A stretch of 64,000 nucleotides of DNA from a virus, in IMG/VR virus record IMGVR_UViG_3300030085_002231, positions 27,450-91,449 of that record. The stretch is one strand, 5' to 3'. Positions 1 to 64,000 of the stretch are shown here, piece after piece; the first letter of the stretch is position 1; each line of letters begins with the position of its first letter. The translations under genes were made by a program, and so were the position numbers. Below the pieces are notes generated by a model. It saw only the letters and a program-made list of their open reading frames with translations. It had not been told where the DNA came from and searched no databases.

Positions 1-1
1 G

Positions 2-1348
2 TATCCAGGCTCACTAGGTAACTCACTACAGGTACAAATTTGCCCATCAGACTCGGCAAGTTCAATCTTTTCAAGTTGGACATACGTTAATAACTTTGAT
101 AAGGCACCAGGTACATCAACTTTTGCATCTAATAACGGCGCAAGAGGAGATGAGGTGCACATAGTAGTTGTTGATAAAGATGGCAAGTTCACAGGTACTC
201 GAGGTGAGGTACTCGAAACATTCCCATTCTTATCAGTAGGTAGGAATGCTAAGAATCCTGATGGCACAAACAACTATGCACCGGACGTGGTTAATGAACG
301 TTCTGAATACGTTTGGATGGTTGAGTTTGACTCTGACCATTTAGGAGCAGGTGCAAGTACAGACATCGATAATGGTGACGACTTCACCATGACCAATCGT
401 GCAATCAAAACATTTAACTTTAACGGTGGCGTAAATTCAGGCGCTCTAGGAACTGCAGAGTTCTTAACAGGCTTTGATCTTTTCGAAGATAAAGACCAAG
501 TTGAAGTTGACTTCTTGATCGCACCTGGCATGACCAGTACAGCCGATCAAACAACAATTGTTAACGATCTCGTCGCTACTGCACAGCAGACAAGAAAAGA
601 CTGTGTCGTAGTTGCATCACCAGCACGTGATGATATTGTTAACTTGACAAATGCAGCAACTATCAATACAAACGTGATTGCTACTGCCAATACATTTACG
701 AATTCATCGTATCTGATTATGGACGGTAACTATCTCAAGACGTATGATAAATACAATGACCAGTTCATTAGTATTCCTGCTGCATCATCTACTGCAGGTA
801 TCTGCGCAGCTACTGACTTGAATAGAGCCGCTTGGTTCTCACCGGCCGGTTCACGTAGAGGACAATACCTAGGTATCACCTCTCTGGCATACAGCCCGAA
901 CAAGTCACAGCGAGATGCACTGTATAGAGCAGACGTCAACCCGATCGCAAATATTCCTGGCCAAGGTACAATACTCTTCGGCGATAAGACAATGCTTGGA
1001 AGACCTTCAGCATTCGATCGAATCAACGTGCGTAGATTGTTCCTTATTCTTGAAAGAGCGATTGGTAGAGCAGCACAGCAAGTAATGTTCGAGTTTAACG
1101 ATGAGTTTACTCGTGCAGAATTTGTCAATATCATCGAACCGGTACTTCGCGAAGTCAAAGGTCGTCGTGGTATTACAGACTTTAGAGTAGTCTGTGATGA
1201 GACAAATAATACCGCTGCTGTTGTAGATCGAAATGAATTCATCGCAAACATCTTCATCAAACCGGCACGTTCAATCAACTACGTAACGCTTAACTTCGTA
1301 GCTGTCAGAACAGGTGTTGACTTTGAAGAAGTTGTTGGCACGGTATAA
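2..1348 (+). CDS. 18: Tail sheath protein gp18 (5'-truncated by window edge)
   Basis: The frame is open at base 2 and runs to the stop at 1348, so about 448 residues are visible and the true start lies outside the window. Near the visible N-end it reads YPGSLGNSLQV, a patch conserved in T4-family sheath proteins. The C-terminal third (RINVRRLFLILERAI, later NYVTLNFVAVRTG) matches the domain by which sheath subunits grip the tube and each other. Sheath subunits form the contractile outer tube of the tail. The tube gene follows 12 bases later, the T4 order. A GTG at 155 could be taken as a start, but the homology upstream of it shows it is internal. Confidence 0.93.
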   Translation, partial: YPGSLGNSLQVQICPSDSASSIFSSWTYVNNFDKAPGTSTFASNNGARGDEVHIVVVDKDGKFTGTRGEVLETFPFLSVGRNAKNPDGTNNYAPDVVNERSEYVWMVEFDSDHLGAGASTDIDNGDDFTMTNRAIKTFNFNGGVNSGALGTAEFLTGFDLFEDKDQVEVDFLIAPGMTSTADQTTIVNDLVATAQQTRKDCVVVASPARDDIVNLTNAATINTNVIATANTFTNSSYLIMDGNYLKTYDKYNDQFISIPAASSTAGICAATDLNRAAWFSPAGSRRGQYLGITSLAYSPNKSQRDALYRADVNPIANIPGQGTILFGDKTMLGRPSAFDRINVRRLFLILERAIGRAAQQVMFEFNDEFTRAEFVNIIEPVLREVKGRRGITDFRVVCDETNNTAAVVDRNEFIANIFIKPARSINYVTLNFVAVRTGVDFEEVVGTV

Positions 1349-1360
1349 GGAGGTAGGTAA

Positions 1361-1888
1361 ATGGCTGTTCTCGGTGTAGATGACTTTAAGTCAAAACTGA
1401 GAGGTGGCGGCGCACGTCCTAACCTCTTTCAAGTAACAATCAACTATCCAGGATTTGCTGACGGTGATCCGGAACTCACATCGTTCTTATGTGAGGCAGC
1501 AACTCTACCTGGGTCAACGTTTGGTATCATACCAGTGTTCTTCCGTGGAAGGATTCTAAAGATGGCCGGTGACCGTACATTCGCTGAATGGGGCACCACG
1601 ATCATCAATGATACTGACTTTTCGATTCGTAACGCGATTGAAAGGTGGATGAACGGTATTAACGCACACTCTGCAAATACTGGTCTTACCGCACCAATCG
1701 CTTATGAAGCTGACTTGACAGTTGATCAGTTAGATCGTAACGGTGATAAACTCAAAACATACACATTCCGAGGTGCATATCCTCAGGATCTTTCAGAGAT
1801 TGCAGTGTCATACGCTGACAACGATAACATTGAAAGATTCACGTGTACTTGGGCATATCAGTACTTCGAGTCTAACACTACAAGCTAA
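1361..1888 (+). CDS. 19: Tail tube protein gp19
   Basis: A 175-residue protein, the usual size of T4 gp19, which stacks in hexameric rings to form the inner tail tube through which DNA passes. The sequence has the family pattern of an N-terminal RPNLFQVTINYPGF strand, a CEAATLPGS turn, and a C-terminal CTWAYQYFES strand. It starts 12 bases after the sheath gene with a strong ribosome site (aaggaggtaggtaa) and is followed by a hairpin. Placement between sheath and portal is the T4 order, so the call rests on both sequence and position. Confidence 0.93.
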   Translation: MAVLGVDDFKSKLRGGGARPNLFQVTINYPGFADGDPELTSFLCEAATLPGSTFGIIPVFFRGRILKMAGDRTFAEWGTTIINDTDFSIRNAIERWMNGINAHSANTGLTAPIAYEADLTVDQLDRNGDKLKTYTFRGAYPQDLSEIAVSYADNDNIERFTCTWAYQYFESNTTS

Positions 1889-1897
1889 ATAAATAAA

Positions 1898-1921
1898 GGG
1901 AGCCGGCAACGGTTGGCTCCC
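1898..1921 (+). terminator. Hairpin after tail tube gene
   Basis: Perfect 7-bp stem gggagcc / ggctccc around a 10-base loop in the gap between gp19 and gp20. The stretch after it (tatctctaa) is not a clean T-run, so it may be a weak terminator or an mRNA end stabiliser. Just upstream lies ctaaataaataaa (from 1885), a degenerate version of the TATAAATA late box that could serve gp20. Confidence 0.6.
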
Positions 1922-1943
1922 TATCTCTAACTAAGGAATTGAA

Positions 1944-3470
1944 ATGGCTGAATATTCTGGTGCAGGCACCGAAGGCATTAAATTATTTGGTTTTGAAATA
2001 AAGAAAGCCAAAAAGAAGGAAGAACAAAAAGCTCCTTCCATTGTTCCGCCGCGAGATGATGAAGGCGGTAGTTACGCTACTGCGTCTGGTTCACACTATG
2101 GCCAGTATCTCAATCTTGGTGATGACGACTCAAAAGATAACTATCAACTTATTATGAAGTATCGTGGTAATGCGATGCACCCTGAAGTTGATATGGCGAT
2201 TGAAGACATTGTTAACGAATCAATCACAGGTTCACAGCTTGAACAAACACTAGACATCAACTTAGAAGATGTTGATGCACCTGATAGAATTAAGAAAGTA
2301 ATTAAAGAGGAGTTTGATACGATATATGGTATGCTTAACTTCAAAGAGTTAGGCCACGATATATTTCGTAGGTGGTACATCGACGGTAGAATGTTCCACC
2401 ACTTGATTATTAACGAAGCTCAACCAAAAGAAGGTATCGTTGAGATTCGACCTATTGACGCTGCCAAGATGCGCAAGGTTAAAAAAGTTAAAAAGAAAAA
2501 AGATCCAGCCACTGGCGCTAACGTTGTTGAAAATACAGAAGAGTTTTTTATTTACCAAGAAAAACCAGGTTCATCTACCAGTGGCGTAAAAATGACCAGT
2601 GATTCTGTAAGCTATGTTACATCCGGATTGCTATCAGAAGATCGAAGAAAGATTATATCATTTCTACATAAAGCATTGAAGCCAATTAACCAACTACGTA
2701 TGATGGAAGACGCACTGGTGATTTATAGGTTAGCTCGTGCACCGGAGCGTAGAATATTCTATATTGACGTAGGTAACTTGCCTCGAGGCAAAGCTGAACA
2801 GTACCTTAAAGACATTATGGCAAAGTATAGAAATAAACTTGTATACGATGCTAAGACTGGCGACATCAGAGATGATCGTAAACACATGTCTTTACTCGAA
2901 GATTTTTGGTTGCCAAGACGTGAAGGTGGTACAGGTACCTCAATTGAAACACTACCTGGTGGAGAAAACCTAGGCCAGATTGAAGACGTAATCTTCTTTC
3001 AAAAGAAAGTTTATAGGGCACTAAATGTTCCAATCAATAGGCTAGAACAAGAAGCACAGTTTAGCTTAGGTAGATCTACAGAAGTCAATAGAGACGAACT
3101 GAAGTTTCAAAAATTTATTGATAGACTAAGAATGAGGTTTGCACACCTGTTCTATGGGATATTGAAAAAGCAACTTATATTAAAAGGTATTATCACAGAA
3201 GAAGATTGGGAAAATTGGAAGAACGATATTACAGTTGACTACATTCGTGATAATCACTTTACAGAATTACGTGATATGGAAGTATTGCGTGAAAGACTAC
3301 AGACGATGGATATGGTACAACAGTATGTAGGTGAGTATTATTCTAAAGAGTGGATTCAGAAAAACGTTCTTATGTTATCTGATGAAGATGTAGAAAAAAT
3401 GAACAAAGAAATACAGGGTGAGAATCCTGATGAACCAGAACAACCGGAAGGTGGAGATGATAATGAGTGA
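1944..3470 (+). CDS. 20: Portal vertex protein gp20
   Basis: A 508-residue protein of the T4 gp20 family, which forms the dodecameric ring at the capsid vertex through which DNA is packaged and to which the tail attaches. Recognisable family text includes HPEVDMAIEDIVNESI near residue 75, RRWYIDGRMFHHLI, VIYRLARAPERRIFYIDVG, and RALNVPINRLEQEAQFSLGR. The C-terminus is a short acidic tail (EPEQPEGGDDNE). RBS aaggaattgaa precedes the ATG. The end overlaps the start of the next gene by 8 bases, implying coupled translation with the prohead core proteins. Confidence 0.96.
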   Translation: MAEYSGAGTEGIKLFGFEIKKAKKKEEQKAPSIVPPRDDEGGSYATASGSHYGQYLNLGDDDSKDNYQLIMKYRGNAMHPEVDMAIEDIVNESITGSQLEQTLDINLEDVDAPDRIKKVIKEEFDTIYGMLNFKELGHDIFRRWYIDGRMFHHLIINEAQPKEGIVEIRPIDAAKMRKVKKVKKKKDPATGANVVENTEEFFIYQEKPGSSTSGVKMTSDSVSYVTSGLLSEDRRKIISFLHKALKPINQLRMMEDALVIYRLARAPERRIFYIDVGNLPRGKAEQYLKDIMAKYRNKLVYDAKTGDIRDDRKHMSLLEDFWLPRREGGTGTSIETLPGGENLGQIEDVIFFQKKVYRALNVPINRLEQEAQFSLGRSTEVNRDELKFQKFIDRLRMRFAHLFYGILKKQLILKGIITEEDWENWKNDITVDYIRDNHFTELRDMEVLRERLQTMDMVQQYVGEYYSKEWIQKNVLMLSDEDVEKMNKEIQGENPDEPEQPEGGDDNE

Positions 3471-3852
3471 AGAAGCAGTAGCGGAACCTGAAGTAATTGA
3501 ACCAAGCTTTGAAGTAAAAGACTTGATTCAACACGCTTTGGATCAAGACTATAACAAAGCTAATAAAGTATTTGGCGACATGATGGGTGTTAGAATCGGT
3601 GATGCACTTGATCAGGAAAAAATTAAATTGGCAGATCAAATCTTTAATGATGTAGAACCAGAGGAAGACGATGAAGAAGACGAGGATTATACCCAAGGCG
3701 AACTTGACCTTGAAGGAGAAGGCGAGTCTGAATCGGAAGAATCGGGAGATGAGGAAGAGTATGAAGACGAAGATGAGGAAGAGGACGTAGCTGACGAAGA
3801 AGAAGGTGATGTCTATGCCGATGATATTGAAGATGAAGTTCACGAACAGTAA
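3463..3852 (+). CDS. 67: Prohead core protein gp67-like (very acidic)
   Basis: A 129-residue protein with an extremely acidic C-terminal half (long runs of E and D from about residue 65). This is the signature of gp67, a component of the prohead scaffold core that is degraded by gp21 during maturation. The start at 3463 was preferred to the GTG at 3418 because it has a good ribosome site (ggtggagatgata) and makes the usual short overlap with the portal gene. Position between gp20 and gp68/gp21 matches T4. Low-complexity sequence makes homology weak, so the call leans on position and composition. Confidence 0.75.
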   Translation: MSEEAVAEPEVIEPSFEVKDLIQHALDQDYNKANKVFGDMMGVRIGDALDQEKIKLADQIFNDVEPEEDDEEDEDYTQGELDLEGEGESESEESGDEEEYEDEDEEEDVADEEEGDVYADDIEDEVHEQ

Positions 3853-3880
3853 AAAAATTTCAATTTAAGAAATAAATTTT

Positions 3881-3888
3881 TATAAATA
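3881..3888 (+). promoter_or_regulatory. Late promoter (TATAAATA) before gp68
   Basis: A perfect T4-type late box TATAAATA in the 46-base gap before gp68. T4-type late transcripts start about 7 bases beyond the box, so the mRNA would begin about 4 bases before the gp68 ATG, leaving almost no leader. The late sigma factor gp55 is encoded in this window. Confidence 0.7.
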
Positions 3889-3898
3889 ATATGGTAAA

Positions 3899-4111
3899 AT
3901 GAAAACTTTTACAAATATAAGAGAATTAACTGGACGTAAGCCTGAAGGACAATTAGTTGTCAATAAAAAATTAGGCAGAGTTCAGATAATGGTATACAAA
4001 GAACGTAACGGTTTTGTCACATACGTAGATGGTGACAGATTAGATCGTTATAGAAGTAAAAACGAAGCTGAAAAGGCTGGAACTGCATTTATTAAGGCGC
4101 TAAAGAAATGA
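3899..4111 (+). CDS. 68: Prohead core protein gp68-like
   Basis: A 70-residue basic protein, MKTFTNIRELTGRK at the N-terminus, then GRVQIMVYKERNGFVTYVDGD. Marine T4-like phages carry a similar small gene between gp67 and gp21, named gp68 by position. Its N-terminus also fits the capsid-targeting pattern shared by head proteins later in this window (F-x-x-I-x-E). It overlaps gp21 by 4 bases (ATGA). No ribosome site is evident, consistent with the near-leaderless transcript predicted from the late box. Confidence 0.75.
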   Translation: MKTFTNIRELTGRKPEGQLVVNKKLGRVQIMVYKERNGFVTYVDGDRLDRYRSKNEAEKAGTAFIKALKK

Positions 4112-4764
4112 AACTTATTTCTGAATATACTGAAAATAATCTCGAAGTTATTATCGAAGCCAATGAAAATGGCAAGAAAAAATATATTATTGAAGGTGTA
4201 TTCGCGCAAGCAGAAACAAAGAATCGTAACGGTCGTATATATCCAATGCCAGTTATGGAGAAAGCTGTTGGCAAGTATGTCGGCGATCAAGTATCCAAAG
4301 GGCGTGCAGTAGGTGAATTGAATCACCCTGAAGGACCGACCGTTAACTTAGACAAAGTTTCTCACAAGATCGAAAGCCTCGATATAAAAGGCAAAGATGT
4401 TGTGGGTAGGGCGACTATTTTGGAAACTCCCATGGGGCAAATTGTAAAAGGTTTACTCGATGGTCAGGTACAATTAGGCGTCTCGACTCGTGGTATGGGA
4501 AGTCTGCAGAACAATGGTACCGCTATGGTTGTAAAACCAGACTTTATTCTTAACGCGGTGGACATCGTGCAAGACCCATCAGCCCCTAGCGCATTTGTTA
4601 ATGGAGTTATGGAGGGTGTTGAATGGGTTTGGAATAACGGAATCATTGAACCACAGGCTATTGAAATGATGGAGACTGAAATCAAGAAAGCTCCAAGAGC
4701 TGATCTCTATGAGACTCAGGTTCGTGAGTTTAAGAATTTCCTCTCGTTACTCAAATCTAAATGA
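4108..4764 (+). CDS. 21: Prohead core protease gp21
   Basis: A 218-residue serine protease of the T4 gp21 (herpes-protease-like) family. It assembles in the prohead core and cleaves the capsid, core and internal proteins after L/I-x-E sites. The conserved catalytic patches are visible: GELNHPEGPTV with His73 and GVSTRGMGSL with Ser126. NRNGRIYPMPVMEKAV near residue 40 is also family text. The N-terminus (MKLISEYTEN) resembles a gp21 substrate, as expected for a self-processing zymogen. It sits between gp68 and the scaffold gp22. Confidence 0.93.
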   Translation: MKLISEYTENNLEVIIEANENGKKKYIIEGVFAQAETKNRNGRIYPMPVMEKAVGKYVGDQVSKGRAVGELNHPEGPTVNLDKVSHKIESLDIKGKDVVGRATILETPMGQIVKGLLDGQVQLGVSTRGMGSLQNNGTAMVVKPDFILNAVDIVQDPSAPSAFVNGVMEGVEWVWNNGIIEPQAIEMMETEIKKAPRADLYETQVREFKNFLSLLKSK

Positions 4765-4780
4765 CAAAGGAGTCAATTAA

Positions 4781-5884
4781 ATGACTGAAGATCAAAACAT
4801 TGAAGATCAGGACATTGAACTCCTCGATGATGAGAACGAAGACATCGAGGAAGCAATGGGTCACGATCCTAAAAATGCTGAGGCTCAATCAGTCGCTTCT
4901 GTAGACAAAGCAGGTGATGCAACAGGTAGTGCACCAAAGCGTAAAATGGCAGGCGGAACTGCTGCTGACGCGAGTAATGCAGAACCTATGCCCAAGCTTA
5001 CTAAGATGGGCATGATCAATGCTATGTACAAAGAAATGAAAAAGATGGATAAGAAAAAGCTAACTGCTGCTTATGGCGGAATGCAAAAAATCACCGGCAT
5101 GAAGCAACACATGAATAGTACTTCCGAAGAAGATTTCGAAGGACAGCCTATTCTTGATGATTACAAAGTAGATTTTTCTGCAGACATCAATGCTCTTTGC
5201 GAATCAGAAGCAACACTATCTGAAGAGTTCAAGCAAAAAGTGGAGACAATCTTTGAAGCAGCAATTAAGTCTAAGCTGACAGAAGAGATTGACCGACTTG
5301 AGGAAAAATACAACGAAGAGTTATCAGAAGCAGTTGAAGAAACTAAAGCTGATATCGTTGAAAAAGTCGATTCATATCTTAACTACGTAGTTGAGAGCTG
5401 GATGGAAGAAAATAAAGTAGCTGTACAGGCAGGTCTACGTACAGAGATCTCTGAGAACTTTATGAATAAGTTGAAAGACTTGTTCGAAGAGTCTTATATC
5501 GAAGTACCAGAAGGCAAAGTCGATCTTGTGGACGACTTGGCTGGTCAAGTTGAGGAACTCGAAGAGGCCCTTAACGAGTCCACTGCTGAGAATATTGAGA
5601 TGACAGAAATGTTAGAAAACTTTGCACGTGACGAAGTCATTCGCGAAGCTTCAACAGGACTTGCAGAAACTCAATTCGAAAAGCTAAAGAGTTTGGTAGC
5701 TGAAGTAGACTTCGAAGACTACGATACTTTTGCACAAAAAGTAGAGACTGTCAAAGAATCATACTTTACCAAGAAAACAACTGATGCCGCTGATATCGAA
5801 GAAGATACTGAAGGTGATGCACCTGAAGTAGCTTCTGACACAATGGCTCAGTACCTTTCCGCAATCAAGAAAACTAACAAATAA
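4781..5884 (+). CDS. 22: Prohead scaffold core protein gp22
   Basis: A 367-residue, highly charged, largely coiled-coil protein that forms the internal scaffold on which the capsid assembles and is later digested by gp21. The acidic N-terminus is followed by PKLTKMGMINAMYKEMKKM and a KLTAAYGGMQKITG segment, typical of marine T4-like gp22. From residue 140 on there are long Glu-rich helices (VETIFEAAIKSKLTEEID, VEELEEALNESTAENIEM). RBS aaaggagtcaatta. Its place directly before the capsid gene is the T4 order. Confidence 0.9.
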   Translation: MTEDQNIEDQDIELLDDENEDIEEAMGHDPKNAEAQSVASVDKAGDATGSAPKRKMAGGTAADASNAEPMPKLTKMGMINAMYKEMKKMDKKKLTAAYGGMQKITGMKQHMNSTSEEDFEGQPILDDYKVDFSADINALCESEATLSEEFKQKVETIFEAAIKSKLTEEIDRLEEKYNEELSEAVEETKADIVEKVDSYLNYVVESWMEENKVAVQAGLRTEISENFMNKLKDLFEESYIEVPEGKVDLVDDLAGQVEELEEALNESTAENIEMTEMLENFARDEVIREASTGLAETQFEKLKSLVAEVDFEDYDTFAQKVETVKESYFTKKTTDAADIEEDTEGDAPEVASDTMAQYLSAIKKTNK

Positions 5885-5898
5885 TTGGGAGTCCAATA

Positions 5899-7229
5899 AT
5901 GCAAGACGTAATTTCTTACGACAAGTTGATGGAAAAATGGGCACCGGTACTGAACGAAGAGTCAGCGGGAGCCATTACCGACAACCACAGGAAAGCAGTT
6001 ACAGCTGCTATTCTTGAGAACCAAGAGCGGGCATTACGTGAAGAGCAAACTATGCTCAATGAAATGCCTACTAATAACACATCACAAGTAGCAAACTGGA
6101 ACCCAGTTCTGATTGCTCTTGTACGTCGTGCTATGCCTAACCTCATGGCATACGACATTTGCGGTGTTCAGCCAATGTCTGGTCCAACAGGCCTTATCTT
6201 TACGATGAAGCACTATTTAACGAAGCAGTGCCAGGATTCTCCGGTGATTCATCATCCGGTCCAGTTGCTGGTACAACTCAAAATCGTCTAGACGGTGTAA
6301 CTGCTGGCCCATCAGGCTTGTCAGGAATCGTTGACTCAGACGCCGACTCTACAATTGATGATACTCGTATCGATCCGGCAAACGGAACAACAGGTTTCGC
6401 CATGCCATTGTCCGACGGTGAAAACCTCGGTACAACTGGTGATTCACCATTTGCAGAAATGGGCTTTACCATCGAGAAATCAACTGTTAGTGCTCGGACA
6501 CGTGCACTGAAGGCAGAATACAGCCTCGAACTTGCTCAGGATCTGAAAGCCATTCATGGCCTGGATGCTGAGACTGAGTTGGCAAACATCTTGTCAACTG
6601 AGATCATGGCTGAAATCAACCGTGAAGTTGTTCGTACAATTAACTCACAAGCTAAGACTGGTGCTCTGCAAACTAACACTGCACTAAACGGTGTCTTCAA
6701 CGTCCAAACAGACGCAGACGGCCGTTGGTCAGTCGAGAAGTTTAAAGGTCTGATCGTACAGATTGAGCGTGAGTGTAACGTAATCGCAAAAGAAACACGT
6801 CGGGGTAAAGGTAACTTCATCATCTGTTCATCAGATGTTGCATCTTCCTTGTCAGCCTCTGGCATGCTCGATTACACACCTGCAATGTCAACAAACTTGA
6901 ATGTTGACGATACAGGAAACACCTTTGCTGGTGTCCTTAACGGTCGCACACGGGTCTACATCGATCCGTATGCTGTAGCTGACTATATCACAGTCGGTTA
7001 TAAGGGTACTAACCCATATGACGCAGGTCTCTTCTATTGCCCATACGTACCACTAACAATGGTTCGTGCAGTGGGTGAGGATACCTTCCAGCCGAAGATT
7101 GGATTTAAGACTCGCTATGGCTTGGCTTCAAACCCATTCGTTGGATCATCTCCAGCAGACGGCTTGGCTGCGATCAAGACCAACCAATACTATCGTATCT
7201 TCCGCGTAGACGATATTCTTGGATCATAA
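5899..7229 (+). CDS. 23: Major capsid protein gp23, split by a frameshift near 6204-6210
   Basis: The two halves of gp23 lie in different frames. The first frame (5899 to about 6210) encodes MQDVISYDKLMEKWAPVL through AYDICGVQPMSGPTGLIFTMK. The second (from about 6204 to 7229) resumes with DEALFNEAVPGFSG and continues through FAEMGFTIEKSTVSARTRALKAEYSLELAQDLKAIHG to NQYYRIFRVDDILGS. In relatives, LIFAM(R/K) is followed by roughly ten residues before the EALFNEA patch; here they are missing, and the junction lies on gatgaag, which can be read on both sides. That fits a lost segment of 3n+1 bases, from a real deletion or an assembly or sequencing error. Otherwise the protein is full length (about 450 residues) and forms the capsid hexamers. 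Confidence 0.9.
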
Positions 7230-7251
7230 TAAAAAATAACGTGGTTAGACT

Positions 7252-7278
7252 AGAGGGGCCTTCGGGTCCCTCTTTTTT
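7252..7278 (+). terminator. Rho-independent terminator after gp23
   Basis: A 9-bp stem (agaggggcc / ggtccctct) closed by a UUCG tetraloop and followed by a run of T. It is a textbook intrinsic terminator 22 bases after the capsid stop and ends the head operon. Confidence 0.92.
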
Positions 7279-7289
7279 ATCTAAACTTG

Positions 7290-7297
7290 TATAAATA
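7290..7297 (+). promoter_or_regulatory. Late promoter (TATAAATA) before tail-tube-like gene
   Basis: A perfect TATAAATA box immediately after the gp23 terminator. The next ATG (7303) is only 6 bases beyond the box, so the late transcript would start at or within one base of the start codon. Confidence 0.75.
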
Positions 7298-7302
7298 GAT
7301 GT

Positions 7303-7803
7303 ATGGCGGAACTTACAGAAAATTTTAATTACCTACAACCGACTAGTTTTAAGTTAGTTATAGATCGACGTAACTATCCTAACCTTGAGTTTTTCTGTCA
7401 GAACGTTACGCATCCGGGTATGATAATGAATCCTGTTGAGTTGCCTGTTCGTAGATTAGCTGGTTTGCCGTTTCCTGGCGATACACTTACATTTAATGAA
7501 TTATCGACTAATATTCTTTTAGATGAAAATATGAATGCATATACGGAAATGTTCAATTGGATTCGTAGATTACTTGAAAACAATATGTTTGATAATAACG
7601 CCAGTGGAAAAGCTACGCAACCTAACTACGCAGATATTACGTTATCAATACTTTCAAGTCACAATAATCAAACGAAGCAAGTAAGATATATAGATTGTGT
7701 ACCTACATCGCTAGGTGATATAAACTTTGAATCTACGGCTAGTGGTCAAGAGTTTATCACGTTTGCTGCATCGTTTCGATTCAACTATTTTGAGTTAGTG
7801 TAA
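7303..7803 (+). CDS. Tail-tube-like / tail completion protein
   Basis: A 166-residue protein with the layout of the gp19-like tail tube family: FKLVIDRRNYPNLEFFCQNVTHPGM at the N-end, a PGDTLTFNELSTNILLDE patch, an internal NWIRRLLE helix, and a C-terminal AASFRFNYFEL strand. Cyanophages place gp3, the tail completion protein, just after gp23, so this may fill that role. By sequence it looks like a second tube-fold subunit rather than T4 gp3. It has its own late promoter and no clear ribosome site, and its stop overlaps the next start by one base. Confidence 0.6.
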   Translation: MAELTENFNYLQPTSFKLVIDRRNYPNLEFFCQNVTHPGMIMNPVELPVRRLAGLPFPGDTLTFNELSTNILLDENMNAYTEMFNWIRRLLENNMFDNNASGKATQPNYADITLSILSSHNNQTKQVRYIDCVPTSLGDINFESTASGQEFITFAASFRFNYFELV

Positions 7804-8090
7804 TGGCAGAATCAAAATCAAGAAATATTAATAAATCTTTTAGTCCGACTGGCGGCATTGAAGCGACAGCTGTTGTGACTACTACCGGTACTCCGGCATT
7901 GCCTTCTACAGGTGCAGCCTTAGATTCTGGATCAGTACAGGGACTTAAACACGATATATTTAGAATCAATTCACAAAGATTAAGACAAGACTTTACGATA
8001 CATGATTCTGACAACGCCAGTACAGTCGGCCCTATCACAGTAGATAGTGGTGTAACATTAACTATTAACGGGAACTATGTAGTGCTATGA
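7803..8090 (+). CDS. Small virion/fibre-like protein
   Basis: A 95-residue protein of unknown function. The first half is rich in T, G and P and probably flexible. The C-end, ITVDSGVTLTINGNYVVL, is a beta-strand motif common at the ends of phage fibre and spike proteins. Its N-terminus (SRNINKSF) loosely recalls the RDI.ILG start of the adhesin-like proteins at 62892 and 63852. It is in one operon with the tube-like protein and the three fibre-like paralogues downstream. Confidence 0.5.
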   Translation: MAESKSRNINKSFSPTGGIEATAVVTTTGTPALPSTGAALDSGSVQGLKHDIFRINSQRLRQDFTIHDSDNASTVGPITVDSGVTLTINGNYVVL

Positions 8091-8494
8091 GTACATTAGA
8101 GGTAGATAAGATACAAGGTGTGGCTACTGCTGGTTCACTTAACATAACTGGTGAAGGTAACAGCACTACAACTAATCTTCAACAAGGATTGTCAAAACAG
8201 TGGTCTAATAATACTATTAGCACTAATACGCATACTATACAAGATAGTTTTAACACATCTTCATTAACCGATGACGGAGCAGGTAGAACCGACATGGTCT
8301 TTACAAATAATATGAATGCTGTAAGATATTCGATAACTAGTACATGCTCTCTTAACGGCGGTCATTTGTATTCGCATCTAGGAAATAATACTTTACAAGC
8401 TACAAACCATTATAGAATAAACACAGCAGATTATTCCGGAACTGTTTTAGATTACGATTGTATGTGCAATAATGTATGTGGAGACCTCGCATGA
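8087..8494 (+). CDS. Fibre-tip-like protein, copy 1 of 3
   Basis: A 135-residue protein. Its core (KQWSNNTISTNTHTIQDSFN, then DDGAGRTDMVFTNNMNAVRYS) aligns by eye with the two following genes: a stretch before DSFN, a D.G.G turn, then a F-T-N-x-M strand and a C-terminal GDLA. Such short S/T/N-rich, beta-rich proteins in marine phages are usually fibre or receptor-binding appendages; that role is inferred. It starts in a 4-base overlap with the previous stop. Confidence 0.55.
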   Translation: MSTLEVDKIQGVATAGSLNITGEGNSTTTNLQQGLSKQWSNNTISTNTHTIQDSFNTSSLTDDGAGRTDMVFTNNMNAVRYSITSTCSLNGGHLYSHLGNNTLQATNHYRINTADYSGTVLDYDCMCNNVCGDLA

Positions 8495-8871
8495 CAAGTA
8501 CGATAAGAACAACAAATGTAGGTCCTGCGCCAACAGGTACAACTACTAATTTAATAAATGGATTGGCGAAGGCTTGGATAAATTTGAGTGGTGATAGCAC
8601 TATTTCTACACGAGATAGTTTTAATATATCTGGCACAACTGACCATGATACAGGAGAATATATTTTTGCTTGGACTAACGCTATGTCAAACATAAATTAC
8701 GTTTCTTCTGGAATGGCAGGGCAAAACCATACCGCTTTATTAAATATAAGTCAGCCAGAGAATGAACATGCGCCTACAACAGCAAACTGTCAGTATAATG
8801 TTGCTTATGCAAATTCTAGTAATTTTGACGGAACATATGTTGGTGTAAGCATTTACGGAGACTTAGCATGA
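8491..8871 (+). CDS. Fibre-tip-like protein, copy 2 of 3
   Basis: A 126-residue paralogue of its neighbours, with KAWINLSGDSTISTRDSFNI, DHDTGEYIFAWTNAMSNINYV and the same C-terminal GDLA as copy 1. The W-I-N-x-x-G start followed by a DSFN.SG.TD turn is a recurring module in marine phage fibres. The start at 8491 was chosen over 8476 because it makes the ATGA overlap used throughout this operon. Confidence 0.55.
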   Translation: MTSTIRTTNVGPAPTGTTTNLINGLAKAWINLSGDSTISTRDSFNISGTTDHDTGEYIFAWTNAMSNINYVSSGMAGQNHTALLNISQPENEHAPTTANCQYNVAYANSSNFDGTYVGVSIYGDLA

Positions 8872-9212
8872 GTGAGATAAGAGTTAACACACTAAAGGAT
8901 AAGTCTGGTAGAGAAGCTGCTACCTTAAAGGCGTTTTGCCAACTAGATCAAGGAACTACATTAAATGAAAGTTTAAACGTTAGTGGAATAGTAGACAATG
9001 GAGTTGGGAGATATGAAGCAACTTTGTCTAACGCTTTTACCAATGCAAACTACGCTTTAAATGTTTCTGCTGGTGCTACATCCGGGAATTGCTCTGTAGA
9101 TGATTCTCATTACGAAGCAGGAGTAATGTGTGTGAGACTTTATAGAACAGACACTTCTGCATACATGGAATCAGATCATTGTGTAATGCAAGCAGCAGGA
9201 ACTCTAGCATAA
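8868..9212 (+). CDS. Fibre-tip-like protein, copy 3 of 3
   Basis: A 114-residue third paralogue: KAFCQLDQGTTLNESLNVSG, DNGVGRYEATLSNAFTNANY, and a final GTLA. It is the most diverged copy and has four cysteines. It ends the operon; a promoter for the recombination genes follows at once. Confidence 0.55.
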   Translation: MSEIRVNTLKDKSGREAATLKAFCQLDQGTTLNESLNVSGIVDNGVGRYEATLSNAFTNANYALNVSAGATSGNCSVDDSHYEAGVMCVRLYRTDTSAYMESDHCVMQAAGTLA

Positions 9213-9217
9213 TTTAG

Positions 9218-9246
9218 TTTACTTTTGTAAATAACTGTGGTATAAT
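9218..9246 (+). promoter_or_regulatory. Sigma70-type promoter for uvsY-uvsW
   Basis: TTTACT at 9218-9223, exactly 17 bp, then TATAAT at 9241-9246 in the extended form TGTGGTATAAT. The uvsY ATG is 7 bases after the -10 box, so transcription would begin at the start codon itself. Confidence 0.82.
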
Positions 9247-9252
9247 TATAGT

Positions 9253-9699
9253 ATGATTGATTTGAAAACTATACACGAAATGTGGTCAAAAGACTGTGAA
9301 ATAAACTCAAACGAACTCGACAAGTCTTCGCGTGACCAGCCAATCTTACATGCCAAATACCTAGAACTCTTATCAACTTACAAGTTACAGTTGAAGCGTG
9401 CTGAGTTTGCACAGAAACAATTGTTAAAAGATAAGTGGCTTTGGTACAACGGTAAGATGTCACACGAAGAAATAGTTGAAAAAGGTTGGGACCCGGATCC
9501 TTTCAATGGGCTAAAAGTATTGAAAGGCGAGATGGAATATTATTATGATGCTGACCCTGAAATCCAAAAGTCTGAAGAAAAGATTCAGTACTTTAAGACA
9601 GTTATAGATACATTAACAGAGATTGTAAACAATATTAACTGGCGACATCAGACAATATCAAATATTATAAAATGGAAACAATTCGAGTCCGGAAACTAA
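9253..9699 (+). CDS. uvsY: Recombination mediator UvsY
   Basis: A 148-residue protein of the UvsY family, which loads the recombinase UvsX onto gp32-coated single-stranded DNA. Family text is clear: HEMWSKDCEI at the N-end, LLKDKWLWYNGKMS near residue 58, GWDPDPFNGL, and a C-terminal INWRHQTISNIIKWKQFESG. T4 UvsY is 137 residues. No ribosome site lies upstream because the promoter -10 box abuts the ATG. The 3' end overlaps uvsW by 28 bases. Confidence 0.93.
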   Translation: MIDLKTIHEMWSKDCEINSNELDKSSRDQPILHAKYLELLSTYKLQLKRAEFAQKQLLKDKWLWYNGKMSHEEIVEKGWDPDPFNGLKVLKGEMEYYYDADPEIQKSEEKIQYFKTVIDTLTEIVNNINWRHQTISNIIKWKQFESGN

Positions 9700-11171
9700 A
9701 TCATGCAAACCTGCACATAACGTGCGAAAGTGGCACAGCTCAAGAGCTCAATGAGTTTTTTAGTTTCTATGTGCCCGGATATAAATTCATGCCCGCGTAT
9801 AGAAATCGTATGTGGGATGGAAAGATTCGTTTATTCACTGTAATGTCTGGTGAACTACCGGCCGGTCTATACGAGCATCTTCTACAGTTTGCTGAACAAC
9901 GTGCTTATGAGATAGAAGTAGATGATTCTAAGTATGGTAAACCTGATGACTATAATAAGGTCGATGTAAAAGATCTCTATGAATATATTAAAGGACTAGA
10001 ACTACCGTTTGATATACGTGATTACCAATTTGATGCAGTTTCTACGGGAATCCATAGAAAAAGAGGCATACTCTTATCACCAACAGGATCTGGTAAATCT
10101 CTTATCATATACGCTTTAGTGCGTTATTGGTTAGAAAGGCTTACCACAGGGTATCGCTATCCACACAGCGGTAGGGCTTTAATCATCGTACCTACCACTT
10201 CACTCGTAGAACAAATGTATACGGACTTTATAAAGTATGGTTGTGGTGAGCGAGCCATGCATAGAATATATTCCGGTAAAGATAAGAAGTTTGAATCAGC
10301 AATATGTATTAGCACATGGCAATCAATATACAAACTACCGCGTGACTGGTACTCACAGTTTGGCATGGTAATAGGTGATGAGTGTCATGGTTTTAAATCA
10401 AAATCATTAATGTCAATTATGAACAAGGCCAGTGAAGCTGAATATAGGTTTGGCACGACTGGTACACTCGACGGGGCCCAAACACATGAACTCGTACTCC
10501 AAGGTCTATTCGGTAAGATATACCGCGTTACCACAACGAAAACTTTACAAGATAACAATACTCTCGCCAGCCTTGCCATTAAACGAATCGTACTTAAGTA
10601 CTCAGAAAAGATACGTAAGGAGTTTGGTAAACAACCATATCCGGATGAAATCGACTTCATTGTATCCAATGTCAAAAGAAATAAATTCATACGAAATCTG
10701 GCCTTAGATCTAAAAGGTAATACACTAATACTTTATAACTATGTTGAGAAACATGGTAAGCCACTTTACGATTTGATAGATAATAAAGTAGATGAGAATA
10801 GAAAAGTATTTTTTGTATCAGGCGAAACAGCTACCAATGATAGAGAAGCAATACGTGGTATTGTTGAAAAACAAAAAGACGCCATTATAGTAGCATCACT
10901 TGGTACCTTCTCAACAGGTATAAATATTAGGAACCTTCATAATATTGTTTTTGCTTCACCGAGTAAGTCACAGATAAGAGTGTTGCAAAGTATTGGTAGA
11001 GGTTTACGTAAAACAGAAGATGGAAAAGCTACTACACTATATGATATATCTGATGATATAAGTTGGAAAACGCGTAAAAATTATTCTTTACTGCATTCGT
11101 TTGAAAGATTAAAGATATATCAGAAAGAACAGTTTGAGTATAAAACCATACAACTGGAGTTAAAACCATGA
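9672..11171 (+). CDS. uvsW: DNA/RNA helicase UvsW
   Basis: A 499-residue SF2 helicase. T4 UvsW remodels branched DNA and R-loops and shuts down origin-dependent replication late in infection. Motif I is LLSPTGSGKSLI, motif II GDECHGF (DECH), motif III FGTTGTL, and motif VI QSIGRGLRKT; the N-terminal domain precedes them, with a QFDAV patch before motif I. It starts inside the end of uvsY and its stop overlaps the next ATG. Confidence 0.95.
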   Translation: METIRVRKLNHANLHITCESGTAQELNEFFSFYVPGYKFMPAYRNRMWDGKIRLFTVMSGELPAGLYEHLLQFAEQRAYEIEVDDSKYGKPDDYNKVDVKDLYEYIKGLELPFDIRDYQFDAVSTGIHRKRGILLSPTGSGKSLIIYALVRYWLERLTTGYRYPHSGRALIIVPTTSLVEQMYTDFIKYGCGERAMHRIYSGKDKKFESAICISTWQSIYKLPRDWYSQFGMVIGDECHGFKSKSLMSIMNKASEAEYRFGTTGTLDGAQTHELVLQGLFGKIYRVTTTKTLQDNNTLASLAIKRIVLKYSEKIRKEFGKQPYPDEIDFIVSNVKRNKFIRNLALDLKGNTLILYNYVEKHGKPLYDLIDNKVDENRKVFFVSGETATNDREAIRGIVEKQKDAIIVASLGTFSTGINIRNLHNIVFASPSKSQIRVLQSIGRGLRKTEDGKATTLYDISDDISWKTRKNYSLLHSFERLKIYQKEQFEYKTIQLELKP

Positions 11172-11659
11172 AAGCTATGTATAAACAATTTAAGCTTACT
11201 AGTGGCGAAGAACTTATATGTGAGTTGGTCGAAACTAATGATGCAGACGAAGGTATCACAGACGTTATTATTAGACGCGCTATGAAGATTGTAACTACCG
11301 ATGATTTAGAAGAAAACACACGTTATTACACGTTTAAACCATACGTTACTTTTCAAGATGATACTACAGATTTAATAGCTCTTAACTCTGTACACATAGT
11401 TAGTGAGTCTACACCTTCAGAAGTTGTAATGACACATTATGCAAGTGCGCTTTCTGATGCAGATAAATTTAATAAGATACGTAAAGCCACTAATATTTCG
11501 CTTTCTGAAGTACAATCTAAACTAAAAGATCTTACAGAACAAGAGATGGACGAGTTTCTAGAATCAAAATTAGCAGAAATAAAAGACACTGATTTAGATA
11601 CTTTAGATTCACAAATGTCTAACGTTATAGAATTTAAGCCACGAGGTACGTACCATTGA
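11168..11659 (+). CDS. Conserved hypothetical, possible Sm-like fold
   Basis: A 163-residue protein. Residues 4-85 (FKLTSGEELICELVE, YYTFKPYVTFQD, LIALNSVHIVSES) have the alternating strand pattern and SGEELICEL opening of Sm/Lsm-like small barrels seen in T4-like marine phages. The C-terminal half is helical and acidic. Function unknown; an RNA-binding role is only a guess from the fold impression. It sits in the uvsW operon with ATGA overlap. Confidence 0.6.
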   Translation: MKAMYKQFKLTSGEELICELVETNDADEGITDVIIRRAMKIVTTDDLEENTRYYTFKPYVTFQDDTTDLIALNSVHIVSESTPSEVVMTHYASALSDADKFNKIRKATNISLSEVQSKLKDLTEQEMDEFLESKLAEIKDTDLDTLDSQMSNVIEFKPRGTYH

Positions 11660-12309
11660 GTTTTTTAGTACATCCTCTACCTCCAGAAAATGTATTAGTA
11701 AGAAAAGAATATCTCTATGATCTTGAACGCGGTCACGGAGAATACACGCCTGGCATTTGGATCTCGGTAAAATCAACTCAATACAAAGCGTTATACTTTG
11801 AAACGCTACTTACAGAATATGGTGCACTTTATGATAAACTTCCGCTGTCAGCTTTCGTTTGGAAAACAGATCATGGCGATCTACCTCTTGATGTTCTGCA
11901 GTTGTGGGATTGCTTTGATTACGACCTTACTGTAGTTGAAAAACCTATACTAAGTCGGTGTGAGTTTTTCGGCAAAGACAAGAATATGCACGCAGGTGAG
12001 TATATGTTTACTATCGATAATGCACATCGAGATAGATCTACAATAGACATAAACTTTTCTGAACACGACCCAGAACATAAAAGCTTTAACGTAATACAAT
12101 TGGATAACGGGCAATTTGCAGCTCAACCTAATAATAGAGTAATATGGCGTGATTCGAGTTTAACGCCTGATAAATTAAAACGTCCGGATTTTAAAGTATG
12201 TACACAAAACTATCGTGTAGAAACAGAACCAAAATGGTCTGTTGGCCATACTGATGAATGGCAATATATGACAGAGGACGAGGTATCTACCCTCCGGAAA
12301 GAATCTTAA
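11656..12309 (+). CDS. Conserved hypothetical protein, TTG start
   Basis: A 217-residue protein not recognised beyond being typical of marine T4-like genomes next to uvsW. It has W-rich and D-rich patches (GIWISVKSTQYKALYFETLL, DVLQLWDCFDYDLTVVEK) and ends with a KWSVGHTDEWQYMTEDE segment. The start must be TTG at 11656, which overlaps the upstream stop (TTGA); no in-frame ATG occurs before the middle of the gene. An antisense promoter faces into its 3' end (12313-12340). Confidence 0.6.
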   Translation: MSFLVHPLPPENVLVRKEYLYDLERGHGEYTPGIWISVKSTQYKALYFETLLTEYGALYDKLPLSAFVWKTDHGDLPLDVLQLWDCFDYDLTVVEKPILSRCEFFGKDKNMHAGEYMFTIDNAHRDRSTIDINFSEHDPEHKSFNVIQLDNGQFAAQPNNRVIWRDSSLTPDKLKRPDFKVCTQNYRVETEPKWSVGHTDEWQYMTEDEVSTLRKES

Positions 12310-12312
12310 TTT

Positions 12313-12340
12313 ATTATACCACAACGTACGAAAAAGTACA
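12313..12340 (-). promoter_or_regulatory. Promoter facing backwards, antisense to the uvsW operon
   Basis: Read on the - strand: TGTACT (12340-12335), 16 bp, TATAAT (12318-12313), with the same GTGGTATAAT extended box as the forward promoters. Transcription would start near 12306 and run leftwards, antisense to the gene ending at 12309. No - strand gene lies in its path. Confidence 0.6.
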
Positions 12341-12375
12341 CCATTATTTTTTACATTCAAAACAAAATTAATCTA

Positions 12376-12404
12376 TTTACAAATATAGCTTACTAGTTTA
12401 TAAT
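12376..12404 (+). promoter_or_regulatory. Sigma70-type promoter for gp55 operon
   Basis: TTTACA at 12376-12381, 17 bp, TATAAT at 12399-12404, followed by a short leader containing gaaggaggcgac before the ATG at 12429. Confidence 0.82.
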
Positions 12405-12428
12405 ATACTATATAATGAAGGAGGCGAC

Positions 12429-13022
12429 ATGGCACGCGCACAAAGAAAAAGTATTCACTATGTCAATAATGCTGAATTCTCACAAGCCGTAGTGGAATAT
12501 GTCACAAAAGTTCAAGAAGCTAAGAAACAAGAAACAACTCTTCCAATAGTACCTGATTATATTGCCAGCTGTTTTCTACGAATAGCTGAGGGTTTGTCTC
12601 ACAAATCTAATTTTATTCGCTACACATATCGCGAAGAAATGGTAATGGACGCAGTAGAAAATTGTTTGAAGGCGATTGAGAACTATAACTTAGAAGCGGC
12701 TACCAGAACTGGAAAGCCAAACGCTTTTGCGTACTTTACACAGATTACGTGGTACGCTTTTTTGAGACGTATCGCTAAAGAGAAAAAACAGCAAGATATT
12801 AAATTAAAATATTTGACAAAGTCAGGTATCGAAAACTTTATTGACAACGAGTTAGGTGACGAAACATCGCAGCAAGTTGTTGGCGCTTTCGTTGATACAC
12901 TACGAGATCGCATTGAGAAAGTAAGATTCACAGATAACATTATTAAAGAGGAAGTGATAAAAGAAAAGAAGAGGCGCAAGTCAAAGAGTGCTGATTCTGA
13001 TTTATCAGAGTTTTTAACATGA
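12429..13022 (+). CDS. 55: Late sigma factor gp55
   Basis: A 197-residue relative of T4 gp55, the phage sigma factor that directs host RNA polymerase to TATAAATA late promoters together with the sliding clamp. The patch REEMVMDAVENCLKAIENYN and the following PNAFAYFTQITWYAFLRRIAKEKK are the sigma region-2-like core. The C-end (DSDLSEFLT) is the acidic/hydrophobic clamp-binding tail expected for gp55. Strong Shine-Dalgarno gaaggaggcgac. It precedes gp47-gp46-gp45, as in cyanophages. Confidence 0.93.
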   Translation: MARAQRKSIHYVNNAEFSQAVVEYVTKVQEAKKQETTLPIVPDYIASCFLRIAEGLSHKSNFIRYTYREEMVMDAVENCLKAIENYNLEAATRTGKPNAFAYFTQITWYAFLRRIAKEKKQQDIKLKYLTKSGIENFIDNELGDETSQQVVGAFVDTLRDRIEKVRFTDNIIKEEVIKEKKRRKSKSADSDLSEFLT

Positions 13023-13138
13023 AAAAAATTATTGAGTTCCTTAAAAGTAAAGACGATATTGAAATGTTTATGATTACTTGCGTATTAGGTACTATCTTTG
13101 CATTCTTTATCTATTGTGGTTGGAGTCTAATTAATTGA
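13019..13138 (+). CDS. Small single-pass membrane protein
   Basis: A 39-residue reading frame linked by ATGA overlap to gp55 upstream and by TTGA overlap to gp47 downstream. Residues about 15-36 (MFMITCVLGTIFAFFIYCGW) form one membrane segment after a charged start (MKKIIEFLKSKDD). Function unknown. The tight overlaps on both sides argue that it is translated. Confidence 0.55.
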   Translation: MKKIIEFLKSKDDIEMFMITCVLGTIFAFFIYCGWSLIN

Positions 13139-14196
13139 AGGTAGCAGTATTAAATGACACACATTGCGGTATACGTAACTCTTCCGAGATCTTCCTCGAA
13201 AATGCCAGGGTATTTTACTCAGAGGTCTTCTTTCCTTACTGTAAAGAAAACGGGATCGAGCAAATCATACACTTGGGCGACTATTATGACCACAGGAAGT
13301 TTGTAAACTTTAAAGCGTTAAATCACAACAGGCAGCATTTTCTTAATCCATTACGCGAAAATGGTATGAAGATGGATATTATACCTGGCAATCACGATAC
13401 GTATTATAAGAACACAAACGATCTTAACTCACTCAAAGAATGTCTTGGTCATTTTATGAATGAGATCCATATTATTATGGAACCAAGAGTCATGGAATAC
13501 GGGTCACTAAAGATGGCCATGTTGCCGTGGATCAATCCAGAAAACTATGACGACTCTATGAAGTTCATAGCAGATTGTAAAGCTGACTGGCTTGGGTCAC
13601 ACTTAGAACTCAACGGATTTGAAGTAATGCGTGGTATGACAAGTAAACATGGCATGGATCCCAAACTGTTTTCTCGATTTGAATTAGTTTTATCAGGTCA
13701 TTATCACGTGGCATCTCGTAGAGATAACATCTGGTACCTAGGTTCGCAAATGGAGTTCTTCTGGTCAGACGCACACGATCCAAAGTATTTCCACGTTATC
13801 GATACAGAAACAAGACAGATAGAAAAAGTTAGAAATAATAACACTTTGTTTGAAAAAATAGTGTACAATGACGACAAAATGGATTATAATAACTATAACA
13901 TATCAAACTTAGATGGTAAGCTCGTAAAAGTCGTAGTAGTAAATAAAGCTGATACGTTTACGTTCGATCGTTTTATCGACAGGTTACAGTCACAAGATAT
14001 ATACGAACTGAAGATAGCAGAAAACTTTCAAGAGTTTTCCGGTGAAAGTATTGAGGATGATAAGATTAATTTTGACGACACCCAAGAGATTGTCGACTCG
14101 TATATTGACGCGGTCGATACAGATCTTGATAAAAATAAAATCAAAATCCAAGTAAGAGAACTTATGACTGAAGCACAAACTTTGGAATTTGCATGA
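13135..14196 (+). CDS. 47: Recombination nuclease subunit gp47 (Mre11-like)
   Basis: A 353-residue calcineurin-type phosphoesterase, partner of gp46 in resecting DNA ends for recombination-dependent replication. Metal-binding motifs appear in order: NDTHCG (residues 7-12), LGDYYDHRK, PGNHD, and SGHYH near residue 188. The start is TTG at 13135, since the protein begins directly with MKVAVLNDTH and no other start fits. It overlaps gp46 by 4 bases. Confidence 0.95.
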   Translation: MKVAVLNDTHCGIRNSSEIFLENARVFYSEVFFPYCKENGIEQIIHLGDYYDHRKFVNFKALNHNRQHFLNPLRENGMKMDIIPGNHDTYYKNTNDLNSLKECLGHFMNEIHIIMEPRVMEYGSLKMAMLPWINPENYDDSMKFIADCKADWLGSHLELNGFEVMRGMTSKHGMDPKLFSRFELVLSGHYHVASRRDNIWYLGSQMEFFWSDAHDPKYFHVIDTETRQIEKVRNNNTLFEKIVYNDDKMDYNNYNISNLDGKLVKVVVVNKADTFTFDRFIDRLQSQDIYELKIAENFQEFSGESIEDDKINFDDTQEIVDSYIDAVDTDLDKNKIKIQVRELMTEAQTLEFA

Positions 14197-15932
14197 TAAA
14201 ATTTAAAACTCTTCGGTATAAGAACTTTCTGTCATCTGGAAATAACTTTACTGAAATACAACTTGATAGAAGCAAGTCAACACTCGTTGTCGGCCAGAAT
14301 GGCGCAGGTAAATCAACTATGTTGGATGCTTTATCTTTCGCTTTGTTTGGCAAAGCACATCGTAATATTAATAAGACACAACTTATCAACTCTATTAATA
14401 ATAAGGGTTGCCTAGTAGAAATAGAATTCAGTTTAAGTGGAAACGAGTTTAAAGTATCAAGAGGAATCAAGCCAAACGTATTTGAGATATGGAAGAATGG
14501 CACTATGCTTAACCAGTCATCTCACTCGCGTGAATATCAAAAGATTCTTGAACAGAACATACTAAAACTCAACCATAAATCGTTTCACCAGGTAGTTGTA
14601 TTAGGTAGCTCCTCTTTCATACCTTTCATGCAACTACCTTCACACATTCGTAGGGAAGTTATTGAAGATCTTCTCGATATTAACGTCTTTTCAAAGATGA
14701 ACATTATTTTAAAGGAAAAAAATGTACAGTTAAAAGATAAACTCAGACAGATAGATTACAACATAGATATTGTGAAAACTAAAATTGAATCTCAAAAGAA
14801 GTATATTCGCGATATCGCAGCACTAACTGAAGAGAATCGAAAGGACTATGAATCTAGGATACAAGCATCGCAGAATCTCGTCGATGAATTACAGAATGAG
14901 AATAGTGAGCTTAGCCTCGGACTCGATGAATCTGTATCAGAAGCCGAACAAGGGCTCAAACTGTTACAGGATAGGAAGCAGAGTTTACTCCTCCGAGGTC
15001 AAGATCGGCAATCGACTATCCGCGACCTCGAGAAGCGGATCACCTTTTTCGAAGAGAATGAGTCGTGTCCCGTGTGCGACCAAGCCATTTCAGACGGCCA
15101 TAAACATGCGATTTTATTATCGACACAAGAAGATAGGGATAGGCGGAAGACAGAGATTAAGCAAATCGGAACGGAAGGCTTTGCGGTGGAATCGGAGATT
15201 GAGCAACAGGCTGGCTTACTTTCAACGCTTCGCGATCGGGTACATAAACTCACTGCCAACTCGAAAGAGATTTCGAAACTGCAAGCAACCATATCTGATT
15301 ATAGGTCGCATATAGAAAAAGAAATCGGTACGGATCTTACTCAGGCTCGTACCGACTTACAAAAATTTGAAGATGATAGAAGTAATGAGTTAGAACAAAA
15401 ATTAAAACTTTCTGATGATTTAAATTATAATTCTGTTATTATCGAAATGTTAAAAGACACAGGTATTAAGACTAAGATTATTAAACAGTACCTGCCGGTT
15501 ATGAATAAACTAGTCAACCAATACCTACAAATCTTAGACTTCTTTGTACACTTCCACTTGGATGAATCGTTCCAAGAAGTTATAAGATCTAGGCACAGAG
15601 ACGAATTTACTTATGATTCTTTTAGCGAAGGTGAGAAACAGAGGATTGACCTAGCACTACTCTTCACCTGGCGGCAAGTGGCAAAGATGAAGAACAGCGT
15701 ATCGACTAATTTACTTTTACTCGATGAAACGTTTGACTCATCGCTTGACCACGACGGTGTAGAAAACTTACTGAAGATTTTATATACACTTGGTGAAGAC
15801 ACAAACGTATTTGTGATATCACATAAAGGTGATATACTCGATGGTAAGTTTGATAGTAAGATCGAATTTACTAAAGAAAAAAACTTCAGCCAGATGAAAA
15901 TTGGTGTACAAGCGAATGAACTTGTGGTATAA
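14193..15932 (+). CDS. 46: Recombination nuclease subunit gp46 (Rad50-like)
   Basis: A 579-residue SMC-type ATPase forming the gp46-gp47 end-resection complex. Walker A is VGQNGAGKSTM near residue 33. Long coiled coils run from about 170 to 400, with the zinc hook CPVC near residue 293 (ENESCPVCDQAI). The signature FSEGEKQRIDLALL and Walker B LLLLDETFDSSLD are near the C-end. Base use in 14,840-15,350, the coil around the hook, is less AT-rich than the rest of the gene. Confidence 0.96.
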   Translation: MIKFKTLRYKNFLSSGNNFTEIQLDRSKSTLVVGQNGAGKSTMLDALSFALFGKAHRNINKTQLINSINNKGCLVEIEFSLSGNEFKVSRGIKPNVFEIWKNGTMLNQSSHSREYQKILEQNILKLNHKSFHQVVVLGSSSFIPFMQLPSHIRREVIEDLLDINVFSKMNIILKEKNVQLKDKLRQIDYNIDIVKTKIESQKKYIRDIAALTEENRKDYESRIQASQNLVDELQNENSELSLGLDESVSEAEQGLKLLQDRKQSLLLRGQDRQSTIRDLEKRITFFEENESCPVCDQAISDGHKHAILLSTQEDRDRRKTEIKQIGTEGFAVESEIEQQAGLLSTLRDRVHKLTANSKEISKLQATISDYRSHIEKEIGTDLTQARTDLQKFEDDRSNELEQKLKLSDDLNYNSVIIEMLKDTGIKTKIIKQYLPVMNKLVNQYLQILDFFVHFHLDESFQEVIRSRHRDEFTYDSFSEGEKQRIDLALLFTWRQVAKMKNSVSTNLLLLDETFDSSLDHDGVENLLKILYTLGEDTNVFVISHKGDILDGKFDSKIEFTKEKNFSQMKIGVQANELVV

Positions 15933-15934
15933 TA
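15906..15934 (+). promoter_or_regulatory. Sigma70-type promoter for sliding clamp
   Basis: TGTACA at 15906-15911, 17 bp, TATAAT at 15929-15934 (as GTGGTATAAT), lying inside the last codons of gp46. The leader to the ATG at 15959 carries ttggaggatatata, a strong ribosome site. Confidence 0.8.
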
Positions 15935-15958
15935 TACATATCTTTTGGAGGATATATA

Positions 15959-16636
15959 ATGGAACTAAATGAGAATACTCTCAACGTCTTGAAAAACTTT
16001 TCTGGTATCAATCAGAATATGTTGATTCAACAGGGCAGCACAATTAAAACTATTTCCGAAGCTCGCAATGTATTGGCCACAGCTGTGGTTGAAGAAGAGT
16101 TTCCACAACCTTTTGGCATCTATGATCTCAACGAGTTTATTGGTGTCCTTGGATTGGTAGATACACCTCGGCTTAAGTTTGCCGAAGAGTATGTTACCAT
16201 TGGCGACTCAACTGGTCGCTCAAAAGTCAAGTACTTCTTCTCACCAGAAGAAACATTGACAACCCCACAAAAAGATATTAACATGCCGGAAACGGAAGTT
16301 AAGTTTACACTAACAAACGATACTCTCAATAAAATTAAAAGAGCTGCATCCACTCTTGGACATGATGAAGTATTGATTACTGGCAAAGACGGTGTACTAA
16401 ATCTTTCTGTGGTTGAAAGCCAGAACTCAACGTCAAACGCGTTTACAATTGATATTGACGGTGAGTTTCCAGCTGAAACAAATTTTAACTTTATCTTGAG
16501 TATTTCAAATCTTAAGATTCTTACTGGTGACTATGATGTAGAAATATCGAGTAAGCTAATCTCTTGTTTCAAGCACAAAGATCTAAATGTCAAGTATTGG
16601 ATTGCACTTGAAAAAACCTCTTCGTACGGAGTTTAA
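15959..16636 (+). CDS. 45: Sliding clamp gp45
   Basis: A 225-residue trimeric DNA clamp of the T4 gp45 type, processivity factor for the polymerase and co-activator of late transcription with gp55. Family text: IYDLNEFIGVLGLVDTPRLKF near residue 57, DEVLITGKDGVLNLSV, and the C-terminal LNVKYWIALEKTS. It has its own promoter and strong ribosome site, fitting the need for many copies. Confidence 0.95.
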   Translation: MELNENTLNVLKNFSGINQNMLIQQGSTIKTISEARNVLATAVVEEEFPQPFGIYDLNEFIGVLGLVDTPRLKFAEEYVTIGDSTGRSKVKYFFSPEETLTTPQKDINMPETEVKFTLTNDTLNKIKRAASTLGHDEVLITGKDGVLNLSVVESQNSTSNAFTIDIDGEFPAETNFNFILSISNLKILTGDYDVEISSKLISCFKHKDLNVKYWIALEKTSSYGV

Positions 16637-16637
16637 T

Positions 16638-16862
16638 ATGAATGAAGAAATCGAAAATCAAGAACCAGATAAGATGGATCACTTGATGACATTATCTAAT
16701 CAGGTATCACGTTCGTGTGTTGCCGTGATTGATGCCATGTCACAGCGTGGTGCAGTCAAGGGTGAAGAAATGTCAACCCTTGGTAAACTACGTGATGATG
16801 CTGTACAAATCATCCAACTTGTTGAAACTATCCAACAAGAGAAAGCGATGGAGGAAGACTAA
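16638..16862 (+). CDS. Small hypothetical protein between clamp and clamp loader
   Basis: A 74-residue acidic, helical protein (DHLMTLSNQVSRSCVAVIDAMSQRGAVKGEE). Not recognised. It starts 1 base after the gp45 stop, so is co-expressed with the clamp. The start at 16638 was chosen over the upstream in-frame 16587 because it avoids a long overlap with gp45. Confidence 0.6.
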   Translation: MNEEIENQEPDKMDHLMTLSNQVSRSCVAVIDAMSQRGAVKGEEMSTLGKLRDDAVQIIQLVETIQQEKAMEED

Positions 16863-16866
16863 GATA

Positions 16867-16895
16867 TTTACTTGCTCAGTGTTTTGTGGTATAAT
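16867..16895 (+). promoter_or_regulatory. Sigma70-type promoter for clamp loader operon
   Basis: TTTACT at 16867-16872, 17 bp, TATAAT at 16890-16895 in the form TTGTGGTATAAT. The leader includes atggag 9 bases before the gp44 ATG at 16917. Confidence 0.82.
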
Positions 16896-16916
16896 ATTTG
16901 TTATGGAGTATAGTAA

Positions 16917-17852
16917 ATGTCTAATAATTTCCTTTGGGTCGAAAAGTATCGGCCGCGTACAATATCAGAAACTATCCTACCCGATAGTTTAAAGCAAGTC
17001 TTTCAAAAGATTGTAGAGTCCGGTGAACTTCCTAATATGTTGTTCACTGGCTCTGCTGGTCTTGGTAAGACTACAGTTGCCAAAGCTTTATGTAACGAGC
17101 TTGGCAATGACTTTATTATTATCAATGGTTCCGAAGAAGGTAACATTGATACGCTAAGAACAAAGATCAAACAGTTTGCGTCCACTGTATCGCTACAGGG
17201 TGGATATAAAGTTGTGATCCTTGACGAGGCAGATTATCTTAATCCACAGTCGACTCAACCTGCACTACGTGGATTTATCGAAGAGTTTGCCGATAACTGC
17301 AGGTTCATACTTACATGTAACTTTAAGAATCGTATCATTCAACCTCTACATTCTCGTTGTGGTGTATATGAATTTAATACGTCTAAGAAAGACATGGCTC
17401 AACTTGCTGCTAACTTCATGGAAAGAGTTACGGCAATCTTGGAAGCTGAACAAGTTGAGTATGATAAAAGAACAGTTGCCGATTTAATTATGAAGTTTGC
17501 CCCTGATTGGAGGAGAGTACTCAATGAACTACAAAGATATTCTGTTTTGGGGAGTGTGGCTGGGTCTGTTTCTAGTTCTAGTGGTGGATCCTTTGATGAG
17601 TTATATGCTCACTTAAAAGCTAAAGACTTTAAGAAAATGCGCGGCTGGGTTGTCAATAATATAGATACAGATGCAGCTGCAATCTTTCGCGGTCTGTACG
17701 ATTCTATGTACGACAAAGTCGCACCGCAATCGATACCACAGCTTGTTTTAATTCTTGCTGACTACCAATATAAAAATGCATTCGTGGCTGATCACGAACT
17801 AAACGTAGTCGCATGTCTTACGGAGGTAATGGCTAATGTCCAATTCAATTAA
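16917..17852 (+). CDS. 44: Clamp loader ATPase gp44
   Basis: A 311-residue AAA+ ATPase that with gp62 opens and loads the gp45 clamp. The N-end WVEKYRPRTISETILP is the RFC-family opening. Walker A is TGSAGLGKTTVAKAL near residue 43, Walker B VVILDEADYLNP (DEAD-like), and the arginine finger motif is LHSRCGVYEF. The end overlaps the glutaredoxin gene by 17 bases. Confidence 0.96.
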   Translation: MSNNFLWVEKYRPRTISETILPDSLKQVFQKIVESGELPNMLFTGSAGLGKTTVAKALCNELGNDFIIINGSEEGNIDTLRTKIKQFASTVSLQGGYKVVILDEADYLNPQSTQPALRGFIEEFADNCRFILTCNFKNRIIQPLHSRCGVYEFNTSKKDMAQLAANFMERVTAILEAEQVEYDKRTVADLIMKFAPDWRRVLNELQRYSVLGSVAGSVSSSSGGSFDELYAHLKAKDFKKMRGWVVNNIDTDAAAIFRGLYDSMYDKVAPQSIPQLVLILADYQYKNAFVADHELNVVACLTEVMANVQFN

Positions 17853-18126
17853 GTTAACCTTATACACTCAACACAATTGCGATTACTGCGATATAATGAA
17901 AATGAAATTATCTAGCTGGGGTTATCATTTTGACGTGGTAAACATAAAAGAAAACGTGCAAGCCATGGCGTTTCTACGTATGAAAAATCATAGGACAGTG
18001 CCACAACTCTATTGGAACAATGTACATCTTAACAAAGTTGAAACTCTAGACTTTACGCGTGAAATGTTGGAAGAGGAATTAGATTATGAAAGCTATATTG
18101 GAGGTCCTACAGAATTTAGGTCCTGA
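17836..18126 (+). CDS. Glutaredoxin
   Basis: A 96-residue thioredoxin-fold redox protein with active site C15-D-Y-C18 after the first strand (LTLYTQHNCDYC) and the cis-proline loop TVPQLYW. Glutaredoxins donate electrons to ribonucleotide reductase and so support dNTP supply in infected cells. It lies between the two clamp-loader genes, a placement also used by cyanophages. Confidence 0.9.
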   Translation: MSNSIKLTLYTQHNCDYCDIMKMKLSSWGYHFDVVNIKENVQAMAFLRMKNHRTVPQLYWNNVHLNKVETLDFTREMLEEELDYESYIGGPTEFRS

Positions 18127-18280
18127 TTGGACTGCGTTTATTCTGTCTATGCAAGTTGCCCTTGTTATGGGATTCTTAGAATATTCTAAGACTACTATGA
18201 TATTAGTATGTGTAGGCATATATTGTTTTTTAAGATTCGTACAAAGACCATGGACTGATTATGACGACAAATCCCTTTGA
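18086..18280 (+). CDS. Small membrane protein
   Basis: A 64-residue protein with a hydrophobic stretch from about residue 15 to 50 (FILSMQVALVMGFL, MILVCVGIYCFLRFV), giving one or two membrane segments. Not recognised. It overlaps glutaredoxin by 41 bases and gp62 by 20 bases, which is long for this operon. The start could be slightly later, but no better ATG is in frame before the membrane part. Confidence 0.55.
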   Translation: MKAILEVLQNLGPDWTAFILSMQVALVMGFLEYSKTTMILVCVGIYCFLRFVQRPWTDYDDKSL

Positions 18281-18644
18281 TTACTTAACTGCTATCAATG
18301 ACACAAAGAAAGATGTTATGATAGATGATATAGCCGAGAAAGGTTACAATGCTTTCATGGTTAATCGCGGTCTTTCTTACTTCAACGATACAGTTTTATT
18401 TGCAAATGAAATGAATTTGAATGCACACTTAGATAATCGTTTACAATTTGACTTTCTTATAAATATAGTAAGAAGGCGGAAAAGATTTTCTAAGTGGATG
18501 AAACCTGAAACCGCCAGTGACGTGGAAGTTGTCAAGGAATATTATGGCTACAGTAATGAAAAAGCCCGCCAAGCCTTGACCCTTCTCACACCTGAACAAA
18601 TAATAGATATAAAAAAGAAGGTGTATAAAGGTGGAAGAAAATAA
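18261..18644 (+). CDS. 62: Clamp loader small subunit gp62
   Basis: A 127-residue protein matching marine T4-like gp62, which completes the gp44(4):gp62(1) clamp loader. Family text: NPFDYLTAINDTKKD at the N-end, YNAFMVNRGLSYFNDTVLFANEMN, and RRRKRFSKWMKPE. It is shorter than T4 gp62 (187 residues), as in cyanophages. It overlaps regA by 14 bases. Confidence 0.9.
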   Translation: MTTNPFDYLTAINDTKKDVMIDDIAEKGYNAFMVNRGLSYFNDTVLFANEMNLNAHLDNRLQFDFLINIVRRRKRFSKWMKPETASDVEVVKEYYGYSNEKARQALTLLTPEQIIDIKKKVYKGGRK

Positions 18645-19041
18645 TATTGTAGAATGGAATCCTACATCTATGCTCGAGATCTCATTAAACGAGCCAGATG
18701 ATTTTCTAAAAGTTAGAGAAACGCTTACACGAATAGGTGTAGCATCCCGTAAAGATAAAAAATTATTTCAGTCTTGTCATATATTACATAAGCAAGGCAG
18801 GTATTTTATCGTGCACTTCAAAGAGTTATTCTTACTCGATGGTAAGAAATCGAACTTAGAAGAAAATGATATTGCACGCAGAAATACTATCGCACAGCTA
18901 ATGAGCGACTGGGGTCTTATCAGTATTGAAACTGCAGATAAGATGAAACCACTGGCGCCGATGAGACAGATAAAAATCATTCCGTTCAAAGAAAAAAATG
19001 AATGGGAGTTGTGTCCGAAGTATAATATCGGAAACAAGTAA
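18631..19041 (+). CDS. regA: Translational repressor RegA
   Basis: A 136-residue RNA-binding protein that represses translation of early phage mRNAs by covering their start regions. Recognised by EISLNEPDDFLKVRETLTRIG, CHILHKQGRYFIVHFKELFLLDG and NDIARRNTIAQLMSDWGLI, and by position after gp62 as in T4. GTG start at 18631 preceded by aaaggtg. A hairpin follows the gene. Confidence 0.94.
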   Translation: MEENNIVEWNPTSMLEISLNEPDDFLKVRETLTRIGVASRKDKKLFQSCHILHKQGRYFIVHFKELFLLDGKKSNLEENDIARRNTIAQLMSDWGLISIETADKMKPLAPMRQIKIIPFKEKNEWELCPKYNIGNK

Positions 19042-19054
19042 TATATATAGTATT

Positions 19055-19075
19055 GGACATGCCTTTTGGGTGTCC
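19055..19075 (+). terminator. Hairpin after regA
   Basis: Stem ggaca / tgtcc with an inner CC/GG pairing over a TTTT loop, located in the 65-base gap between regA and the heat-shock gene. There is no T-run after it, so intrinsic termination is doubtful; it may instead protect or process the mRNA. Confidence 0.4.
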
Positions 19076-19106
19076 GCTTAACCTTGCTAGTCAATAGGAG
19101 GAAAAT

Positions 19107-19571
19107 ATGACTGGATCATTCGCATATCCGCGAAACGCATTTCTTGGTTTCGACCACATCTTTGATCAACTGGAAAATATTCACCAGCACTCAAAGGATA
19201 CCTATCCACCACACAATGTCATTAAAGACGAAGAGATGAAATACACTCTTGAAATGGCAGTAGCTGGTTTCAAAGAAGAACATATTGACATTGAAGTTAA
19301 AGATCATATTTTAACTATTAGTGGTGATCGACCTCAGCGTCGTGAACAAAGCGCTTATGTTCATAAAGGTATTAGTGCTCGTAACTGGAAGAAGTCATTT
19401 AGACTGTCGGAATATACCGAAGTAACCGGAGCCGATCTTGTAGATGGAATCTTGACTGTTAGTTTAGAAGTCGTTCTACCTGCAGAGAAGCTGCCTCGTA
19501 AAATCACAATTGGAACTTACGAGGGAAAAAATGACAACAATAGTTCTGAACTACTCACGGAATCTGCTTGA
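19107..19571 (+). CDS. Small heat-shock protein (Hsp20/IbpA family)
   Basis: A 154-residue alpha-crystallin-domain chaperone. The N-end GFDHIFDQLENI, the domain YTLEMAVAGFKEEHIDIEVKD, and the closing ADLVDGILTVSLEVVLP (the conserved G-I-L motif) are IbpA-like. Such genes are frequent in marine T4-like phages, where they may help virion protein folding. Strong ribosome site ataggaggaaaat. The 3' end overlaps the next gene by 41 bases. Confidence 0.93.
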   Translation: MTGSFAYPRNAFLGFDHIFDQLENIHQHSKDTYPPHNVIKDEEMKYTLEMAVAGFKEEHIDIEVKDHILTISGDRPQRREQSAYVHKGISARNWKKSFRLSEYTEVTGADLVDGILTVSLEVVLPAEKLPRKITIGTYEGKNDNNSSELLTESA

Positions 19572-19740
19572 CGTAATTAGAGAATTCTTCTCTGCAATGG
19601 GCACAGCTATCATGGTTTCTAGACAAATAGAAACTAATCATAAGCTAGCTCATCAGTTACGACATGAGTATCCAAAAGAAAATTATCAAGGCATTGTAGC
19701 AATCCTTAATGAAAAAACATTAAAGGAGTTCTACAAATGA
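19531..19740 (+). CDS. Small hypothetical protein
   Basis: A 69-residue protein (MTTIVLNYSRNLLDVIREFF start, HQLRHEYPKENYQ middle), mostly helical and amphipathic. Not recognised. The start at 19531 has a good ribosome site (cgagggaaaa), better than the upstream ATG at 19510. It overlaps the end of the heat-shock gene in another frame and the next tiny frame by ATGA. Confidence 0.5.
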   Translation: MTTIVLNYSRNLLDVIREFFSAMGTAIMVSRQIETNHKLAHQLRHEYPKENYQGIVAILNEKTLKEFYK

Positions 19741-19796
19741 ATCCGAAAACAATCGACATAATTGCTAAAATTATGGGAAGGAAAAACAATGATTAG
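19737..19796 (+). CDS. Tiny possible leader or peptide gene (19 aa)
   Basis: A 19-codon frame (MNPKTIDIIAKIMGRKNND) starting at the stop of the previous gene (ATGA) and overlapping the next start. Its tight coupling makes it plausible, but at this length chance cannot be excluded. Confidence 0.3.
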   Translation: MNPKTIDIIAKIMGRKNND

Positions 19797-19929
19797 TTTT
19801 TTTAAGAAGATGTTTACAATTGATATTTCTAAAGGAAACCCATTGAAGTATCGAGAATCTCAATACACACTCGCAGAACTTGAGCGTAGACTAAACGCAG
19901 AAATAAATGGGTTTAGTACAAGATACTAG
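19789..19929 (+). CDS. Small hypothetical protein (46 aa)
   Basis: A 46-residue frame, MISFFKKMFTIDISKGNP at the start and TLAELERRLNAEINGFSTRY at the end. It has a good ribosome site (gggaaggaaaaacA before the ATG), and its stop is just before a late promoter and hairpin, as expected at a transcript end. Function unknown. Confidence 0.5.
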   Translation: MISFFKKMFTIDISKGNPLKYRESQYTLAELERRLNAEINGFSTRY

Positions 19930-19931
19930 AA

Positions 19932-19939
19932 TATAAATA
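19932..19939 (+). promoter_or_regulatory. Late promoter (TATAAATA) before lysis genes
   Basis: A perfect TATAAATA box between the small early-type genes and the run ending in lysozyme (20357). The predicted late start near 19946 lies inside the hairpin stem that follows, so late mRNA would escape the full hairpin while read-through early mRNA would form it. Confidence 0.65.
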
Positions 19940-19968
19940 AAAGGGAACAGCTAATGTTGTTCCCTTTT
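19939..19968 (+). terminator. Intrinsic terminator overlapping a late promoter
   Basis: An 11-bp stem aaaagggaaca / tgttccctttt with an 8-base loop and T's at the end. It should stop transcripts coming from upstream, keeping the lysozyme segment silent until the late promoter at 19932 is used. Confidence 0.75.
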
Positions 19969-19983
19969 AATATAGGAGGTAGC

Positions 19984-20139
19984 ATGATTGGATCACCGCG
20001 CTATTGTAAAAACTGTGGTTGTAGATGCCACTGTTTAACAACTGAATGTAAGACATGCGTTAATGATGTTTGCAATAACTGTGATTGTGAAAATCCAATA
20101 AAAGATATGCCTGATAGTTTTACCAAGGAGAATACATAA
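19984..20139 (+). CDS. Cysteine-rich small protein (zinc ribbon-like)
   Basis: A 51-residue protein with ten cysteines in the first 37 residues, as CxxCxCxC, then TECKTC and CNNCDC pairs, suggesting one or two bound zinc ions. Function unknown. The start at 19984 was chosen because of the perfect ribosome site ataggaggtagc. An upstream in-frame ATG (19954) lies within the terminator. Confidence 0.65.
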   Translation: MIGSPRYCKNCGCRCHCLTTECKTCVNDVCNNCDCENPIKDMPDSFTKENT

Positions 20140-20363
20140 TGAGACGTACAATAAAAGATAGGCTTAAAGACTTAGAAGAGAATCGTAGAAAAAATTATAT
20201 AAAAGTTCGTATCAGCCAGCTTATGGATGATATGAATAAAGCACATGATCAGCATGATAAAAACTGGTACAATCGTCTAATTCAAGAACTTAACTGGGTT
20301 CAACAGGCAGATAGTAAGCCGGATCGTAACTGTTACATGGAAGTAAAAGGAGCTACATGGTAA
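20139..20363 (+). CDS. Small hypothetical protein
   Basis: A 74-residue charged, helical protein (TIKDRLKDLEENRRKNYIK, MDDMNKAHDQHDKNWYNRLI). Not recognised. Its start overlaps the previous stop by one base (TAATG) and its own stop overlaps the lysozyme start region, so it belongs to the lysozyme operon. Confidence 0.55.
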   Translation: MRRTIKDRLKDLEENRRKNYIKVRISQLMDDMNKAHDQHDKNWYNRLIQELNWVQQADSKPDRNCYMEVKGATW

Positions 20364-20824
20364 TGAATATTGATCAATTAAGAGAAGAATTAAAAGTTGA
20401 TGAGGGAGTAAAGTATGAAATTTATTTGGATCACCTCGGGCTTCCTACTTTTGGTATCGGTCATTTGGTTCTCGATACTGACCCAGAACATGGTGAACCG
20501 GTTGGAACTTCTGTCTCAGAAGATAGAGTTAACGAGTGCTTCGATCATGACGTTGAAATCGTCCTTGGAGATTGTAGAAAACTGTATGAAGACTTCGACG
20601 AACTGCCGGAAGAAGTACAACTAATCATTGCAAACATGATGTTCAACATGGGTCGACCACGCCTATCTAAATTCAAAGGTATGAAACGTGGTGTAGACGC
20701 CCGTGATTGGGATGCAGCTGCAGATGAGATGGTTGACTCAAGGTGGTATAGACAAGTAACTAATCGCGCTGATCGCTTAGTTGAAAGAATGAGAGCGGTT
20801 ACAATATCTGAAATTCCTGTCTAA
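20357..20824 (+). CDS. e: T4-type endolysin (lysozyme, GH24)
   Basis: A 155-residue muramidase that cuts the glycan strands of peptidoglycan to lyse the host. It aligns closely with the start of T4 lysozyme: DEGVKYEIYLDHLGLPTFGIGHL holds the catalytic Glu16, Asp25 and Thr31 with exactly the T4 spacing (E11, D20, T26). The C-terminal domain has FNMGRPRLSKFKGM and SRWYRQVTNRADRLVERM. No signal peptide, so a holin is needed for access. A second in-frame ATG at 20363 is an equally possible start. Confidence 0.95.
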   Translation: MVMNIDQLREELKVDEGVKYEIYLDHLGLPTFGIGHLVLDTDPEHGEPVGTSVSEDRVNECFDHDVEIVLGDCRKLYEDFDELPEEVQLIIANMMFNMGRPRLSKFKGMKRGVDARDWDAAADEMVDSRWYRQVTNRADRLVERMRAVTISEIPV

Positions 20825-21129
20825 TGATTGAAGTTACAGAAGCCGCAGTCGACTATCTTAATAAAGTCAGGGGTGATGACTTTGTAACTCTTGGCGTAAA
20901 AGGTGGTGGCTGCTCTGGTTTTCAGTATGTATGGGACTTCAAAGATAAGTGGCCCGACGTACAATGGAGCGAACCATATAAAGAATGTTTAGTCTTAGAT
21001 CCTATGGCAGAAATGTATATAGCCGGATGTACTATAGATTATGTAGAAGAACTTGGTGGTTCTTATCTTAAGATTATAAATCCAAACGCTACAGCGTCCT
21101 GTGGTTGTGGTGAATCTTTCGCAATTTAG
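20824..21129 (+). CDS. A-type iron-sulfur carrier (IscA/HesB-like)
   Basis: A 101-residue protein with the three conserved cysteines of A-type Fe-S carriers: Cys30 (KGGGCSGFQY), Cys93 and Cys95 (SCGCGESF). These proteins hold and hand over Fe-S clusters. Marine T4-like phages often carry one, possibly to supply Fe-S enzymes such as the radical SAM protein at 49798 (inference). It starts one base within the lysozyme stop. Confidence 0.93.
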   Translation: MIEVTEAAVDYLNKVRGDDFVTLGVKGGGCSGFQYVWDFKDKWPDVQWSEPYKECLVLDPMAEMYIAGCTIDYVEELGGSYLKIINPNATASCGCGESFAI

Positions 21130-21132
21130 TTG

Positions 21133-21161
21133 TTTACAAACTCGTAAAAATTTGGTATAAT
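21133..21161 (+). promoter_or_regulatory. Sigma70-type promoter for DNA polymerase
   Basis: TTTACA at 21133-21138, 17 bp, TATAAT at 21156-21161 (TTGGTATAAT). The gp43 ATG is 7 bases past the -10 box, so the transcript should start at the ATG, without a leader. Confidence 0.82.
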
Positions 21162-21167
21162 AGTACT

Positions 21168-23660
21168 ATGTTTTATACTTCAGTAGTACGTTACGGTAAT
21201 TCATTTCTGTATCGCGGCTATGACGCTGCCGGCAAACGCGTCTATAAAAAAGATTCCTTCTCACCAAGATTGTTCGTACCTTCCAAAGCCGAAACATCTT
21301 GGCGTGGTCTCGATGGCGCACCCATCGGGCCAGTAGATTTCAAAACAATGCGTGAATGTCGGCAATGGCTTGACCAATATCGTGAAGTTGGTGGCTTCGA
21401 TATTTACGGCAATCCTAATATGATCCAACAGTATATCGCTCATAAGTTTCCAAGAGATATTGAGTTTGATCGTGACATAATCAACGTCACCACAATCGAT
21501 ATTGAAACAGCGTATGAGGATGGATTCCCAGAACCAGAGAAAGCCAACCAAGAAGTTTTGGCTATCACCATCAAAAATAATATCGATGGCATATATCGTG
21601 TATGGGGCATGAAAGATTATGACGTTGGTTCTGCGCTTATACAACCAGTGCGTTATTATAAATGTAAAGACGAGGTTGACTTACTTCTAAAGTTTCTTGA
21701 CTTTTGGCATGACCATCGCAACACGCCTGACGTTGTGACAGGTTGGAATGTAAAGTTTTTTGATATACCTTATCTCGTTAATCGTGTAAACAACGTGCTT
21801 GGTGTAGACCAATGTAAAAAGTTCTCGCCTTGGGGTATGGTTGACTATTCAAAGATTGTCAAACGTGGTCGCGAACAAATCACATACAAACTGCAGGGCA
21901 TACAAACTTTGGATTACCTTGATCTTTTCCAAAAGTTTGGATATACCTATGGCACACAAGAATCTTATAAACTGAACCATATTGCGTACGTAGTTCTTGG
22001 CGAAAAGAAACTGTCCTTTGCCGAAGAAGGTTCTCTACGTAACCTATACAAAGAAGACTTCCAAAAGTATATCGACTATAATATGAAAGATGTACAGTTA
22101 GTTGATAAGCTCGAAGAAAAGATGGGGCTTATCACTCTGGCTATGACTGTGGCGTATAAAGGTGGTGTCAATTACCAAGATACATTTGGTGTGGTTGCAA
22201 TATGGGAATCAATCATATATCGTAAACTCAACTCACAAAAAGTTATGCCAAAGATCGAGCCTGATGAAATGGGCATACGTGATTTTGAAGGTGGCTACGT
22301 TAAAGAACCACAGGTTGGTATGCATGACTGGGTAGTTTCTTTTGATTTGAATTCTCTGTATCCTAATATTATTGTGCAGTGGAACATGTCACCAGAAACT
22401 TTGAACAAAGATCCACAACTTAACATGCCAAGCGGTGTACAAAACTACTTACACAAAGAAGAAAAACAAAACAGTAGTTATACTGTAGCAGCCAATGGTT
22501 CTACTTATCGTAAAGACTTTGATGGTGTGGTACCAAATATCATTGTAGATTATTACGATGAACGGAAGTCAGTTAAGAACATGATGATCGCTGCAGAAAA
22601 AGAATATCAAAAATCTAAAACACCAGAACTTGAAAGAGAAATCAATCGACTCACAAACCAGCAGATGGCGATTAAAATTCTTATGAACTCTTTGTATGGT
22701 GCGATCGGTAACAAACACTTTCGATATTATGATCTACGTATCGCCGAAGGTATTACACTTACCGGTCAGCTCGCAATCAAGTGGGCAGAAAATGCTGTTA
22801 ATGACGAGTTAAATAAAATACTTAAAACAGACGAAGACTATGTTATCGCAATGGATACAGATTCACTCTATATCAACTTTGGTCCTATGATTGAAAAGCT
22901 ACAGCCAAAAGATCCAGTAAAGTTTCTTGATAAGATATGTGTAGAACACTTTGAACCTGTGCTTGCCAAAGCTTATAATAAACTATTTAATGTAATGAAC
23001 TGCTACAAGCCACGTATGGAAATGGGCAGGGAAGTTATTGCGGATCGTGGTATATGGACAGCAAAGAAAAGATATATCCTCAATGTACATAACTCAGAAG
23101 GTGTACAGTACGCACAGCCTAAACTTAAGATCATGGGTATTGAAGCTATCAAGTCTTCAACACCGGAAGTATGCCGTGATAAATTCAAGCAAATATTCAA
23201 TGTGATTATTACTGGCTGTGAAAAAGACACGCAGAAGTTTATACAAGATTTTAAGAATGAGTTTAGGTCACTACCACCTGAACAGGTCGCCTTCCCGCGT
23301 TCTGTAACAAACATTACAGATTACAAAGATCGCAAGACGATATATAAGAAAGGTTCGCCTATTCACGTACGTGGTTCTTTAGTATATAACAAAGCACTCA
23401 AAGAATCTGGTATGATGCATAAGTATGAAGCAATCACAAACGGTAGCCGTATTAAGTTTGTCTATATGAAAAAGCCTAACCTGGTACGTGAAAACGTAAT
23501 TGCTTTTCCGGAAGTATTACCCGAAGAGTTCGGTGTAACACGTAACATAGACTATGACAAGCAATTCGAAAAAACTTTCTTGGAACCACTCGAGCTTATA
23601 CTCAACGCGGTTGGTTGGGATGCCGAAGAGAAAGTTACACTGGAAGATTTCTTTGCATAA
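21168..23660 (+). CDS. 43: DNA polymerase gp43 (family B)
   Basis: An 830-residue family-B replicative polymerase with 3'-5' exonuclease. Exo I is TIDIETAYEDGFPEP, Exo II GWNVKFFDIPYL, Exo III YNMKDVQLVDKL. Polymerase motif A is SFDLNSLYPNI, motif B ILMNSLYGAIGN, motif C AMDTDSLYINF, and KKRY appears as AKKRYIL. The C-end EEKVTLEDFFA carries a clamp-binding-like tail. All catalytic acids are present. The size is close to cyanophage gp43, slightly shorter than T4 (898). Confidence 0.98.
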   Translation: MFYTSVVRYGNSFLYRGYDAAGKRVYKKDSFSPRLFVPSKAETSWRGLDGAPIGPVDFKTMRECRQWLDQYREVGGFDIYGNPNMIQQYIAHKFPRDIEFDRDIINVTTIDIETAYEDGFPEPEKANQEVLAITIKNNIDGIYRVWGMKDYDVGSALIQPVRYYKCKDEVDLLLKFLDFWHDHRNTPDVVTGWNVKFFDIPYLVNRVNNVLGVDQCKKFSPWGMVDYSKIVKRGREQITYKLQGIQTLDYLDLFQKFGYTYGTQESYKLNHIAYVVLGEKKLSFAEEGSLRNLYKEDFQKYIDYNMKDVQLVDKLEEKMGLITLAMTVAYKGGVNYQDTFGVVAIWESIIYRKLNSQKVMPKIEPDEMGIRDFEGGYVKEPQVGMHDWVVSFDLNSLYPNIIVQWNMSPETLNKDPQLNMPSGVQNYLHKEEKQNSSYTVAANGSTYRKDFDGVVPNIIVDYYDERKSVKNMMIAAEKEYQKSKTPELEREINRLTNQQMAIKILMNSLYGAIGNKHFRYYDLRIAEGITLTGQLAIKWAENAVNDELNKILKTDEDYVIAMDTDSLYINFGPMIEKLQPKDPVKFLDKICVEHFEPVLAKAYNKLFNVMNCYKPRMEMGREVIADRGIWTAKKRYILNVHNSEGVQYAQPKLKIMGIEAIKSSTPEVCRDKFKQIFNVIITGCEKDTQKFIQDFKNEFRSLPPEQVAFPRSVTNITDYKDRKTIYKKGSPIHVRGSLVYNKALKESGMMHKYEAITNGSRIKFVYMKKPNLVRENVIAFPEVLPEEFGVTRNIDYDKQFEKTFLEPLELILNAVGWDAEEKVTLEDFFA

Positions 23661-23665
23661 AGTGG

Positions 23666-23694
23666 TTTACTTTTACGATAAAATGGAGTATAAT
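23666..23694 (+). promoter_or_regulatory. Sigma70-type promoter for MazG-like gene
   Basis: TTTACT at 23666-23671, 17 bp, TATAAT at 23689-23694, right after the polymerase stop. The ATG at 23702 is 8 bases past the -10 box, again leaving no leader. Confidence 0.8.
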
Positions 23695-23701
23695 AGATAT
23701 T

Positions 23702-24124
23702 ATGAGTAAAGATTGGGTACAAGATATTAGTGACATGCATACCAAGTTTGGTGTGCGTAAGTGGGTCAATGAACAAATCCAGTTTGGTGAAAAAGAAAAA
23801 CTCGAAAAGTTTCTCGAGTTTCGTCTTAAATTCTTAGAAGAAGAACTCAACGAAACACGAGCTGCAGCAATTGTGGATAAAAATCCAGAAGAAATTGTTG
23901 ACGGTTTGATTGATCTGTGTGTTGTTGCCATTGGTACACTGGATGCGTTTGGAGTTGACGCTCACAAAGCATGGGATAAAGTACACAACGCAAACATGGC
24001 CAAAGAACCGGGTGTAAAAGAATCGCGCCCTAATCCACTTGGCCTGCCCGATCTGATTAAACCAGAAGATTGGAAGGGACCCGATCATCGTGACAACCAT
24101 GGATATTTCATTCACAGTCTTTAA
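23702..24124 (+). CDS. MazG-like all-alpha NTP pyrophosphatase
   Basis: A 140-residue nucleotide pyrophosphohydrolase of the all-alpha (MazG/HisE/dCTPase) superfamily. The metal-binding helices are visible: RLKFLEEELNET (E-E-E-x-x-E type) and EEIVDGLIDLCVVAIGTLDAFG (E-x-x-D). In T4, the dCTPase gp56 removes dCTP so that hydroxymethyl-dCTP is used instead. This enzyme could do that job here, as it heads the block containing dCMP hydroxymethylase; its true substrate cannot be read from sequence. The start at 23702 follows the promoter spacing. Confidence 0.82.
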   Translation: MSKDWVQDISDMHTKFGVRKWVNEQIQFGEKEKLEKFLEFRLKFLEEELNETRAAAIVDKNPEEIVDGLIDLCVVAIGTLDAFGVDAHKAWDKVHNANMAKEPGVKESRPNPLGLPDLIKPEDWKGPDHRDNHGYFIHSL

Positions 24125-25028
24125 TTCGATATTCGATAACAAGACTGACAAGCGCATGGACTTTCATGACTTTGATGATTTTGAAAAGTTCTTATATAAA
24201 CTTTCAAATCAAGAAAAGTCTTCTAAGAAAGATGCAGTACTAATATCTCCTGCGACATATCAACCCGACACTACACGTGCTAATGCTAATGTTGTAGAAT
24301 GGTCGGGTTGGTGTGCTGTCGATGTGGACGATTACCAACCAGATGGAGATTTAAAAGATGACCTATGTTCTCGCTTTTCTAATTTTAGGTTCATTTGTTA
24401 CAGCACTGCTAGCAGTACGATGGATCAGCCTAAGTTCAGATTGGTGTTCCCTTTGCGAAGACGAGTTGGAAGTGACAGAATCAGACATTTCTGGTATTCT
24501 CTTAACAAAGAGCTCGGAGAACTCAGTGACGCTCAAACTAAAGACTTATCACGCATGTACTATATCCCTGCGAAATACGCTGGTGCTAACAACTTTATTT
24601 TCAGTCATGATGGCGACACACTTGATCCTCAATCTTTAATGGACAAACATCCCTATGCAGAAAAAGCAAACCTCAATAACTTCTTCGACAGACTCCCAGA
24701 TGAGATCCAACGACAAATCATTGAACACAGAAAAGGACAAATGGACAACACTAATGTGGTGTGGACGTCCTATCGCGATTGTCCCTTCTTTCCACGCAAC
24801 CTCGAAGCAGAATACAGAACGATAAGTAATACCGGTTGGTATCACAAGATGTATCAGATCATGGTTGCTATCGCAGGTAACGCAGTCAAAAAGCATTATC
24901 CAATCACAGCACCAGAAATATCAAAGATGTGTAGAGAACTAGATATTGAAACTGGCAACTGGTACAAGAATCGTCCATTGGATAAAGAAGCAGATCGTGC
25001 TCTCGAATATGTTTATAAAAATATGTAA
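24090..25028 (+). CDS. Archaeo-eukaryotic primase-like (PrimPol) protein
   Basis: A 312-residue protein with AEP-type primase features: CAVDVDDYQPDG near residue 74 fits the catalytic D-x-D motif, FICYSTASSTMDQPKFRLVFPL fits the second motif region with a basic residue, and DLSRMYYIPAKYAG the third. The C-terminal 130 residues are helical. AEP enzymes make primers. T4 uses the DnaG-type gp61, which is not seen in this window. GTG at 24090 or ATG at 24099 may be the start; both overlap the MazG-like gene. Confidence 0.55.
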   Translation: MTTMDISFTVFNSIFDNKTDKRMDFHDFDDFEKFLYKLSNQEKSSKKDAVLISPATYQPDTTRANANVVEWSGWCAVDVDDYQPDGDLKDDLCSRFSNFRFICYSTASSTMDQPKFRLVFPLRRRVGSDRIRHFWYSLNKELGELSDAQTKDLSRMYYIPAKYAGANNFIFSHDGDTLDPQSLMDKHPYAEKANLNNFFDRLPDEIQRQIIEHRKGQMDNTNVVWTSYRDCPFFPRNLEAEYRTISNTGWYHKMYQIMVAIAGNAVKKHYPITAPEISKMCRELDIETGNWYKNRPLDKEADRALEYVYKNM

Positions 25029-25036
25029 AAAAACTA

Positions 25037-25065
25037 TTTACTTTCAATGAAAAATGGTGTATAAT
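25037..25065 (+). promoter_or_regulatory. Sigma70-type promoter for HNH gene operon
   Basis: TTTACT at 25037-25042, 17 bp, TATAAT at 25060-25065 in the form ATGGTGTATAAT, with a leader carrying aaagaggagtttg before the ATG at 25094. Confidence 0.8.
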
Positions 25066-25093
25066 AGATCTATAATTAAAGAGGAGTTTGATT

Positions 25094-25528
25094 ATGAAAA
25101 TTGATTCTATAAATGGATGTGCAGTTGTTCCTTTAAAGTTTAGAGATAAAGTATACGTTGACATGTATACAACAGGTGGTCATCATTATTTCTTAGACGA
25201 AAATGGAAATCTTTTTAAATTACAAGAAATGTCTGTTGGTGAAAAACGCCCGTCTGCAAGTATTGATGGTGTGAATGTAACAATTGCTCAAGCTATGTTA
25301 GAATCTTGGTACCACTCACGAGATGAGTGGATTCTTACTGACGATGCTAGACCAGATAATGTTTCAATTGATGATTGGAGAAATACTCCAGATTCAGTAA
25401 AAAAAGCATTAGCTAAAAACGGAGTAGATGTAGACCACAAAAATGGTGATTCTAGTGATAATAGATTATCTAACCTACAATATTTGTATAGACACGCTAA
25501 TGTCATGAAAGGTGGCAAAAAGAAATGA
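25094..25528 (+). CDS. HNH endonuclease (homing-type)
   Basis: A 144-residue protein ending in an HNH nuclease motif, VDVDHKNGDSSDNRLSNLQYL (D-H, then N-R-x-x-N), followed by YRHANVMKGGKKK. The N-terminal part (VTIAQAMLESWY) resembles the DNA-recognition module often attached to phage HNH nucleases. It is free-standing, with its own promoter and strong ribosome site (gaggag). No intron or intein surrounds it. Such genes spread as selfish elements; this one is joined to the next gene by ATGA. Confidence 0.82.
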   Translation: MKIDSINGCAVVPLKFRDKVYVDMYTTGGHHYFLDENGNLFKLQEMSVGEKRPSASIDGVNVTIAQAMLESWYHSRDEWILTDDARPDNVSIDDWRNTPDSVKKALAKNGVDVDHKNGDSSDNRLSNLQYLYRHANVMKGGKKK

Positions 25529-25878
25529 AAGAATCAATAAAAGTATTACAAGAATGTGCTGAACTACAAGCCAAGAAGTCTGAAGATTATCAGAACGAAG
25601 GTTCAAACGTACTGCAAGCCATGCACTATCGTCGTGGCGTAGACAGCTTACACGATATCATTCAAGGTAAGTGTTATCGTGCACAGTCACTACTTGAATC
25701 TGGTAGTGATCCAAACCATGAATCACTAGAAGATACGTATAAAGATATTATTAACTACTGTTCTTTTGTAGTATCTTACATGCGTGGTAAGATGGAAGGT
25801 CAACGACCTGATCGTGATATGTTTAATAAGCCAAAGGTGAAAAAGAATGAAAGTGGGACTGACGGCGTCGACGTTTGA
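25525..25878 (+). CDS. Nucleotide-modification-associated protein (DUF1599/Nmad1-like)
   Basis: A 117-residue helical protein. The pattern KKSEDYQNEG at residue 17, an IIQGKCYRAQSLLESG helix, then ESLEDTYKDIINYCSFV is that of the DUF1599/Nmad1 family, thought to act on nucleotides in modified-DNA phages. The conserved K, D, E and N residues are present. Its neighbours (cytidylyltransferase, dCMP hydroxymethylase) support a role in base or nucleotide modification. The exact reaction is unknown. Confidence 0.65.
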   Translation: MKESIKVLQECAELQAKKSEDYQNEGSNVLQAMHYRRGVDSLHDIIQGKCYRAQSLLESGSDPNHESLEDTYKDIINYCSFVVSYMRGKMEGQRPDRDMFNKPKVKKNESGTDGVDV

Positions 25879-26269
25879 TTTACTACACGCCGGTCATATC
25901 GTTATGTTGCGTGAAGCAAAATCACAATGTGACTATTTAATATGTGCTTTGCAAGTTGATCCTACACTTGACCGTGCGACTAAGAACGCACCGGTCCAAA
26001 GTATCGTTGAAAGACAAGCACAACTCGCAGCAGTAAGTTACGTTGATGAAGTAATTATTTATTGTACAGAAGCTGATTTAGTTGATATAATAAACATGTA
26101 TCCAATTGATGTAAGAATACTCGGTGAAGAATATAGGCAGAAAGATTTTACTGGTAAAGATGAATGTCGTAATCGTGGCATACAGTTGTACTTTAACAAA
26201 CGTGACCACAGATTTTCATCAACAGATTTGAGAAAGAGAGTAGCAGATGCGAATGACAACCGTAAGTGA
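25847..26269 (+). CDS. Cytidylyltransferase-family nucleotidyltransferase
   Basis: A 140-residue enzyme of the TagD/RfaE2-like family: TFDLLHAGHIVML has the HxGH nucleotide-binding motif (residues 15-18) and RFSSTDLRKRV the C-terminal signature (SSTxLRxR). Members join CTP or ATP to a sugar or glycerol phosphate. Within this block it may activate a sugar or polyol for modification, but its substrate is not evident. It overlaps both neighbours by 20-30 bases. Confidence 0.82.
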   Translation: MKVGLTASTFDLLHAGHIVMLREAKSQCDYLICALQVDPTLDRATKNAPVQSIVERQAQLAAVSYVDEVIIYCTEADLVDIINMYPIDVRILGEEYRQKDFTGKDECRNRGIQLYFNKRDHRFSSTDLRKRVADANDNRK

Positions 26270-26924
26270 TATTAGAAAACATTTTATTGGAGAACTAAAA
26301 GATGAAGCCTTCACCACAGACAAAACTGGACAAAACACAATTGAGTTGCTTGGCGCTTCATTTCTTGCAGACGAGCCAGCAATCTTTGGAGATCCAAACG
26401 ATGCGTACATCCGAAGCGAAATTGATTGGTACCTTAGTGGTAGTACTAATATCAATGACATTTATCGCTGGCCTGATCACCCTAGTGATAAACAACCCCC
26501 AGCTGCTTGGCAGCTTGCTGCAAATGAACATGGCGAAATAAACTCTAACTATGGTCGATTGATTTTTAGTGATATATATTATAGACAGTACGATAACGTA
26601 CTTACAGAGTTGACAAATTGGCCTGACTCTCGTAGAGCGTCAATGATTTATCAAAGACCGTCTATATGGATAGAGTATACAGAAAATGGTAAAGGTGATT
26701 TCATATGTACTAATGCTGTCACTTATTATATACGCAATGATGAACTACAGTCAGTGGTCCAAATGCGCTCAAACGATGTCGTGTTCGGATACAAAAATGA
26801 CTATGCTTGGCAGCAGTATGTTCTAGAACAACTTGCAAACGATCTTAATATCAAACCAGGTTTTATAACTTGGCAAGTTCAAAATCTTCACGTTTACGAA
26901 AGACACTTCAACCTTGTTAAATAA
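26247..26924 (+). CDS. 42: dCMP hydroxymethylase gp42
   Basis: A 225-residue thymidylate-synthase-fold enzyme that matches T4 gp42 along its length: DKTGQNTIELLGASFLADEP, GEINSNYGRLIF, PDSRRASMIYQRPS, and NLHVYERHF. The catalytic cysteine is Cys154 in DFICTNAV. Asp185 in YKNDYAW stands where thymidylate synthases have Asn, the change that lets gp42 use dCMP rather than dUMP. It makes hydroxymethyl-dCMP from dCMP and methylene-THF, so this phage very probably has hydroxymethylcytosine DNA. Confidence 0.95.
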   Translation: MRMTTVSDIRKHFIGELKDEAFTTDKTGQNTIELLGASFLADEPAIFGDPNDAYIRSEIDWYLSGSTNINDIYRWPDHPSDKQPPAAWQLAANEHGEINSNYGRLIFSDIYYRQYDNVLTELTNWPDSRRASMIYQRPSIWIEYTENGKGDFICTNAVTYYIRNDELQSVVQMRSNDVVFGYKNDYAWQQYVLEQLANDLNIKPGFITWQVQNLHVYERHFNLVK

Positions 26925-27387
26925 ATGGGACATGCGATACCTTGCACTCGCAGAAGAAGTAGCACAGTGGTCGAAAGATCCATCCACTAAGATTGGTGCT
27001 ATTGCTGTAGGTAAGAAAGGTCAAGTCTTATCACAGGGTTACAATGGGTTTCCACGTGGTATCGAAGACAAAGTAGAATACTATCAAGATCGTGAAACAA
27101 AATATAAGTACGTAGTACACGCAGAAATGAATGTCATATATAATGCTACATATCATGGTGTTTGTTTAGAAGGCACAACACTATACGTTACAGGTTTACC
27201 CGTTTGTTCTGATTGTGCAAAGGGTATCATACAAGTCGGCATTACAAGAGTAGTAATGAAAGAAAGACTAACACCACAAAAGTGGGTAGACTCATGGAAG
27301 ACTACATCTAAAATGTTTGACGAAGCAAATGTTAAATGGGAGTTTATCAATGTCAGCAACACAGGAATGGTTGAAACAAAAGTTTAG
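26914..27387 (+). CDS. cd: dCMP deaminase
   Basis: A 157-residue zinc deaminase converting dCMP to dUMP for thymidylate synthesis. Zinc and catalytic motifs are HAEMN (with the proton-shuttling Glu) and PVCSDCAKGI. The N-end KWDMRYLALAEEVAQWSKDPSTKIGAI is family-typical and includes residues before the first ATG (26932), so the TTG at 26914 is taken as start. It shares the dCMP pool with gp42 next door and feeds ThyX at 35223. Confidence 0.94.
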   Translation: MLNKWDMRYLALAEEVAQWSKDPSTKIGAIAVGKKGQVLSQGYNGFPRGIEDKVEYYQDRETKYKYVVHAEMNVIYNATYHGVCLEGTTLYVTGLPVCSDCAKGIIQVGITRVVMKERLTPQKWVDSWKTTSKMFDEANVKWEFINVSNTGMVETKV

Positions 27388-27559
27388 AGAAGACGCTGGT
27401 CTAGTAGCTTACAGCAATACTCGATTAACTGAAGAAATAGAAGATCTAAAAGAAAGATTAAAAAAGGTAGAAACTGACATGGCATATACACAGAAGATTA
27501 GATTTGCTCAAAGTCCTGAAGAGCAAAGGATAAATGATATAAGGAACGTAGTAGATTGA
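27350..27559 (+). CDS. Small coiled-coil hypothetical protein
   Basis: A 69-residue protein. An N-terminal SATQEWLKQKFREDAG segment is followed by a coiled coil (EEIEDLKERLKKVETDMAY). Not recognised. The start at 27350 has gggagtttatca upstream. It overlaps dCMP deaminase and is joined to the next gene by TTGA overlap. Confidence 0.5.
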   Translation: MSATQEWLKQKFREDAGLVAYSNTRLTEEIEDLKERLKKVETDMAYTQKIRFAQSPEEQRINDIRNVVD

Positions 27560-27924
27560 TTTTAGTTGTTGGTCATAGTCCTTCTTCTAAAGAGTATTGT
27601 CCGAAGAAAGGCAATCCTTCTATCAACCGTCTTAACAGGTGGCTCGATGCATGTGGTGTGGATATATACAGCTTTACTAACCTGTGTGCACACCACAGTG
27701 AGTCTATCAAAGCAGCAGATATTGATGAAACATTAATAAAAGAATGTGTAAAACCTTATAATAAAGTAATAGCTTTAGGTAATGAAGTAGCACATTATTT
27801 CAAGAAAAAAGGTATCGATTGCTTTCATGCACCTCACCCATCTCCACGTAACAGGAAGTTTAACGACAAAAGTTACGAATCAACTGTAATTAATGGTTTA
27901 CAAAAGTACATACATATGATATAA
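27556..27924 (+). CDS. Uracil-DNA-glycosylase-like fold protein
   Basis: A 122-residue protein resembling the compact UDG superfamily: an opening VVGHSPSSKE (where UDGs have GxxPG), SINRLNRWLDACGVDIYSFTNL, a VIALGNEVAHYF strand-helix, and HAPHPSPRNRKFND (the HPSP loop). It lacks an obvious full active site, so it may recognise modified bases or nucleotides rather than excise uracil. TTG start, overlapping the previous stop. Confidence 0.5.
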   Translation: MILVVGHSPSSKEYCPKKGNPSINRLNRWLDACGVDIYSFTNLCAHHSESIKAADIDETLIKECVKPYNKVIALGNEVAHYFKKKGIDCFHAPHPSPRNRKFNDKSYESTVINGLQKYIHMI

Positions 27925-27925
27925 T
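27897..27925 (+). promoter_or_regulatory. Sigma70-type promoter for glycosyltransferase operon
   Basis: TTTACA at 27897-27902, 17 bp, TATAAT at 27920-27925, overlapping the end of the UDG-like gene. The leader to the ATG at 27957 carries ataaggtgaga. Confidence 0.75.
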
Positions 27926-27956
27926 ATACAATATAATAAAGACATAAGGTGAGACT

Positions 27957-29180
27957 ATGAAAATTGTACATATACTTGGCCGCGGCATTGAAGGTTGCGG
28001 CGTAACTCGATTTACACTTGAGTTAAAAGACTGGGCACTAAGCCAAGGTTGGAATTATACAGTATACGCACCAACCGATAAGAAATGGACACGTGCTTCA
28101 TCACACTATCTAGATGAAAATATTAAACAATGGAAGTGGGGAAACAAGCCCGCCCGCGGAGACACACGTTGTGGCACTGAATCGATTATAGAAGATTGTA
28201 ATAAGTCAGATTTAGTTCTTATTGGTTCACTGCCATCTAAAGGCCACCCAGATGATTGTATAGAAAATTTTGGTAAGTTAATTGAAGGAATCAAAACTAA
28301 AAAAGTTATGATTCAACACGACCACAAGATGATGTCAATCAGACGCAATGCATTGCTAGACGATGTGATTCAATCAGCCGACGTTATCTTTTCGTATTCT
28401 ACTAAAAGTCCTTTTATGGATTACTGTAAAAAGATTGGTGCCAAAGGAAACATGTTTAACTTCTGCAATGGAGTTAACGTACAAAGAATACGTGATGAAT
28501 ACTGGAAACCTATCGAAGAACAAGACCCTGATCATTTAAAATGGATTGGACGGTCTGCATATTGGAAAGGTTTCGATGTACTATTTGATTTACATAAAAG
28601 TACTAAAGGTACTAACTTACTATACACACTTGAAGGAATGGAAAAGTCAATACAGTTCGTAGATATACGTAAAGCTTTTGACTTCCACGAAATGGCTGAA
28701 GAGTTTGATGTAGAAACAAAGCACGGCGAAAAACCTTATGTCTTTGGTGCGTTCAAACATAGTGAAATGTTAGAACGTATGTCACGCTGTGGCTTTGGTT
28801 TTCAGCTGACAACTCTTCAGCCAGAATATATACAGAACTTTATTGAGTTCACACACCTAGAAATCGTAGCGTGTGGTGTAATACCAATTTTTAGAAAAGC
28901 TTTTGGTGATCACTGTACACACCTGCAAACTGGCAATAAACTAACTGCCGATAAAAACACCGGTACTATATGGGCAGGTGAAGTAGGTACAGATTGGAGT
29001 GAAACTATTGAACTCATAAATAAACTTAGATCAGATAATGTAATGCGTAACGAATGGCGTGAAATGGCTTATGAATATTATGCATCACACAACGGGCCGG
29101 ATGTATCGTTTCCTGATATATTCAATAAGATTGATAAACCGGCTGAAGGTCCATCCGACTTGTCTGAATTCTTTGGTTAG
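27957..29180 (+). CDS. agt: DNA hydroxymethylcytosine glycosyltransferase (T4 alpha-GT family)
   Basis: A 407-residue GT-B enzyme that follows T4 alpha-glucosyltransferase closely: GRGIEGCGVTRFTLELKDW (residues 8-26), TRASSH (45-50), QHDHKMMSIRRN (120-131), WIGRSAYWKGFDVLFDLH (196-213), SEMLERMSRCGFGFQL (269-284) and EFTHLEIVACGVIPIF. T4 Agt transfers glucose from UDP-glucose to hydroxymethylcytosine in DNA, protecting it from restriction and Cas nucleases. Because the next two genes make UDP-glucuronate and its epimer, this enzyme may use a different sugar. Family assignment is strong; the donor is open. Confidence 0.9.
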   Translation: MKIVHILGRGIEGCGVTRFTLELKDWALSQGWNYTVYAPTDKKWTRASSHYLDENIKQWKWGNKPARGDTRCGTESIIEDCNKSDLVLIGSLPSKGHPDDCIENFGKLIEGIKTKKVMIQHDHKMMSIRRNALLDDVIQSADVIFSYSTKSPFMDYCKKIGAKGNMFNFCNGVNVQRIRDEYWKPIEEQDPDHLKWIGRSAYWKGFDVLFDLHKSTKGTNLLYTLEGMEKSIQFVDIRKAFDFHEMAEEFDVETKHGEKPYVFGAFKHSEMLERMSRCGFGFQLTTLQPEYIQNFIEFTHLEIVACGVIPIFRKAFGDHCTHLQTGNKLTADKNTGTIWAGEVGTDWSETIELINKLRSDNVMRNEWREMAYEYYASHNGPDVSFPDIFNKIDKPAEGPSDLSEFFG

Positions 29181-29189
29181 GAGTATAAA

Positions 29190-30140
29190 ATGAAAATATG
29201 TATTACAGGTGGCGCAGGTTTTATTGGCTTTCACTTAGCACAGAAATTACGTAAAGAAGGACACGGGGTATTTGGTTTTGATAACTTCAATAGTTACTAT
29301 GATGTAGACTTAAAAAGAAAACGTGCTGAAATTCTTGAAAGTCTTGGCATTCACATTGAGCCATTGGATTTACGTGTTAGAAGTAAATTAATAGAATATT
29401 TAGATCAAATCAGACCTGATGTTATAATGCACTTAGCAGCCATGGCTGGTGTTAGACACTCCATGGATGATCCAACAGCTTACGTTGATAACAATATTCT
29501 AGGTACACATAACCTTATCGAAGCCTGTGACCTTGTTGGTATTGAAAAAGTAGTGTATGCTTCTACGTCTTGTGTTATGGCTGGCAATCCACTTCCGTGG
29601 AATGAAGAAGAAAAGTTAGGTGTTGCAAAGAACCCATACGGATATTCTAAAGCTACTAATGAAGCACAGTTTATTTCTTCTAAAATCGATTCAACAATTG
29701 GCTTAAGATTCTTTACTGTCTATGGTCCTTGGGGTAGACCAGATATGGCGCTGTTCGATTTTACGAAAAGTATTATAGAAGAAAAACCTATTAAGCTTTT
29801 TAATAATGGTGATATGGTTCGCGACTTTACTTACGTTGATGATATTGTACAGGGCGTAGGTCTTGTCATAGATAGAATAAATGAAAAGTCAGACATTAAC
29901 GAGATTTATAATATTGGCTATGGACAGCAAGTACAACTTATGGAATTTGTAAAACACATAGAACAAAACTTAGATAGGGAAGCTATCAAAGAATACGTAC
30001 CTATGCACCCAGCCGATACACATAAAACTTGGTCTGACACAAGTAAAATAAGACAACTCGGATATTCACCTAAAACTCCAATAGGTAGAGGTGTATACGA
30101 GTTTGTTCAATGGTACAAGGATTATTATCATGTCAATTAA
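29190..30140 (+). CDS. NAD-dependent epimerase, UDP-glucuronate 4-epimerase-like
   Basis: A 316-residue extended SDR. NAD site GGAGFIGF (7-14), catalytic Y150-x3-K154 (YGYSK), and the markers of UDP-glucuronate epimerases: FDNFNSYYDVDLKRKRAE, MAGVRHSMDDPTAYVDNN, RFFTVYGPWGRPDMALFDF and MVRDFTYVDDIV. The likely reaction is UDP-glucuronate to UDP-galacturonate. UDP-glucose 4-epimerase or a decarboxylase are less likely by motif. It lies between the DNA glycosyltransferase and UDP-glucose dehydrogenase. Confidence 0.85.
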   Translation: MKICITGGAGFIGFHLAQKLRKEGHGVFGFDNFNSYYDVDLKRKRAEILESLGIHIEPLDLRVRSKLIEYLDQIRPDVIMHLAAMAGVRHSMDDPTAYVDNNILGTHNLIEACDLVGIEKVVYASTSCVMAGNPLPWNEEEKLGVAKNPYGYSKATNEAQFISSKIDSTIGLRFFTVYGPWGRPDMALFDFTKSIIEEKPIKLFNNGDMVRDFTYVDDIVQGVGLVIDRINEKSDINEIYNIGYGQQVQLMEFVKHIEQNLDREAIKEYVPMHPADTHKTWSDTSKIRQLGYSPKTPIGRGVYEFVQWYKDYYHVN

Positions 30141-30957
30141 TATTGCAATCATAGGTCATGGATACGTAGGTAAAGCAGTAGATCATGGCTTCTCTACGAG
30201 TCAAGTTTCAAAGTATATTGTAGATCCAATATATGGGTCTCCAACTATCGAAGATCTCGTTGGTAAGATTCGTTTGCATGCAGCATTTGTTTGTGTACCT
30301 ACACCATTTGGTGATGATGGAAAGATTGATGCTTCTATAGTTAAAGATTCAGTACGTAAATTATCTGGTGCAATGTGTCCTATCGTTGTAAAGTCTACTA
30401 CTACACCTGACGTTATCGAAGAACTTTATTTAGAAAACGAAAACGTAATTTACAACCCAGAGTTCTTGACAGAAAAGAATGCTTTACACGATTTTATCAA
30501 TCCACCAATGCATGTACTTGGTGGTAAGAGGCAGTACACTAATAAAGTATTAGAACTATATGAAAACTACTCGCAGTGTACACCATGTCCAGCATACCAC
30601 ATGACTGCAAAAGAGGCATCCTTTGTAAAGTATGGAATCAATTCATTCTTAGCGAGTAAAGTTCTGTGGTTCAACCAATTTAAGGATGTGGTTGAAAAAT
30701 GGGATGCTAAGTATAACGTAATTGTTAATGCAATAGGTACTGATCCACGTATTGGACACAGTCACACACAAGTACCTGGTCCTGATGGACGTAAAGGTTT
30801 TGGTGGTGCTTGTTTTCCAAAAGATACGAATGCGTTTTGTGCCTTTTCTGATGGAGACCTACCTGTACTTAAAAAGATTATTGAGGAAAACAATAAATAC
30901 AGAAGTCAATATGAACTCGATGATCGTGAAAAAGAACAGAAAGTAAGTTATGAATAA
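30130..30957 (+). CDS. UDP-glucose 6-dehydrogenase-like, short form
   Basis: A 275-residue member of the UDP-glucose/GDP-mannose dehydrogenase family. NAD site IIGHGYVGKAVDHG (7-20), VCVPTPFGDDGKID, NPEFLTEKNALHDF, KYGINSFLASKVL (Lys168) and the catalytic Cys228 in GGACFPKDTNAF. It lacks the C-terminal UDP-binding domain of ordinary enzymes (about 390-440 residues) but keeps every catalytic residue. Expected reaction: UDP-glucose to UDP-glucuronate. The start at 30130 was chosen over the in-frame 30091 because it opens directly on the first strand. Confidence 0.88.
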   Translation: MSINIAIIGHGYVGKAVDHGFSTSQVSKYIVDPIYGSPTIEDLVGKIRLHAAFVCVPTPFGDDGKIDASIVKDSVRKLSGAMCPIVVKSTTTPDVIEELYLENENVIYNPEFLTEKNALHDFINPPMHVLGGKRQYTNKVLELYENYSQCTPCPAYHMTAKEASFVKYGINSFLASKVLWFNQFKDVVEKWDAKYNVIVNAIGTDPRIGHSHTQVPGPDGRKGFGGACFPKDTNAFCAFSDGDLPVLKKIIEENNKYRSQYELDDREKEQKVSYE

Positions 30958-32146
30958 TTATGCGAGTATTATACCACTTATTGGCGGTGAAACAATCGCC
31001 ATGCAAAACGTATTTAAGAAAAAACCGGAGTATATTTTAAGCTATGAACCGTTTAAAGCAAACGATACTCACCTTGTTGAGTACTATCAACGAAAAGTTC
31101 CCTACCATCTGTTGGGAGATAACGGGGTGGACAACCTACCTAGTGTCGATGTTGTTAATACCGTATGTCCTTGTGCTGGGCTTAGCAGTCTTAGTACTAC
31201 AGCATCTACTGATTCTGCTGCTAACGATTGGATGCCTACCACAGCTCGTTATGTTTTGGGTACACTCCAACCTCGAGTATTCTGGGGCGAAAACGCACCA
31301 AGACTCGCTTCAGCAATGGGACGACCTATTGTCGAAAGTCTCCGCGAAATCGGTAAAGAGTTTGGATACACTTTCAGCATTTTTAAAACGAAGTCTATCC
31401 TTCATGGATTGAGTCAAGTCAGGGACAGAACGTTTTATTTCTTTTGGAAAGGTGATAAAGTACCAGTCTTTGAATATATAAAAAGGGAACACGAAAAAAT
31501 AGAAGACACGATACGTTCCGTGAAACGTGATCCACAGGATCCAATGAATGTACTTACTAATAAACGTGTTCCTACAGAAGACCCGTTCTATCGATACATT
31601 TTAGAAGAACTAGAAAATAATATTAGTCATACAGATTTTCAAAATAAGATACAAAAATCTTATGATGTCTTGTGGTACATAGAACAACACGTTACCTATG
31701 ATAAAGTTGCAAAGTGGATGGACAAGAATGGCTTTATAAAAAAAGCTGAACGCTGTCGTACAATGTTTGACAAATTAAAAGCTGGCGGTAACGTAATGAG
31801 AAGAGGTGTGTACATACCGAAAGATTATATAGGTGCCTTTGTTGGAGCACTACCTACAATGTGCACACACCCAGATGAAAATAGATTTTTAACTATTAGA
31901 GAATGTTTAAGTATTATGAAATTACCTTCTGATTTTGTATTACAAGGTGGCCTTAAAAATTTAAATCACATATGTCAAAACGTACCTGTCACTACTGCAA
32001 TGGATATGGCAGAACACGTATTAAAATATCTTGATGGCAGACTTGATAATAGGATGATCGATACAGATTACTTAGTACAAGATAATAAGAATATGACATT
32101 GAATTACAAAAAAGACAGTGTACAACTTGACGCTTTTATGGTATAA
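30950..32146 (+). CDS. C5-cytosine DNA methyltransferase-like protein
   Basis: A 398-residue protein with C5-MTase motifs in order: motif I SIIPLIGGETIAMQNVF, motif IV CPCAGLSS with Cys75 as the nucleophile, motif VI WGENAPRL, motif VIII LSQVRDRTFYF, and motifs IX/X RFLTIRECLSIMKLPSDF and NHICQNVPVTTAMDMA. The target-recognition region (about 190-300) is unusual. If the phage replaces cytosine by hydroxymethylcytosine, ordinary C5 methylation of its own DNA is blocked, so this enzyme may act on host DNA or have another chemistry. It closes the modification block. Confidence 0.85.
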   Translation: MNNYASIIPLIGGETIAMQNVFKKKPEYILSYEPFKANDTHLVEYYQRKVPYHLLGDNGVDNLPSVDVVNTVCPCAGLSSLSTTASTDSAANDWMPTTARYVLGTLQPRVFWGENAPRLASAMGRPIVESLREIGKEFGYTFSIFKTKSILHGLSQVRDRTFYFFWKGDKVPVFEYIKREHEKIEDTIRSVKRDPQDPMNVLTNKRVPTEDPFYRYILEELENNISHTDFQNKIQKSYDVLWYIEQHVTYDKVAKWMDKNGFIKKAERCRTMFDKLKAGGNVMRRGVYIPKDYIGAFVGALPTMCTHPDENRFLTIRECLSIMKLPSDFVLQGGLKNLNHICQNVPVTTAMDMAEHVLKYLDGRLDNRMIDTDYLVQDNKNMTLNYKKDSVQLDAFMV

Positions 32147-32147
32147 T
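32119..32147 (+). promoter_or_regulatory. Sigma70-type promoter for uvsX
   Basis: TGTACA at 32119-32124, 17 bp, TATAAT at 32142-32147 (ATGGTATAAT), inside the end of the methyltransferase gene. Transcription would begin near 32154, inside the small gene at 32149, so the product served by this promoter is UvsX. Confidence 0.7.
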
Positions 32148-32148
32148 A

Positions 32149-32313
32149 ATGGATGAATTGGCGGACAAACTGAAAGTTGTTTTGCAAGAACTTAGTGATG
32201 TTATGAAACAACGTAAAGACAAGATTGAAGAAATACGTAATCAAATAACAATACTTGAAAATAAAAATGAAGATCTTGATCGCAAGGTCAGTGAAATAAT
32301 GAGGGACTTTTAA
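32149..32313 (+). CDS. Small coiled-coil protein before uvsX
   Basis: A 54-residue frame, almost wholly coiled coil (ELADKLKVVLQELSDVMKQR, EIRNQITILENKNEDLDRKV). It starts 2 bases after the methyltransferase stop and ends on the uvsX ATG (TAATG). The -10 box next to its ATG means only read-through mRNA from upstream could translate it. Function unknown. Confidence 0.5.
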   Translation: MDELADKLKVVLQELSDVMKQRKDKIEEIRNQITILENKNEDLDRKVSEIMRDF

Positions 32314-33359
32314 TGTCAATAATGGACAAACTAAAAAAGAATAGTAAGATCAAAGAAACTTCTATTCTTTCAGATTCTAAATTTTTTACAGAAAAAGATA
32401 TGGTGCCAACCGACGTACCAATGATGAACGTTGCACTATCTGGTTCTGTTGACGGTGGGTTGGCGCCAGGTCTTACTGTGCTTGCCGGTCCATCCAAACA
32501 TTTTAAAACTTCGTTTGGTCTTATCATGGCCAGCGCTTACTTAAAAAAATATAAAGATGCCGTGCTTCTGTTCTATGATTCAGAGTTTGGTTCGCCGCAA
32601 GCTTACTTCCAACAGTTCGATATCGATACAGAACGTGTACTACATACACCTATCACTAACGTAGAAGAACTAAAGTTTGATATTATCGCGCAGATGGAAG
32701 GTCTTGATCGCAATGATAAAGTTATTGTGATGATTGATTCAGTTGGCAACCTTGCTTCTAAAAAAGAATTAGAAGATGCTATCAACGAAAAGTCAGTTGC
32801 TGATATGTCACGTGCTAAAGCACTTAAAGGCTTGTTCCGTATGACTACACCATATTTAAATATGAAGAACATTCCGTTGATTGCTGTGAATCATACGTAC
32901 ATGGAGATTGGTTTATTTCCAAAAGCAATCGTATCAGGTGGCACAGGTATTTACTACTCAGCTGATAACATCTGGATTCTTGGTCGTCAGCAGGACAAGC
33001 AAGGCACAGAAATTAAAGGTTATCACTTTGTAATTAACGTGGAGAAATCAAGGTATGTCAAAGAAAAGTCTAAAATACCTATTAGCGTGTCTTGGGATGG
33101 CGGTGTTCAGTCTTACAGCGGCTTACTCGACGTCGGCCTTGCAGGCAATTACGTTGCTAAGCCTAGTAACGGTTGGTACTGTCGTGTTGATCGAACTACT
33201 GGAGAACTCATCGATCCAAAGGTTCGAGAGAAAGACACCTTGGATGAACAATTCTGGTTACCAATCTTTGAGTCCACCGATTTCAAAGATTACATTAAAT
33301 CCAAATTTGCCATTGGAGGAACGGGAAGCAATGAGCTTGTACTCGAAGATACAGCATAA
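32313..33359 (+). CDS. uvsX: RecA-like recombinase UvsX
   Basis: A 348-residue strand-exchange protein. The Walker A reads LAGPSKHFKTSFGL, the same departure from GxxxxGKT that T4 UvsX shows (GPSKSFKS). Walker B is VIVMIDSVGNL; the L2-like region and AVNHTYMEIG follow. The C-end has an acidic tail. It works with UvsY (9253), gp41 (33644) and gp46-47 in recombination-dependent replication. Confidence 0.96.
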   Translation: MSIMDKLKKNSKIKETSILSDSKFFTEKDMVPTDVPMMNVALSGSVDGGLAPGLTVLAGPSKHFKTSFGLIMASAYLKKYKDAVLLFYDSEFGSPQAYFQQFDIDTERVLHTPITNVEELKFDIIAQMEGLDRNDKVIVMIDSVGNLASKKELEDAINEKSVADMSRAKALKGLFRMTTPYLNMKNIPLIAVNHTYMEIGLFPKAIVSGGTGIYYSADNIWILGRQQDKQGTEIKGYHFVINVEKSRYVKEKSKIPISVSWDGGVQSYSGLLDVGLAGNYVAKPSNGWYCRVDRTTGELIDPKVREKDTLDEQFWLPIFESTDFKDYIKSKFAIGGTGSNELVLEDTA

Positions 33360-33660
33360 AGAAAACGTAACATATTCTCTTGTCCCTGGAGAAGGTGGTG
33401 ACCAACATTGGTTGGTGAGATTTATTGAAGGACCATTTGCTGAAACTGTAATTCAGTATGGTGCCATCAAGCTAGTACCAGAAGATGAAGGTAAAATCTC
33501 ATTTAACTTTTTTGTTGAGTCATCACCAGATCCCAATCTGACAAGTGAAGATGTAGATTTACAACTATGGTCAGGTGATGTACTCGAAGTAATACTTAGA
33601 CAATCACTTGAAGAAGGATCAGCACAGATATTTGAAGAGCCAGATGCAAGCAAACCTTGA
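33331..33660 (+). CDS. Hypothetical protein between uvsX and gp41
   Basis: A 109-residue acidic protein: SLVPGEGGDQHWLVRFIEGPFAE (strand-turn-strand) and an acidic C-half (SSPDPNLTSEDVDLQLWSGDVLEVILRQSLEEG). Not recognised, but marine T4-like phages have a similar-sized gene here. The start at 33331 is supported by gaggaacgggaagca; the frame's open stretch farther upstream is uvsX coding in another frame. Confidence 0.6.
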   Translation: MSLYSKIQHKENVTYSLVPGEGGDQHWLVRFIEGPFAETVIQYGAIKLVPEDEGKISFNFFVESSPDPNLTSEDVDLQLWSGDVLEVILRQSLEEGSAQIFEEPDASKP

Positions 33661-35020
33661 ACTTACTATATTAAGAAATATATTAACAGACGAAAAGTAT
33701 ATGCGCAAGGTATTACCTTTCGTCAAACCAGATTACTTTGAAGGGATTTATCGTATCCTATTTAGAGAGGCTGGTAAGTACGTTGGAAAATACAATAAAC
33801 TTCCAACTGCAGAATCATTTAAAGTTGAGATCGATCAGTCAGATAGACTTAGCGGTGAAAACTATACAGTAGCAGTTGACCTAGTGCCACAACTCTTTTC
33901 AAAGGAAAAGATCGATGAACAGTGGCTTGTTGACACTACAGAAAAGTGGTGCCAAGATCGAGCTATATATAATGCTATCATGGAATCTATATCGATAATC
34001 GATGGAAAGCATGAAACTCTAACTAAGGGAGCGTTACCTGACCTGCTTTCCAAAGCATTAGGTGTAGCGTTTGATACAAACGTTGGCCACGACTACATTG
34101 AAAACCAAGAAGAACGATACGAATTTTATCACCAACAAGAAGACCGCATTCCTTTCGACCTGGAATACTTTAACAAGATCACCAAAGGTGGTGTTCCTAA
34201 TAAAACACTTAATATTGCTTTGGCAGGCACTGGTGTTGGCAAGTCTCTTTTTATGTGCCATGTTGCTGCTTCGGCTCTTGTACAAGGCAGGGACGTTCTT
34301 TATATAACGATGGAAATGGCGGAAGAAAGAATCGCCGAACGTATTGATGCTAACTTACTTAACACACCTATCGATCAACTTACAAATCTATCGAAAGAAA
34401 TGCATAAAACCAAAGTTGAAGACATAGCACGTAAGACTACGGGTAAGTTAATTATTAAAGAATATCCTACTGGCTCTGCACACACCGGCCACTTCCGTGC
34501 ATTACTCAATGAGTTAAAACTAAAGAAGCAGTTTGAACCACAGATTATTTTTATTGATTATCTTAATATATGTGCTTCTTCTCGTATGAAAGGAATGGGT
34601 GGTGCAATCAACTCCTATAATTACATTAAAGCAATTGCTGAAGAATTACGTGGCCTTGCGGTCGAGTTCAACGTACCGCTCTTCTCTGCAACGCAAACGA
34701 CTCGTTCTGGTTATAGTAACTCGGATGTTGGGCTTGAAGATACGTCCGAGTCTTTTGGATTACCCGCTACCGCGGACTTAATGTTTGCTATCATATCCAC
34801 AGAAGAATTACAAAATCGTGGACAGATGATGGTTAAACAATTAAAGAATAGATATAATGATCCTGTTGCAAACCGCAGGTTCGTTATTGGTGTTGATCGA
34901 TCTAAGATGCGTTTATATGACGTAGATGAAAGTGAACAGGATCTTACAGACGATACGCCAGTTTTTGAGAAAACACAAGCACACGAAGAAATGTCAAAAT
35001 TTAAGGATTTTAAGCTATGA
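33644..35020 (+). CDS. 41: Replicative DNA helicase gp41 (DnaB-like)
   Basis: A 458-residue hexameric helicase that unwinds DNA ahead of gp43. The small N-terminal domain (ILRNILTDEKYMRKVLPFVKPDYFEGIYRILF) matches gp41. Walker A is LAGTGVGKSLF, Walker B PQIIFIDYLNICASS, with FSATQTTRSGYSNSDV, DTSESFGLPATADLMF and LKNRYND downstream. The C-terminal AHEEMSKFKDFKL is a likely interaction tail. The ATG at 33644 was preferred to the TTG at 33608. Confidence 0.96.
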   Translation: MQANLELTILRNILTDEKYMRKVLPFVKPDYFEGIYRILFREAGKYVGKYNKLPTAESFKVEIDQSDRLSGENYTVAVDLVPQLFSKEKIDEQWLVDTTEKWCQDRAIYNAIMESISIIDGKHETLTKGALPDLLSKALGVAFDTNVGHDYIENQEERYEFYHQQEDRIPFDLEYFNKITKGGVPNKTLNIALAGTGVGKSLFMCHVAASALVQGRDVLYITMEMAEERIAERIDANLLNTPIDQLTNLSKEMHKTKVEDIARKTTGKLIIKEYPTGSAHTGHFRALLNELKLKKQFEPQIIFIDYLNICASSRMKGMGGAINSYNYIKAIAEELRGLAVEFNVPLFSATQTTRSGYSNSDVGLEDTSESFGLPATADLMFAIISTEELQNRGQMMVKQLKNRYNDPVANRRFVIGVDRSKMRLYDVDESEQDLTDDTPVFEKTQAHEEMSKFKDFKL

Positions 35021-35226
35021 TTTATAGAGGACCAGGAATCAGTACGTATTGGGGAAGCGATGAGTATGAAGATCGCAGAGCTGAAGTTATGAAAAATGAA
35101 TTAGGCTTTTATATCGATATGTACAGAAAAGATAAGCTCGTTGAATCTAGGCCTCTATACGAACACAGCCAAATGTATGCAGAAAGTGCTGCAGAAAATT
35201 ATGTTATGGGAATTCTTAATCCATGA
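35017..35226 (+). CDS. Small hypothetical protein
   Basis: A 69-residue protein, GPGISTYWGSDEYEDRRAEV at the N-end and YAESAAENYVMGILNP at the C-end. Not recognised. Overlaps of 4 bases on both sides (ATGA) link it to gp41 and thyX. Confidence 0.55.
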   Translation: MIYRGPGISTYWGSDEYEDRRAEVMKNELGFYIDMYRKDKLVESRPLYEHSQMYAESAAENYVMGILNP

Positions 35227-35891
35227 AAGTACGACTTATTAGTTACAGTAAACCACCGGAGGAACTCTATGTTGGTGACAACGTCCAAGAACTCATTGCG
35301 TATACAGCCCGTGTCTCGAACCCATCGAACCAAGACAACACCGAAACGTCAGAAAGATTACTACGATACCTCATTAGAGAAAAACACTGGTCGCCATTTG
35401 AAATGGTTAGCGCTTGCTTGGAAGTAGAAACTACCCGTGATATCGCAAGGCAGCTTTTGAGACATAGATCATTCTCTTTTCAAGAGTTTAGTCAGAGATA
35501 TGCTGACCCTACACAAGATCTTAAGTTTCAATTGAAAGATGCACGTCTACAAGACACAAAGAATAGACAGAATAGTATAAATGTAAAAGATCCAGACTTA
35601 CAACTAGAATGGTTAAAACAACAATCGGAGGCAGTCAATGCAGCAAAAAAATCTTACAGCTGGGCAATCGAAAATGGTATTGCTAAAGAACAAGCTCGTG
35701 CAGTTTTACCGGAAGGTATCATGGAATCTCGATTGTATGTCAACGGCACCATTAGGTCCTGGATACATTACGTCGGATTACGTTCAGGTCATGGGACGCA
35801 AAAAGAACACATACAACTCGCAGTAGAATGTGCGAAAGCTTTAGAACCTATCTTTCCTATGATTATGGAGTTTTGTAATGAAGAAGATTAA
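35223..35891 (+). CDS. thyX: Flavin-dependent thymidylate synthase ThyX
   Basis: A 222-residue enzyme converting dUMP to dTMP using FAD, NADPH and methylene-THF. The ThyX signature RHRSFSFQEFSQRY is near residue 80; EQARAVLPEGIMESRLYVNGTIRSWIHYVGLR supplies the C-terminal active-site region. Marine T4-like phages commonly use ThyX instead of T4's ThyA-type gptd. It takes the dUMP made by dCMP deaminase (26914). Confidence 0.96.
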   Translation: MKVRLISYSKPPEELYVGDNVQELIAYTARVSNPSNQDNTETSERLLRYLIREKHWSPFEMVSACLEVETTRDIARQLLRHRSFSFQEFSQRYADPTQDLKFQLKDARLQDTKNRQNSINVKDPDLQLEWLKQQSEAVNAAKKSYSWAIENGIAKEQARAVLPEGIMESRLYVNGTIRSWIHYVGLRSGHGTQKEHIQLAVECAKALEPIFPMIMEFCNEED

Positions 35892-36180
35892 CTATAAATT
35901 TAATGAGAAAGAACTAATTAAAGAGTTTCAAGAATACATTGATTCGACGTATAGCGCTCACTACTCAAAAGATAACTTTCAAGCTACTGAGTTTATTATT
36001 GATGGCGGCCATGGCACTGGATTTTGCATTGGTAATGTATTAAAGTACGCACAAAGATATGGTAAAAAAGGTATGGCTTCAGATGCTAGAAAAGATTTAA
36101 TGAAAGTCTTACACTATGCTTTGATTCAATTATACGTTCATGATGTTGAAGAAGACTTACCTTTGTTTGATAGACGCTGA
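35878..36180 (+). CDS. DUF3310-like small protein
   Basis: A 100-residue protein with FIIDGGHGTGFCIGNVLKYAQRYGKKG and a DARKDLMKVLHYALIQLY helix, the pattern (GN-x-LKY-x-x-R-x-x-K, then D-x-x-K) of DUF3310 proteins common in phages near nucleotide genes. Function unknown. Its last 43 bases overlap, head-on, the end of a reverse-strand gene. Confidence 0.6.
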   Translation: MKKINYKFNEKELIKEFQEYIDSTYSAHYSKDNFQATEFIIDGGHGTGFCIGNVLKYAQRYGKKGMASDARKDLMKVLHYALIQLYVHDVEEDLPLFDRR

Positions 36181-36329
36181 CATTCAACCTTGAAGTTTTC
36201 CCAAGTAGTATCCATAAAGGTTTCGTATATTCGTTCTCTATGATATTCACATGTCTTTAAGTCTTTGTAAGACAAGTGATCAAAGTTATAAACAGTAGCT
36301 CCTATTTGGATGAGAATCGCATATAACAT
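36138..36329 (-). CDS. Small hypothetical protein, reverse-strand operon gene 3
   Basis: A 63-residue protein, hydrophobic at the N-end (MLYAILIQIGATVYNF), then charged (YKDLKTCEYHRERIYETFMD). It may be a secreted or membrane-anchored peptide. It overlaps the upstream reverse gene by 28 bases and runs 43 bases into the end of the + strand gene at 35878. Confidence 0.5.
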   Translation of the reverse strand: MLYAILIQIGATVYNFDHLSYKDLKTCEYHRERIYETFMDTTWENFKVECQRLSNKGKSSSTS

Positions 36330-36481
36330 AACTTATACCTGTCTTTTAAGTCAGAACATTTTTCTTCTAGTCTCGTAGGTTTATAAGGAACGTCAAATCT
36401 ATCAACTACCTCATAGGCATAACCAGCAAAAACTAGTAAACCTATGAGATAAGTTAATGCTATAAAGAAAAGATAAATCAT
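36302..36481 (-). CDS. Small membrane protein, reverse-strand operon gene 2
   Basis: A 59-residue protein starting with one membrane helix (MIYLFFIALTYLIGLLVFAG), then a soluble part with two cysteines (EEKCSDLKDRYKLCYMRF). The start at 36481 overlaps the stop of gene 1 by 4 bases (ATGA on the - strand). Function unknown. Confidence 0.5.
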   Translation of the reverse strand: MIYLFFIALTYLIGLLVFAGYAYEVVDRFDVPYKPTRLEEKCSDLKDRYKLCYMRFSSK

Positions 36482-36957
36482 ACTGCACCAGATACTGCGA
36501 ACCAAATGGCAAATATACCAAATATCAAAGCACCAATTACAATAGCACCTATCTTTATTTGTTCCCATACTTCTTCTTGTTCTTTTCTTTTTGCTATGGC
36601 TGCTAATCTTCGAGCTTCTTTTTCTTCTTGTATTCTTTTAGCTCTTAAATCTAGTATGCTTTGCCACGTACCAGGACCAAAGCGCATGTCTACTAGAGTT
36701 CTCATTTCTTGTAGTTTTTCTTCAGCCAGTTTGGCATCTATTACTTCTTGGGCTACGTTATTGATACCAAACTGATCTTTTACACTAACGCCTGATTTTT
36801 TGTTTCTTTGTTTTTGGCAATCTTCAGCACCTTGGAACAATCCATCGATTGCCCCAGCGATTTCTCCAATGTCTTTTGCAGTATCGATATTCGACTTAAT
36901 AAAATCAACACTTGACTTTACCAATGCTATGCCGGCTAAAACTTCTGCGACGACCAT
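36478..36957 (-). CDS. Membrane-anchored hypothetical protein, reverse-strand operon gene 1
   Basis: A 159-residue protein with VAEVLAGIALVKSSVDFIKSN at the N-end, a glutamate/arginine-rich helix (AKRIQEEKEARRLAAIAKRKEQEE) and a C-terminal membrane helix (IKIGAIVIGALIFGIFAIWFAV). Similar proteins occur in marine T4-like phages, function unknown. It is the first gene of a three-gene reverse operon served by a reverse late promoter (37029-37036); ribosome site aggtagatcgaa. Confidence 0.65.
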   Translation of the reverse strand: MVVAEVLAGIALVKSSVDFIKSNIDTAKDIGEIAGAIDGLFQGAEDCQKQRNKKSGVSVKDQFGINNVAQEVIDAKLAEEKLQEMRTLVDMRFGPGTWQSILDLRAKRIQEEKEARRLAAIAKRKEQEEVWEQIKIGAIVIGALIFGIFAIWFAVSGAV

Positions 36958-37028
36958 TTCGATCTACCTATGTTAAAGTTAGATAGATATAAATCAAATA
37001 GGGATATAATATATTCCACTCTCAGTAA

Positions 37029-37036
37029 TATTTATA
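37029..37036 (-). promoter_or_regulatory. Late promoter (TATAAATA) for the reverse-strand operon
   Basis: The + strand reads tatttata, which is TATAAATA on the - strand. It is 72 bases upstream of the reverse gene starting at 36957 and directly back-to-back with the forward promoter of the tmRNA. Confidence 0.6.
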
Positions 37037-37065
37037 TTTACATTCAACACTACTTGTGGTATAAT
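37037..37065 (+). promoter_or_regulatory. Sigma70-type promoter for tmRNA
   Basis: TTTACA at 37037-37042, 17 bp, TATAAT at 37060-37065 in the form TTGTGGTATAAT. Predicted start near 37072, a few bases before the acceptor part of the tmRNA. Confidence 0.8.
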
Positions 37066-37072
37066 ATAAATA
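37065..37072 (+). promoter_or_regulatory. Late promoter (TATAAATA) overlapping the tmRNA promoter
   Basis: A perfect TATAAATA that begins on the last base of the TATAAT box. The tmRNA could thus be made both early (host sigma) and late (gp55), with starts only about 7 bases apart. Confidence 0.55.
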
Positions 37073-37079
37073 TAATTGA

Positions 37080-37340
37080 AGATGCTAGAAGGTAGACTGG
37101 ACTCGGGGGCGGTACCCGACGCCTCCACCAATATTCACCGACCGGTGCATGCTTATGGGGGCGAAATAGGATCGACAGATGCTGGAGTCTTCGAGAAGTA
37201 AATGCAAACGATAACGTTGCACAACCTAAGTTTATGAAGAAGCGTAACACCTTCGCTCGTAAAGTTGGGTTTACTAAAGGTATGGCCTTAGCTGCCTAGT
37301 CCTTACGGGCCCGCCGGAGCCTGGGAACAGAATCCGGCAC
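37080..37340 (+). ncRNA. ssrA: Phage-encoded permuted two-piece tmRNA (ssrA)
   Basis: The gap between divergent genes folds as a circularly permuted tmRNA. The acceptor piece ends with a T-arm-like stem (tcggg 37103-37107 / cccga 37115-37119, 7-base loop) followed exactly by cgcctcc (37120-37126) and ACCA (37127-37130). A 26-base spacer with a cacc/ggtg hairpin follows. The coding piece starts GGGGGCG (37157-37163), which pairs with cgcctcc in a 7-bp acceptor stem, then has the tmRNA-type D-loop text aggatcgacag. The resume codon is GCA at 37204. tmRNA rescues stalled ribosomes and tags the product for degradation. The T-loop lacks the usual TTC sequence. Exact ends are approximate. Confidence 0.88.
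37204..37299 (+). other. tmRNA tag reading frame (31 aa)
   Basis: From the GCA resume codon the frame reads ANDNVAQPKF, continues through a basic middle, and ends KGMALAA before TAG at 37297. ANDN at the start and ALAA at the end are the hallmarks of alphaproteobacterial proteolysis tags. At 31 residues it is far longer than the usual 10-15, and the middle (about residues 9-25) is strongly basic. Confidence 0.85.
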
Positions 37341-37349
37341 ACATTTTTT
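37313..37349 (+). terminator. 3' hairpin and T-run of tmRNA transcript
   Basis: Stem gccgga (37313-37318) / tccggc (37333-37338) with CCC (37310-37312) able to pair with GGG in the loop (37323-37325), a possible pseudoknot, followed by six T. It probably serves as both a tmRNA structure and a terminator. Confidence 0.7.
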
Positions 37350-37363
37350 GATTGGAAAACATA

Positions 37364-37747
37364 ATGCAAAAATTTACTAGAGACTTGATAATAGCATTCA
37401 CATTTGGAATCGCAGTAATAATAGGTTCTAACCTAGCATTTTCACAGCCAAAGGAAGGTATCGAATGGCGAACAAAGCCGGTACAGTGCGGACCTGAAAA
37501 AGAATTTTGGCCAGTGTTAAATCAACACGGTGAAAAAGCTTTGCTTGGAGCAATCACAAAACTAGAAGCTCCTGGTGAACCTACAACTTATATGCCAATT
37601 TACGTATTCACAAATACGGATACAGGAACTTTCACTATAGCAGAGTTTCATTTACATTCGAATGAAGTATGCATTATAGGCTATGGCAGTGGTATTGATT
37701 TTGATGTACAAGATCTTTTCGAAAATAGACAATCTACTGGAACTTAG
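37364..37747 (+). CDS. Exported hypothetical protein
   Basis: A 127-residue protein with a signal peptide: KFTRDLIIAFTFGIAVIIG then cleavage probably after NLAFS. The mature part has VQCGPEKEFWPVLNQHGEKALL, IYVFTNTDTGTFTIAEF and NEVCIIGYGSG, giving two cysteines for one disulfide. Not recognised. The ATG at 37364 has only a weak ribosome site, and the gene lies just after the tmRNA terminator, so its promoter is unclear. Confidence 0.6.
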   Translation: MQKFTRDLIIAFTFGIAVIIGSNLAFSQPKEGIEWRTKPVQCGPEKEFWPVLNQHGEKALLGAITKLEAPGEPTTYMPIYVFTNTDTGTFTIAEFHLHSNEVCIIGYGSGIDFDVQDLFENRQSTGT

Positions 37748-37756
37748 GAGTAAAAT

Positions 37757-38053
37757 ATGCTAACTAAAATGAAAGATTTTATTTCATGGAATCCAAAACA
37801 TTTAGCAGAGGCTGAAGTTGTAAAATCTCGTGCTTTAAGAAATGAAAAAGGTGGATATTGGTGGCATGCAAAATTAGCTTTTAAAGAAGCTGGTTTTTCG
37901 CTTATCATGTCTATTGGATGGTTTCTACACGCATTATTACCATGGTTATTCGACTTCAAACTTTTAGAAGCACAAGTGGATAGATTAAGAATGATTTCAA
38001 GAATTTTACCTGATCTACCGCTGTTCAAGAAAGTTAAGTTTCTTAAAAAATAA
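37757..38053 (+). CDS. Small membrane protein (DUF6356-like)
   Basis: A 98-residue protein: SWNPKHLAEAEVVKSRALR, then GYWWHAKLAFKEAGFSLIM, a membrane helix ending FLHALLPWLFDF. The W-H-x-x-x-A plus HA-x-x-PWLF pattern resembles DUF6356 proteins of alphaproteobacteria. A second gene of this type is at 42750. Function unknown; it is the first gene of the accessory island. Confidence 0.5.
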   Translation: MLTKMKDFISWNPKHLAEAEVVKSRALRNEKGGYWWHAKLAFKEAGFSLIMSIGWFLHALLPWLFDFKLLEAQVDRLRMISRILPDLPLFKKVKFLKK

Positions 38054-38727
38054 TGTACCCTGTAAGTGAAGGGCGTATTACCTTTTCAAGTGGAACTACT
38101 AATACGCCTAAAAAAATTTGGCATCCTAAAGATAAACTTAATTTAACGTCTGAGGTTTATAAAAGAACACACAACTTAGACGCTTCTTCACGCATATTAA
38201 ACTTTATGCCACGCTATCACATAGGTGGATTAGCTTTGGAATTAGCAGGTCAATATGTAGGTGCTAGTGTTACAAATATAGAATTTAACGCATATAATTT
38301 TTTAGATCAACTTGACGATTACAGCCACACAATGCTGCCTGATTCATCAATAAGTGCATTGAGAAAAACTAAAAAATTTAATGATTATAATTTCAAAGAT
38401 AAGTTTTTGCATTGTGGAACTGAACCACATAAGAAAGAAAATATTCTTTCATTAGTAGAAAGAGGCGGTACAGCATTTTGTAACTGGGGAATGACAGAAA
38501 TAGGTCCAATCTGTATTCATACTACATTTAAACCGTATGATACTGAAAGAGTAGAAAAATATTTTAAACCAGGATTTTTACTAGGTGATAATTTTGAAAT
38601 AGAATGGAAAACAGATTCAGATGAATTAGTAGTGAGAAGTGAGATGTCAATATACAAAGATTGGTTTTATACAGGTGATATTGTAAAGTTCGTAGATGGA
38701 GCTTTGTACTATGTCAAAAGAAGATAA
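38053..38727 (+). CDS. Minimal AMP-forming ligase (ANL) core domain
   Basis: A 224-residue piece of the acyl-CoA synthetase/adenylation (ANL) fold. It starts at the nucleotide loop ITFSSGTTNTPKKIWH, keeps NWGMTEIGP (the Y/W-G-x-T-E motif) and WFYTGDIVKF (TGD), and ends at the hinge (YYVKRR). The N-terminal third and the C-terminal swinging domain of ordinary ANL enzymes (about 500 residues) are missing. It could adenylate an acid only if the second ANL gene (40098) or another protein supplies the rest. TAATG overlap with the previous gene. Confidence 0.75.
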   Translation: MYPVSEGRITFSSGTTNTPKKIWHPKDKLNLTSEVYKRTHNLDASSRILNFMPRYHIGGLALELAGQYVGASVTNIEFNAYNFLDQLDDYSHTMLPDSSISALRKTKKFNDYNFKDKFLHCGTEPHKKENILSLVERGGTAFCNWGMTEIGPICIHTTFKPYDTERVEKYFKPGFLLGDNFEIEWKTDSDELVVRSEMSIYKDWFYTGDIVKFVDGALYYVKRR

Positions 38728-39283
38728 TTACTTTGTAAGTCAAGATTTTGACAAATATGATTTAGATAGATTTATGTCTATATGTAATAAGTTAGGTTAC
38801 AAAAACAATATATCTAGAAAAGCAATGAAGATTGACTGGGTGCGTAAAAACTTTGGTGACTTTTGGGCTTTTGTAAAAAATGATAAAATAATTGCGGTAT
38901 CCGGATGTCACCCGTTTCCAGATTTAAACGACACATATAGAATAGGATTCAGGGCTGCACAATTGCCAGGTGAAGATCCTTTCATAGGATTATCTAAGTA
39001 TGGATATAACTCTATTTCTATAAGAGTCTTATTGCAATATCAAATAAAATTTTGTGAAACAATTGGAATAGATAATTTTATATTGACAACGAATTCAAAA
39101 AGTACTGGTCACTTATACATGTCGCATATGATGCAGGTACAAATAAATAAATGTACAAATTTAACTGAGTACTTAGGTGAAAAAATGCTATACGGTGTAA
39201 ATCAATCATTGTGGAAATATAATATTAATGAATATAAAAAATCGATATTAAGATTAAAACCAGAGAAGTATTACATTATATGA
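38711..39283 (+). CDS. GNAT-like acetyltransferase, copy 1
   Basis: A 190-residue protein: KIDWVRKNFGDFWAFVKNDKI, IAVSGCHPFPDLND, RAAQLPGEDPFIGLSKYGYNSISIR and ETIGIDNFILTTNS. The arrangement (strand, ISG-type strand, G-rich loop, long helix, ITTN) suggests a GNAT acyltransferase fold. The gene at 42206 is a paralogue. In a cluster with two ANL proteins it may use an activated acyl group (inference). Confidence 0.55.
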   Translation: MSKEDNYFVSQDFDKYDLDRFMSICNKLGYKNNISRKAMKIDWVRKNFGDFWAFVKNDKIIAVSGCHPFPDLNDTYRIGFRAAQLPGEDPFIGLSKYGYNSISIRVLLQYQIKFCETIGIDNFILTTNSKSTGHLYMSHMMQVQINKCTNLTEYLGEKMLYGVNQSLWKYNINEYKKSILRLKPEKYYII

Positions 39284-40101
39284 AAAAGCTTATGATTGTT
39301 GGAGGTGACAGCTACACTGATCCTAATTTTGGTATATACAAAAAATTTAACATATCGCCTTGGCCTACACATTTGGCTAAACTAAATAATTATGATATGA
39401 TTAATACTGCTACAGGTGGTTCTAGTAATAGACATATTTTCAATTCAGTAGTTGATGCCATTATTGATAATCAACATAGAGAAATGATAGTCGTGACAGC
39501 TTGGTCTGAATTATATAGACTATCATTTATTGATGATGTTGATCTTGATAGTACAATATGGTTATTCAGTGATAAAGAACATAAATTTAGATGCACATTA
39601 TCTGAAGGTCTTAAAAAATATTTTACTAGAATAAATCCTTTAAGAAAAGAATATATTAAACTTATAAAAGATAAGTGTATTGACCAGAAAGAATTTGATA
39701 GTAAGTTAATATCGCAATCATTTAAAAATATTTGGTTATTACAAGATTTCTGTAAAAATAGAAATATACCTATGTATCATTTTCATACGTATGATCCATT
39801 AGCATATGATTATAGCCTATCAGTACAAATTTATGGTGATGTAGAAAAATCTTTGTATGAAAACATTTATCTTACATATGTAGAAAAAGATGAAAACTAT
39901 GTAGGACATGACTATTGCTTGTATAATGATATAGAAAAAAATAAATATTTTATTAAGAATGGCGATATTACGAATCTACACGCAAATCAAGAAGGTCATA
40001 TACATATAGCTGAAAAAATAAGTAAGTTTATAAAAGATGGTGTAAGACCTGAGTCTAATATTGAAGAACACGGTGAGCTTTATAGGATAATAAGAAAATG
40101 A
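39280..40101 (+). CDS. SGNH/GDSL-type hydrolase
   Basis: A 273-residue protein with the SGNH pattern: block I VGGDSYTDPN (Ser11 nucleophile), block II ATGGSSNRHI, a VVTAWSELYRL block III region, and a C-terminal NLHANQEGHIHIAEKI carrying the catalytic histidine. Family members are esterases or acyltransferases on sugars and lipids. It starts 4 bases inside the GNAT-like gene. Very AT-rich, like its neighbours. Confidence 0.72.
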   Translation: MKKLMIVGGDSYTDPNFGIYKKFNISPWPTHLAKLNNYDMINTATGGSSNRHIFNSVVDAIIDNQHREMIVVTAWSELYRLSFIDDVDLDSTIWLFSDKEHKFRCTLSEGLKKYFTRINPLRKEYIKLIKDKCIDQKEFDSKLISQSFKNIWLLQDFCKNRNIPMYHFHTYDPLAYDYSLSVQIYGDVEKSLYENIYLTYVEKDENYVGHDYCLYNDIEKNKYFIKNGDITNLHANQEGHIHIAEKISKFIKDGVRPESNIEEHGELYRIIRK

Positions 40102-41534
40102 ATCCTTTCTATACACTATTGCCTACAGATAGGCCAGCAATCAGCGATATTCATCAGACAATAACATATAAGCAACTTATATCTGAAGCCATAAAAATAA
40201 GAGATTGGTTTTCATCGATGGGTTATAAACGAGGCCATCGTATAGGAATTGCTGGTCAGCAAAGTATAGAGACATACAAATACTTTCTTGCAGCCTGGAT
40301 GATTTCATCTGCTGTAGGGCTTAGAATTGATCAAAAACAAAATGATTGGAATCATAAAATTCCTGCAAGTAATTTAAATGTAGTTATAGAACTAGCAGAT
40401 GAAGTTTTAGTACATCACAAACATTTTGATAAATCTATTGAGTGCCCTAAAGAATTTGCTACATACTTTAGTTCAGGAACTACAAGTAATAATTGGGCAC
40501 AAGCTCAGTCGACTCCTATGGTTTGGGAAATTGACGAGTATAACTGGGGGCAAAGCTTAGATGTAAATCATTATTGTCGTGCAATCGCAAACCCATGTGT
40601 ACATGAACCATCGAAGAATATTCAAATACAAGTTATGCAACCTTGGATTACATGGGGACAAGAAATGGTTGCTTACAATCTAATACATCAAGGGCATGTC
40701 ATTTTAGTAAATGAAATTCAAGAGTGGGATATTTTATTAAGAAGGTTTAAACCAACGTGGACTGTAATGTTTCCTATGATAGCTTTTAGATTAATGGAAA
40801 AAAATACGGGTGCTAATCATAAGCTAGATTGCGTAGAGATGTCAGGTGTACGTCCAACTATGAATCAAATAAATGATATGAAAAAGTTTTTCAATTGCGA
40901 TTATTTTACATCACACTATGGAACATCACAGGCTGGTAATGTAAGTTACAATAGTGGTGATGGAAAAAACTTACAACATATAGGAAAAGTATGCGATGGA
41001 TTTATACATGCCTTTGGAGAAGATATGCACCGTATAGGTAAAAATGGAACTATGGAGATAAAGTGGCCAGCAAATCCACCTACAATGTTAAATGAAGATG
41101 GATACTATGATACTAACGACATAGTTGAATTAGGTCATGATGGTAACTATCATTTTCTAGGTAGAGCTAATGAAATGCTTATGATACGTGGTGGATCAAA
41201 GTTCCAGGCGCCAAGTGTCGAAGATAGACTTATGGAAAATATTAATATAAAAGAAGCGTACATATATCCAATACCTGATCCTAACATAAACGAAAAAGGA
41301 TCACTATTTCAAATACCCGGTTGTCTATATTATGGTGAAATAACAGTAGATGAAGTTAAAGAATACTGCGATCAGCAACTACCACCTTATATGAGACCTA
41401 TACAGATTCATAAACTAAAGAATAAACTTTCTACATTTACTGATGAATCTGTATGGAAAGTTCGTAGACTACATATGCATGATTCCTTATTGGAGAATAA
41501 AGATGAATGGTGCTCATCTTCTTATTATCAATAG
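40098..41534 (+). CDS. AMP-forming acyl ligase (ANL superfamily), full length
   Basis: A 478-residue ANL enzyme. The nucleotide loop is ATYFSSGTTSNNWA (the usual PK is replaced), then SHYGTSQAG, YDTNDIVELG, the hinge LGRANEMLMIRGGSKFQAPSVE, and the C-terminal catalytic lysine in ESVWKVRRLHM. It would activate a carboxylic acid as acyl-AMP, passing it to CoA, a carrier or an acceptor molecule; the substrate is unknown and no acyl carrier protein is evident nearby. Confidence 0.82.
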   Translation: MNPFYTLLPTDRPAISDIHQTITYKQLISEAIKIRDWFSSMGYKRGHRIGIAGQQSIETYKYFLAAWMISSAVGLRIDQKQNDWNHKIPASNLNVVIELADEVLVHHKHFDKSIECPKEFATYFSSGTTSNNWAQAQSTPMVWEIDEYNWGQSLDVNHYCRAIANPCVHEPSKNIQIQVMQPWITWGQEMVAYNLIHQGHVILVNEIQEWDILLRRFKPTWTVMFPMIAFRLMEKNTGANHKLDCVEMSGVRPTMNQINDMKKFFNCDYFTSHYGTSQAGNVSYNSGDGKNLQHIGKVCDGFIHAFGEDMHRIGKNGTMEIKWPANPPTMLNEDGYYDTNDIVELGHDGNYHFLGRANEMLMIRGGSKFQAPSVEDRLMENINIKEAYIYPIPDPNINEKGSLFQIPGCLYYGEITVDEVKEYCDQQLPPYMRPIQIHKLKNKLSTFTDESVWKVRRLHMHDSLLENKDEWCSSSYYQ

Positions 41535-42234
41535 TCTACAAGGCGGAGGAGGACATAGATTAGGCAGAATATTTTGCTGTTACGATAATGTATATTGGTA
41601 TGCACATGATAATAATGGGTGGAACCCTTGGGAATTTGCATTAAATAATAATATCAAAGAAACAAAGTTTGCTAGGATGCATTATGATAGAATACTTTCT
41701 GATGGATCTATAGTTCCTTTGATAGGAAGTAGAATTGAAAAGTATTGGGATAATGAATATTGGTACTACAATTGGATTAAGATTATGTCTAATCTAGATT
41801 TACCTGATCAATATATCACTTATGTTGTACATGATAATCCAAAATATTTAAGAAGACTATTTCCAAAAAGTTACATAGTAAACTTAATTGGTGATCCAAT
41901 AAGTGCAACTGATCATCATATGAATACGTCTGCTAAATTTAGAATTAATTATAAATTTGAGGGACAAGTTCCTAATTATAAAAGTAAATGGGTAAAGTTA
42001 AGAGATGAATTAATTAAAATGTCTGATCAAACAACTGCACAACAAGCTTGGGAATTTATGCATCCTAATAAAGAATATTACGATTATATACTAAAAGATA
42101 ATATAAAATCAAATAAAAAAAATATCGAAGAAAAAGACTATGCAGATTTAAGTGTTGAATACGCAACTTTTGATCCAACAAAGATAAACACTTTTGGTAA
42201 ATTGAATGCTAATTACAAAAGACTCATGCGATAA
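41503..42234 (+). CDS. Hypothetical protein in ligase island
   Basis: A 243-residue protein, LLIINSLQGGGGHRLGRIF at the N-end (a glycine-rich, nucleotide-loop-like turn), then W/Y-rich DNVYWYAHDNNGWNPWEF and a middle with YVVHDNPKYLRRLFPKSYIVNLIGD. The pattern could suggest a sulfotransferase-like P-loop, but no motif is decisive. Start at 41503 (ribosome site ttggagaataaag), overlapping the ANL gene by 32 bases. Confidence 0.5.
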   Translation: MNGAHLLIINSLQGGGGHRLGRIFCCYDNVYWYAHDNNGWNPWEFALNNNIKETKFARMHYDRILSDGSIVPLIGSRIEKYWDNEYWYYNWIKIMSNLDLPDQYITYVVHDNPKYLRRLFPKSYIVNLIGDPISATDHHMNTSAKFRINYKFEGQVPNYKSKWVKLRDELIKMSDQTTAQQAWEFMHPNKEYYDYILKDNIKSNKKNIEEKDYADLSVEYATFDPTKINTFGKLNANYKRLMR

Positions 42235-42793
42235 GAATGAACTTAAGTTATTTTACAAGAAGTGTAAAAGTTTAGGTTACAGGTTTGAGCTTAAAGATAC
42301 ACAAAATAAATGGGAGAAGTTCTTTTATACATATAAAGGCGATAATATTATATCAGTATCTGGTTGCTATGAATATTCATTTTTACAAATGTATGGAGAT
42401 AAACTAGAAAAAACTAGATATGTTGATGGAATGAGAATATGCTATTTGGGTATGCAATTGCCTAATGAAGATACTTATAAAGTATTAAGCAAATATCATA
42501 TGAACTCTATACCATTTCGTGAACACATACCTCTTCAAATAGAGTGGGGTAATAACATTGGATATGATAGATTCTTTATAACAACACACAATTGGTATGG
42601 TACACCAGCAAATTTATATAAAGGTCCTCATAGAAAGTGGAATAGAACAAACGCTGCTATGAAACATTTGCGTAAATTAAACATTGTGAATGAACAATCT
42701 CAAAATTACGTAGACGGTTACTGGCAAACAGTGTGGGAGTTAAATCAGTATGAATATTTTAGAGTTCAAACACTTACAAGACACAAAAAGTAA
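42206..42793 (+). CDS. GNAT-like acetyltransferase, copy 2
   Basis: A 195-residue paralogue of the protein at 38711: KKCKSLGYRFELKDTQNKW, NIISVSGCYEYSF, LGMQLPNEDTYKVLSKYHMNSIPFR and NNIGYDRFFITTHN. The ISVSGC, QLP.ED....SKY..NSI and F.TT.N landmarks are shared. The two copies flank SGNH, ANL and one unknown gene, suggesting duplicated functions in one pathway. Confidence 0.55.
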   Translation: MLITKDSCDKNELKLFYKKCKSLGYRFELKDTQNKWEKFFYTYKGDNIISVSGCYEYSFLQMYGDKLEKTRYVDGMRICYLGMQLPNEDTYKVLSKYHMNSIPFREHIPLQIEWGNNIGYDRFFITTHNWYGTPANLYKGPHRKWNRTNAAMKHLRKLNIVNEQSQNYVDGYWQTVWELNQYEYFRVQTLTRHKK

Positions 42794-42953
42794 TTATATA
42801 AAACATTTCAAATACGCAATGTATTATAACTTCTTAGCTTTGATGGTGTTCATTACAGGCATGATACATGCATTTATACCATTTTTATTTCCGTACTTAC
42901 CTTATGAATTAGCAAAGAAGATTACTGATGGGACAGAAAAAAACTTTAAATAA
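42750..42953 (+). CDS. Small membrane protein (DUF6356-like), copy 2
   Basis: A 67-residue protein: NYIKHFKYAMYYNFLALMVF then membrane helix ending MIHAFIPFLFPYLPYELAKK. Shares the H-x-x-x-A and HA-F-x-P-FLF layout with the gene at 37757. Function unknown. Confidence 0.5.
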   Translation: MNILEFKHLQDTKSNYIKHFKYAMYYNFLALMVFITGMIHAFIPFLFPYLPYELAKKITDGTEKNFK

Positions 42954-43458
42954 TTATTTTGAAAAAGAATGGAAACCAAACTATGATTCAAAAAGTTATT
43001 CAGGATGGAAATTAATCGATAAAGTAAAAAGCAACGAAACTATATTAGATATTGGTTGTGGATATAATTTATTTAAAGAACATTTTTCTAAAAACTTATA
43101 TGGCATAGATCCTGCTAATGATGCTGCAGATGAAAGAGTTAGTATTGAAGAGTTTAATAGTGCAGGCAACCAATGGGATGTTATATTTTGCTTAGGTAGT
43201 TTGAATTTTGGAGATGAATCTGTGGTTAAGCCACAAGTTGAAAAAGCAGTATCATTATGTAAAAGTGGTGGTAGAATATATTGGAGACAGAATCCTGGAT
43301 TAGGTGATCACCCGTGGAAAGGTGTTGAGGAAATTAAGTTTTTCCCATGGTCAGAAGAATTGAACTATCAGTGGTCTAAGGAGTTTGATTGCCGAGTTGT
43401 CTTTATGGATTGGGAACCAAAGGGCAATAGATTATATGCAGAATGGGTTAAGAATTGA
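42928..43458 (+). CDS. SAM-dependent methyltransferase (class I)
   Basis: A 176-residue protein with a Rossmann-type methyltransferase core: ETILDIGCGYNLFKEHF (motif I), LYGIDPANDAADERVSIEEF (motif II), WDVIFCLGSLNFGD (motif IV) and AVSLCKSGGRIYWRQNPG. The substrate is unknown; it may methylate a small molecule or sugar in the island's pathway. Overlaps neighbours by 26 and 4 bases. Confidence 0.82.
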   Translation: MGQKKTLNNYFEKEWKPNYDSKSYSGWKLIDKVKSNETILDIGCGYNLFKEHFSKNLYGIDPANDAADERVSIEEFNSAGNQWDVIFCLGSLNFGDESVVKPQVEKAVSLCKSGGRIYWRQNPGLGDHPWKGVEEIKFFPWSEELNYQWSKEFDCRVVFMDWEPKGNRLYAEWVKN

Positions 43459-44888
43459 GTGAACTATACGCTTTATTAGGCGGAACACTTTATGGATTAA
43501 TGATTGGTATCATACCTAGTGCAGGTGCTACGACAGGTCTGATTGCACTATTTGGTTTTATATCATACTTCTTAAGTGATCCCTATCTAGGTGTCATATT
43601 TTGCATGGCAGTAGTCGCAGCTAGTACTACCGGTGATACTTACGCAGGTGTGTTGTTAGGTATACCAGGTGCAAATAGTGCGGCCGCAACTATGGTCGAT
43701 GGCTTTCCACTAGCCAAGCAAGGCAAAGCAACATACGCAATCACTGCAGCAGTTACAACTAGTACCATCAATGGAATAATATGGGGCACACTAACTTTTG
43801 CTTTGCTGCCTTGGTATAGTAAACTCATAATGATATTAGGCATACCTGAACTATGGGCTTTTACCATGCTTGCTCTGGCTACCGTTGCTTTTGTATCAGG
43901 TAAATGGTGGTTTAGAAGTTTTATAGCAATCGGTCTAGGAATATTTCTTGGATTAGTTGGCACAGATCCAGAAACAAATGCTGATAGATACACACTTGGG
44001 TGGGAATATTTAGGTGACGGAATACAAATAATGGCTGTGGCCGCAGGACTCTTTGCATTACCTGAGTTAATCTTAGGTCTACAAAGAATGCAAACATCGA
44101 ATAAAAGTATTAATGAATTAAGACAAACAATCGATGGTCTGAAAGCTGTTTGGCAAAATAAATGGGATTCTTTGCGCGGTGGATTTATAGGAGCATTTAT
44201 AGGACTACTGCCTGGCCTCGGTGGAGGAGCTGCAGATTGGATTTCTTATAGTGCAACTGTAGCAGCAAATCCTAAGGAAGATTTTGGTGATGGAAATATC
44301 AAAGGCGTAGTTGGACCGGAAGGTGCGAACAATGCACAGAAAGCTACGTCTATGATACCAACAGTTTTGTTCGGTATTCCAGGCGCAAAGTATGCTGCAG
44401 TTATTATGGCGCTTTTTTCTTACTTAGGTTTTGAACTAGGAACTATGGATTTAGTGAATGATACTAAGTTCTTTGATAGTTTGACTTATGGATTTATGTG
44501 GGCTACAGTTATTGTGGGTATATTCTGCTTATTATTCACACGCTATATCAGCGCAATTACTAGAGTACCTTATAAGTATTATTTCCCAATAATATTTTTG
44601 TTTATCGTGTGGGCCTGTACAAGATACACCGGTGGCTGGGAAGACTACGTCATGTTAAGTATATTTACAATAGTTGGACTTATAGCAAAGATATATAAAT
44701 TTAGTAGGCCAGGTATGATAATCGGTTTCATACTTGCAGATAGAATAGAAGGTTTAACGTTGCAAATAAATGCACTGTATACGATTGAATCACTATTAAC
44801 AAGACCAATATTTTTAACTATAGTTATTGGGGCACTAATAGCTTTTATAATAGGTATAAGATCTAAAAGGAAATTGAATTATGCGTAA
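43455..44888 (+). CDS. tctA: TctA-family tripartite tricarboxylate transporter permease
   Basis: A 477-residue integral membrane protein of the TctA family, the large channel subunit of binding-protein-dependent carboxylate importers. It is an inverted duplication with matching motifs GIIPSAGATTGLIALFGF (near residue 18) and GLLPGLGGGAADWISY (near 253), and the TctA patches GDTYAGVLLGIPGANSAAATMVDGFPLAKQGK and GPEGANNAQKATSMIPTVLFGIPG are recognisable in part. About ten to twelve membrane helices. TTG start overlapping the previous stop. No small TctB subunit is seen. Confidence 0.88.
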   Translation: MSELYALLGGTLYGLMIGIIPSAGATTGLIALFGFISYFLSDPYLGVIFCMAVVAASTTGDTYAGVLLGIPGANSAAATMVDGFPLAKQGKATYAITAAVTTSTINGIIWGTLTFALLPWYSKLIMILGIPELWAFTMLALATVAFVSGKWWFRSFIAIGLGIFLGLVGTDPETNADRYTLGWEYLGDGIQIMAVAAGLFALPELILGLQRMQTSNKSINELRQTIDGLKAVWQNKWDSLRGGFIGAFIGLLPGLGGGAADWISYSATVAANPKEDFGDGNIKGVVGPEGANNAQKATSMIPTVLFGIPGAKYAAVIMALFSYLGFELGTMDLVNDTKFFDSLTYGFMWATVIVGIFCLLFTRYISAITRVPYKYYFPIIFLFIVWACTRYTGGWEDYVMLSIFTIVGLIAKIYKFSRPGMIIGFILADRIEGLTLQINALYTIESLLTRPIFLTIVIGALIAFIIGIRSKRKLNYA

Positions 44889-45936
44889 ATTGTTTTTAGC
44901 TGCAATGCTAATGTTTTCTACACCTTCTTTTGCAGACTACACATTTGTCGTACCACAGAGACCGGGTAGCGGAACTACTATATGGGCAGAGATTGTAGCT
45001 CGAGAGCTCGAACCATTTCTCGGTGAAAAGATTATTATTAAAAATATTCCAGGCGCTCGTGACATACCCGGCTTTAATAAGTTTCACAATGAACTACAGT
45101 ATGATGATAAGACTGTAATGGTATCGCATGGTGGAAACGGTGTCGCTTTTCTACAAGAAGAAGTTGACTATAATTATTTCGATTACACTAGCATTGGTTT
45201 AATGAATTTAAATATTATTACAGCAATTCGTAAAGACTATGATCCTCAAGAAAAAATTAAATTTTCTGCAGGTTCAGGACAAACACCAGAAGCTTATGCA
45301 ATTACTATGTTATTGTGTGGTCCTAATCTTACAGTAGATGAATACATTAAATGCTTTCAAGAAAATGTAGTCTGGGTCAAAGGTATGAAAGGTGGAGAAA
45401 GACGATTAGCTTTCAAACGCGGTGAACTGAACGCAACTCGTGAAAATCCTGCTGCTTTTAAAAAACACGTAGTACCAGATGAAAATGCAGAGATATGGTT
45501 CCATCATGGTATATTGCAACCTGATGGTAGTCACGCTGACGATCCAAATTATCCTAATCATCAGTTTGAAATACTATTTGAAAAATGGTATGGTGTAAAA
45601 CCTGAAGGTGATTTCTACGATGCGTATAAACTCGTAAAGAGTTTTAGAGACGGGTTGCAAAAAGCTTTGTGGGTGCGTGAAGGTAACCCTAATGCAAAGA
45701 AGTTACAAGATGCATTAAGAGAAATGAGTAAAGATCCTGAAGCCACTAAAGCTATTCAAAAGAAAGTTGGTAACTACGAGTGGTTAATTGGTGAAGATGG
45801 CGATGCACATCGTGATATGCTGATGACATTCATTAACGAAGGACCCATGCAAACTCTAGTAAAATTTAATAAAGAAGCTTTAGGATTGAAAAGCTTATTG
45901 AAAGAGTTGGTAAGTCTTAGTATTGTTTATAAGTAA
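44881..45936 (+). CDS. tctC: TctC-like periplasmic carboxylate-binding protein
   Basis: A 351-residue exported protein, signal peptide MRKLFLAAMLMFSTPSFA with cleavage before DYTF. The mature part begins TFVVPQRPGSGTTIWAEIVARE and continues EKIIIKNIPGARDIPGFNKF and VSHGGNGVAF, the TctC/Bug layout for binding carboxylates. It overlaps TctA by 8 bases and likely delivers substrate to it. The C-terminal half is less typical. Confidence 0.75.
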   Translation: MRKLFLAAMLMFSTPSFADYTFVVPQRPGSGTTIWAEIVARELEPFLGEKIIIKNIPGARDIPGFNKFHNELQYDDKTVMVSHGGNGVAFLQEEVDYNYFDYTSIGLMNLNIITAIRKDYDPQEKIKFSAGSGQTPEAYAITMLLCGPNLTVDEYIKCFQENVVWVKGMKGGERRLAFKRGELNATRENPAAFKKHVVPDENAEIWFHHGILQPDGSHADDPNYPNHQFEILFEKWYGVKPEGDFYDAYKLVKSFRDGLQKALWVREGNPNAKKLQDALREMSKDPEATKAIQKKVGNYEWLIGEDGDAHRDMLMTFINEGPMQTLVKFNKEALGLKSLLKELVSLSIVYK

Positions 45937-46418
45937 TGATAAAATTAAATAAAATATACGACATCGAAAAAATAAAAAACGAAGTTGCAATTTTATTAGC
46001 GGAACACGAATTAGTTAGTAACCAACTTTTGTTACAATCAGTAAAAGGTGATGATTGGTATAATATACAAGCGCCTTACATGATTAGAGAAGATTTGCGT
46101 GACTGGCATTTTGATACGCCGAACACTAAAAAAGATTGGGAGATTACTCGTTTTATTGAAGAGAATAACATTTATCGTACTCGACTAATGTTACTTAAAC
46201 CAAAGAAGTGTTATTCTTGGCATAAAGATTATGGTGAACGAATGCATCTCTCAGTCATAACAAGTCCTGATTGTTTCTTTATAGAAAATAAACAAGTGCT
46301 GAACATACCAGCCGACGGACATCCATATATCGTAGATGTTAATAACCATCATACTGCGCTAAATTGTAGTCAACATGATAGGTATCATTTAGTTGGAATT
46401 ATTAGGGAACCACAGTAA
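45936..46418 (+). CDS. 2OG/Fe(II) oxygenase-like (Asp/Asn hydroxylase type)
   Basis: A 160-residue double-stranded-beta-helix protein: RTRLMLLKPKKCYSWHKDYGERMHLSVITS has the H-x-D metal pair, YIVDVNNHHTALNCSQ the distal histidine, and RYHLVGII the arginine for 2-oxoglutarate. This is the core of aspartyl/asparaginyl-hydroxylase-type oxygenases. The substrate is unknown; it is the last + strand gene of the island and collides with a reverse gene by 17 bases. Confidence 0.7.
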   Translation: MIKLNKIYDIEKIKNEVAILLAEHELVSNQLLLQSVKGDDWYNIQAPYMIREDLRDWHFDTPNTKKDWEITRFIEENNIYRTRLMLLKPKKCYSWHKDYGERMHLSVITSPDCFFIENKQVLNIPADGHPYIVDVNNHHTALNCSQHDRYHLVGIIREPQ

Positions 46419-46836
46419 GATCTTTTATTCGATGAGGTTGTTGTAAAACCCAATCAATAATAGACACACAATATTCTATTGACATTTTAGGTTTATCGAT
46501 ATGTGCAACTCTTTCGCTATCAAAAAACCCAAAGTTTATTATAGTTGTATCTGCACCTTGCCAAAACAATTGATCATTAACATCTCTTAATGTCTTCTTT
46601 TCAATGCCGTATCTAAAGTTTTCTTTATATCCTTTAGTCCAATCACTCGCGGCACTACCAATATTAATAATTTTTTTATTAAGTTTTGCAGCTTTATATA
46701 ATAAATCGACCTGTTTGAAACCATCATGTTTACAATTGATAAATACATCACATTCTTCTAATGTACTTACTGTATCATATAGTAAACTTAAAGAATAACC
46801 AAGGCCTCTTCTTTTTCCTGTAATAAAAAAAGTCAT
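46402..46836 (-). CDS. Short-chain dehydrogenase-like protein, truncated
   Basis: A 144-residue reverse-strand protein with SDR features: TFFITGKRRGLGYSL (nucleotide loop TGxxxGLG), DVFINCKHD, IINIGSAASDW with catalytic-type Ser, and YGIEKKTLRDV (Y-x-x-x-K present as YGIEK). Ordinary SDRs have about 250 residues; the C-terminal third is missing. It may be a compact phage version or decayed. It is the only reverse gene in the island. Confidence 0.6.
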   Translation of the reverse strand: MTFFITGKRRGLGYSLSLLYDTVSTLEECDVFINCKHDGFKQVDLLYKAAKLNKKIINIGSAASDWTKGYKENFRYGIEKKTLRDVNDQLFWQGADTTIINFGFFDSERVAHIDKPKMSIEYCVSIIDWVLQQPHRIKDLTVVP

Positions 46837-46864
46837 TTTTTTTAAATAAAATGCATTTTAGGGG

Positions 46865-46893
46865 TTTACTTTTCCGAAAAACTAGTGTATAAT
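46865..46893 (+). promoter_or_regulatory. Sigma70-type promoter
   Basis: TTTACT at 46865-46870, 17 bp, TATAAT at 46888-46893, with a leader carrying aaaaaggaagaggagtcc before the ATG at 46928. Confidence 0.82.
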
Positions 46894-46927
46894 ATATCTA
46901 TAATCAAAAAGGAAGAGGAGTCCTGAT

Positions 46928-47203
46928 ATGTTTTTAGAAAATCTTACAAAGCTTGAAAAGAATCTTTGGAACAGCCACGTTGAGTTTATGGGTGTTGACC
47001 ATGATATGGCTGAAATGTATGCCGAAGATCGTAACGATGTCATCGAAGTTAAAGATCGTTATAACCGTGGTCATATGGGTTCGCTTCGTACTTTTATCGA
47101 CCGCATGGATACACATCCACGTGAAGGTGTAGTATTGGCTTTAGCCGCTGATCTTGGTGAAGATTGGGTTCTTAAAAATCTTGGTTATGAGGTACGTGTA
47201 TAA
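46928..47203 (+). CDS. Small hypothetical protein
   Basis: A 91-residue helical, acidic protein (LTKLEKNLWNSHVEFMGVDHDMAEMYAEDR, GVVLALAADLGEDWVLKNLGYEV). Not recognised. It has its own early-type promoter and a strong ribosome site (ggaagaggagtcc), so is probably an early, host-directed protein. Confidence 0.6.
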   Translation: MFLENLTKLEKNLWNSHVEFMGVDHDMAEMYAEDRNDVIEVKDRYNRGHMGSLRTFIDRMDTHPREGVVLALAADLGEDWVLKNLGYEVRV

Positions 47204-47286
47204 TGAATCATATTGTAGAAACTTGGATTTGTGGTATCCTATTCGTTATATTCATGTCAGCTTTACCTATCTTGTTGGTTTGGTAA
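47203..47286 (+). CDS. Tiny membrane peptide (27 aa)
   Basis: A 27-codon frame starting on the previous stop (TAATG) and ending on the next start (TAATG). It is nearly all hydrophobic (ETWICGILFVIFMSALPILL). The precise coupling on both sides supports translation. Role unknown. Confidence 0.45.
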   Translation: MNHIVETWICGILFVIFMSALPILLVW

Positions 47287-47483
47287 TGTCACACGAATCA
47301 GAAATCATTAACACTAAAGGTCATCCGTGGGTCGGTGTTCGCTGGCCCGTAACAGGAAGTAAGGGAGACAAGTATCATGTCGAAATGGTCAACTACGGAT
47401 TTGAGTGTGATTGCATTGCATATCGAAAGTGCAAGCATATCAAAGAAGTCGAGAAAAAAATCTCTAATCAATGCACTTTTTAG
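47286..47483 (+). CDS. SWIM-type zinc-binding small protein
   Basis: A 65-residue protein whose C-half, GFECDCIAYRKCKHIKEVE, has the SWIM zinc motif C-x-C-xn-C-x-H. The N-half (GHPWVGVRWPVTGSKGDKYHV) is a beta hairpin. SWIM domains bind DNA or proteins. The start at 47286 overlaps the stop of the tiny peptide upstream. Confidence 0.65.
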   Translation: MSHESEIINTKGHPWVGVRWPVTGSKGDKYHVEMVNYGFECDCIAYRKCKHIKEVEKKISNQCTF

Positions 47484-47512
47484 TTTACTTTCGTTTAAAA
47501 GTGTGGTATAAT
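47484..47512 (+). promoter_or_regulatory. Sigma70-type promoter
   Basis: TTTACT at 47484-47489, 17 bp, TATAAT at 47507-47512 (GTGTGGTATAAT), with a leader containing aaagaggagttata before the ATG at 47544. Confidence 0.83.
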
Positions 47513-47543
47513 ATATAAGTAAAATGGAAAAAGAGGAGTTATA

Positions 47544-47819
47544 ATGTTAATCAAATCTCAAATGCAACATATCGAATCAATGTTTAATGAAGCAAGTGAT
47601 GAGCAAATGCAAGAAATTGCTCAAATGTTCAATGATGCTCGTCGCACCAGAGCTGCTAAAGCTGCACGCTCTTTCAAAGTTGGCCAGCAGGTCACATGGT
47701 TTGGTAAGAAAGGCCAGTTATCTGGCGTGGTTGCTAAGATTAATCGTAAAAATGTTGTGGTAAATGCTGGTCAAAACGGCATGTGGAATGTTACCGCTTC
47801 TATGTTAATTGCTCAATAG
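47544..47819 (+). CDS. Small protein with KOW/SH3-like domain
   Basis: A 91-residue protein: a helical N-half (QHIESMFNEASDEQMQEIAQMF) and a C-half FKVGQQVTWFGKKGQLSGVVAKINRKNVVVNAG, a small KOW/SH3-type barrel. Similar small proteins occur in marine T4-like phages. An RNA- or ribosome-related role is possible. It is followed by the DUF932 gene. Confidence 0.6.
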   Translation: MLIKSQMQHIESMFNEASDEQMQEIAQMFNDARRTRAAKAARSFKVGQQVTWFGKKGQLSGVVAKINRKNVVVNAGQNGMWNVTASMLIAQ

Positions 47820-47830
47820 GGAGATATATA

Positions 47831-48787
47831 ATGGCACATTTAGTTGAAACAATGGCGTACGCCGGTGAAGTTCCATGGCATGGTCTTGGTGTACCAGTCA
47901 GCAATGACTTAACACCTGTACAAATGCAGGAAAAAGCAGGCCTCGATTGGCAGGTCCGTGAAGTCGAATCATTCATCGAGTTTGACGGTAAGCGTATGCC
48001 AACAGGTCAAAAGTCTTTGGTCCGTGAAACAGACGGTAAGATTCTTACCAACGTAGGCGAAAACTGGAATCCAGTTCAAAACGACAAAGCGTTTGAATTC
48101 TTCCACGAGTTTGTATTGTCAGGTGATATGGAAATGCATACTGCCGGCTCACTCAAAGGTGGGCAGATGGTATGGGCTTTGGCTAAAGTCAAAGACTCTT
48201 TTGTCATCAATGGTAGGGATCGCGTAGACTCTTACTTGCTCTTCTCTAATCCACATCAGTATGGCAAGTCAATTGACATTCGCTTTACACCTATCCGTGT
48301 GGTATGTAACAACACTCTTACATTCTCACTTGACAGCAAATCAGATGCTTCAGTAAGAGTTGGTCACCGTGTAGAGTTCGATGCCGACGCTGCAAAGAAA
48401 GCTATCGGTATTGCAAAGGACAAGATGGAAACCTACAGCGATGTAGCACAGTTCTTGTCAAGCAAGCGCTTTACACCTGACTCATACATCGAGTATCTCA
48501 ACGCAGTCTTTCCACGTACAGCAGACAAGCGTGTACAGGGTAAAGCACTGTCAGTAGAAACTCTATCACGCAATGCAAAGCTTGCACACGATGTACTGGA
48601 AACCCAGCCTGGTGCTGAATACGCTGAAGGCTCATGGTGGCAGGCATTTAATTCAGTAACGTTCATTACAGATCATGTACAGGGACGTAATTCTGATAAT
48701 CGCTTGTATTCATCATGGTTCGGTGGAAATCAAGTACGCAAGCGGGATGCACTAAAGTCTGCAATTGAATATGCAGAAGCAGCATAA
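47831..48787 (+). CDS. DUF932 (phage/plasmid-like) protein
   Basis: A 318-residue protein of the DUF932 family. Marks: the N-end AYAGEVPWHGLGVPV, LTNVGENWNPVQNDKAFEFF, GGQMVWALAKVKDSF, DIRFTPIRVVCNNTLTFSL and the C-end NRLYSSWFGGNQVRKRDAL. The family is frequent in phages and plasmids; its function is not established. The start at 47831 has aatagggagatata upstream and fits the family's start. Confidence 0.88.
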   Translation: MAHLVETMAYAGEVPWHGLGVPVSNDLTPVQMQEKAGLDWQVREVESFIEFDGKRMPTGQKSLVRETDGKILTNVGENWNPVQNDKAFEFFHEFVLSGDMEMHTAGSLKGGQMVWALAKVKDSFVINGRDRVDSYLLFSNPHQYGKSIDIRFTPIRVVCNNTLTFSLDSKSDASVRVGHRVEFDADAAKKAIGIAKDKMETYSDVAQFLSSKRFTPDSYIEYLNAVFPRTADKRVQGKALSVETLSRNAKLAHDVLETQPGAEYAEGSWWQAFNSVTFITDHVQGRNSDNRLYSSWFGGNQVRKRDALKSAIEYAEAA

Positions 48788-48930
48788 TGCGAGATTTGTA
48801 TATGATGATAGTAATAGTCTCTATGAGTGGTTGTACCGCCGTAGAGACTTCTACTCAATTATATCAACTGTGTAAATATCAGGACAAGTGTCCCGTAGAA
48901 GTTGTAGGTAATTGGTTAAAGGGAGGATAG
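48787..48930 (+). CDS. Putative small lipoprotein (47 aa)
   Basis: A 47-residue frame with a short signal (MRDLYMMIVIVSMSGC) ending in a lipobox-like MSGC, then a short mature part with two more cysteines (QLCKYQDKC). Could be a small outer-membrane lipoprotein, and an outer spanin is one possibility, but no inner partner is clear. It starts one base within the DUF932 stop. Confidence 0.45.
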   Translation: MRDLYMMIVIVSMSGCTAVETSTQLYQLCKYQDKCPVEVVGNWLKGG

Positions 48931-48933
48931 ATA

Positions 48934-48996
48934 ATGGAAATAATCGCATTTCTAGTAATTGGTAATATTCTATTAAGTGGATTAAATATTTTATGA
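48934..48996 (+). CDS. Tiny membrane peptide (20 aa)
   Basis: A 20-codon hydrophobic frame (EIIAFLVIGNILLSGLNIL) preceded by gggaggatagata and ending ATGA on the next start. The strong ribosome site and coupling make it plausible, though its size forbids certainty. Confidence 0.4.
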   Translation: MEIIAFLVIGNILLSGLNIL

Positions 48997-49190
48997 GTAT
49001 GAGAAGTATCGAAAGAGATGTCAAGGCTATGTCATTAGGCCTTGACGTCGTCAACCAAGAAATAGATTTTTGGGAAGCTCGTCTAAAGAAAGATCGTTCA
49101 GTTAAAAAAAGACTCGAGCGATTATACGAAGCTCGCAAGCATCTTATAGATAATCCTGAAAAAGCAAATGAACTGATACAGAGGTTGTAA
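48993..49190 (+). CDS. Small coiled-coil protein
   Basis: A 65-residue charged, helical protein (SIERDVKAMSLGLDVVNQEIDF, KKRLERLYEARKHLID). Not recognised. It overlaps both neighbours by 1-4 bases. Confidence 0.5.
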   Translation: MSMRSIERDVKAMSLGLDVVNQEIDFWEARLKKDRSVKKRLERLYEARKHLIDNPEKANELIQRL

Positions 49191-49552
49191 TGAGAGAGTT
49201 CATATATAATAGTTGGAATGGTGTGATGGATTCCAACTACAATCCTTTACGTCACATTCCTGATTTAAACACACGCCACTTAGTGTTGCAAGTTTTAGCT
49301 TGGATGTGGTGTATTGTGTTTGCAATCATTGTAGGTAGTTGGACTGTATTTGGTATTAGTGCAGTTGTGCACGTTATCTTACTTGCAGCAATTGCAATTA
49401 CAGTTGGTACATTCGAAGTTGCAAGAAAAAATCCTGCGTTCTTTATAAAGAAAGATGGTTATCATAGCTTTCCACGTGCACGACAGACAATGTGGATTAA
49501 TGGTAAGAAAGTAAAACTCGATAAGAACGATCCTGGTGGAGAGCATGAATAA
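49190..49552 (+). CDS. Conserved marine T4-like membrane protein
   Basis: A 120-residue protein. The N-end NYNPLRHIPDLNTRHLVLQVLAWMWCIVF is shared with cyanophage proteins of unknown role; two membrane helices follow (VFAIIVGSWTVFGISAVVHV, ILLAAIAITVGTF). The tail is basic then ends GGEHE. Probably an inner-membrane protein of infected cells. Confidence 0.65.
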   Translation: MREFIYNSWNGVMDSNYNPLRHIPDLNTRHLVLQVLAWMWCIVFAIIVGSWTVFGISAVVHVILLAAIAITVGTFEVARKNPAFFIKKDGYHSFPRARQTMWINGKKVKLDKNDPGGEHE

Positions 49553-49823
49553 TAGCCAATGGAACGTAGAAATAAAACCTAAGTGTGAATCCGGGTCACG
49601 TTTGTTTATTACAGCTGAAGGTAAAGTTCGTCCTTGTATGTGGATTAGTGAAAGAAGTCCAGAAAAAAACATTTTTGATGATGATATAAATTACGATTTG
49701 AATCATACAACAATTGACGATATAGTAAATGTACACTTAAAAAAATTCACAGATGACATAAAAGAAAATCCGTACATGGGTTTGAAAATTTGTTTTTATG
49801 AATGCACATCTAGAACTAACTAG
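49545..49823 (+). CDS. SPASM-like iron-sulfur domain protein
   Basis: A 92-residue protein with SRLFITAEGKVRPCMWISERS, the G-K-x-x-P-C pattern of the auxiliary Fe-S (SPASM/twitch) domain in radical SAM enzymes, and further cysteines KICFYEC at the end. The radical SAM core is the next gene (49798), with a 26-base overlap, so the two are probably halves of one enzyme encoded in reverse order. The ATG at 49545 has ggtggagagc upstream. Confidence 0.6.
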   Translation: MNNSQWNVEIKPKCESGSRLFITAEGKVRPCMWISERSPEKNIFDDDINYDLNHTTIDDIVNVHLKKFTDDIKENPYMGLKICFYECTSRTN

Positions 49824-50400
49824 AAGATGCTTATTAGCATGTCCTAAATGCCCGCGTACTATAATGCGCGGACAATACAACGTATGTGATTTATCTTTAC
49901 AACACATATCTCAAATTTGTACATTAAATCCAAAAATGCTATACATGTTGGGTAACTATGGTGATCCAATATATCACCCACAAATGCAAGAAATAATAAT
50001 GATTATGCAACATTATGATCAAGCATACACACTTGCTACTGCAGGTACAGGTAGAAAGCTAGATTGGTGGAGTGATTTATATAATGGATATGATAATAAA
50101 AAAGGTAGATATATTTTTGTAGTAGACGGTATTGAACATAGTGCACCAATATATAGAGTTGGTATGAACTGGAAAGAAACATTTGGTGCTATGACTTTAG
50201 GTGCCAATTTAGGAAAGAATATTGTGTGGGAATATATAATAATGAAACACAATGAAGATGATGTTATGATAGCTAAACAAATGGCAAGTGATCATGGCAT
50301 CAAATTAAAATTAGAATACAGTCAGAAGTGGGATGGAGAAGATGATCCTTATAAACCACGTATGACTTATGAAGAATATAAAAATTTATTAACAGCATAG
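49798..50400 (+). CDS. Radical SAM enzyme
   Basis: A 200-residue protein beginning LELTRRCLLACPKCPRT, where C-x3-C-x2-C binds the 4Fe-4S cluster that cleaves SAM. GNYGDPIYHPQMQEII is the expected glycine-rich strand, and ATAGTGRKLDWW and VWEYIIMKHNEDD follow the barrel pattern. It is shorter than usual and lacks its own C-terminal domain, probably supplied by the SPASM-like gene upstream. The substrate is unknown. Confidence 0.85.
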   Translation: MNAHLELTRRCLLACPKCPRTIMRGQYNVCDLSLQHISQICTLNPKMLYMLGNYGDPIYHPQMQEIIMIMQHYDQAYTLATAGTGRKLDWWSDLYNGYDNKKGRYIFVVDGIEHSAPIYRVGMNWKETFGAMTLGANLGKNIVWEYIIMKHNEDDVMIAKQMASDHGIKLKLEYSQKWDGEDDPYKPRMTYEEYKNLLTA

Positions 50401-50411
50401 TGGAAAAGGTA

Positions 50412-51377
50412 ATGAAAAAATTTATGCTTGTTGCCGCATTAGCGGTTTTCGGTATGTCATCAAATGCAAATGCAGAATGTGGCAAATTTACAATGGCTGG
50501 CCTATCATGGGGTTCAGCTTCAATCTTAGGTGAAATCGATAGACTAATCTTAAATAAAAATTATGGTTGTGAAATTGATTTGATTCCCGGTGGTACTGTA
50601 CCATCATTTACATCGATGAATGAAAAACAAGTACCCGATGTGATGGGTGAACTGTGGCCAAATGCTGCAGGTATTGATGTCTATAATGAAGCAATCAAAA
50701 ATAATCGAATTGTAGAAGTCGTAGATAAATCACCAATTGGTGGTGTAGCTGAGGGCTGGTACATCCTACCAAACATTTTAGAAACTAACCCTGAACTTAC
50801 AACACTTGAAGCAGTACTAAACCGCCCGGATCTTTTTCCACATTTTGAAGATCCGACAGTTGGAGGCTTCGTAACGTGCCCTATTGGTGCAGGTTGCCAA
50901 ATTTCTAACGCCAATCTTTTTGTTGCAAACAAAATGAAAGAAAAAGGCTGGAAGATTATTGAGCCTGGTTCATACGCGGCTGAAGATGCAACCATCACAC
51001 GTGCAGCAAATCGTAACCTGCCATGGTTTGGTTATTATTCTGCGCCAACTGCATTCATCGGTAAGTATAAGCTAGTAAAGTTAGACTGGGGTGTAGGATT
51101 TGCAGGACAAGAAAACTGGAATTGTATTACAAAACCAGATTGTCCAGATCCTAAGCCATCTGCATGGACTGAATCTTTTGTAAGAACTATTTTTACCAGT
51201 GAATTTGACAATAAAGTTACACCAGAAGTAAGAAACTATTTTGCTAATCGTGTAATTCCAGGTGATCTAATGAACAACCTATTGTTGTACATGGAAGATA
51301 ATCAATCAACACCAGATGAAGTAGCCGAATACTTTATGGAGAACTATAAGGATGTTTGGCAAGACTGGGTTATGTAA
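50412..51377 (+). CDS. Glycine-betaine/choline-type ABC substrate-binding protein
   Basis: A 321-residue exported OpuAC/ProX-type binding protein: signal peptide KKFMLVAALAVFGMSSNANA, then FTMAGLSWGSASILGEIDRLIL and TSMNEKQVPDVMGELWPN. GGVAEGWYILPNIL, GAGCQISNANLFV and PWFGYYSAPTAFIGKYKLV carry aromatic residues that could form the quaternary-amine cage. Betaine uptake is a major carbon and nitrogen source for SAR11-type bacteria. No permease or ATPase accompanies it, so it would feed a host transporter. ATG at 50412 preferred over GTG at 50400. Confidence 0.86.
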   Translation: MKKFMLVAALAVFGMSSNANAECGKFTMAGLSWGSASILGEIDRLILNKNYGCEIDLIPGGTVPSFTSMNEKQVPDVMGELWPNAAGIDVYNEAIKNNRIVEVVDKSPIGGVAEGWYILPNILETNPELTTLEAVLNRPDLFPHFEDPTVGGFVTCPIGAGCQISNANLFVANKMKEKGWKIIEPGSYAAEDATITRAANRNLPWFGYYSAPTAFIGKYKLVKLDWGVGFAGQENWNCITKPDCPDPKPSAWTESFVRTIFTSEFDNKVTPEVRNYFANRVIPGDLMNNLLLYMEDNQSTPDEVAEYFMENYKDVWQDWVM

Positions 51378-51529
51378 TGAAAAAACATAGCATAGATCAA
51401 ACTGCAGCTTGGGCTAAGAGTTGGAAGCTCAAAGGATATGAACACCTGTATCCAGAGAATCGTGAAAAGAACAGGCAGCATGCGATTAAAAAAAATAATG
51501 AACGCAAGAGAAACACTGATTACAAATGA
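51377..51529 (+). CDS. Small basic protein (50 aa)
   Basis: A 50-residue basic frame (SIDQTAAWAKSWKLKGYEHL, then KNNERKRNTDYK) joined by TAATGA to the binding protein. Function unknown. Confidence 0.5.
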   Translation: MKKHSIDQTAAWAKSWKLKGYEHLYPENREKNRQHAIKKNNERKRNTDYK

Positions 51530-51606
51530 AGTGGTTATTAGCTTGGTATAAAAAATGGCTGGCTAAAAAAGAAGCTAGCGTGCCTAAGTACTTAGGACGT
51601 AAGTAA
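51526..51606 (+). CDS. Tiny basic peptide (26 aa)
   Basis: A 26-codon frame (WLLAWYKKWLAKKEASVPKY) coupled by ATGA and ending 5 bases before a terminator. Its amphipathic, basic helix could interact with membranes. The position argues for translation, but length limits certainty. Confidence 0.4.
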   Translation: MKWLLAWYKKWLAKKEASVPKYLGRK

Positions 51607-51610
51607 TTAA

Positions 51611-51639
51611 AAAAAGGGGAGATCTTTTCTCCCCTTTTT
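51611..51639 (+). terminator. Bidirectional terminator between convergent genes
   Basis: A 12-bp stem aaaaaggggaga / tctccccttttt over a 5-base loop, with a T-run on one side and A-run on the other, so it ends transcripts from both strands. Confidence 0.9.
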
Positions 51640-51643
51640 CATC

Positions 51644-51877
51644 TTATTTTCTATTCCAGATTCCCCAAAGAACCCAGACAGCAATAAGACCCATAATCCC
51701 GTGTGACCCTAGTGTACTGAGCATCGAAGAAACATTTTCGACTACGCTAAGTCCTTGTGGCATGAATGGCATGTTGCCAAGACCAAGAACTTCAACAACG
51801 ATTGCGAGTGCTGCTACGCTGATACCAACGTCGGCTAGTGCACCAGCCCATTGTTTGATTTTGTTAAGCACTTCCAT
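51644..51877 (-). CDS. Small membrane protein, holin candidate
   Basis: A 77-residue reverse-strand protein with two membrane segments (GISVAALAIVVEVLGL and HGIMGLIAVWVLWGIW), a charged N-end (MEVLNKIKQWAG) and a basic C-end (NRK). A two-helix layout and small size fit a holin, and similar proteins occur in marine T4-like phages, but the lysozyme is 31 kb away. Very strong ribosome site (agaggaggcactac). Confidence 0.55.
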   Translation of the reverse strand: MEVLNKIKQWAGALADVGISVAALAIVVEVLGLGNMPFMPQGLSVVENVSSMLSTLGSHGIMGLIAVWVLWGIWNRK

Positions 51878-51927
51878 GTAGTGCCTCCTCTACTAGTTAT
51901 GAGAGACATTTACTCTCAACATTAATT

Positions 51928-51935
51928 TATTTATC
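51928..51935 (-). promoter_or_regulatory. Probable late promoter for the reverse membrane protein
   Basis: On the - strand the sequence reads GATAAATA, one mismatch from TATAAATA, about 50 bases upstream of the start at 51877. Confidence 0.4.
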
Positions 51936-51953
51936 TAAAAGCAAATTTTATAG

Positions 51954-51982
51954 TGTACTTTTCAGTATAAATAGGGTATAAT
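51954..51982 (+). promoter_or_regulatory. Overlapping early and late promoters before the virion-protein operon
   Basis: TGTACT at 51954-51959, 17 bp, TATAAT at 51977-51982. A perfect late box TATAAATA lies between them at 51966-51973. The operon of probable head proteins can thus be read by either form of RNA polymerase. Confidence 0.7.
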
Positions 51983-52004
51983 AATAGTAGGATGGAAAAA
52001 TACC

Positions 52005-53399
52005 GTGTTACGTTTTAAAAGATTCTTATTGGAGAAAGCTATGCCAAGTTATGGACGTTTGTCGCCAGCTGAGTTTTCGAAAGTAAATTCACAAACGGGA
52101 GAGCCGCGGCTTGACATCTTACGTAGAATTATGAAAGATGGTGAGGAGATACCTAAAATTGATGGCTCTATGATTAAGATAACAAACAATCAAGCAAATC
52201 AGGATGCTATTAATAAATTAGAATCAGAAAATAAAACACAAGATATTGAAACTAACTTCGGAACTATCAAAACATCAGAGATAGGTAAGTCACCAATATT
52301 CGGCGGGGCCGGAGCTGGCGCAGGTATGACCGGTCAAACCGCTAAAGGCGAAAGTTTGCAATGCTTATATTGTGCAGCAATAGCTGCAGATAATCGTGTA
52401 AGGTCTTTCGAATCATATGCTCAAGATGATCTCAAAGGTGTATTGAATCGTGTTGGTGTGGATACAACATTTGATGTTATGATGGAACTGGATGGGTCAT
52501 GGCACTGGTCAGCGTATTGGACAGCAAAGACATTGAAGCGTAAAGGTTACCTCGATAAAGCAATGACTTTTCATAGAGGCGATGCAGTGATGAAGTCTAT
52601 ATATGATGCAAAAAATAAAGCTGTTAGGAACTCAGGTCTTGGTCGTTTTTCTGATGATAAATGGAATCCTGGAGATATATGGGCAGTGGGTAGAGGCTAT
52701 AATCCTAAAAATTTGCCTACTGGGTCAATACAAGAATTAAATGAGGAATTGCTAAGACTATTAAATAACAAAAAACTTATTGGTATATCGCTCAAAAAAA
52801 TTATAAAAGAAGACGGTGTAAAGTGTGAACTACTAAATGCAGAAAACGGTTTGGACACTCACACATTCAAGAGTGGAAGACTTATGGTATCTTTTGCTAG
52901 AAAAGGTTCTGAGTTCTGGCGCAGTCAAAAAGGTGATATTGAATTTGATTCGACAAGTAAGATGGATGTTAGAACATCATCTGCCTTATCAGCACCTAAT
53001 GTTGAAATACAGTTAGCAACTGCCCGCGGTGGTAGAGCAGGATGGGGAGAAATAACTCAATCTTTAAGAAAGAGATTAAACAAAAATGTTCCAAGCAATG
53101 AATCATTAAAAAGACAAGCAAGGGAATTAAATACTCGTGGTGAAAAATCTCGATTTGCAACAGTATATTATAACATGGCGAAGAAGGTACATCCAGGTTT
53201 AAGTAAAGATGAATTTAATGCAGGACTTACATCAAGCGCTTTGTCGAAAGTGCACAGTAAGATTGCAGCAATCTATGTCATATCATCTTTAATTGAAAAT
53301 AAGCGAAATGGAAAAGCAGATTTAGTTATTACAGATCTTGTAAATTTTGCAGGTTCAAAGTCTGATATATCGTCTGCATATTTGAAGGTATACCAATAA
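52005..53399 (+). CDS. Large virion-type protein with capsid-targeting-like N-terminus
   Basis: A 464-residue protein not recognised functionally. With the GTG at 52005 it begins MLRFKRFLLEKA, like the T4 capsid-targeting sequence, with a possible gp21 site after LLE. It has a Gly/Ala-rich linker (IFGGAGAGAGMTGQTAKGE) near residue 100 followed by a cysteine-containing domain (SLQCLYCAAIAADN) and DGSWHWSAYWTAKTLK. A second possible start, ATG 52041 (ttggagaaagct upstream), would omit the targeting part. First gene of the head-protein run. Confidence 0.6.
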   Translation: MLRFKRFLLEKAMPSYGRLSPAEFSKVNSQTGEPRLDILRRIMKDGEEIPKIDGSMIKITNNQANQDAINKLESENKTQDIETNFGTIKTSEIGKSPIFGGAGAGAGMTGQTAKGESLQCLYCAAIAADNRVRSFESYAQDDLKGVLNRVGVDTTFDVMMELDGSWHWSAYWTAKTLKRKGYLDKAMTFHRGDAVMKSIYDAKNKAVRNSGLGRFSDDKWNPGDIWAVGRGYNPKNLPTGSIQELNEELLRLLNNKKLIGISLKKIIKEDGVKCELLNAENGLDTHTFKSGRLMVSFARKGSEFWRSQKGDIEFDSTSKMDVRTSSALSAPNVEIQLATARGGRAGWGEITQSLRKRLNKNVPSNESLKRQARELNTRGEKSRFATVYYNMAKKVHPGLSKDEFNAGLTSSALSKVHSKIAAIYVISSLIENKRNGKADLVITDLVNFAGSKSDISSAYLKVYQ

Positions 53400-54628
53400 T
53401 GGAAAGCTTTAGTGGATATATAACTGAAAGTAAAAATACACACATGACTCATATAGAAGACAAAGTTCTATATGGTGGTGTTAAAGGTACGAGAGAAGCA
53501 ATCATGGCATTGCGTTCTCTACGTGACATGTTAGGAGGTGATCATGCTAGTAACGTATCTGTCAAGTGGGACGGTGCTCCTGCTGTGTTTGCTGGCACTG
53601 ACCCTAGTGATGGTAGATTCTTCGTGGCGAAAAAAGGGATCTTTAACAAATCTCCCAAAGTATACAAGAGTAATGCTGATATTGACGCTGATACTAGTGG
53701 TGACCTTAATTCAAAACTTAAGCTTGCTTTACAATATCTACCTGAGTTAGGAATCAAAGGAGTAATACAAGGTGATTTTCTCTACGGTCCGGGCGATGTG
53801 CAAAAGAAAAAAATCGGTGGTAAAAGCTATATTACGTTCCACCCCAATACAATTGTTTATGCAATACCGGCTGGCACGGATATGGCCAGGGAAATACAGA
53901 GAAAAAAGATTGGAATCGTATGGCATACGTCGTACAAAGGTAGAACATTTGCAGGAATGAAACAAAGTTTTGGTGTTGACACAAGTAAGTTTCGCAATAG
54001 TAAAAACGTATGGTCGCAAGATGCTATGTTACGTGATTTGACTAAGTACACCTTAAGTAAAAAGGACACGGAGGAAGTCAATGAATTACTTAGCAAAGCG
54101 GGTTTTATCTTCAATCAAATCGCTGGTAGCACTCTTCGCCAGTTGGAAGCTAATCAAACTCTTGCTCAAACTATTGAGACGTATAATAATACCTTTGTTC
54201 GTCGTGGTGAAGTGGTTAAAAACACACGTAATCATGTTGGTGGTCTTCTACGTTATATACGCAACAAGTATAGGAAAGAGCGTGACAAGCGCACTACACA
54301 AGCTGGCAAGGCTGCTCAAGATAAAAAGTTAAACGAAATCTTAGCTTTCTTTTCAGAAAAAAATAAAAAGTCATTGATACAAATGTTTGAACTACAAAAG
54401 ATGATAGTTCTTGCAAAATTAAAACTTATAAATAGATTAGATAAACTTGCAAATGTTGAAGCATTTTTAAAAACAAACAAGGGGTATCGTACAACTGGCC
54501 AAGAAGGCTATGTAGCAATCGATAAACTTGGTGGTGATGCAGTGAAGATCGTTGACCGTATGGAATTTTCATACGCCAACTTTTCACCGGATATATTAAA
54601 AGGATGGGATAAACCAGGGAGAAAATAA
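53399..54628 (+). CDS. Nucleotidyltransferase (ATP-dependent ligase-like) protein, possible head protein
   Basis: A 409-residue protein that begins MESFSGYITESK (capsid-targeting-like). It then shows polynucleotide ligase motifs: VSVKWDGAPAVFAG (K-x-D-G, motif I), FFVAKKGIF, GVIQGDFLYGP (motif III), FHPNTIVYAIP, and QEGYVAIDKLGGDAVKIVDR (motifs IV-V) near residue 370. A long helical insert (about 215-360) separates motif III from IV. It might seal or adenylylate nucleic acid, or be a packaged, altered enzyme. Motif spacing is odd, so activity is uncertain. Confidence 0.6.
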   Translation: MESFSGYITESKNTHMTHIEDKVLYGGVKGTREAIMALRSLRDMLGGDHASNVSVKWDGAPAVFAGTDPSDGRFFVAKKGIFNKSPKVYKSNADIDADTSGDLNSKLKLALQYLPELGIKGVIQGDFLYGPGDVQKKKIGGKSYITFHPNTIVYAIPAGTDMAREIQRKKIGIVWHTSYKGRTFAGMKQSFGVDTSKFRNSKNVWSQDAMLRDLTKYTLSKKDTEEVNELLSKAGFIFNQIAGSTLRQLEANQTLAQTIETYNNTFVRRGEVVKNTRNHVGGLLRYIRNKYRKERDKRTTQAGKAAQDKKLNEILAFFSEKNKKSLIQMFELQKMIVLAKLKLINRLDKLANVEAFLKTNKGYRTTGQEGYVAIDKLGGDAVKIVDRMEFSYANFSPDILKGWDKPGRK

Positions 54629-55104
54629 TGAATGACATATACGATCATCAAAAACCTGTAGGTGGTCCATTATCATTCAGACATTTTTATGTAGCAGAGT
54701 ATAGACCAGGTGAGGATGAACTCACTAATTATCGTGCAAAGAAACGTAAAAATGGTGCAATGTATGAAGAAACTGAAACCAGCGAGGCTCTAAGCTTATC
54801 ACAGCGCTTAGCTCGCCGGCGTATGATGAAAAGATTCAAGGGTAAGATTAAGATCGGCCGTGATCGTGCAAAGCGTAGAATGGCTAATAAAAAAGTCCTT
54901 GACAGACGTGCCATAAAACAAGCCAAAACAACCATCCTTAAAAAATTAACAAAAGGTGTTCCTAAGAGTGAACTATCTTTTGCTCGCCGCCAAGAAATAG
55001 AAAGAAGACTTGAAAAACCTAATGTGCGTAAGCGAATACAAATGCTGGCCAAAAGGTTATATAAAGACGTGAGAAAGAAAGAAGTACAGCGGAAAAAAGG
55101 ATGA
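54628..55104 (+). CDS. Highly basic conserved virion-type protein
   Basis: A 158-residue protein. After an N-end with PLSFRHFYVAEYRPGEDEL come Lys/Arg-rich helices: LSLSQRLARRRMMKRFKGKI, GRDRAKRRMANKKVLDRRA and KSELSFARRQEIERRLEKP. Very similar proteins are conserved in cyanophages. The charge suggests DNA binding inside the capsid. The role is inferred. Confidence 0.65.
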   Translation: MNDIYDHQKPVGGPLSFRHFYVAEYRPGEDELTNYRAKKRKNGAMYEETETSEALSLSQRLARRRMMKRFKGKIKIGRDRAKRRMANKKVLDRRAIKQAKTTILKKLTKGVPKSELSFARRQEIERRLEKPNVRKRIQMLAKRLYKDVRKKEVQRKKG

Positions 55105-56300
55105 TTAATTCTTTTAAGAATTTTTTAGTTGAAGACAGTAAGGTAGTTTATTTTACATTTGGTAGAATGAACCCACCTACTATAGGTCATGAGAAAGTAC
55201 TAGACAAGTTAGCTACATTATCTCGTGGTAATACTTATAGAGTGTTCTTGTCACAGTCACAGGATAACAAAAAAAATCCTTTGTCATATAGAGAAAAAAT
55301 TAAAATTGCACGTAAGATGTTTCCAAGACATGCACGTTCAATTATGATGAATAAAAAAGTTAAGAACGTATTCGATATTGCAAAAGTATTATACGACGAA
55401 GGGTTTACTAAAGTATGTATGGTAGTAGGTTCAGATCGTGTTAGAGAGTTCGATATACTATTAAACAAGTATAATGGAAAAAAAGCTAATCATGGGTTTT
55501 ATAACTTTAAAAGTATCGAAGTAAAATCTGCAGGTGAAAGAGATCCAGATGCTGAAGGTGCATCAGGAATGTCAGCTACAAAGATGAGAGATGCGGCAAA
55601 GGACAATGAGTTTACAAAGTTCGCACAAGGTCTGCCAAAGAAAGTTTCTAATGCAGATGCTAAGTCAATATTCAATTCAGTGCGAAAAGGCATGGGTCTA
55701 AAAGAACAAAAACAGTTTAAAAATCACGTGCAGTTAAAATCAGTATCAAGTGATAGAGAAGATTTTGTAGAAGGTTTATATCAACCAGGTGATAAAGTAA
55801 TAATTAAAGAATCAGACGTAGTTGCAACGGTAGTACAAAGAGGTGCCAACTATCTGATAGTAGAATCAAATGGTGTGCAAATGAGAAAATGGTTAGAACA
55901 CGTAGAGTTGATGGAAAAAGAAGGCAACCAAAAAGTGCGGCAAGATCCTGATATCAAGAAAGCACCGGGCACACAGCCGGCTCCTTACTATGGTGGTCTT
56001 AAAAAATCAACTAAGAAGAAAAGACTAGCACACTTTAAGAAGGGTGCAAAGATGGATGATGATAATCCAGCTGCGTATAAACCAGCACCTGGTGATAAAA
56101 CGGCAAAGACAAAGCCAAGCAAACACACTTTGAAATATAAAAGAATGTTTGGTGATTCAGTTGATGAAAAAATAAACCTTGCAATGGCAAAGAAAAAAAT
56201 TAATAAAGAAAAAGATAGACTTGCTATGAAACACGATAGAATGATGGACAGGGCTCGTATAAGAGATGCAAGACAAAAGAACAGGGAAACAAGACCATGA
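55101..56300 (+). CDS. Cytidylyltransferase-fold protein with targeting-like N-terminus
   Basis: A 399-residue protein: MINSFKNFLVED (capsid-targeting-like), then VVYFTFGRMNPPTIGHEKVLDKL with the T/H-I-G-H nucleotide motif, FTKVCMVVGSDRVREFDILL and GASGMSATKMRDAA (S-x-T-x-x-R), together a complete nucleotidyltransferase core. Then a KOW-like barrel (YQPGDKVIIKESDVVATVV) and a long Lys/Arg-rich tail. It may be a packaged enzyme, for NAD or nucleotide metabolism at infection. Overlaps the previous gene by 4 bases. Confidence 0.7.
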   Translation: MINSFKNFLVEDSKVVYFTFGRMNPPTIGHEKVLDKLATLSRGNTYRVFLSQSQDNKKNPLSYREKIKIARKMFPRHARSIMMNKKVKNVFDIAKVLYDEGFTKVCMVVGSDRVREFDILLNKYNGKKANHGFYNFKSIEVKSAGERDPDAEGASGMSATKMRDAAKDNEFTKFAQGLPKKVSNADAKSIFNSVRKGMGLKEQKQFKNHVQLKSVSSDREDFVEGLYQPGDKVIIKESDVVATVVQRGANYLIVESNGVQMRKWLEHVELMEKEGNQKVRQDPDIKKAPGTQPAPYYGGLKKSTKKKRLAHFKKGAKMDDDNPAAYKPAPGDKTAKTKPSKHTLKYKRMFGDSVDEKINLAMAKKKINKEKDRLAMKHDRMMDRARIRDARQKNRETRP

Positions 56301-56548
56301 TTAAGTTTAGTCAATACATTTTAGAGAATGAGGGACTAAAAAAGAAGGCAGCCAAGTCTGGCATTTCTTTAGGAACTCTTAAAAAAGTTTATAACCGCGG
56401 CATGGCAGCATGGCGTACAGGTCACCGGCCAGGTACTACACCACAACAGTGGGGCATGGCTCGAGTCAATTCATATATCACAAAAGGTAAAGGCACGTAT
56501 TACGGGGCTGATGCTGATTTGCGTGGCGCTAAGAGGAAAACAAAATGA
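56297..56548 (+). CDS. Conserved small virion-type protein
   Basis: An 83-residue basic protein: IKFSQYILENEGLKKKAA at the N-end (targeting-like, I-L-E), then LKKVYNRGMAAWRTGHRPGTTPQQWGMARVNSYI, a block highly conserved in marine phages, ending in a basic tail. The function is unknown. Confidence 0.65.
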   Translation: MIKFSQYILENEGLKKKAAKSGISLGTLKKVYNRGMAAWRTGHRPGTTPQQWGMARVNSYITKGKGTYYGADADLRGAKRKTK

Positions 56549-57126
56549 AAACTTTCGACCAAATAAGAGAAGGATACGTTTCTTACGCACAGCAGAAAGC
56601 TGCACACGCCTCCATGGCAGAACGTGGTAAGAAGAAAAAGAAAGAAGATACTTCTGACGCAGTCAAAGCTTTCTTAGCAAAAGGTGGTAAGATAAAAAAA
56701 CTTCCACCGGCAAAAGCACAGGGCTATCATGGCAAGGATGATCCTGGCAAAGATGTTAGAGGTATGCTAGATAAGCCTGACACTAAGAAGTCTGTGATGG
56801 GTACTCGTAAAAAAGCCAAATCAATGGAAGCAAACGAAGCAATGATTATACGGTCTAAGAAACCTGCATCAAAACTTCGTAGGGATGCAGAAAGTCGGCC
56901 GGCCGGAGTGAGAGAAATATCAAAGGCAAAGCTTGGTCGCTATATGAAGAAGGTACCGGCAAGTGCAGCTGATGCTGGAAGAAAATCCGCCGGTACTACT
57001 GGTATTGGTCCGGACGATCAAAAGAAAAATGTAGAAAAAGGAATCAGAAAATTTGTCAATAGACAAAAAGGTACATCTATGGCTGTAGATAAACTAACTG
57101 GTAAAGCTAAAGTACCTGCAAAATAG
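56545..57126 (+). CDS. Basic hypothetical head-type protein
   Basis: A 193-residue Lys-rich protein beginning MKTFDQIREGYVSYAQQKAAHASMAERG, where F-x-x-I-x-E again fits the capsid-targeting pattern. The rest is low complexity with KKSVMGTRKKAKSMEANEA and KSAGTTGIGPDDQKKN. Function unknown; probably packed with DNA. Confidence 0.55.
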   Translation: MKTFDQIREGYVSYAQQKAAHASMAERGKKKKKEDTSDAVKAFLAKGGKIKKLPPAKAQGYHGKDDPGKDVRGMLDKPDTKKSVMGTRKKAKSMEANEAMIIRSKKPASKLRRDAESRPAGVREISKAKLGRYMKKVPASAADAGRKSAGTTGIGPDDQKKNVEKGIRKFVNRQKGTSMAVDKLTGKAKVPAK

Positions 57127-57135
57127 GATTGTAAA

Positions 57136-59334
57136 ATGCCACTAGGAAAAAAAGCAGATGCTGGTGATTACGTAAAAGATTTTTACAAATCGAAGGCACC
57201 GCAGTTTAAAGGTAAATCAAAAAACAAGCGTAGGCAAATGGCCATCGCTGCGTACCTAGACGCACGCGATGCAGGTAAAGCTAAAAAAGAAAGCACAGAT
57301 AACTTGATGGTTGTCTGTCCAAAATGTCGTGACACTGATGAAAGAGAAGGATGTACTTTTTGTGATGGTAAAGGACAAGTTCCTTTACAAGAAGCTATGA
57401 CATTTAGGGTAGAAGTTGATGGACTACCTGCAATGTATATTGATGGCAATTCACCAGGCCAAGTGAAGAATCACTTACGCAAATTAATCAAGCAACCTTC
57501 GATGATTAAAGGTGTAAGTCGTATGACAAAGCACGATGTAAAGAAAACATATCGTGCTAAAGCTCAGGGTAAAGATGTCGATGAAATGACTAAACAAAGT
57601 AAGATCCATCCTAATCTTAAGATTGCTGTAGGTAAATCTGCTCAATCTGCAAAAGATACTAAAGCTAGATCAGATAAAAGAAGAGCACAAAAAGCCGGTA
57701 CACCATTAGCAGCCGGTACATCTTGTGAATCTACTGTTAATGAACTTTCTCCCGATACAATGAAGAGATATAGAAAAGCAGCATCAAATAGTAATTTCCG
57801 TGCAGCACAAAGATATGCAAGAGTTGCAGGATCATCTGCTGGTAGAAAATATAAAAACAAAGAGATGGACAAACAAGATGATATAATGAGAAAGCGTAAA
57901 GCTGGAATATCTAAAGTAGATAAAAAAGTAGGTATGGGTGAAAGGTATGACTATCCGCACGGTACAGCAAAAGCATATAAGGCTGCAACACCGGGTCAAG
58001 AAAAAGGTGATGGTTACACTAAAGAAGCTGCACGTATACCACGTAAGAAAGGTCAGCCGGCTGATTCTAAGAAACACAGTGATCTATATACTGATGAAAA
58101 TCCTAAGGGTACGATTCACGGCTTAAAGTTTGCTACGGTTGCAGATGCAAAAGCTTCGGTGGCCAAGATTAAAAAGTCTAGTAGAAAACATGCACATAAA
58201 ATTCAAGCAGCGATAGCTATGGAACAGAGGGCGAGGGTTGCAGGTAAAACTGCTGAAGCTGCAGTATACAGAAAGTACATCAACGCCATGAAAAAGAAAA
58301 CAAAATCAATGCAAAATGAAAACACTGATAGACTCAATAGAGTTATCGATAGGCATGCAACTGCCATGAAAATTCATAAAGCGCAATTCAAAAAAACTGG
58401 CGATGCAAAACATATGAATGCTTTCCAAGATGCTAAGAAAAGACATGACCACGCCGTACAAAAACAGAGTCATGGTAAGATGCAAAATGAAGCTATCAAA
58501 TACACACATGTTGCAGTCGATAAAAAAGGTAAAGTTGCAGGAATGGCTAGTAAAGCATCTGATGCAAAAGACATGGCTCGAAGACACGGTGGAACACATC
58601 ATCAGTTAAAGAAACCCATGCATCCTAAAGTAGGTGACATGATGATTAATAGACCTTTTAATCCTGTATTGAAAGCTGCTGTCAAAGTTGACGAACTTAA
58701 ATACACAACCATGAACAAGTATATGAGTAAGGCTCAAAGAAGTAAAGATAGAGCTACTAACTCTGCAGTTGCAACTATACTAAGAAAAGGTGATCATTCT
58801 AAAGATTTACAGACTATGAAAAAGCGTGATAAAGGTATGAAGCTTGCAAAGAGTCGCGCTGTAGATAAGATACGCAAAGGGCAAACAGAAGCTAGTGCTA
58901 TGGATATGGTTAAAGCGAATAACGCTCAATCTAAAAAAGGTTATAAGACTGAAAAGATTTCAATACCAAAGATACGAAACATAATGTATAAAGGTGCAAA
59001 AGCTTTAGGTGATGTACAAGCTGTACGTAAAAAGAAGGTAGGTAAGCGTGTAGCGCGCCGGGTTGCAGGCAAATTTGCAAGTCGTGCATTGAGAAGGCTA
59101 ATTAGAAATGATGTACAAGAAGGCAAGGGTGGTAAACCAGAATCTTTTGAAAAGCAATTTAAGCGTAGAGTTGTAAAGACCACAAAGCCAGAACATAAAG
59201 AAAAAGGTTACAACTGGCGAATAAAAGGCAAGGATAGGCCAGAAATTTCTATTAAGTTGTATAAGTCTAAACCTGGCCAAGCAGAGTTTAACAAGCAACT
59301 AAGAAGAGTAGCGGGGCACGAGTTTGGTGGATAG
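57136..59334 (+). CDS. Large basic multidomain protein with zinc motif
   Basis: A 732-residue protein, very basic. The N-end DAGDYVKDFYKSKAPQFKGK and KNKRRQMAIAAYLDARDAGK is shared with cyanophage virion proteins. A zinc site VVCPKCRDTDEREGCTFCDGKG lies near residue 60, like one half of a DnaJ zinc-finger repeat. The rest holds helical Lys-rich modules with repeated short acidic breaks (SMQNENTDRLNRVIDRH). Probably an internal head protein formed by module fusion. No known enzyme domain is seen. Confidence 0.6.
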   Translation: MPLGKKADAGDYVKDFYKSKAPQFKGKSKNKRRQMAIAAYLDARDAGKAKKESTDNLMVVCPKCRDTDEREGCTFCDGKGQVPLQEAMTFRVEVDGLPAMYIDGNSPGQVKNHLRKLIKQPSMIKGVSRMTKHDVKKTYRAKAQGKDVDEMTKQSKIHPNLKIAVGKSAQSAKDTKARSDKRRAQKAGTPLAAGTSCESTVNELSPDTMKRYRKAASNSNFRAAQRYARVAGSSAGRKYKNKEMDKQDDIMRKRKAGISKVDKKVGMGERYDYPHGTAKAYKAATPGQEKGDGYTKEAARIPRKKGQPADSKKHSDLYTDENPKGTIHGLKFATVADAKASVAKIKKSSRKHAHKIQAAIAMEQRARVAGKTAEAAVYRKYINAMKKKTKSMQNENTDRLNRVIDRHATAMKIHKAQFKKTGDAKHMNAFQDAKKRHDHAVQKQSHGKMQNEAIKYTHVAVDKKGKVAGMASKASDAKDMARRHGGTHHQLKKPMHPKVGDMMINRPFNPVLKAAVKVDELKYTTMNKYMSKAQRSKDRATNSAVATILRKGDHSKDLQTMKKRDKGMKLAKSRAVDKIRKGQTEASAMDMVKANNAQSKKGYKTEKISIPKIRNIMYKGAKALGDVQAVRKKKVGKRVARRVAGKFASRALRRLIRNDVQEGKGGKPESFEKQFKRRVVKTTKPEHKEKGYNWRIKGKDRPEISIKLYKSKPGQAEFNKQLRRVAGHEFGG

Positions 59335-59620
59335 ATTAAAAACATTTATCGAAAAAGAAACTGGTAAAGATTCAAAGGGTCATTTCCGCGCCACAGAAAA
59401 AGGCGCCGGTATGACACAGAAAGGTGTTGACGCTTATAACCGTAAAACCGGTGGTAATTTAAAAACAGCGGTGACTGGTAAAGTTAAACCTGGATCGAAG
59501 GCTGCAAAGAGACGCAAGTCATTCTGTGCACGTAGTGCAGGTCAAATGAAAATGTTTCCAAAGGCAGCCAAAGATCCAAATAGCAGATTGAGACAGGCGC
59601 GCAGAAGGTGGAAGTGTTGA
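59324..59620 (+). CDS. Conserved small basic protein
   Basis: A 98-residue protein: DRLKTFIEKETGKDSKGHF, then GAGMTQKGVDAYNRKTGGNL and VKPGSKAAKRRKSFCARSAGQMKM, ending RQARRRWKC. This block is widespread in marine phages; its function is unknown. The start is TTG 59324 or GTG 59327; both overlap the previous stop. Confidence 0.62.
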   Translation: MVDRLKTFIEKETGKDSKGHFRATEKGAGMTQKGVDAYNRKTGGNLKTAVTGKVKPGSKAAKRRKSFCARSAGQMKMFPKAAKDPNSRLRQARRRWKC

Positions 59621-59625
59621 AGTAA

Positions 59626-60084
59626 ATGGCACACAAATTAAGTGAAAATACCGAATTGTCTATGCCGATTCGGAATCTGATTGCGATGGTAGTAGGTGCA
59701 GCAATTGGAACATGGGCATACTTTGGTATCATAGAACGATTAAATACAATTGAAAACAAAATTATTATGTCTGAAGCTGATGTTGGTATGAACACTGAGT
59801 TTAGAATCAAATGGCCAAGAGGTGAGATGGGATCCTTGCCGGCAGATTCAGAGCAGTTTATGTTGATTGAACATTTAGCAGGCGAGTTAGATAAGTTAGC
59901 TGAGAATATTGAAACAGGTCAAGCACCGTATGATCAACAGCAGACACTGACTCTTGAATTTTATAAAGATAGAATTACACAACTCGAATCAGAGATAAAA
60001 GATATAAGAAAAGACATGATGAATATGGTACATGACATGAATGGTATTAAAAGAACTAACGGGAACGGGCACGAAGGACACTAA
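59626..60084 (+). CDS. Membrane-anchored virion-type protein
   Basis: A 152-residue protein with one N-terminal membrane helix (LIAMVVGAAIGTWAYFGII) and a coiled-coil C-half (YKDRITQLESEIKDIRKDMM) ending in an H/N/G-rich tail. Similar proteins are found in this position in cyanophages. Possibly linked to the tail or injection machinery. Confidence 0.58.
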   Translation: MAHKLSENTELSMPIRNLIAMVVGAAIGTWAYFGIIERLNTIENKIIMSEADVGMNTEFRIKWPRGEMGSLPADSEQFMLIEHLAGELDKLAENIETGQAPYDQQQTLTLEFYKDRITQLESEIKDIRKDMMNMVHDMNGIKRTNGNGHEGH

Positions 60085-60085
60085 A

Positions 60086-60346
60086 ATGGTAGGTGAATTT
60101 TTTGTATTACTAATGTTCTTTGGAGAACCACTAAGTCTCAAAGAATATACTATAAGAGAAAGCGTAGGCGAGTGTCTAAGTGCAAAACGCACTATCGAGC
60201 GTACGCTACGCGGCGGTAGGTCAAAAGAATATGGTGGTTCAGTACGACTATCATGTAAAAAATTAAATGTAGAATATGATGATGGTTATAACATCATTCG
60301 ATTTGTAGACGATTTAGATAAGGTTTTAGGTAAACAGCATGGCTGA
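60086..60346 (+). CDS. Small hypothetical protein with possible export signal
   Basis: An 86-residue protein. MVGEFFVLLMFFGEPLSLKEY is a hydrophobic start; the remainder ECLSAKRTIERTLR and GGSVRLSCKKLNVE has two cysteines. The start at 60086 was chosen for its ribosome site (gaaggacactaaa); the longer frame from 60041 overlaps the previous gene. Function unknown. Confidence 0.52.
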   Translation: MVGEFFVLLMFFGEPLSLKEYTIRESVGECLSAKRTIERTLRGGRSKEYGGSVRLSCKKLNVEYDDGYNIIRFVDDLDKVLGKQHG

Positions 60347-60617
60347 CACTACTGATCAAAGACTTGACAGGATAGAAGAGAAGCTCGACAAGTTAGCCGA
60401 GGCCATGATTGCACTTGCGCGAGCAGAAGAGAAGCTTGCTGCAATGCAAAGAAATCAAGAGAATAATCATGAACGTGTGAATAAGTTATCTGTTAAATTA
60501 GATGACATTGAAAAAAAGGTGGACACTAATCACCGTACAGTATGCCTTATAAATAAACTAGTATACGCTGCTCTGATCGCAGCGGTCGGAGCGTATGTGG
60601 CTCAACTATGGTTGTAG
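60339..60617 (+). CDS. Coiled-coil protein with C-terminal membrane helix
   Basis: A 92-residue protein: a long coiled coil (DQRLDRIEEKLDKLAEAMIAL, HERVNKLSVKLDDIEKKV) ending in a membrane helix (LVYAALIAAVGAYVAQLWL). This layout is that of XhlA-like phage proteins, which assist lysis or sit in membranes. No closer assignment. Confidence 0.58.
   Translation: MADTTDQRLDRIEEKLDKLAEAMIALARAEEKLAAMQRNQENNHERVNKLSVKLDDIEKKVDTNHRTVCLINKLVYAALIAAVGAYVAQLWL
60548..60555 (+). promoter_or_regulatory. Possible late promoter inside coiled-coil gene
   Basis: A perfect TATAAATA within the end of the coiled-coil gene, about 70 bases upstream of the next gene (60627). It could drive the following structural genes, but being coding sequence it may be chance. 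Confidence 0.35.
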
Positions 60618-60626
60618 GAGAAAAAG

Positions 60627-61631
60627 ATGTTTGGTAATAATCCATTCGATTTACGTGGTAGGGCCACACAAGAAACGGTCCAAGAAAACAAATACGTAAT
60701 ACCTGAAGAAATCCCAGCAAACGAACGTACTGCTTTTCACGGTGCGGCAGCTGCTGCGGCCAAGGCTGGTAAAAAATCATTTAACTTCGGTGGCAAATCA
60801 CACCCAGTGACAATGAAGAAAGACTTAGCTAAAAAGATTGCAGATCAAAAAGAATCCGTAGAAGTACAAGAAGAAATGGATCCTCGCGATCATGTAGGTA
60901 AAAGTAAAAAAAATCCAGACATGTTCTGTGTATTCGACAAAGACGGAAAAGAAGTCAAGCTCTTCAAAGACAAAAAAGATGCTGAAGAGTTTGCTATCAA
61001 AAATCATGATATGCTTATGGGACGTGAAAAATCAGAAGGTTATATGAAAGATCTTGCCACAAACAAAACAGAACCAAAGCCAAAGTCCGATGCTAAAGTT
61101 GCAGCTGACTTTAAGAAGCGTCGCAAGATGAATGGTAAAGATAAAGCTGAAGGTGGCGGTAAAGAAGGGGATGTTCAAATGAACCCTAAAATGGAAACAG
61201 GTAGTAAATCAGAGTCTCGTATTAGAGAAGCTTTGATGTCAGTACTTGAAAAGAAACAAGATGATCACTATAAGTCTGCAACTGAACCTGAGATGATGAA
61301 GGATAAGTTGAAAGGTAAAGGTGCACAAGATATGGCAGCCGGTGCTGAAAAAGAAATCAGCAAGGGCCCAGAGGCACACCTTGATGAACCAGAAATGTTA
61401 AAGAAAGATCGTGCTAAGATGACTTCAAATGTTAAGAAGTCTGCAATGCGCAAAAATGATAATCCGAAAGGTGATACTAGCGTTGTTCCTGGTGGAACTG
61501 CGATGAAAGACCCTGCTGCTATGAAGTCGGAATCATACGATAAAATGTCTGGAATACTATCGGCATATGCATCGATGTATAAAACTGAAGAAATAACTGA
61601 AGAAGTGGAAAAAGAAGAAGATGGCTCTTAA
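60627..61631 (+). CDS. Lys/Glu-rich hypothetical head-type protein
   Basis: A 334-residue low-complexity protein. The N-end FGNNPFDLRGRATQETVQEN is followed by FHGAAAAAAKAGKKSFNFGGKSHPVTMKKDLA, a conserved block in marine phages, then a CVFDKDGKEVKLFKDKKDAEEF hairpin and long Lys/Glu/Met-rich segments. The size and composition fit an internal head protein. Function unknown. Overlaps the next gene by 11 bases. Confidence 0.55.
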   Translation: MFGNNPFDLRGRATQETVQENKYVIPEEIPANERTAFHGAAAAAAKAGKKSFNFGGKSHPVTMKKDLAKKIADQKESVEVQEEMDPRDHVGKSKKNPDMFCVFDKDGKEVKLFKDKKDAEEFAIKNHDMLMGREKSEGYMKDLATNKTEPKPKSDAKVAADFKKRRKMNGKDKAEGGGKEGDVQMNPKMETGSKSESRIREALMSVLEKKQDDHYKSATEPEMMKDKLKGKGAQDMAAGAEKEISKGPEAHLDEPEMLKKDRAKMTSNVKKSAMRKNDNPKGDTSVVPGGTAMKDPAAMKSESYDKMSGILSAYASMYKTEEITEEVEKEEDGS

Positions 61632-61926
61632 AGGACCAAGAGGTGCAGTCCCCACACCGCGTGGATGGATGAATCCTAAGACAAATGAGATACTTTCTGT
61701 TCGTAAATTCACACAAGAAGAAATCGATGAGTGGTATGGTGTCGACACTAGCAACCCTGAGCCTACAGCTGAGATGTTAGTTGAAGCACCACGTAATAAT
61801 ACAAGTCTAGAAGAAATGTCTAAGACAGAACTCGAAGCACTTGGTATGGAACACGGTGTAGATCTTGACAGGCGTTATTCTAAAAAGAAACTTATTAATA
61901 CATTGAAGGTTCTTGGTGCTGATTAA
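61621..61926 (+). CDS. Small virion-type protein with SAP/Rho-N-like C-terminus
   Basis: A 101-residue protein: PRGAVPTPRGWMNPKTNEIL at the N-end, RKFTQEEIDEWYG, and a C-terminal helix-turn-helix MSKTELEALGMEHGVDLDRRYSKKKLI that resembles the DNA-binding Rho-N/SAP fold. Conserved in marine T4-like phages; the role is unknown. Confidence 0.58.
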   Translation: MALKGPRGAVPTPRGWMNPKTNEILSVRKFTQEEIDEWYGVDTSNPEPTAEMLVEAPRNNTSLEEMSKTELEALGMEHGVDLDRRYSKKKLINTLKVLGAD

Positions 61927-61937
61927 TATATATTGTT

Positions 61938-62300
61938 ATGGATGCACAACTTACTGATGATACATTATTTTTGTATGCTGCTAAACATTATTACAACCCG
62001 CAGTTTTCTGATATTGAAGAATTTTTTGAAGATCTCAAAAGATTTAAATATATTAAAAGACTTGTGAATCGTTATCTTGACACAGATGAATTTCCTCATC
62101 GTTTGTTATTAAATCATATTATAGTTATCTTCAATGTCTTTGGAATTGAAGCATCACTGAAGATACTAGAATTGAGGTTAGATGAAAAACATTGGCCAGT
62201 GATTAAACCTATTTTATTATATCTAAGTTACATACGGAATGATCAATACACAGGAATCGAAATGGATCAAACAGTAGTAGAATTTTTGAGGACAATATAA
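61938..62300 (+). CDS. Conserved marine T4-like hypothetical protein
   Basis: A 120-residue helical protein: DDTLFLYAAKHYYNPQFSDIEEFFEDL, RFKYIKRLVNRYL, RLLLNHIIVIFNVFGIEASL and HWPVIKPILLYLSYI. It is closely similar to proteins placed at the same spot in cyanophages. Function unknown. Confidence 0.68.
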   Translation: MDAQLTDDTLFLYAAKHYYNPQFSDIEEFFEDLKRFKYIKRLVNRYLDTDEFPHRLLLNHIIVIFNVFGIEASLKILELRLDEKHWPVIKPILLYLSYIRNDQYTGIEMDQTVVEFLRTI

Positions 62301-62887
62301 TGGGTTTAGTTAAGAGAGCTGCAGATCTTACTTATACGTTTAGGTTTATACGTATGATAGTACTTGACTGGAGGGAATGGGATGCTTACAAGCTTGGCAT
62401 CATTGATGAAAAAGGTAAAAGACAAAAACAAGTCAAGCTCGACAATGACGAACGAAAGTCTGCATATACACCTTTCATCAGACTTTGTGCGAACATCAAG
62501 AGGTTGGTGGCTAATATTCCTGGCGGCAGTAGCAAGCTCGGTAGCTTTGCATCTGCTCTTTTTCTTATAAAAGAAAAGTATGAGCTTACCGATACTTGTT
62601 TAGAGAAGATACTAAGTAAGGCCGGTGTTGACAGACTAGATATGATGATTGAAAAAAACGAGTGGTTTATGCTAGAAGATGGTTCAGTATCGCCGGGTGT
62701 TTATAAGATTCGAGGTAATAAACTAATAAATAGATCATGTGAGGAAGCAGTTTGGGCTAAGGATAGTATTAGAATAGAAGAGGATTCATATCCAGTAGGT
62801 GAAGTTTTTGGTATATCAATATATGAAGCTTTACATATGAAAACAAATCAAAGGATTTACGTTTCAGTAAGCGAGATCTATAGGTAA
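62300..62887 (+). CDS. Conserved marine T4-like hypothetical protein
   Basis: A 195-residue protein: RAADLTYTFRFIRMIVLDWREWDAYKLGII, then KSAYTPFIRLCANIKRLVANIPGGSSKLGSFASALFLIKEKY, a strongly conserved block of marine T4-like phages, and a beta-rich C-end. Usually listed as a structural or assembly protein, but the role is not known to me. Starts one base within the previous stop. Confidence 0.68.
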   Translation: MGLVKRAADLTYTFRFIRMIVLDWREWDAYKLGIIDEKGKRQKQVKLDNDERKSAYTPFIRLCANIKRLVANIPGGSSKLGSFASALFLIKEKYELTDTCLEKILSKAGVDRLDMMIEKNEWFMLEDGSVSPGVYKIRGNKLINRSCEEAVWAKDSIRIEEDSYPVGEVFGISIYEALHMKTNQRIYVSVSEIYR

Positions 62888-62891
62888 TAAA

Positions 62892-63668
62892 ATGGCATTC
62901 ACTAGAAGAGTAAGAGACATTGCAACAATACTCGGGCGGACCGAGGCAGCAAATACTACTAATACTGCTTTAGGAACTGGCGGTGGAGGTGTCGACTCTG
63001 CAGGTGTTACACATCTCTTAGACTCAGCAGGAATACAGTCACCTATCTTAGCTTCAAAGCCAGGACTTTTAATTGAGCCTGGAGCGAATTTGTACCATTG
63101 GGGATCGTCACATCAAGATTCAGATGGCACTCTAAGCCCGCCATTCGTAAACGTAGCGCAGGTTAGAAAAGGTGGTATAGTACAAGTTGCGAGTAATTTA
63201 ACCGGCGGTGTTGCAGTTGAACGATTTAGAGAACGCCAACAATACATGTATCAGAACTGCTTTTATTTAGCTCCTTCTGCAAATACGGGTATTGATATTC
63301 TTAGATACACAGTGCTTGATCAAGCAGATGATGCAATACCAAGCAGCGCTGAAGTATATGGTAGAGTAAACTGGATATGTTGGGCTGGTGGTCATACAAA
63401 TGCAACTGGTAACGGATCAAAGCACGAAATAGGATGTATTGATTATAACGGTGCAAATCCTTCAAACGGCACTTCACACGCTCATACTGACGGCAATGCA
63501 CCTGATTTTTCTTGGAGTCACAGCAACTATGTTTCTACATTAAATGTACAAGGATCAGGCTCTAGTGCCAATGTTGGTTACTTCACCGTATATGTACAAA
63601 TATTGTTTACTCATGGCGCAGGTTCTCGCGGTTCAGCCATTTACTATAAGCTAGAGGAGTTAGTCTAA
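62892..63668 (+). CDS. Fibre/adhesin-like protein
   Basis: A 258-residue protein. The N-terminal anchor RRVRDIATILGRTEAANTTNTAL leads to a Gly-rich linker (GTGGGGVDSAG), then a beta-rich body with EPGANLYHWGSSHQDSDG and WICWAGGHTNATGNG. The same N-terminal module begins the gene at 63852, so these are fibre parts sharing an attachment domain. A role in host binding is inferred. Confidence 0.6.
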   Translation: MAFTRRVRDIATILGRTEAANTTNTALGTGGGGVDSAGVTHLLDSAGIQSPILASKPGLLIEPGANLYHWGSSHQDSDGTLSPPFVNVAQVRKGGIVQVASNLTGGVAVERFRERQQYMYQNCFYLAPSANTGIDILRYTVLDQADDAIPSSAEVYGRVNWICWAGGHTNATGNGSKHEIGCIDYNGANPSNGTSHAHTDGNAPDFSWSHSNYVSTLNVQGSGSSANVGYFTVYVQILFTHGAGSRGSAIYYKLEELV

Positions 63669-63850
63669 TGTCTGATTACACTTTTGGCAACGACTCCGCA
63701 GAACAAAATCAAATTATAGTTACAAAAAGACAAGCTGCTTATAAGAAAGAGTTAGGTAGTTGGGAGAGTCAACTACATATGATATACGATGACGAGGCGA
63801 ACTGGCGGGCCAAGGTAGCAGAAATAAAAGCAAAGTTTCCGAAGGTGTAA
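63668..63850 (+). CDS. Small fibre-associated protein
   Basis: A 60-residue protein. Its C-half (KRQAAYKKELGSWESQLHMIYDDEANWRAKVAEIKAKFPKV region) is a helical block with a W-x-x-x-V-A-x-I-K-x-K-F-P end, which resembles small fibre assembly proteins. It sits between two fibre genes with a one-base overlap. The function is inferred. Confidence 0.5.
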   Translation: MSDYTFGNDSAEQNQIIVTKRQAAYKKELGSWESQLHMIYDDEANWRAKVAEIKAKFPKV

Positions 63851-63851
63851 A

Positions 63852-64000
63852 ATGAGTAGGTCAAGAGACATATCAAAAATACTAGGCTTAACAGAAGCTG
63901 ACAATACTACTAATCAATCTTTAGGCGCTGGAGGTGGTGGAACTGCTGACACAGCCGGTAGTATCTTTGACAAGATTGTCAGAGAACACAGCCACACTTT
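63852..64000 (+). CDS. Fibre/adhesin-like protein (3'-truncated by window edge)
   Basis: The first 49 residues are seen, starting SRSRDISKILGLTEADNTTN then a Gly-rich GAGGGGTADTAG linker, the same N-terminal module as the protein at 62892. The rest lies outside the window. The shared module implies a second fibre that docks at the same site. Confidence 0.6.
   Translation, partial: MSRSRDISKILGLTEADNTTNQSLGAGGGGTADTAGSIFDKIVREHSHT

Follow-up and report, generated by a model that had tools for sequence, protein, structure and literature searches.

The stretch of DNA analysed here (hereafter the window) comprises 64,000 nucleotides and corresponds to positions 27,450-91,449 of IMG/VR record IMGVR_UViG_3300030085_002231, a fragment of 91,449 bases. 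The record is that of a T4-like phage, with a match to gp23 (E 5e-119) as well as UvsX and DNA polymerase B. Its gene for the gp23 capsid protein is broken into two frames (G000:33537-34657, approximately 6088-7208 of the window), probably through an assembly or sequencing frameshift. The DnaB-like helicase of the record is closest to that of Kyanoviridae phage C48C1 (68% identical), and the order of the genes around it is similar in both phages. The window also harbors a gene for a TctA tripartite tricarboxylate transporter component (43455-44888; PF01970, E 4e-91); the next gene, at 44881, encodes a protein that resembles the binding protein of a transporter and has no Pfam or PHROG match. 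The element described below is flanked by two genes (36478-36957 on the minus strand and 37352-37747) whose products had no match in searches of Pfam and PHROG. The upstream, divergent one encodes a 159-aa protein without family, and a protein of similar type lies upstream of the tmRNA of a sibling locus (L021), which indicates that the genomic context is partly conserved.

Between these two genes, the covariance model RF01849 (alpha_tmRNA) matches positions 37033-37341 over its full length with 95.9 bits (E 7e-25, cut-off 50), and RF04321 (tmRNA_permuted) matches over its full model length with 77.7 bits (E 4e-13, cut-off 47). An initial annotation had proposed a phage-encoded circularly permuted tmRNA at this place and had predicted that a covariance-model search would detect it, and both propositions are borne out by these matches. 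ARAGORN, when run on the window, missed the gene, an aspect absent from that annotation, as was the loss of pseudoknot PK1 discussed below.

The layout of the gene is permuted, with the T-arm and CCA strand upstream and the acceptor 5′ strand and tag downstream, all on the plus strand. The acceptor piece, which forms the 3′ piece of the mature tmRNA, spans 37078-37130, as delimited by the RF01849 and RF04321 alignments and by covariation across 56 distinct relatives. It comprises the 5′ strand of helix H2 (GAAGAT, 37078-37083), a GGAC (37099-37102), the T-arm (37103-37119) and the acceptor strand CGCCTCC (37120-37126) followed by ACCA (37127-37130), the CCA thus being encoded in the gene. A 26-nt intervening segment (37131-37156), presumably excised, contains a short hairpin and no ORF. 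The start of the coding piece (37157-37203), delimited by the alignments, covariation and a comparison of spacings, holds the acceptor strand GGGGGCG (37157-37163), the D-arm to GGATCGAC (37169-37176), the 3′ strand of H2 (GTCTTC, 37187-37192) and an A-rich leader of 11 nt, GAGAAGTAAAT, that replaces PK1 between H2 and the resume codon GCA at 37204. The tag frame runs from this codon to a TAG (37204-37299) and encodes ANDNVAQPKFMKKRNTFARKVGFTKGMALAA, a tag also present in relatives. Further downstream lies a PK2-like H-type pseudoknot (37306-37338), which virtually every relative can also form; its first stem pairs CGGGC (37306-37310) with GCCTG (37319-37323), and its second stem, GCCGGA (37313-37318) with TCCGGC (37333-37338), encloses a conserved AACAGAA. 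The positions of CGCCTCC-ACCA (37120-37130), of GGGGGCG and of the 26-nt spacer, together with the 31-residue frame ending in TAG at 37297-37299, are as initially annotated. The T-loop, in turn, had been called noncanonical; its sequence, GGGGGCGGTACCC, is the one that RF01849 gives as consensus for alphaproteobacteria.

Covariation argues strongly for this structure. In 56 distinct sequences, all six pairs of H2 are 100% paired and show compensatory changes; pairing is kept in 98-100% of sequences throughout H2, the T-stem and the D-stem and in 95-100% for the acceptor pairs, with up to four pair types at a single T-stem position and up to three in the acceptor. The stems of the downstream pseudoknot change yet stay complementary across essentially all relatives, and G3-U70, the alanine identity pair, is present in all 369 tmRNA occurrences including that of the window (a count that is not deduplicated). 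The failure of ARAGORN is the only observation that would favor reading the T-arm/CCA and acceptor halves as unrelated repeats pairing by chance, and ANDN..ALAA as a chance ORF. This explanation is refuted by the RF01849 match at E 7e-25, by the covariation and by the recurrence of the gene in related phages, among them the isolates HTVC008M, Melnitz and Mosig, and we assign it a negligible probability. The sequence evidence supports the identification of the element as a phage-encoded circularly permuted tmRNA of the alpha type, presumably two-piece, with a 31-aa tag.

Two promoter-like motifs precede the gene, in agreement, at the level of motifs, with the early and late promoters initially proposed. 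An extended -10 sigma70-like motif, TGGTATAAT (37057-37065, plus strand), recurs upstream of many relatives and overlaps a box resembling T4 late promoters, TATAAATA (37065-37072, plus strand), which ends approximately 6 nt before the 5′ strand of H2. The octamer by itself occurs 10 times in the window against 7.5 expected, which is no enrichment, so its use as a window-wide late promoter was rejected and only its position in relatives counts. The exact octamer lies upstream of H2 in 21 of 60 distinct sequences, and an AT-rich T4-late-like box at near-constant distance from H2 is found in 59 of the 60 when progressively looser patterns are admitted, the position of the late-like box thus being conserved in the class without PK1.

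Phage two-piece tmRNAs are already known from Melnitz and Mosig, and the general kind of gene found in the window is therefore not new. The study that described the Melnitz tmRNA counted 53 predicted two-piece structures among phage genomes, of which 50 are aquatic (PMC9004378), and 79 unique phage tmRNAs have been listed (PMC11915505). Our analysis verified that HTVC008M, Mosig, Melnitz and several roseo- and rhizophages have permuted tmRNAs. Like the window, Melnitz (a Methylophilales phage) and the Pelagibacter phages Mosig and HTVC008M are T4-like (Kyanoviridae) and carry a permuted alpha-like tmRNA. The roseophages DSS3P8, V10, RcXuper, MD18 and DSS3_MAL1 also carry a tmRNA of this type. 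The permuted tmRNA is unannotated in the V10, RcXuper and DSS3P8 records (L002, L003, L004), and a GOLLD RNA precedes it by a few hundred bases in V10 and DSS3P8. Searches for SmpB found none in Melnitz, HTVC008M and the roseophages (Mosig was outside this search), nor in the window's record and 27 related records, and host SmpB would thus be needed. A permuted tmRNA was sought in C48C1, the closest named relative, and none was found; likewise, no glutamine riboswitch such as that of Melnitz reaches the gathering score in the window. With the bacterial alpha_tmRNA/tmRNA_permuted genes of Alphaproteobacteria (e.g. Caulobacter), the window tmRNA shares the permuted order, the T-arm and acceptor sequence, the GGATCGAC D-arm, H2, the GCA resume codon, the ANDN...ALAA tag and the downstream pseudoknot. 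It differs from them in having no PK1, a tag of 31 aa instead of the 11-13 of the bacteria sampled and a phage late-promoter-like box upstream. The measured tmRNAs of Melnitz, Mosig, HTVC008M and the roseophages also differ from that of the window, with spacings of 55-69 nt, which leave room for PK1 (the Mosig spacing was read only by eye), and tags of 10-14 aa.

The absence of PK1 follows from spacing. In the window, GGATCGAC and the resume codon are 27 nt apart, against 61-68 nt in the bacterial alpha tmRNAs measured, and only 11 nt separate H2 from the resume codon. In viral tmRNAs, this spacing falls into two main groups, of 26-29 and 55-69 nt, with a few cases at 37, 42 and 94. A search pattern for the short spacing, GGATCGAC-N(10-26)-AAATGCAAACGA, retrieved 108 stretches from more than 100 virus contigs and only four from 84,980 bacterial and archaeal genomes, none of the four containing a tmRNA according to cmscan. 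Within one phylum, 32 of 399 genomes contain a closely similar pair of words at a spacing of 40-70 nt, in many cases at alpha_tmRNA loci, and the search words therefore work in bacteria. In a FastTree phylogeny of 242 tmRNA cores, the 57 leaves without PK1 fall inside a clade of 64, all of them phage (SH-like support 0.91); the alignment extends over some of the shortened stretch, and the tree therefore depends in part on the PK1 trait. The window tmRNA belongs to a phage-only clade that lacks PK1 and is known so far only from marine T4-like phages. A blastn search of named phages with a PK1-less relative, L131, gave no match; that with L021 returned mostly T-arm/acceptor pieces of other phages and chance matches in Staphylococcus phages. 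At a further PK1-less locus, a manA RNA (RF01745) lies directly 3′ of the tmRNA (L137:5624-5830).

Bacterial two-piece tmRNAs "typically" carry PK1 before and PK2 after the tag (PMC3985003), and of these two pseudoknots only the PK2-like one is present here; since both are only typically present, the absence of one marks a variant and does not exclude the gene from the class. In E. coli tmRNA, single-stranded RNA in the place of PK1 still gives efficient tagging, and some chimeric tmRNAs are sensitive to PK1 and to what precedes the resume codon (PMC4236655). The lost pseudoknot and the long tag could also be taken as decay of a host ssrA copy carried by chance and devoid of function, and the covariance-model score of 96 bits, compared to roughly 200-318 bits in most bacterial alpha tmRNAs, points in that direction. 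Decay is nonetheless hard to reconcile with compensatory changes in every helix, with the same architecture in more than 100 contigs, with a tmRNA and tag that remain nearly unchanged beside a diverged gene, with the conserved position of the promoter and with a tag reading frame that is open throughout, and we consider it very improbable.

The 31-residue tag starts at a GCA resume codon, reads ANDN...ALAA with a hydrophobic LAA end and closes with the TAG at 37297-37299. Its length had been singled out as unusual, and the comparison upholds this: of the 106 distinct viral tag/spacing types, 99 or 100 have a tag of 9-17 aa, and all 20 bacterial types have one of 11-13 aa, though longer phage tags, of 24, 29 and 30 aa, occur alongside that of 31. 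Every one of the 106 viral types has AA at the end of its tag, and most relatives have ordinary tags of 13-14 aa, including L021 with 14. The 31-aa tag recurs in L026, L077 and L124 and, with a single M to T change, in L125, which come from separate IMG samples; a tblastn search for it in phages returned nothing at E 10. Comparison of the window with L026, L124 and L125 shows one variable site among 63 (1.6%) in the tag insert, against 53 of 257 (20.6%) in the neighboring ORF (p 5e-5). Third codon positions are changed at 0 of 32 in the tag versus 33 of 85 in the neighboring ORF (p 4e-6), although the five long-tag sequences are close relatives and the 0/32 figure represents few independent lineages. 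The RNA coding for the tag is predicted to form a hairpin (37223-37271, plus strand; 7 bp plus an inner stem), folding better than dinucleotide shuffles (p 0.007) and than recodings of the same peptide that follow phage codon usage (p 0.001), and this predicted hairpin may account for the conservation of third positions. We propose that the long tag is a stable, selected trait of the sub-lineage to which the window belongs, with a coding RNA that folds into a hairpin as well. Long tags of another family, ANDNALSNVTFVDFSAPVTAVNEDFALAA and ANDNASNVYSFVDFGSLKNTYVNEDFALAA (29-30 aa), occur in L020 and eight further loci of the viral scans and in L329 and L330, in tmRNAs that keep the PK1-length spacing.

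These properties of the tag lend some weight to a different reading of its function, in which the RNA is expressed and enters ribosomes but its long, basic, structured tag has ceased to act chiefly as a degradation signal and gives the product another fate, or the RNA competes with host tmRNA and alters host proteolysis. The lack of any third-codon change across 31 residues, the greater stability of the coding RNA relative to recoded versions and the unrelated long tags of 24, 29 and 30 aa in other marine phage tmRNAs are all compatible with it. Set against them, the tag retains the ANDN start as well as the ALAA end, which is the ClpX signal, the tags of most relatives have an ordinary length of 13-14 aa, and third-position conservation may derive from the RNA hairpin rather than from the peptide. 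On balance we view an altered fate as unlikely, at perhaps one chance in five.

The window and its sibling L124 are 99% identical in the tmRNA parts compared, and the spacer between the two halves of the gene is 26 nt in the window but 137 nt, with a 38-codon ORF, in L124. The spacer of L208 is 91% identical to that of L124, whereas their tmRNA parts are only 88% identical, and L213 and L162 have identical tmRNA parts with spacers of 151 nt, in which an ORF begins, and 24 nt. Judging from these comparisons, spacers are exchanged independently of the tmRNA. Virus scans unbiased with respect to the spacer yielded 139 distinct spacers, 73 of them of at least 100 nt. Bacterial spacers, in a sample biased to high-scoring tmRNAs, have a median of 38 nt, with 1 of 39 reaching 100 nt and none of the 39 containing an ORF of 20 aa. 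In 23 of 51 non-redundant viral spacers, the ORF is longer than in 95% of dinucleotide shuffles, where 2-3 would be expected. Small protein genes, often complete, lie or start inside the spacers of L127, L171, L206, L169, L188, L193, L124, L208, L338, L365, L339, L364, L384 and L407. The ORF-bearing loci tested with cmscan give permuted-tmRNA matches, most of which span the full model across the ORF; at L407 the tmRNA_permuted match covers the downstream half only, and the locus rests on alpha_tmRNA (54 bits).

Several families of these nested ORFs are under purifying coding selection. A given family is found again in the spacers of different tmRNAs, and its members differ far more at synonymous than at nonsynonymous sites, as in L127 and L171, where 33 of 42 synonymous and 8 of 162 nonsynonymous sites are changed (p 2e-22). 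In 13 of 14 other ORF pairs, some of which share a sequence, pN/pS is 0.08-0.46 (p at most 0.023); the L384/L394 pair is identical and hence uninformative on selection. HNH/homing endonucleases are nested in the spacers of L384 (phrog_2255, E 2e-25) and L407 (phrog_655, E 2e-11), and one nested protein resembles DUF2061 membrane proteins just below the Pfam cut-off. Tblastn with the nested proteins of L127 and L193 found no phage relative, and in a set of 14 records phrog_16066 turned up in the nested copies only. The spacer of Melnitz contains, after a GGAG, the start of an ORF (MFKWLSKTRL...) that continues into the tmRNA; the record annotates the tmRNA there and no CDS within. The tmRNA genes with group I introns (PMC11915505) similarly have a protein gene, sometimes for a homing endonuclease, in the part that is removed, but in the phage relatives the gene, usually of approximately 30-75 aa, lies in the spacer between permuted halves. 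For permuted spacers, only a tRNA-Ala and a repeat are mentioned as contents (PMC11915505), and a search of open-access PMC texts, which gives weak evidence, found no report of protein genes there. The marine-phage spacer might be a gene slot, where small genes, sometimes HNH endonucleases, are swapped and the spacer RNA removed in tmRNA maturation, or its precursor, acts as mRNA, the window representing an empty slot and its sibling L124 a filled one. We hold this reading at about even odds; under it, HNH endonucleases may have carried the small genes in.

Taken as a whole, we favor, with a probability of roughly 0.85, a functional phage-encoded permuted tmRNA of the alpha type, comprising a scheme of processing, rescue, tagging and spacer exchange that we infer from sequence. 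Transcription would probably be driven by the host-type promoter and, in a further round, by the phage late promoter. The RNase P and tRNase Z of the host would excise the 26-nt spacer, leaving two pieces joined by the acceptor and H2 helices, and host AlaRS would charge the tmRNA with alanine via G3-U70. Delivered to stalled ribosomes by host SmpB, with the short A-rich single strand presumably sufficing in the place of PK1, as in E. coli tmRNA mutants, the RNA would have the ribosome read ANDNVAQ...MALAA and stop at TAG, freeing the ribosome and handing the tagged product, through its C-terminal LAA signal, to host ClpXP for degradation. In related phages, the spacer gene slot would be filled, emptied or exchanged with the tmRNA halves undisturbed, and its ORFs could be translated.

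Phage tmRNAs appear in genome listings and have hardly been studied, and such genes are overlooked by annotation, as illustrated by the blank ARAGORN result in the window, the three roseophage records unannotated at this place and the Melnitz record without a CDS inside its tmRNA. Relative to known phage tmRNAs, the variant without PK1 and with a stable long tag is new. The large phage-only clade without PK1 constitutes a natural experiment on the need for individual parts of tmRNA, and it bears on why T4-like phages keep a ribosome-rescue RNA without SmpB. If true, protein genes in the spacer would be an unusual arrangement, in which one primary transcript gives rise to a two-piece RNA and possibly an mRNA.
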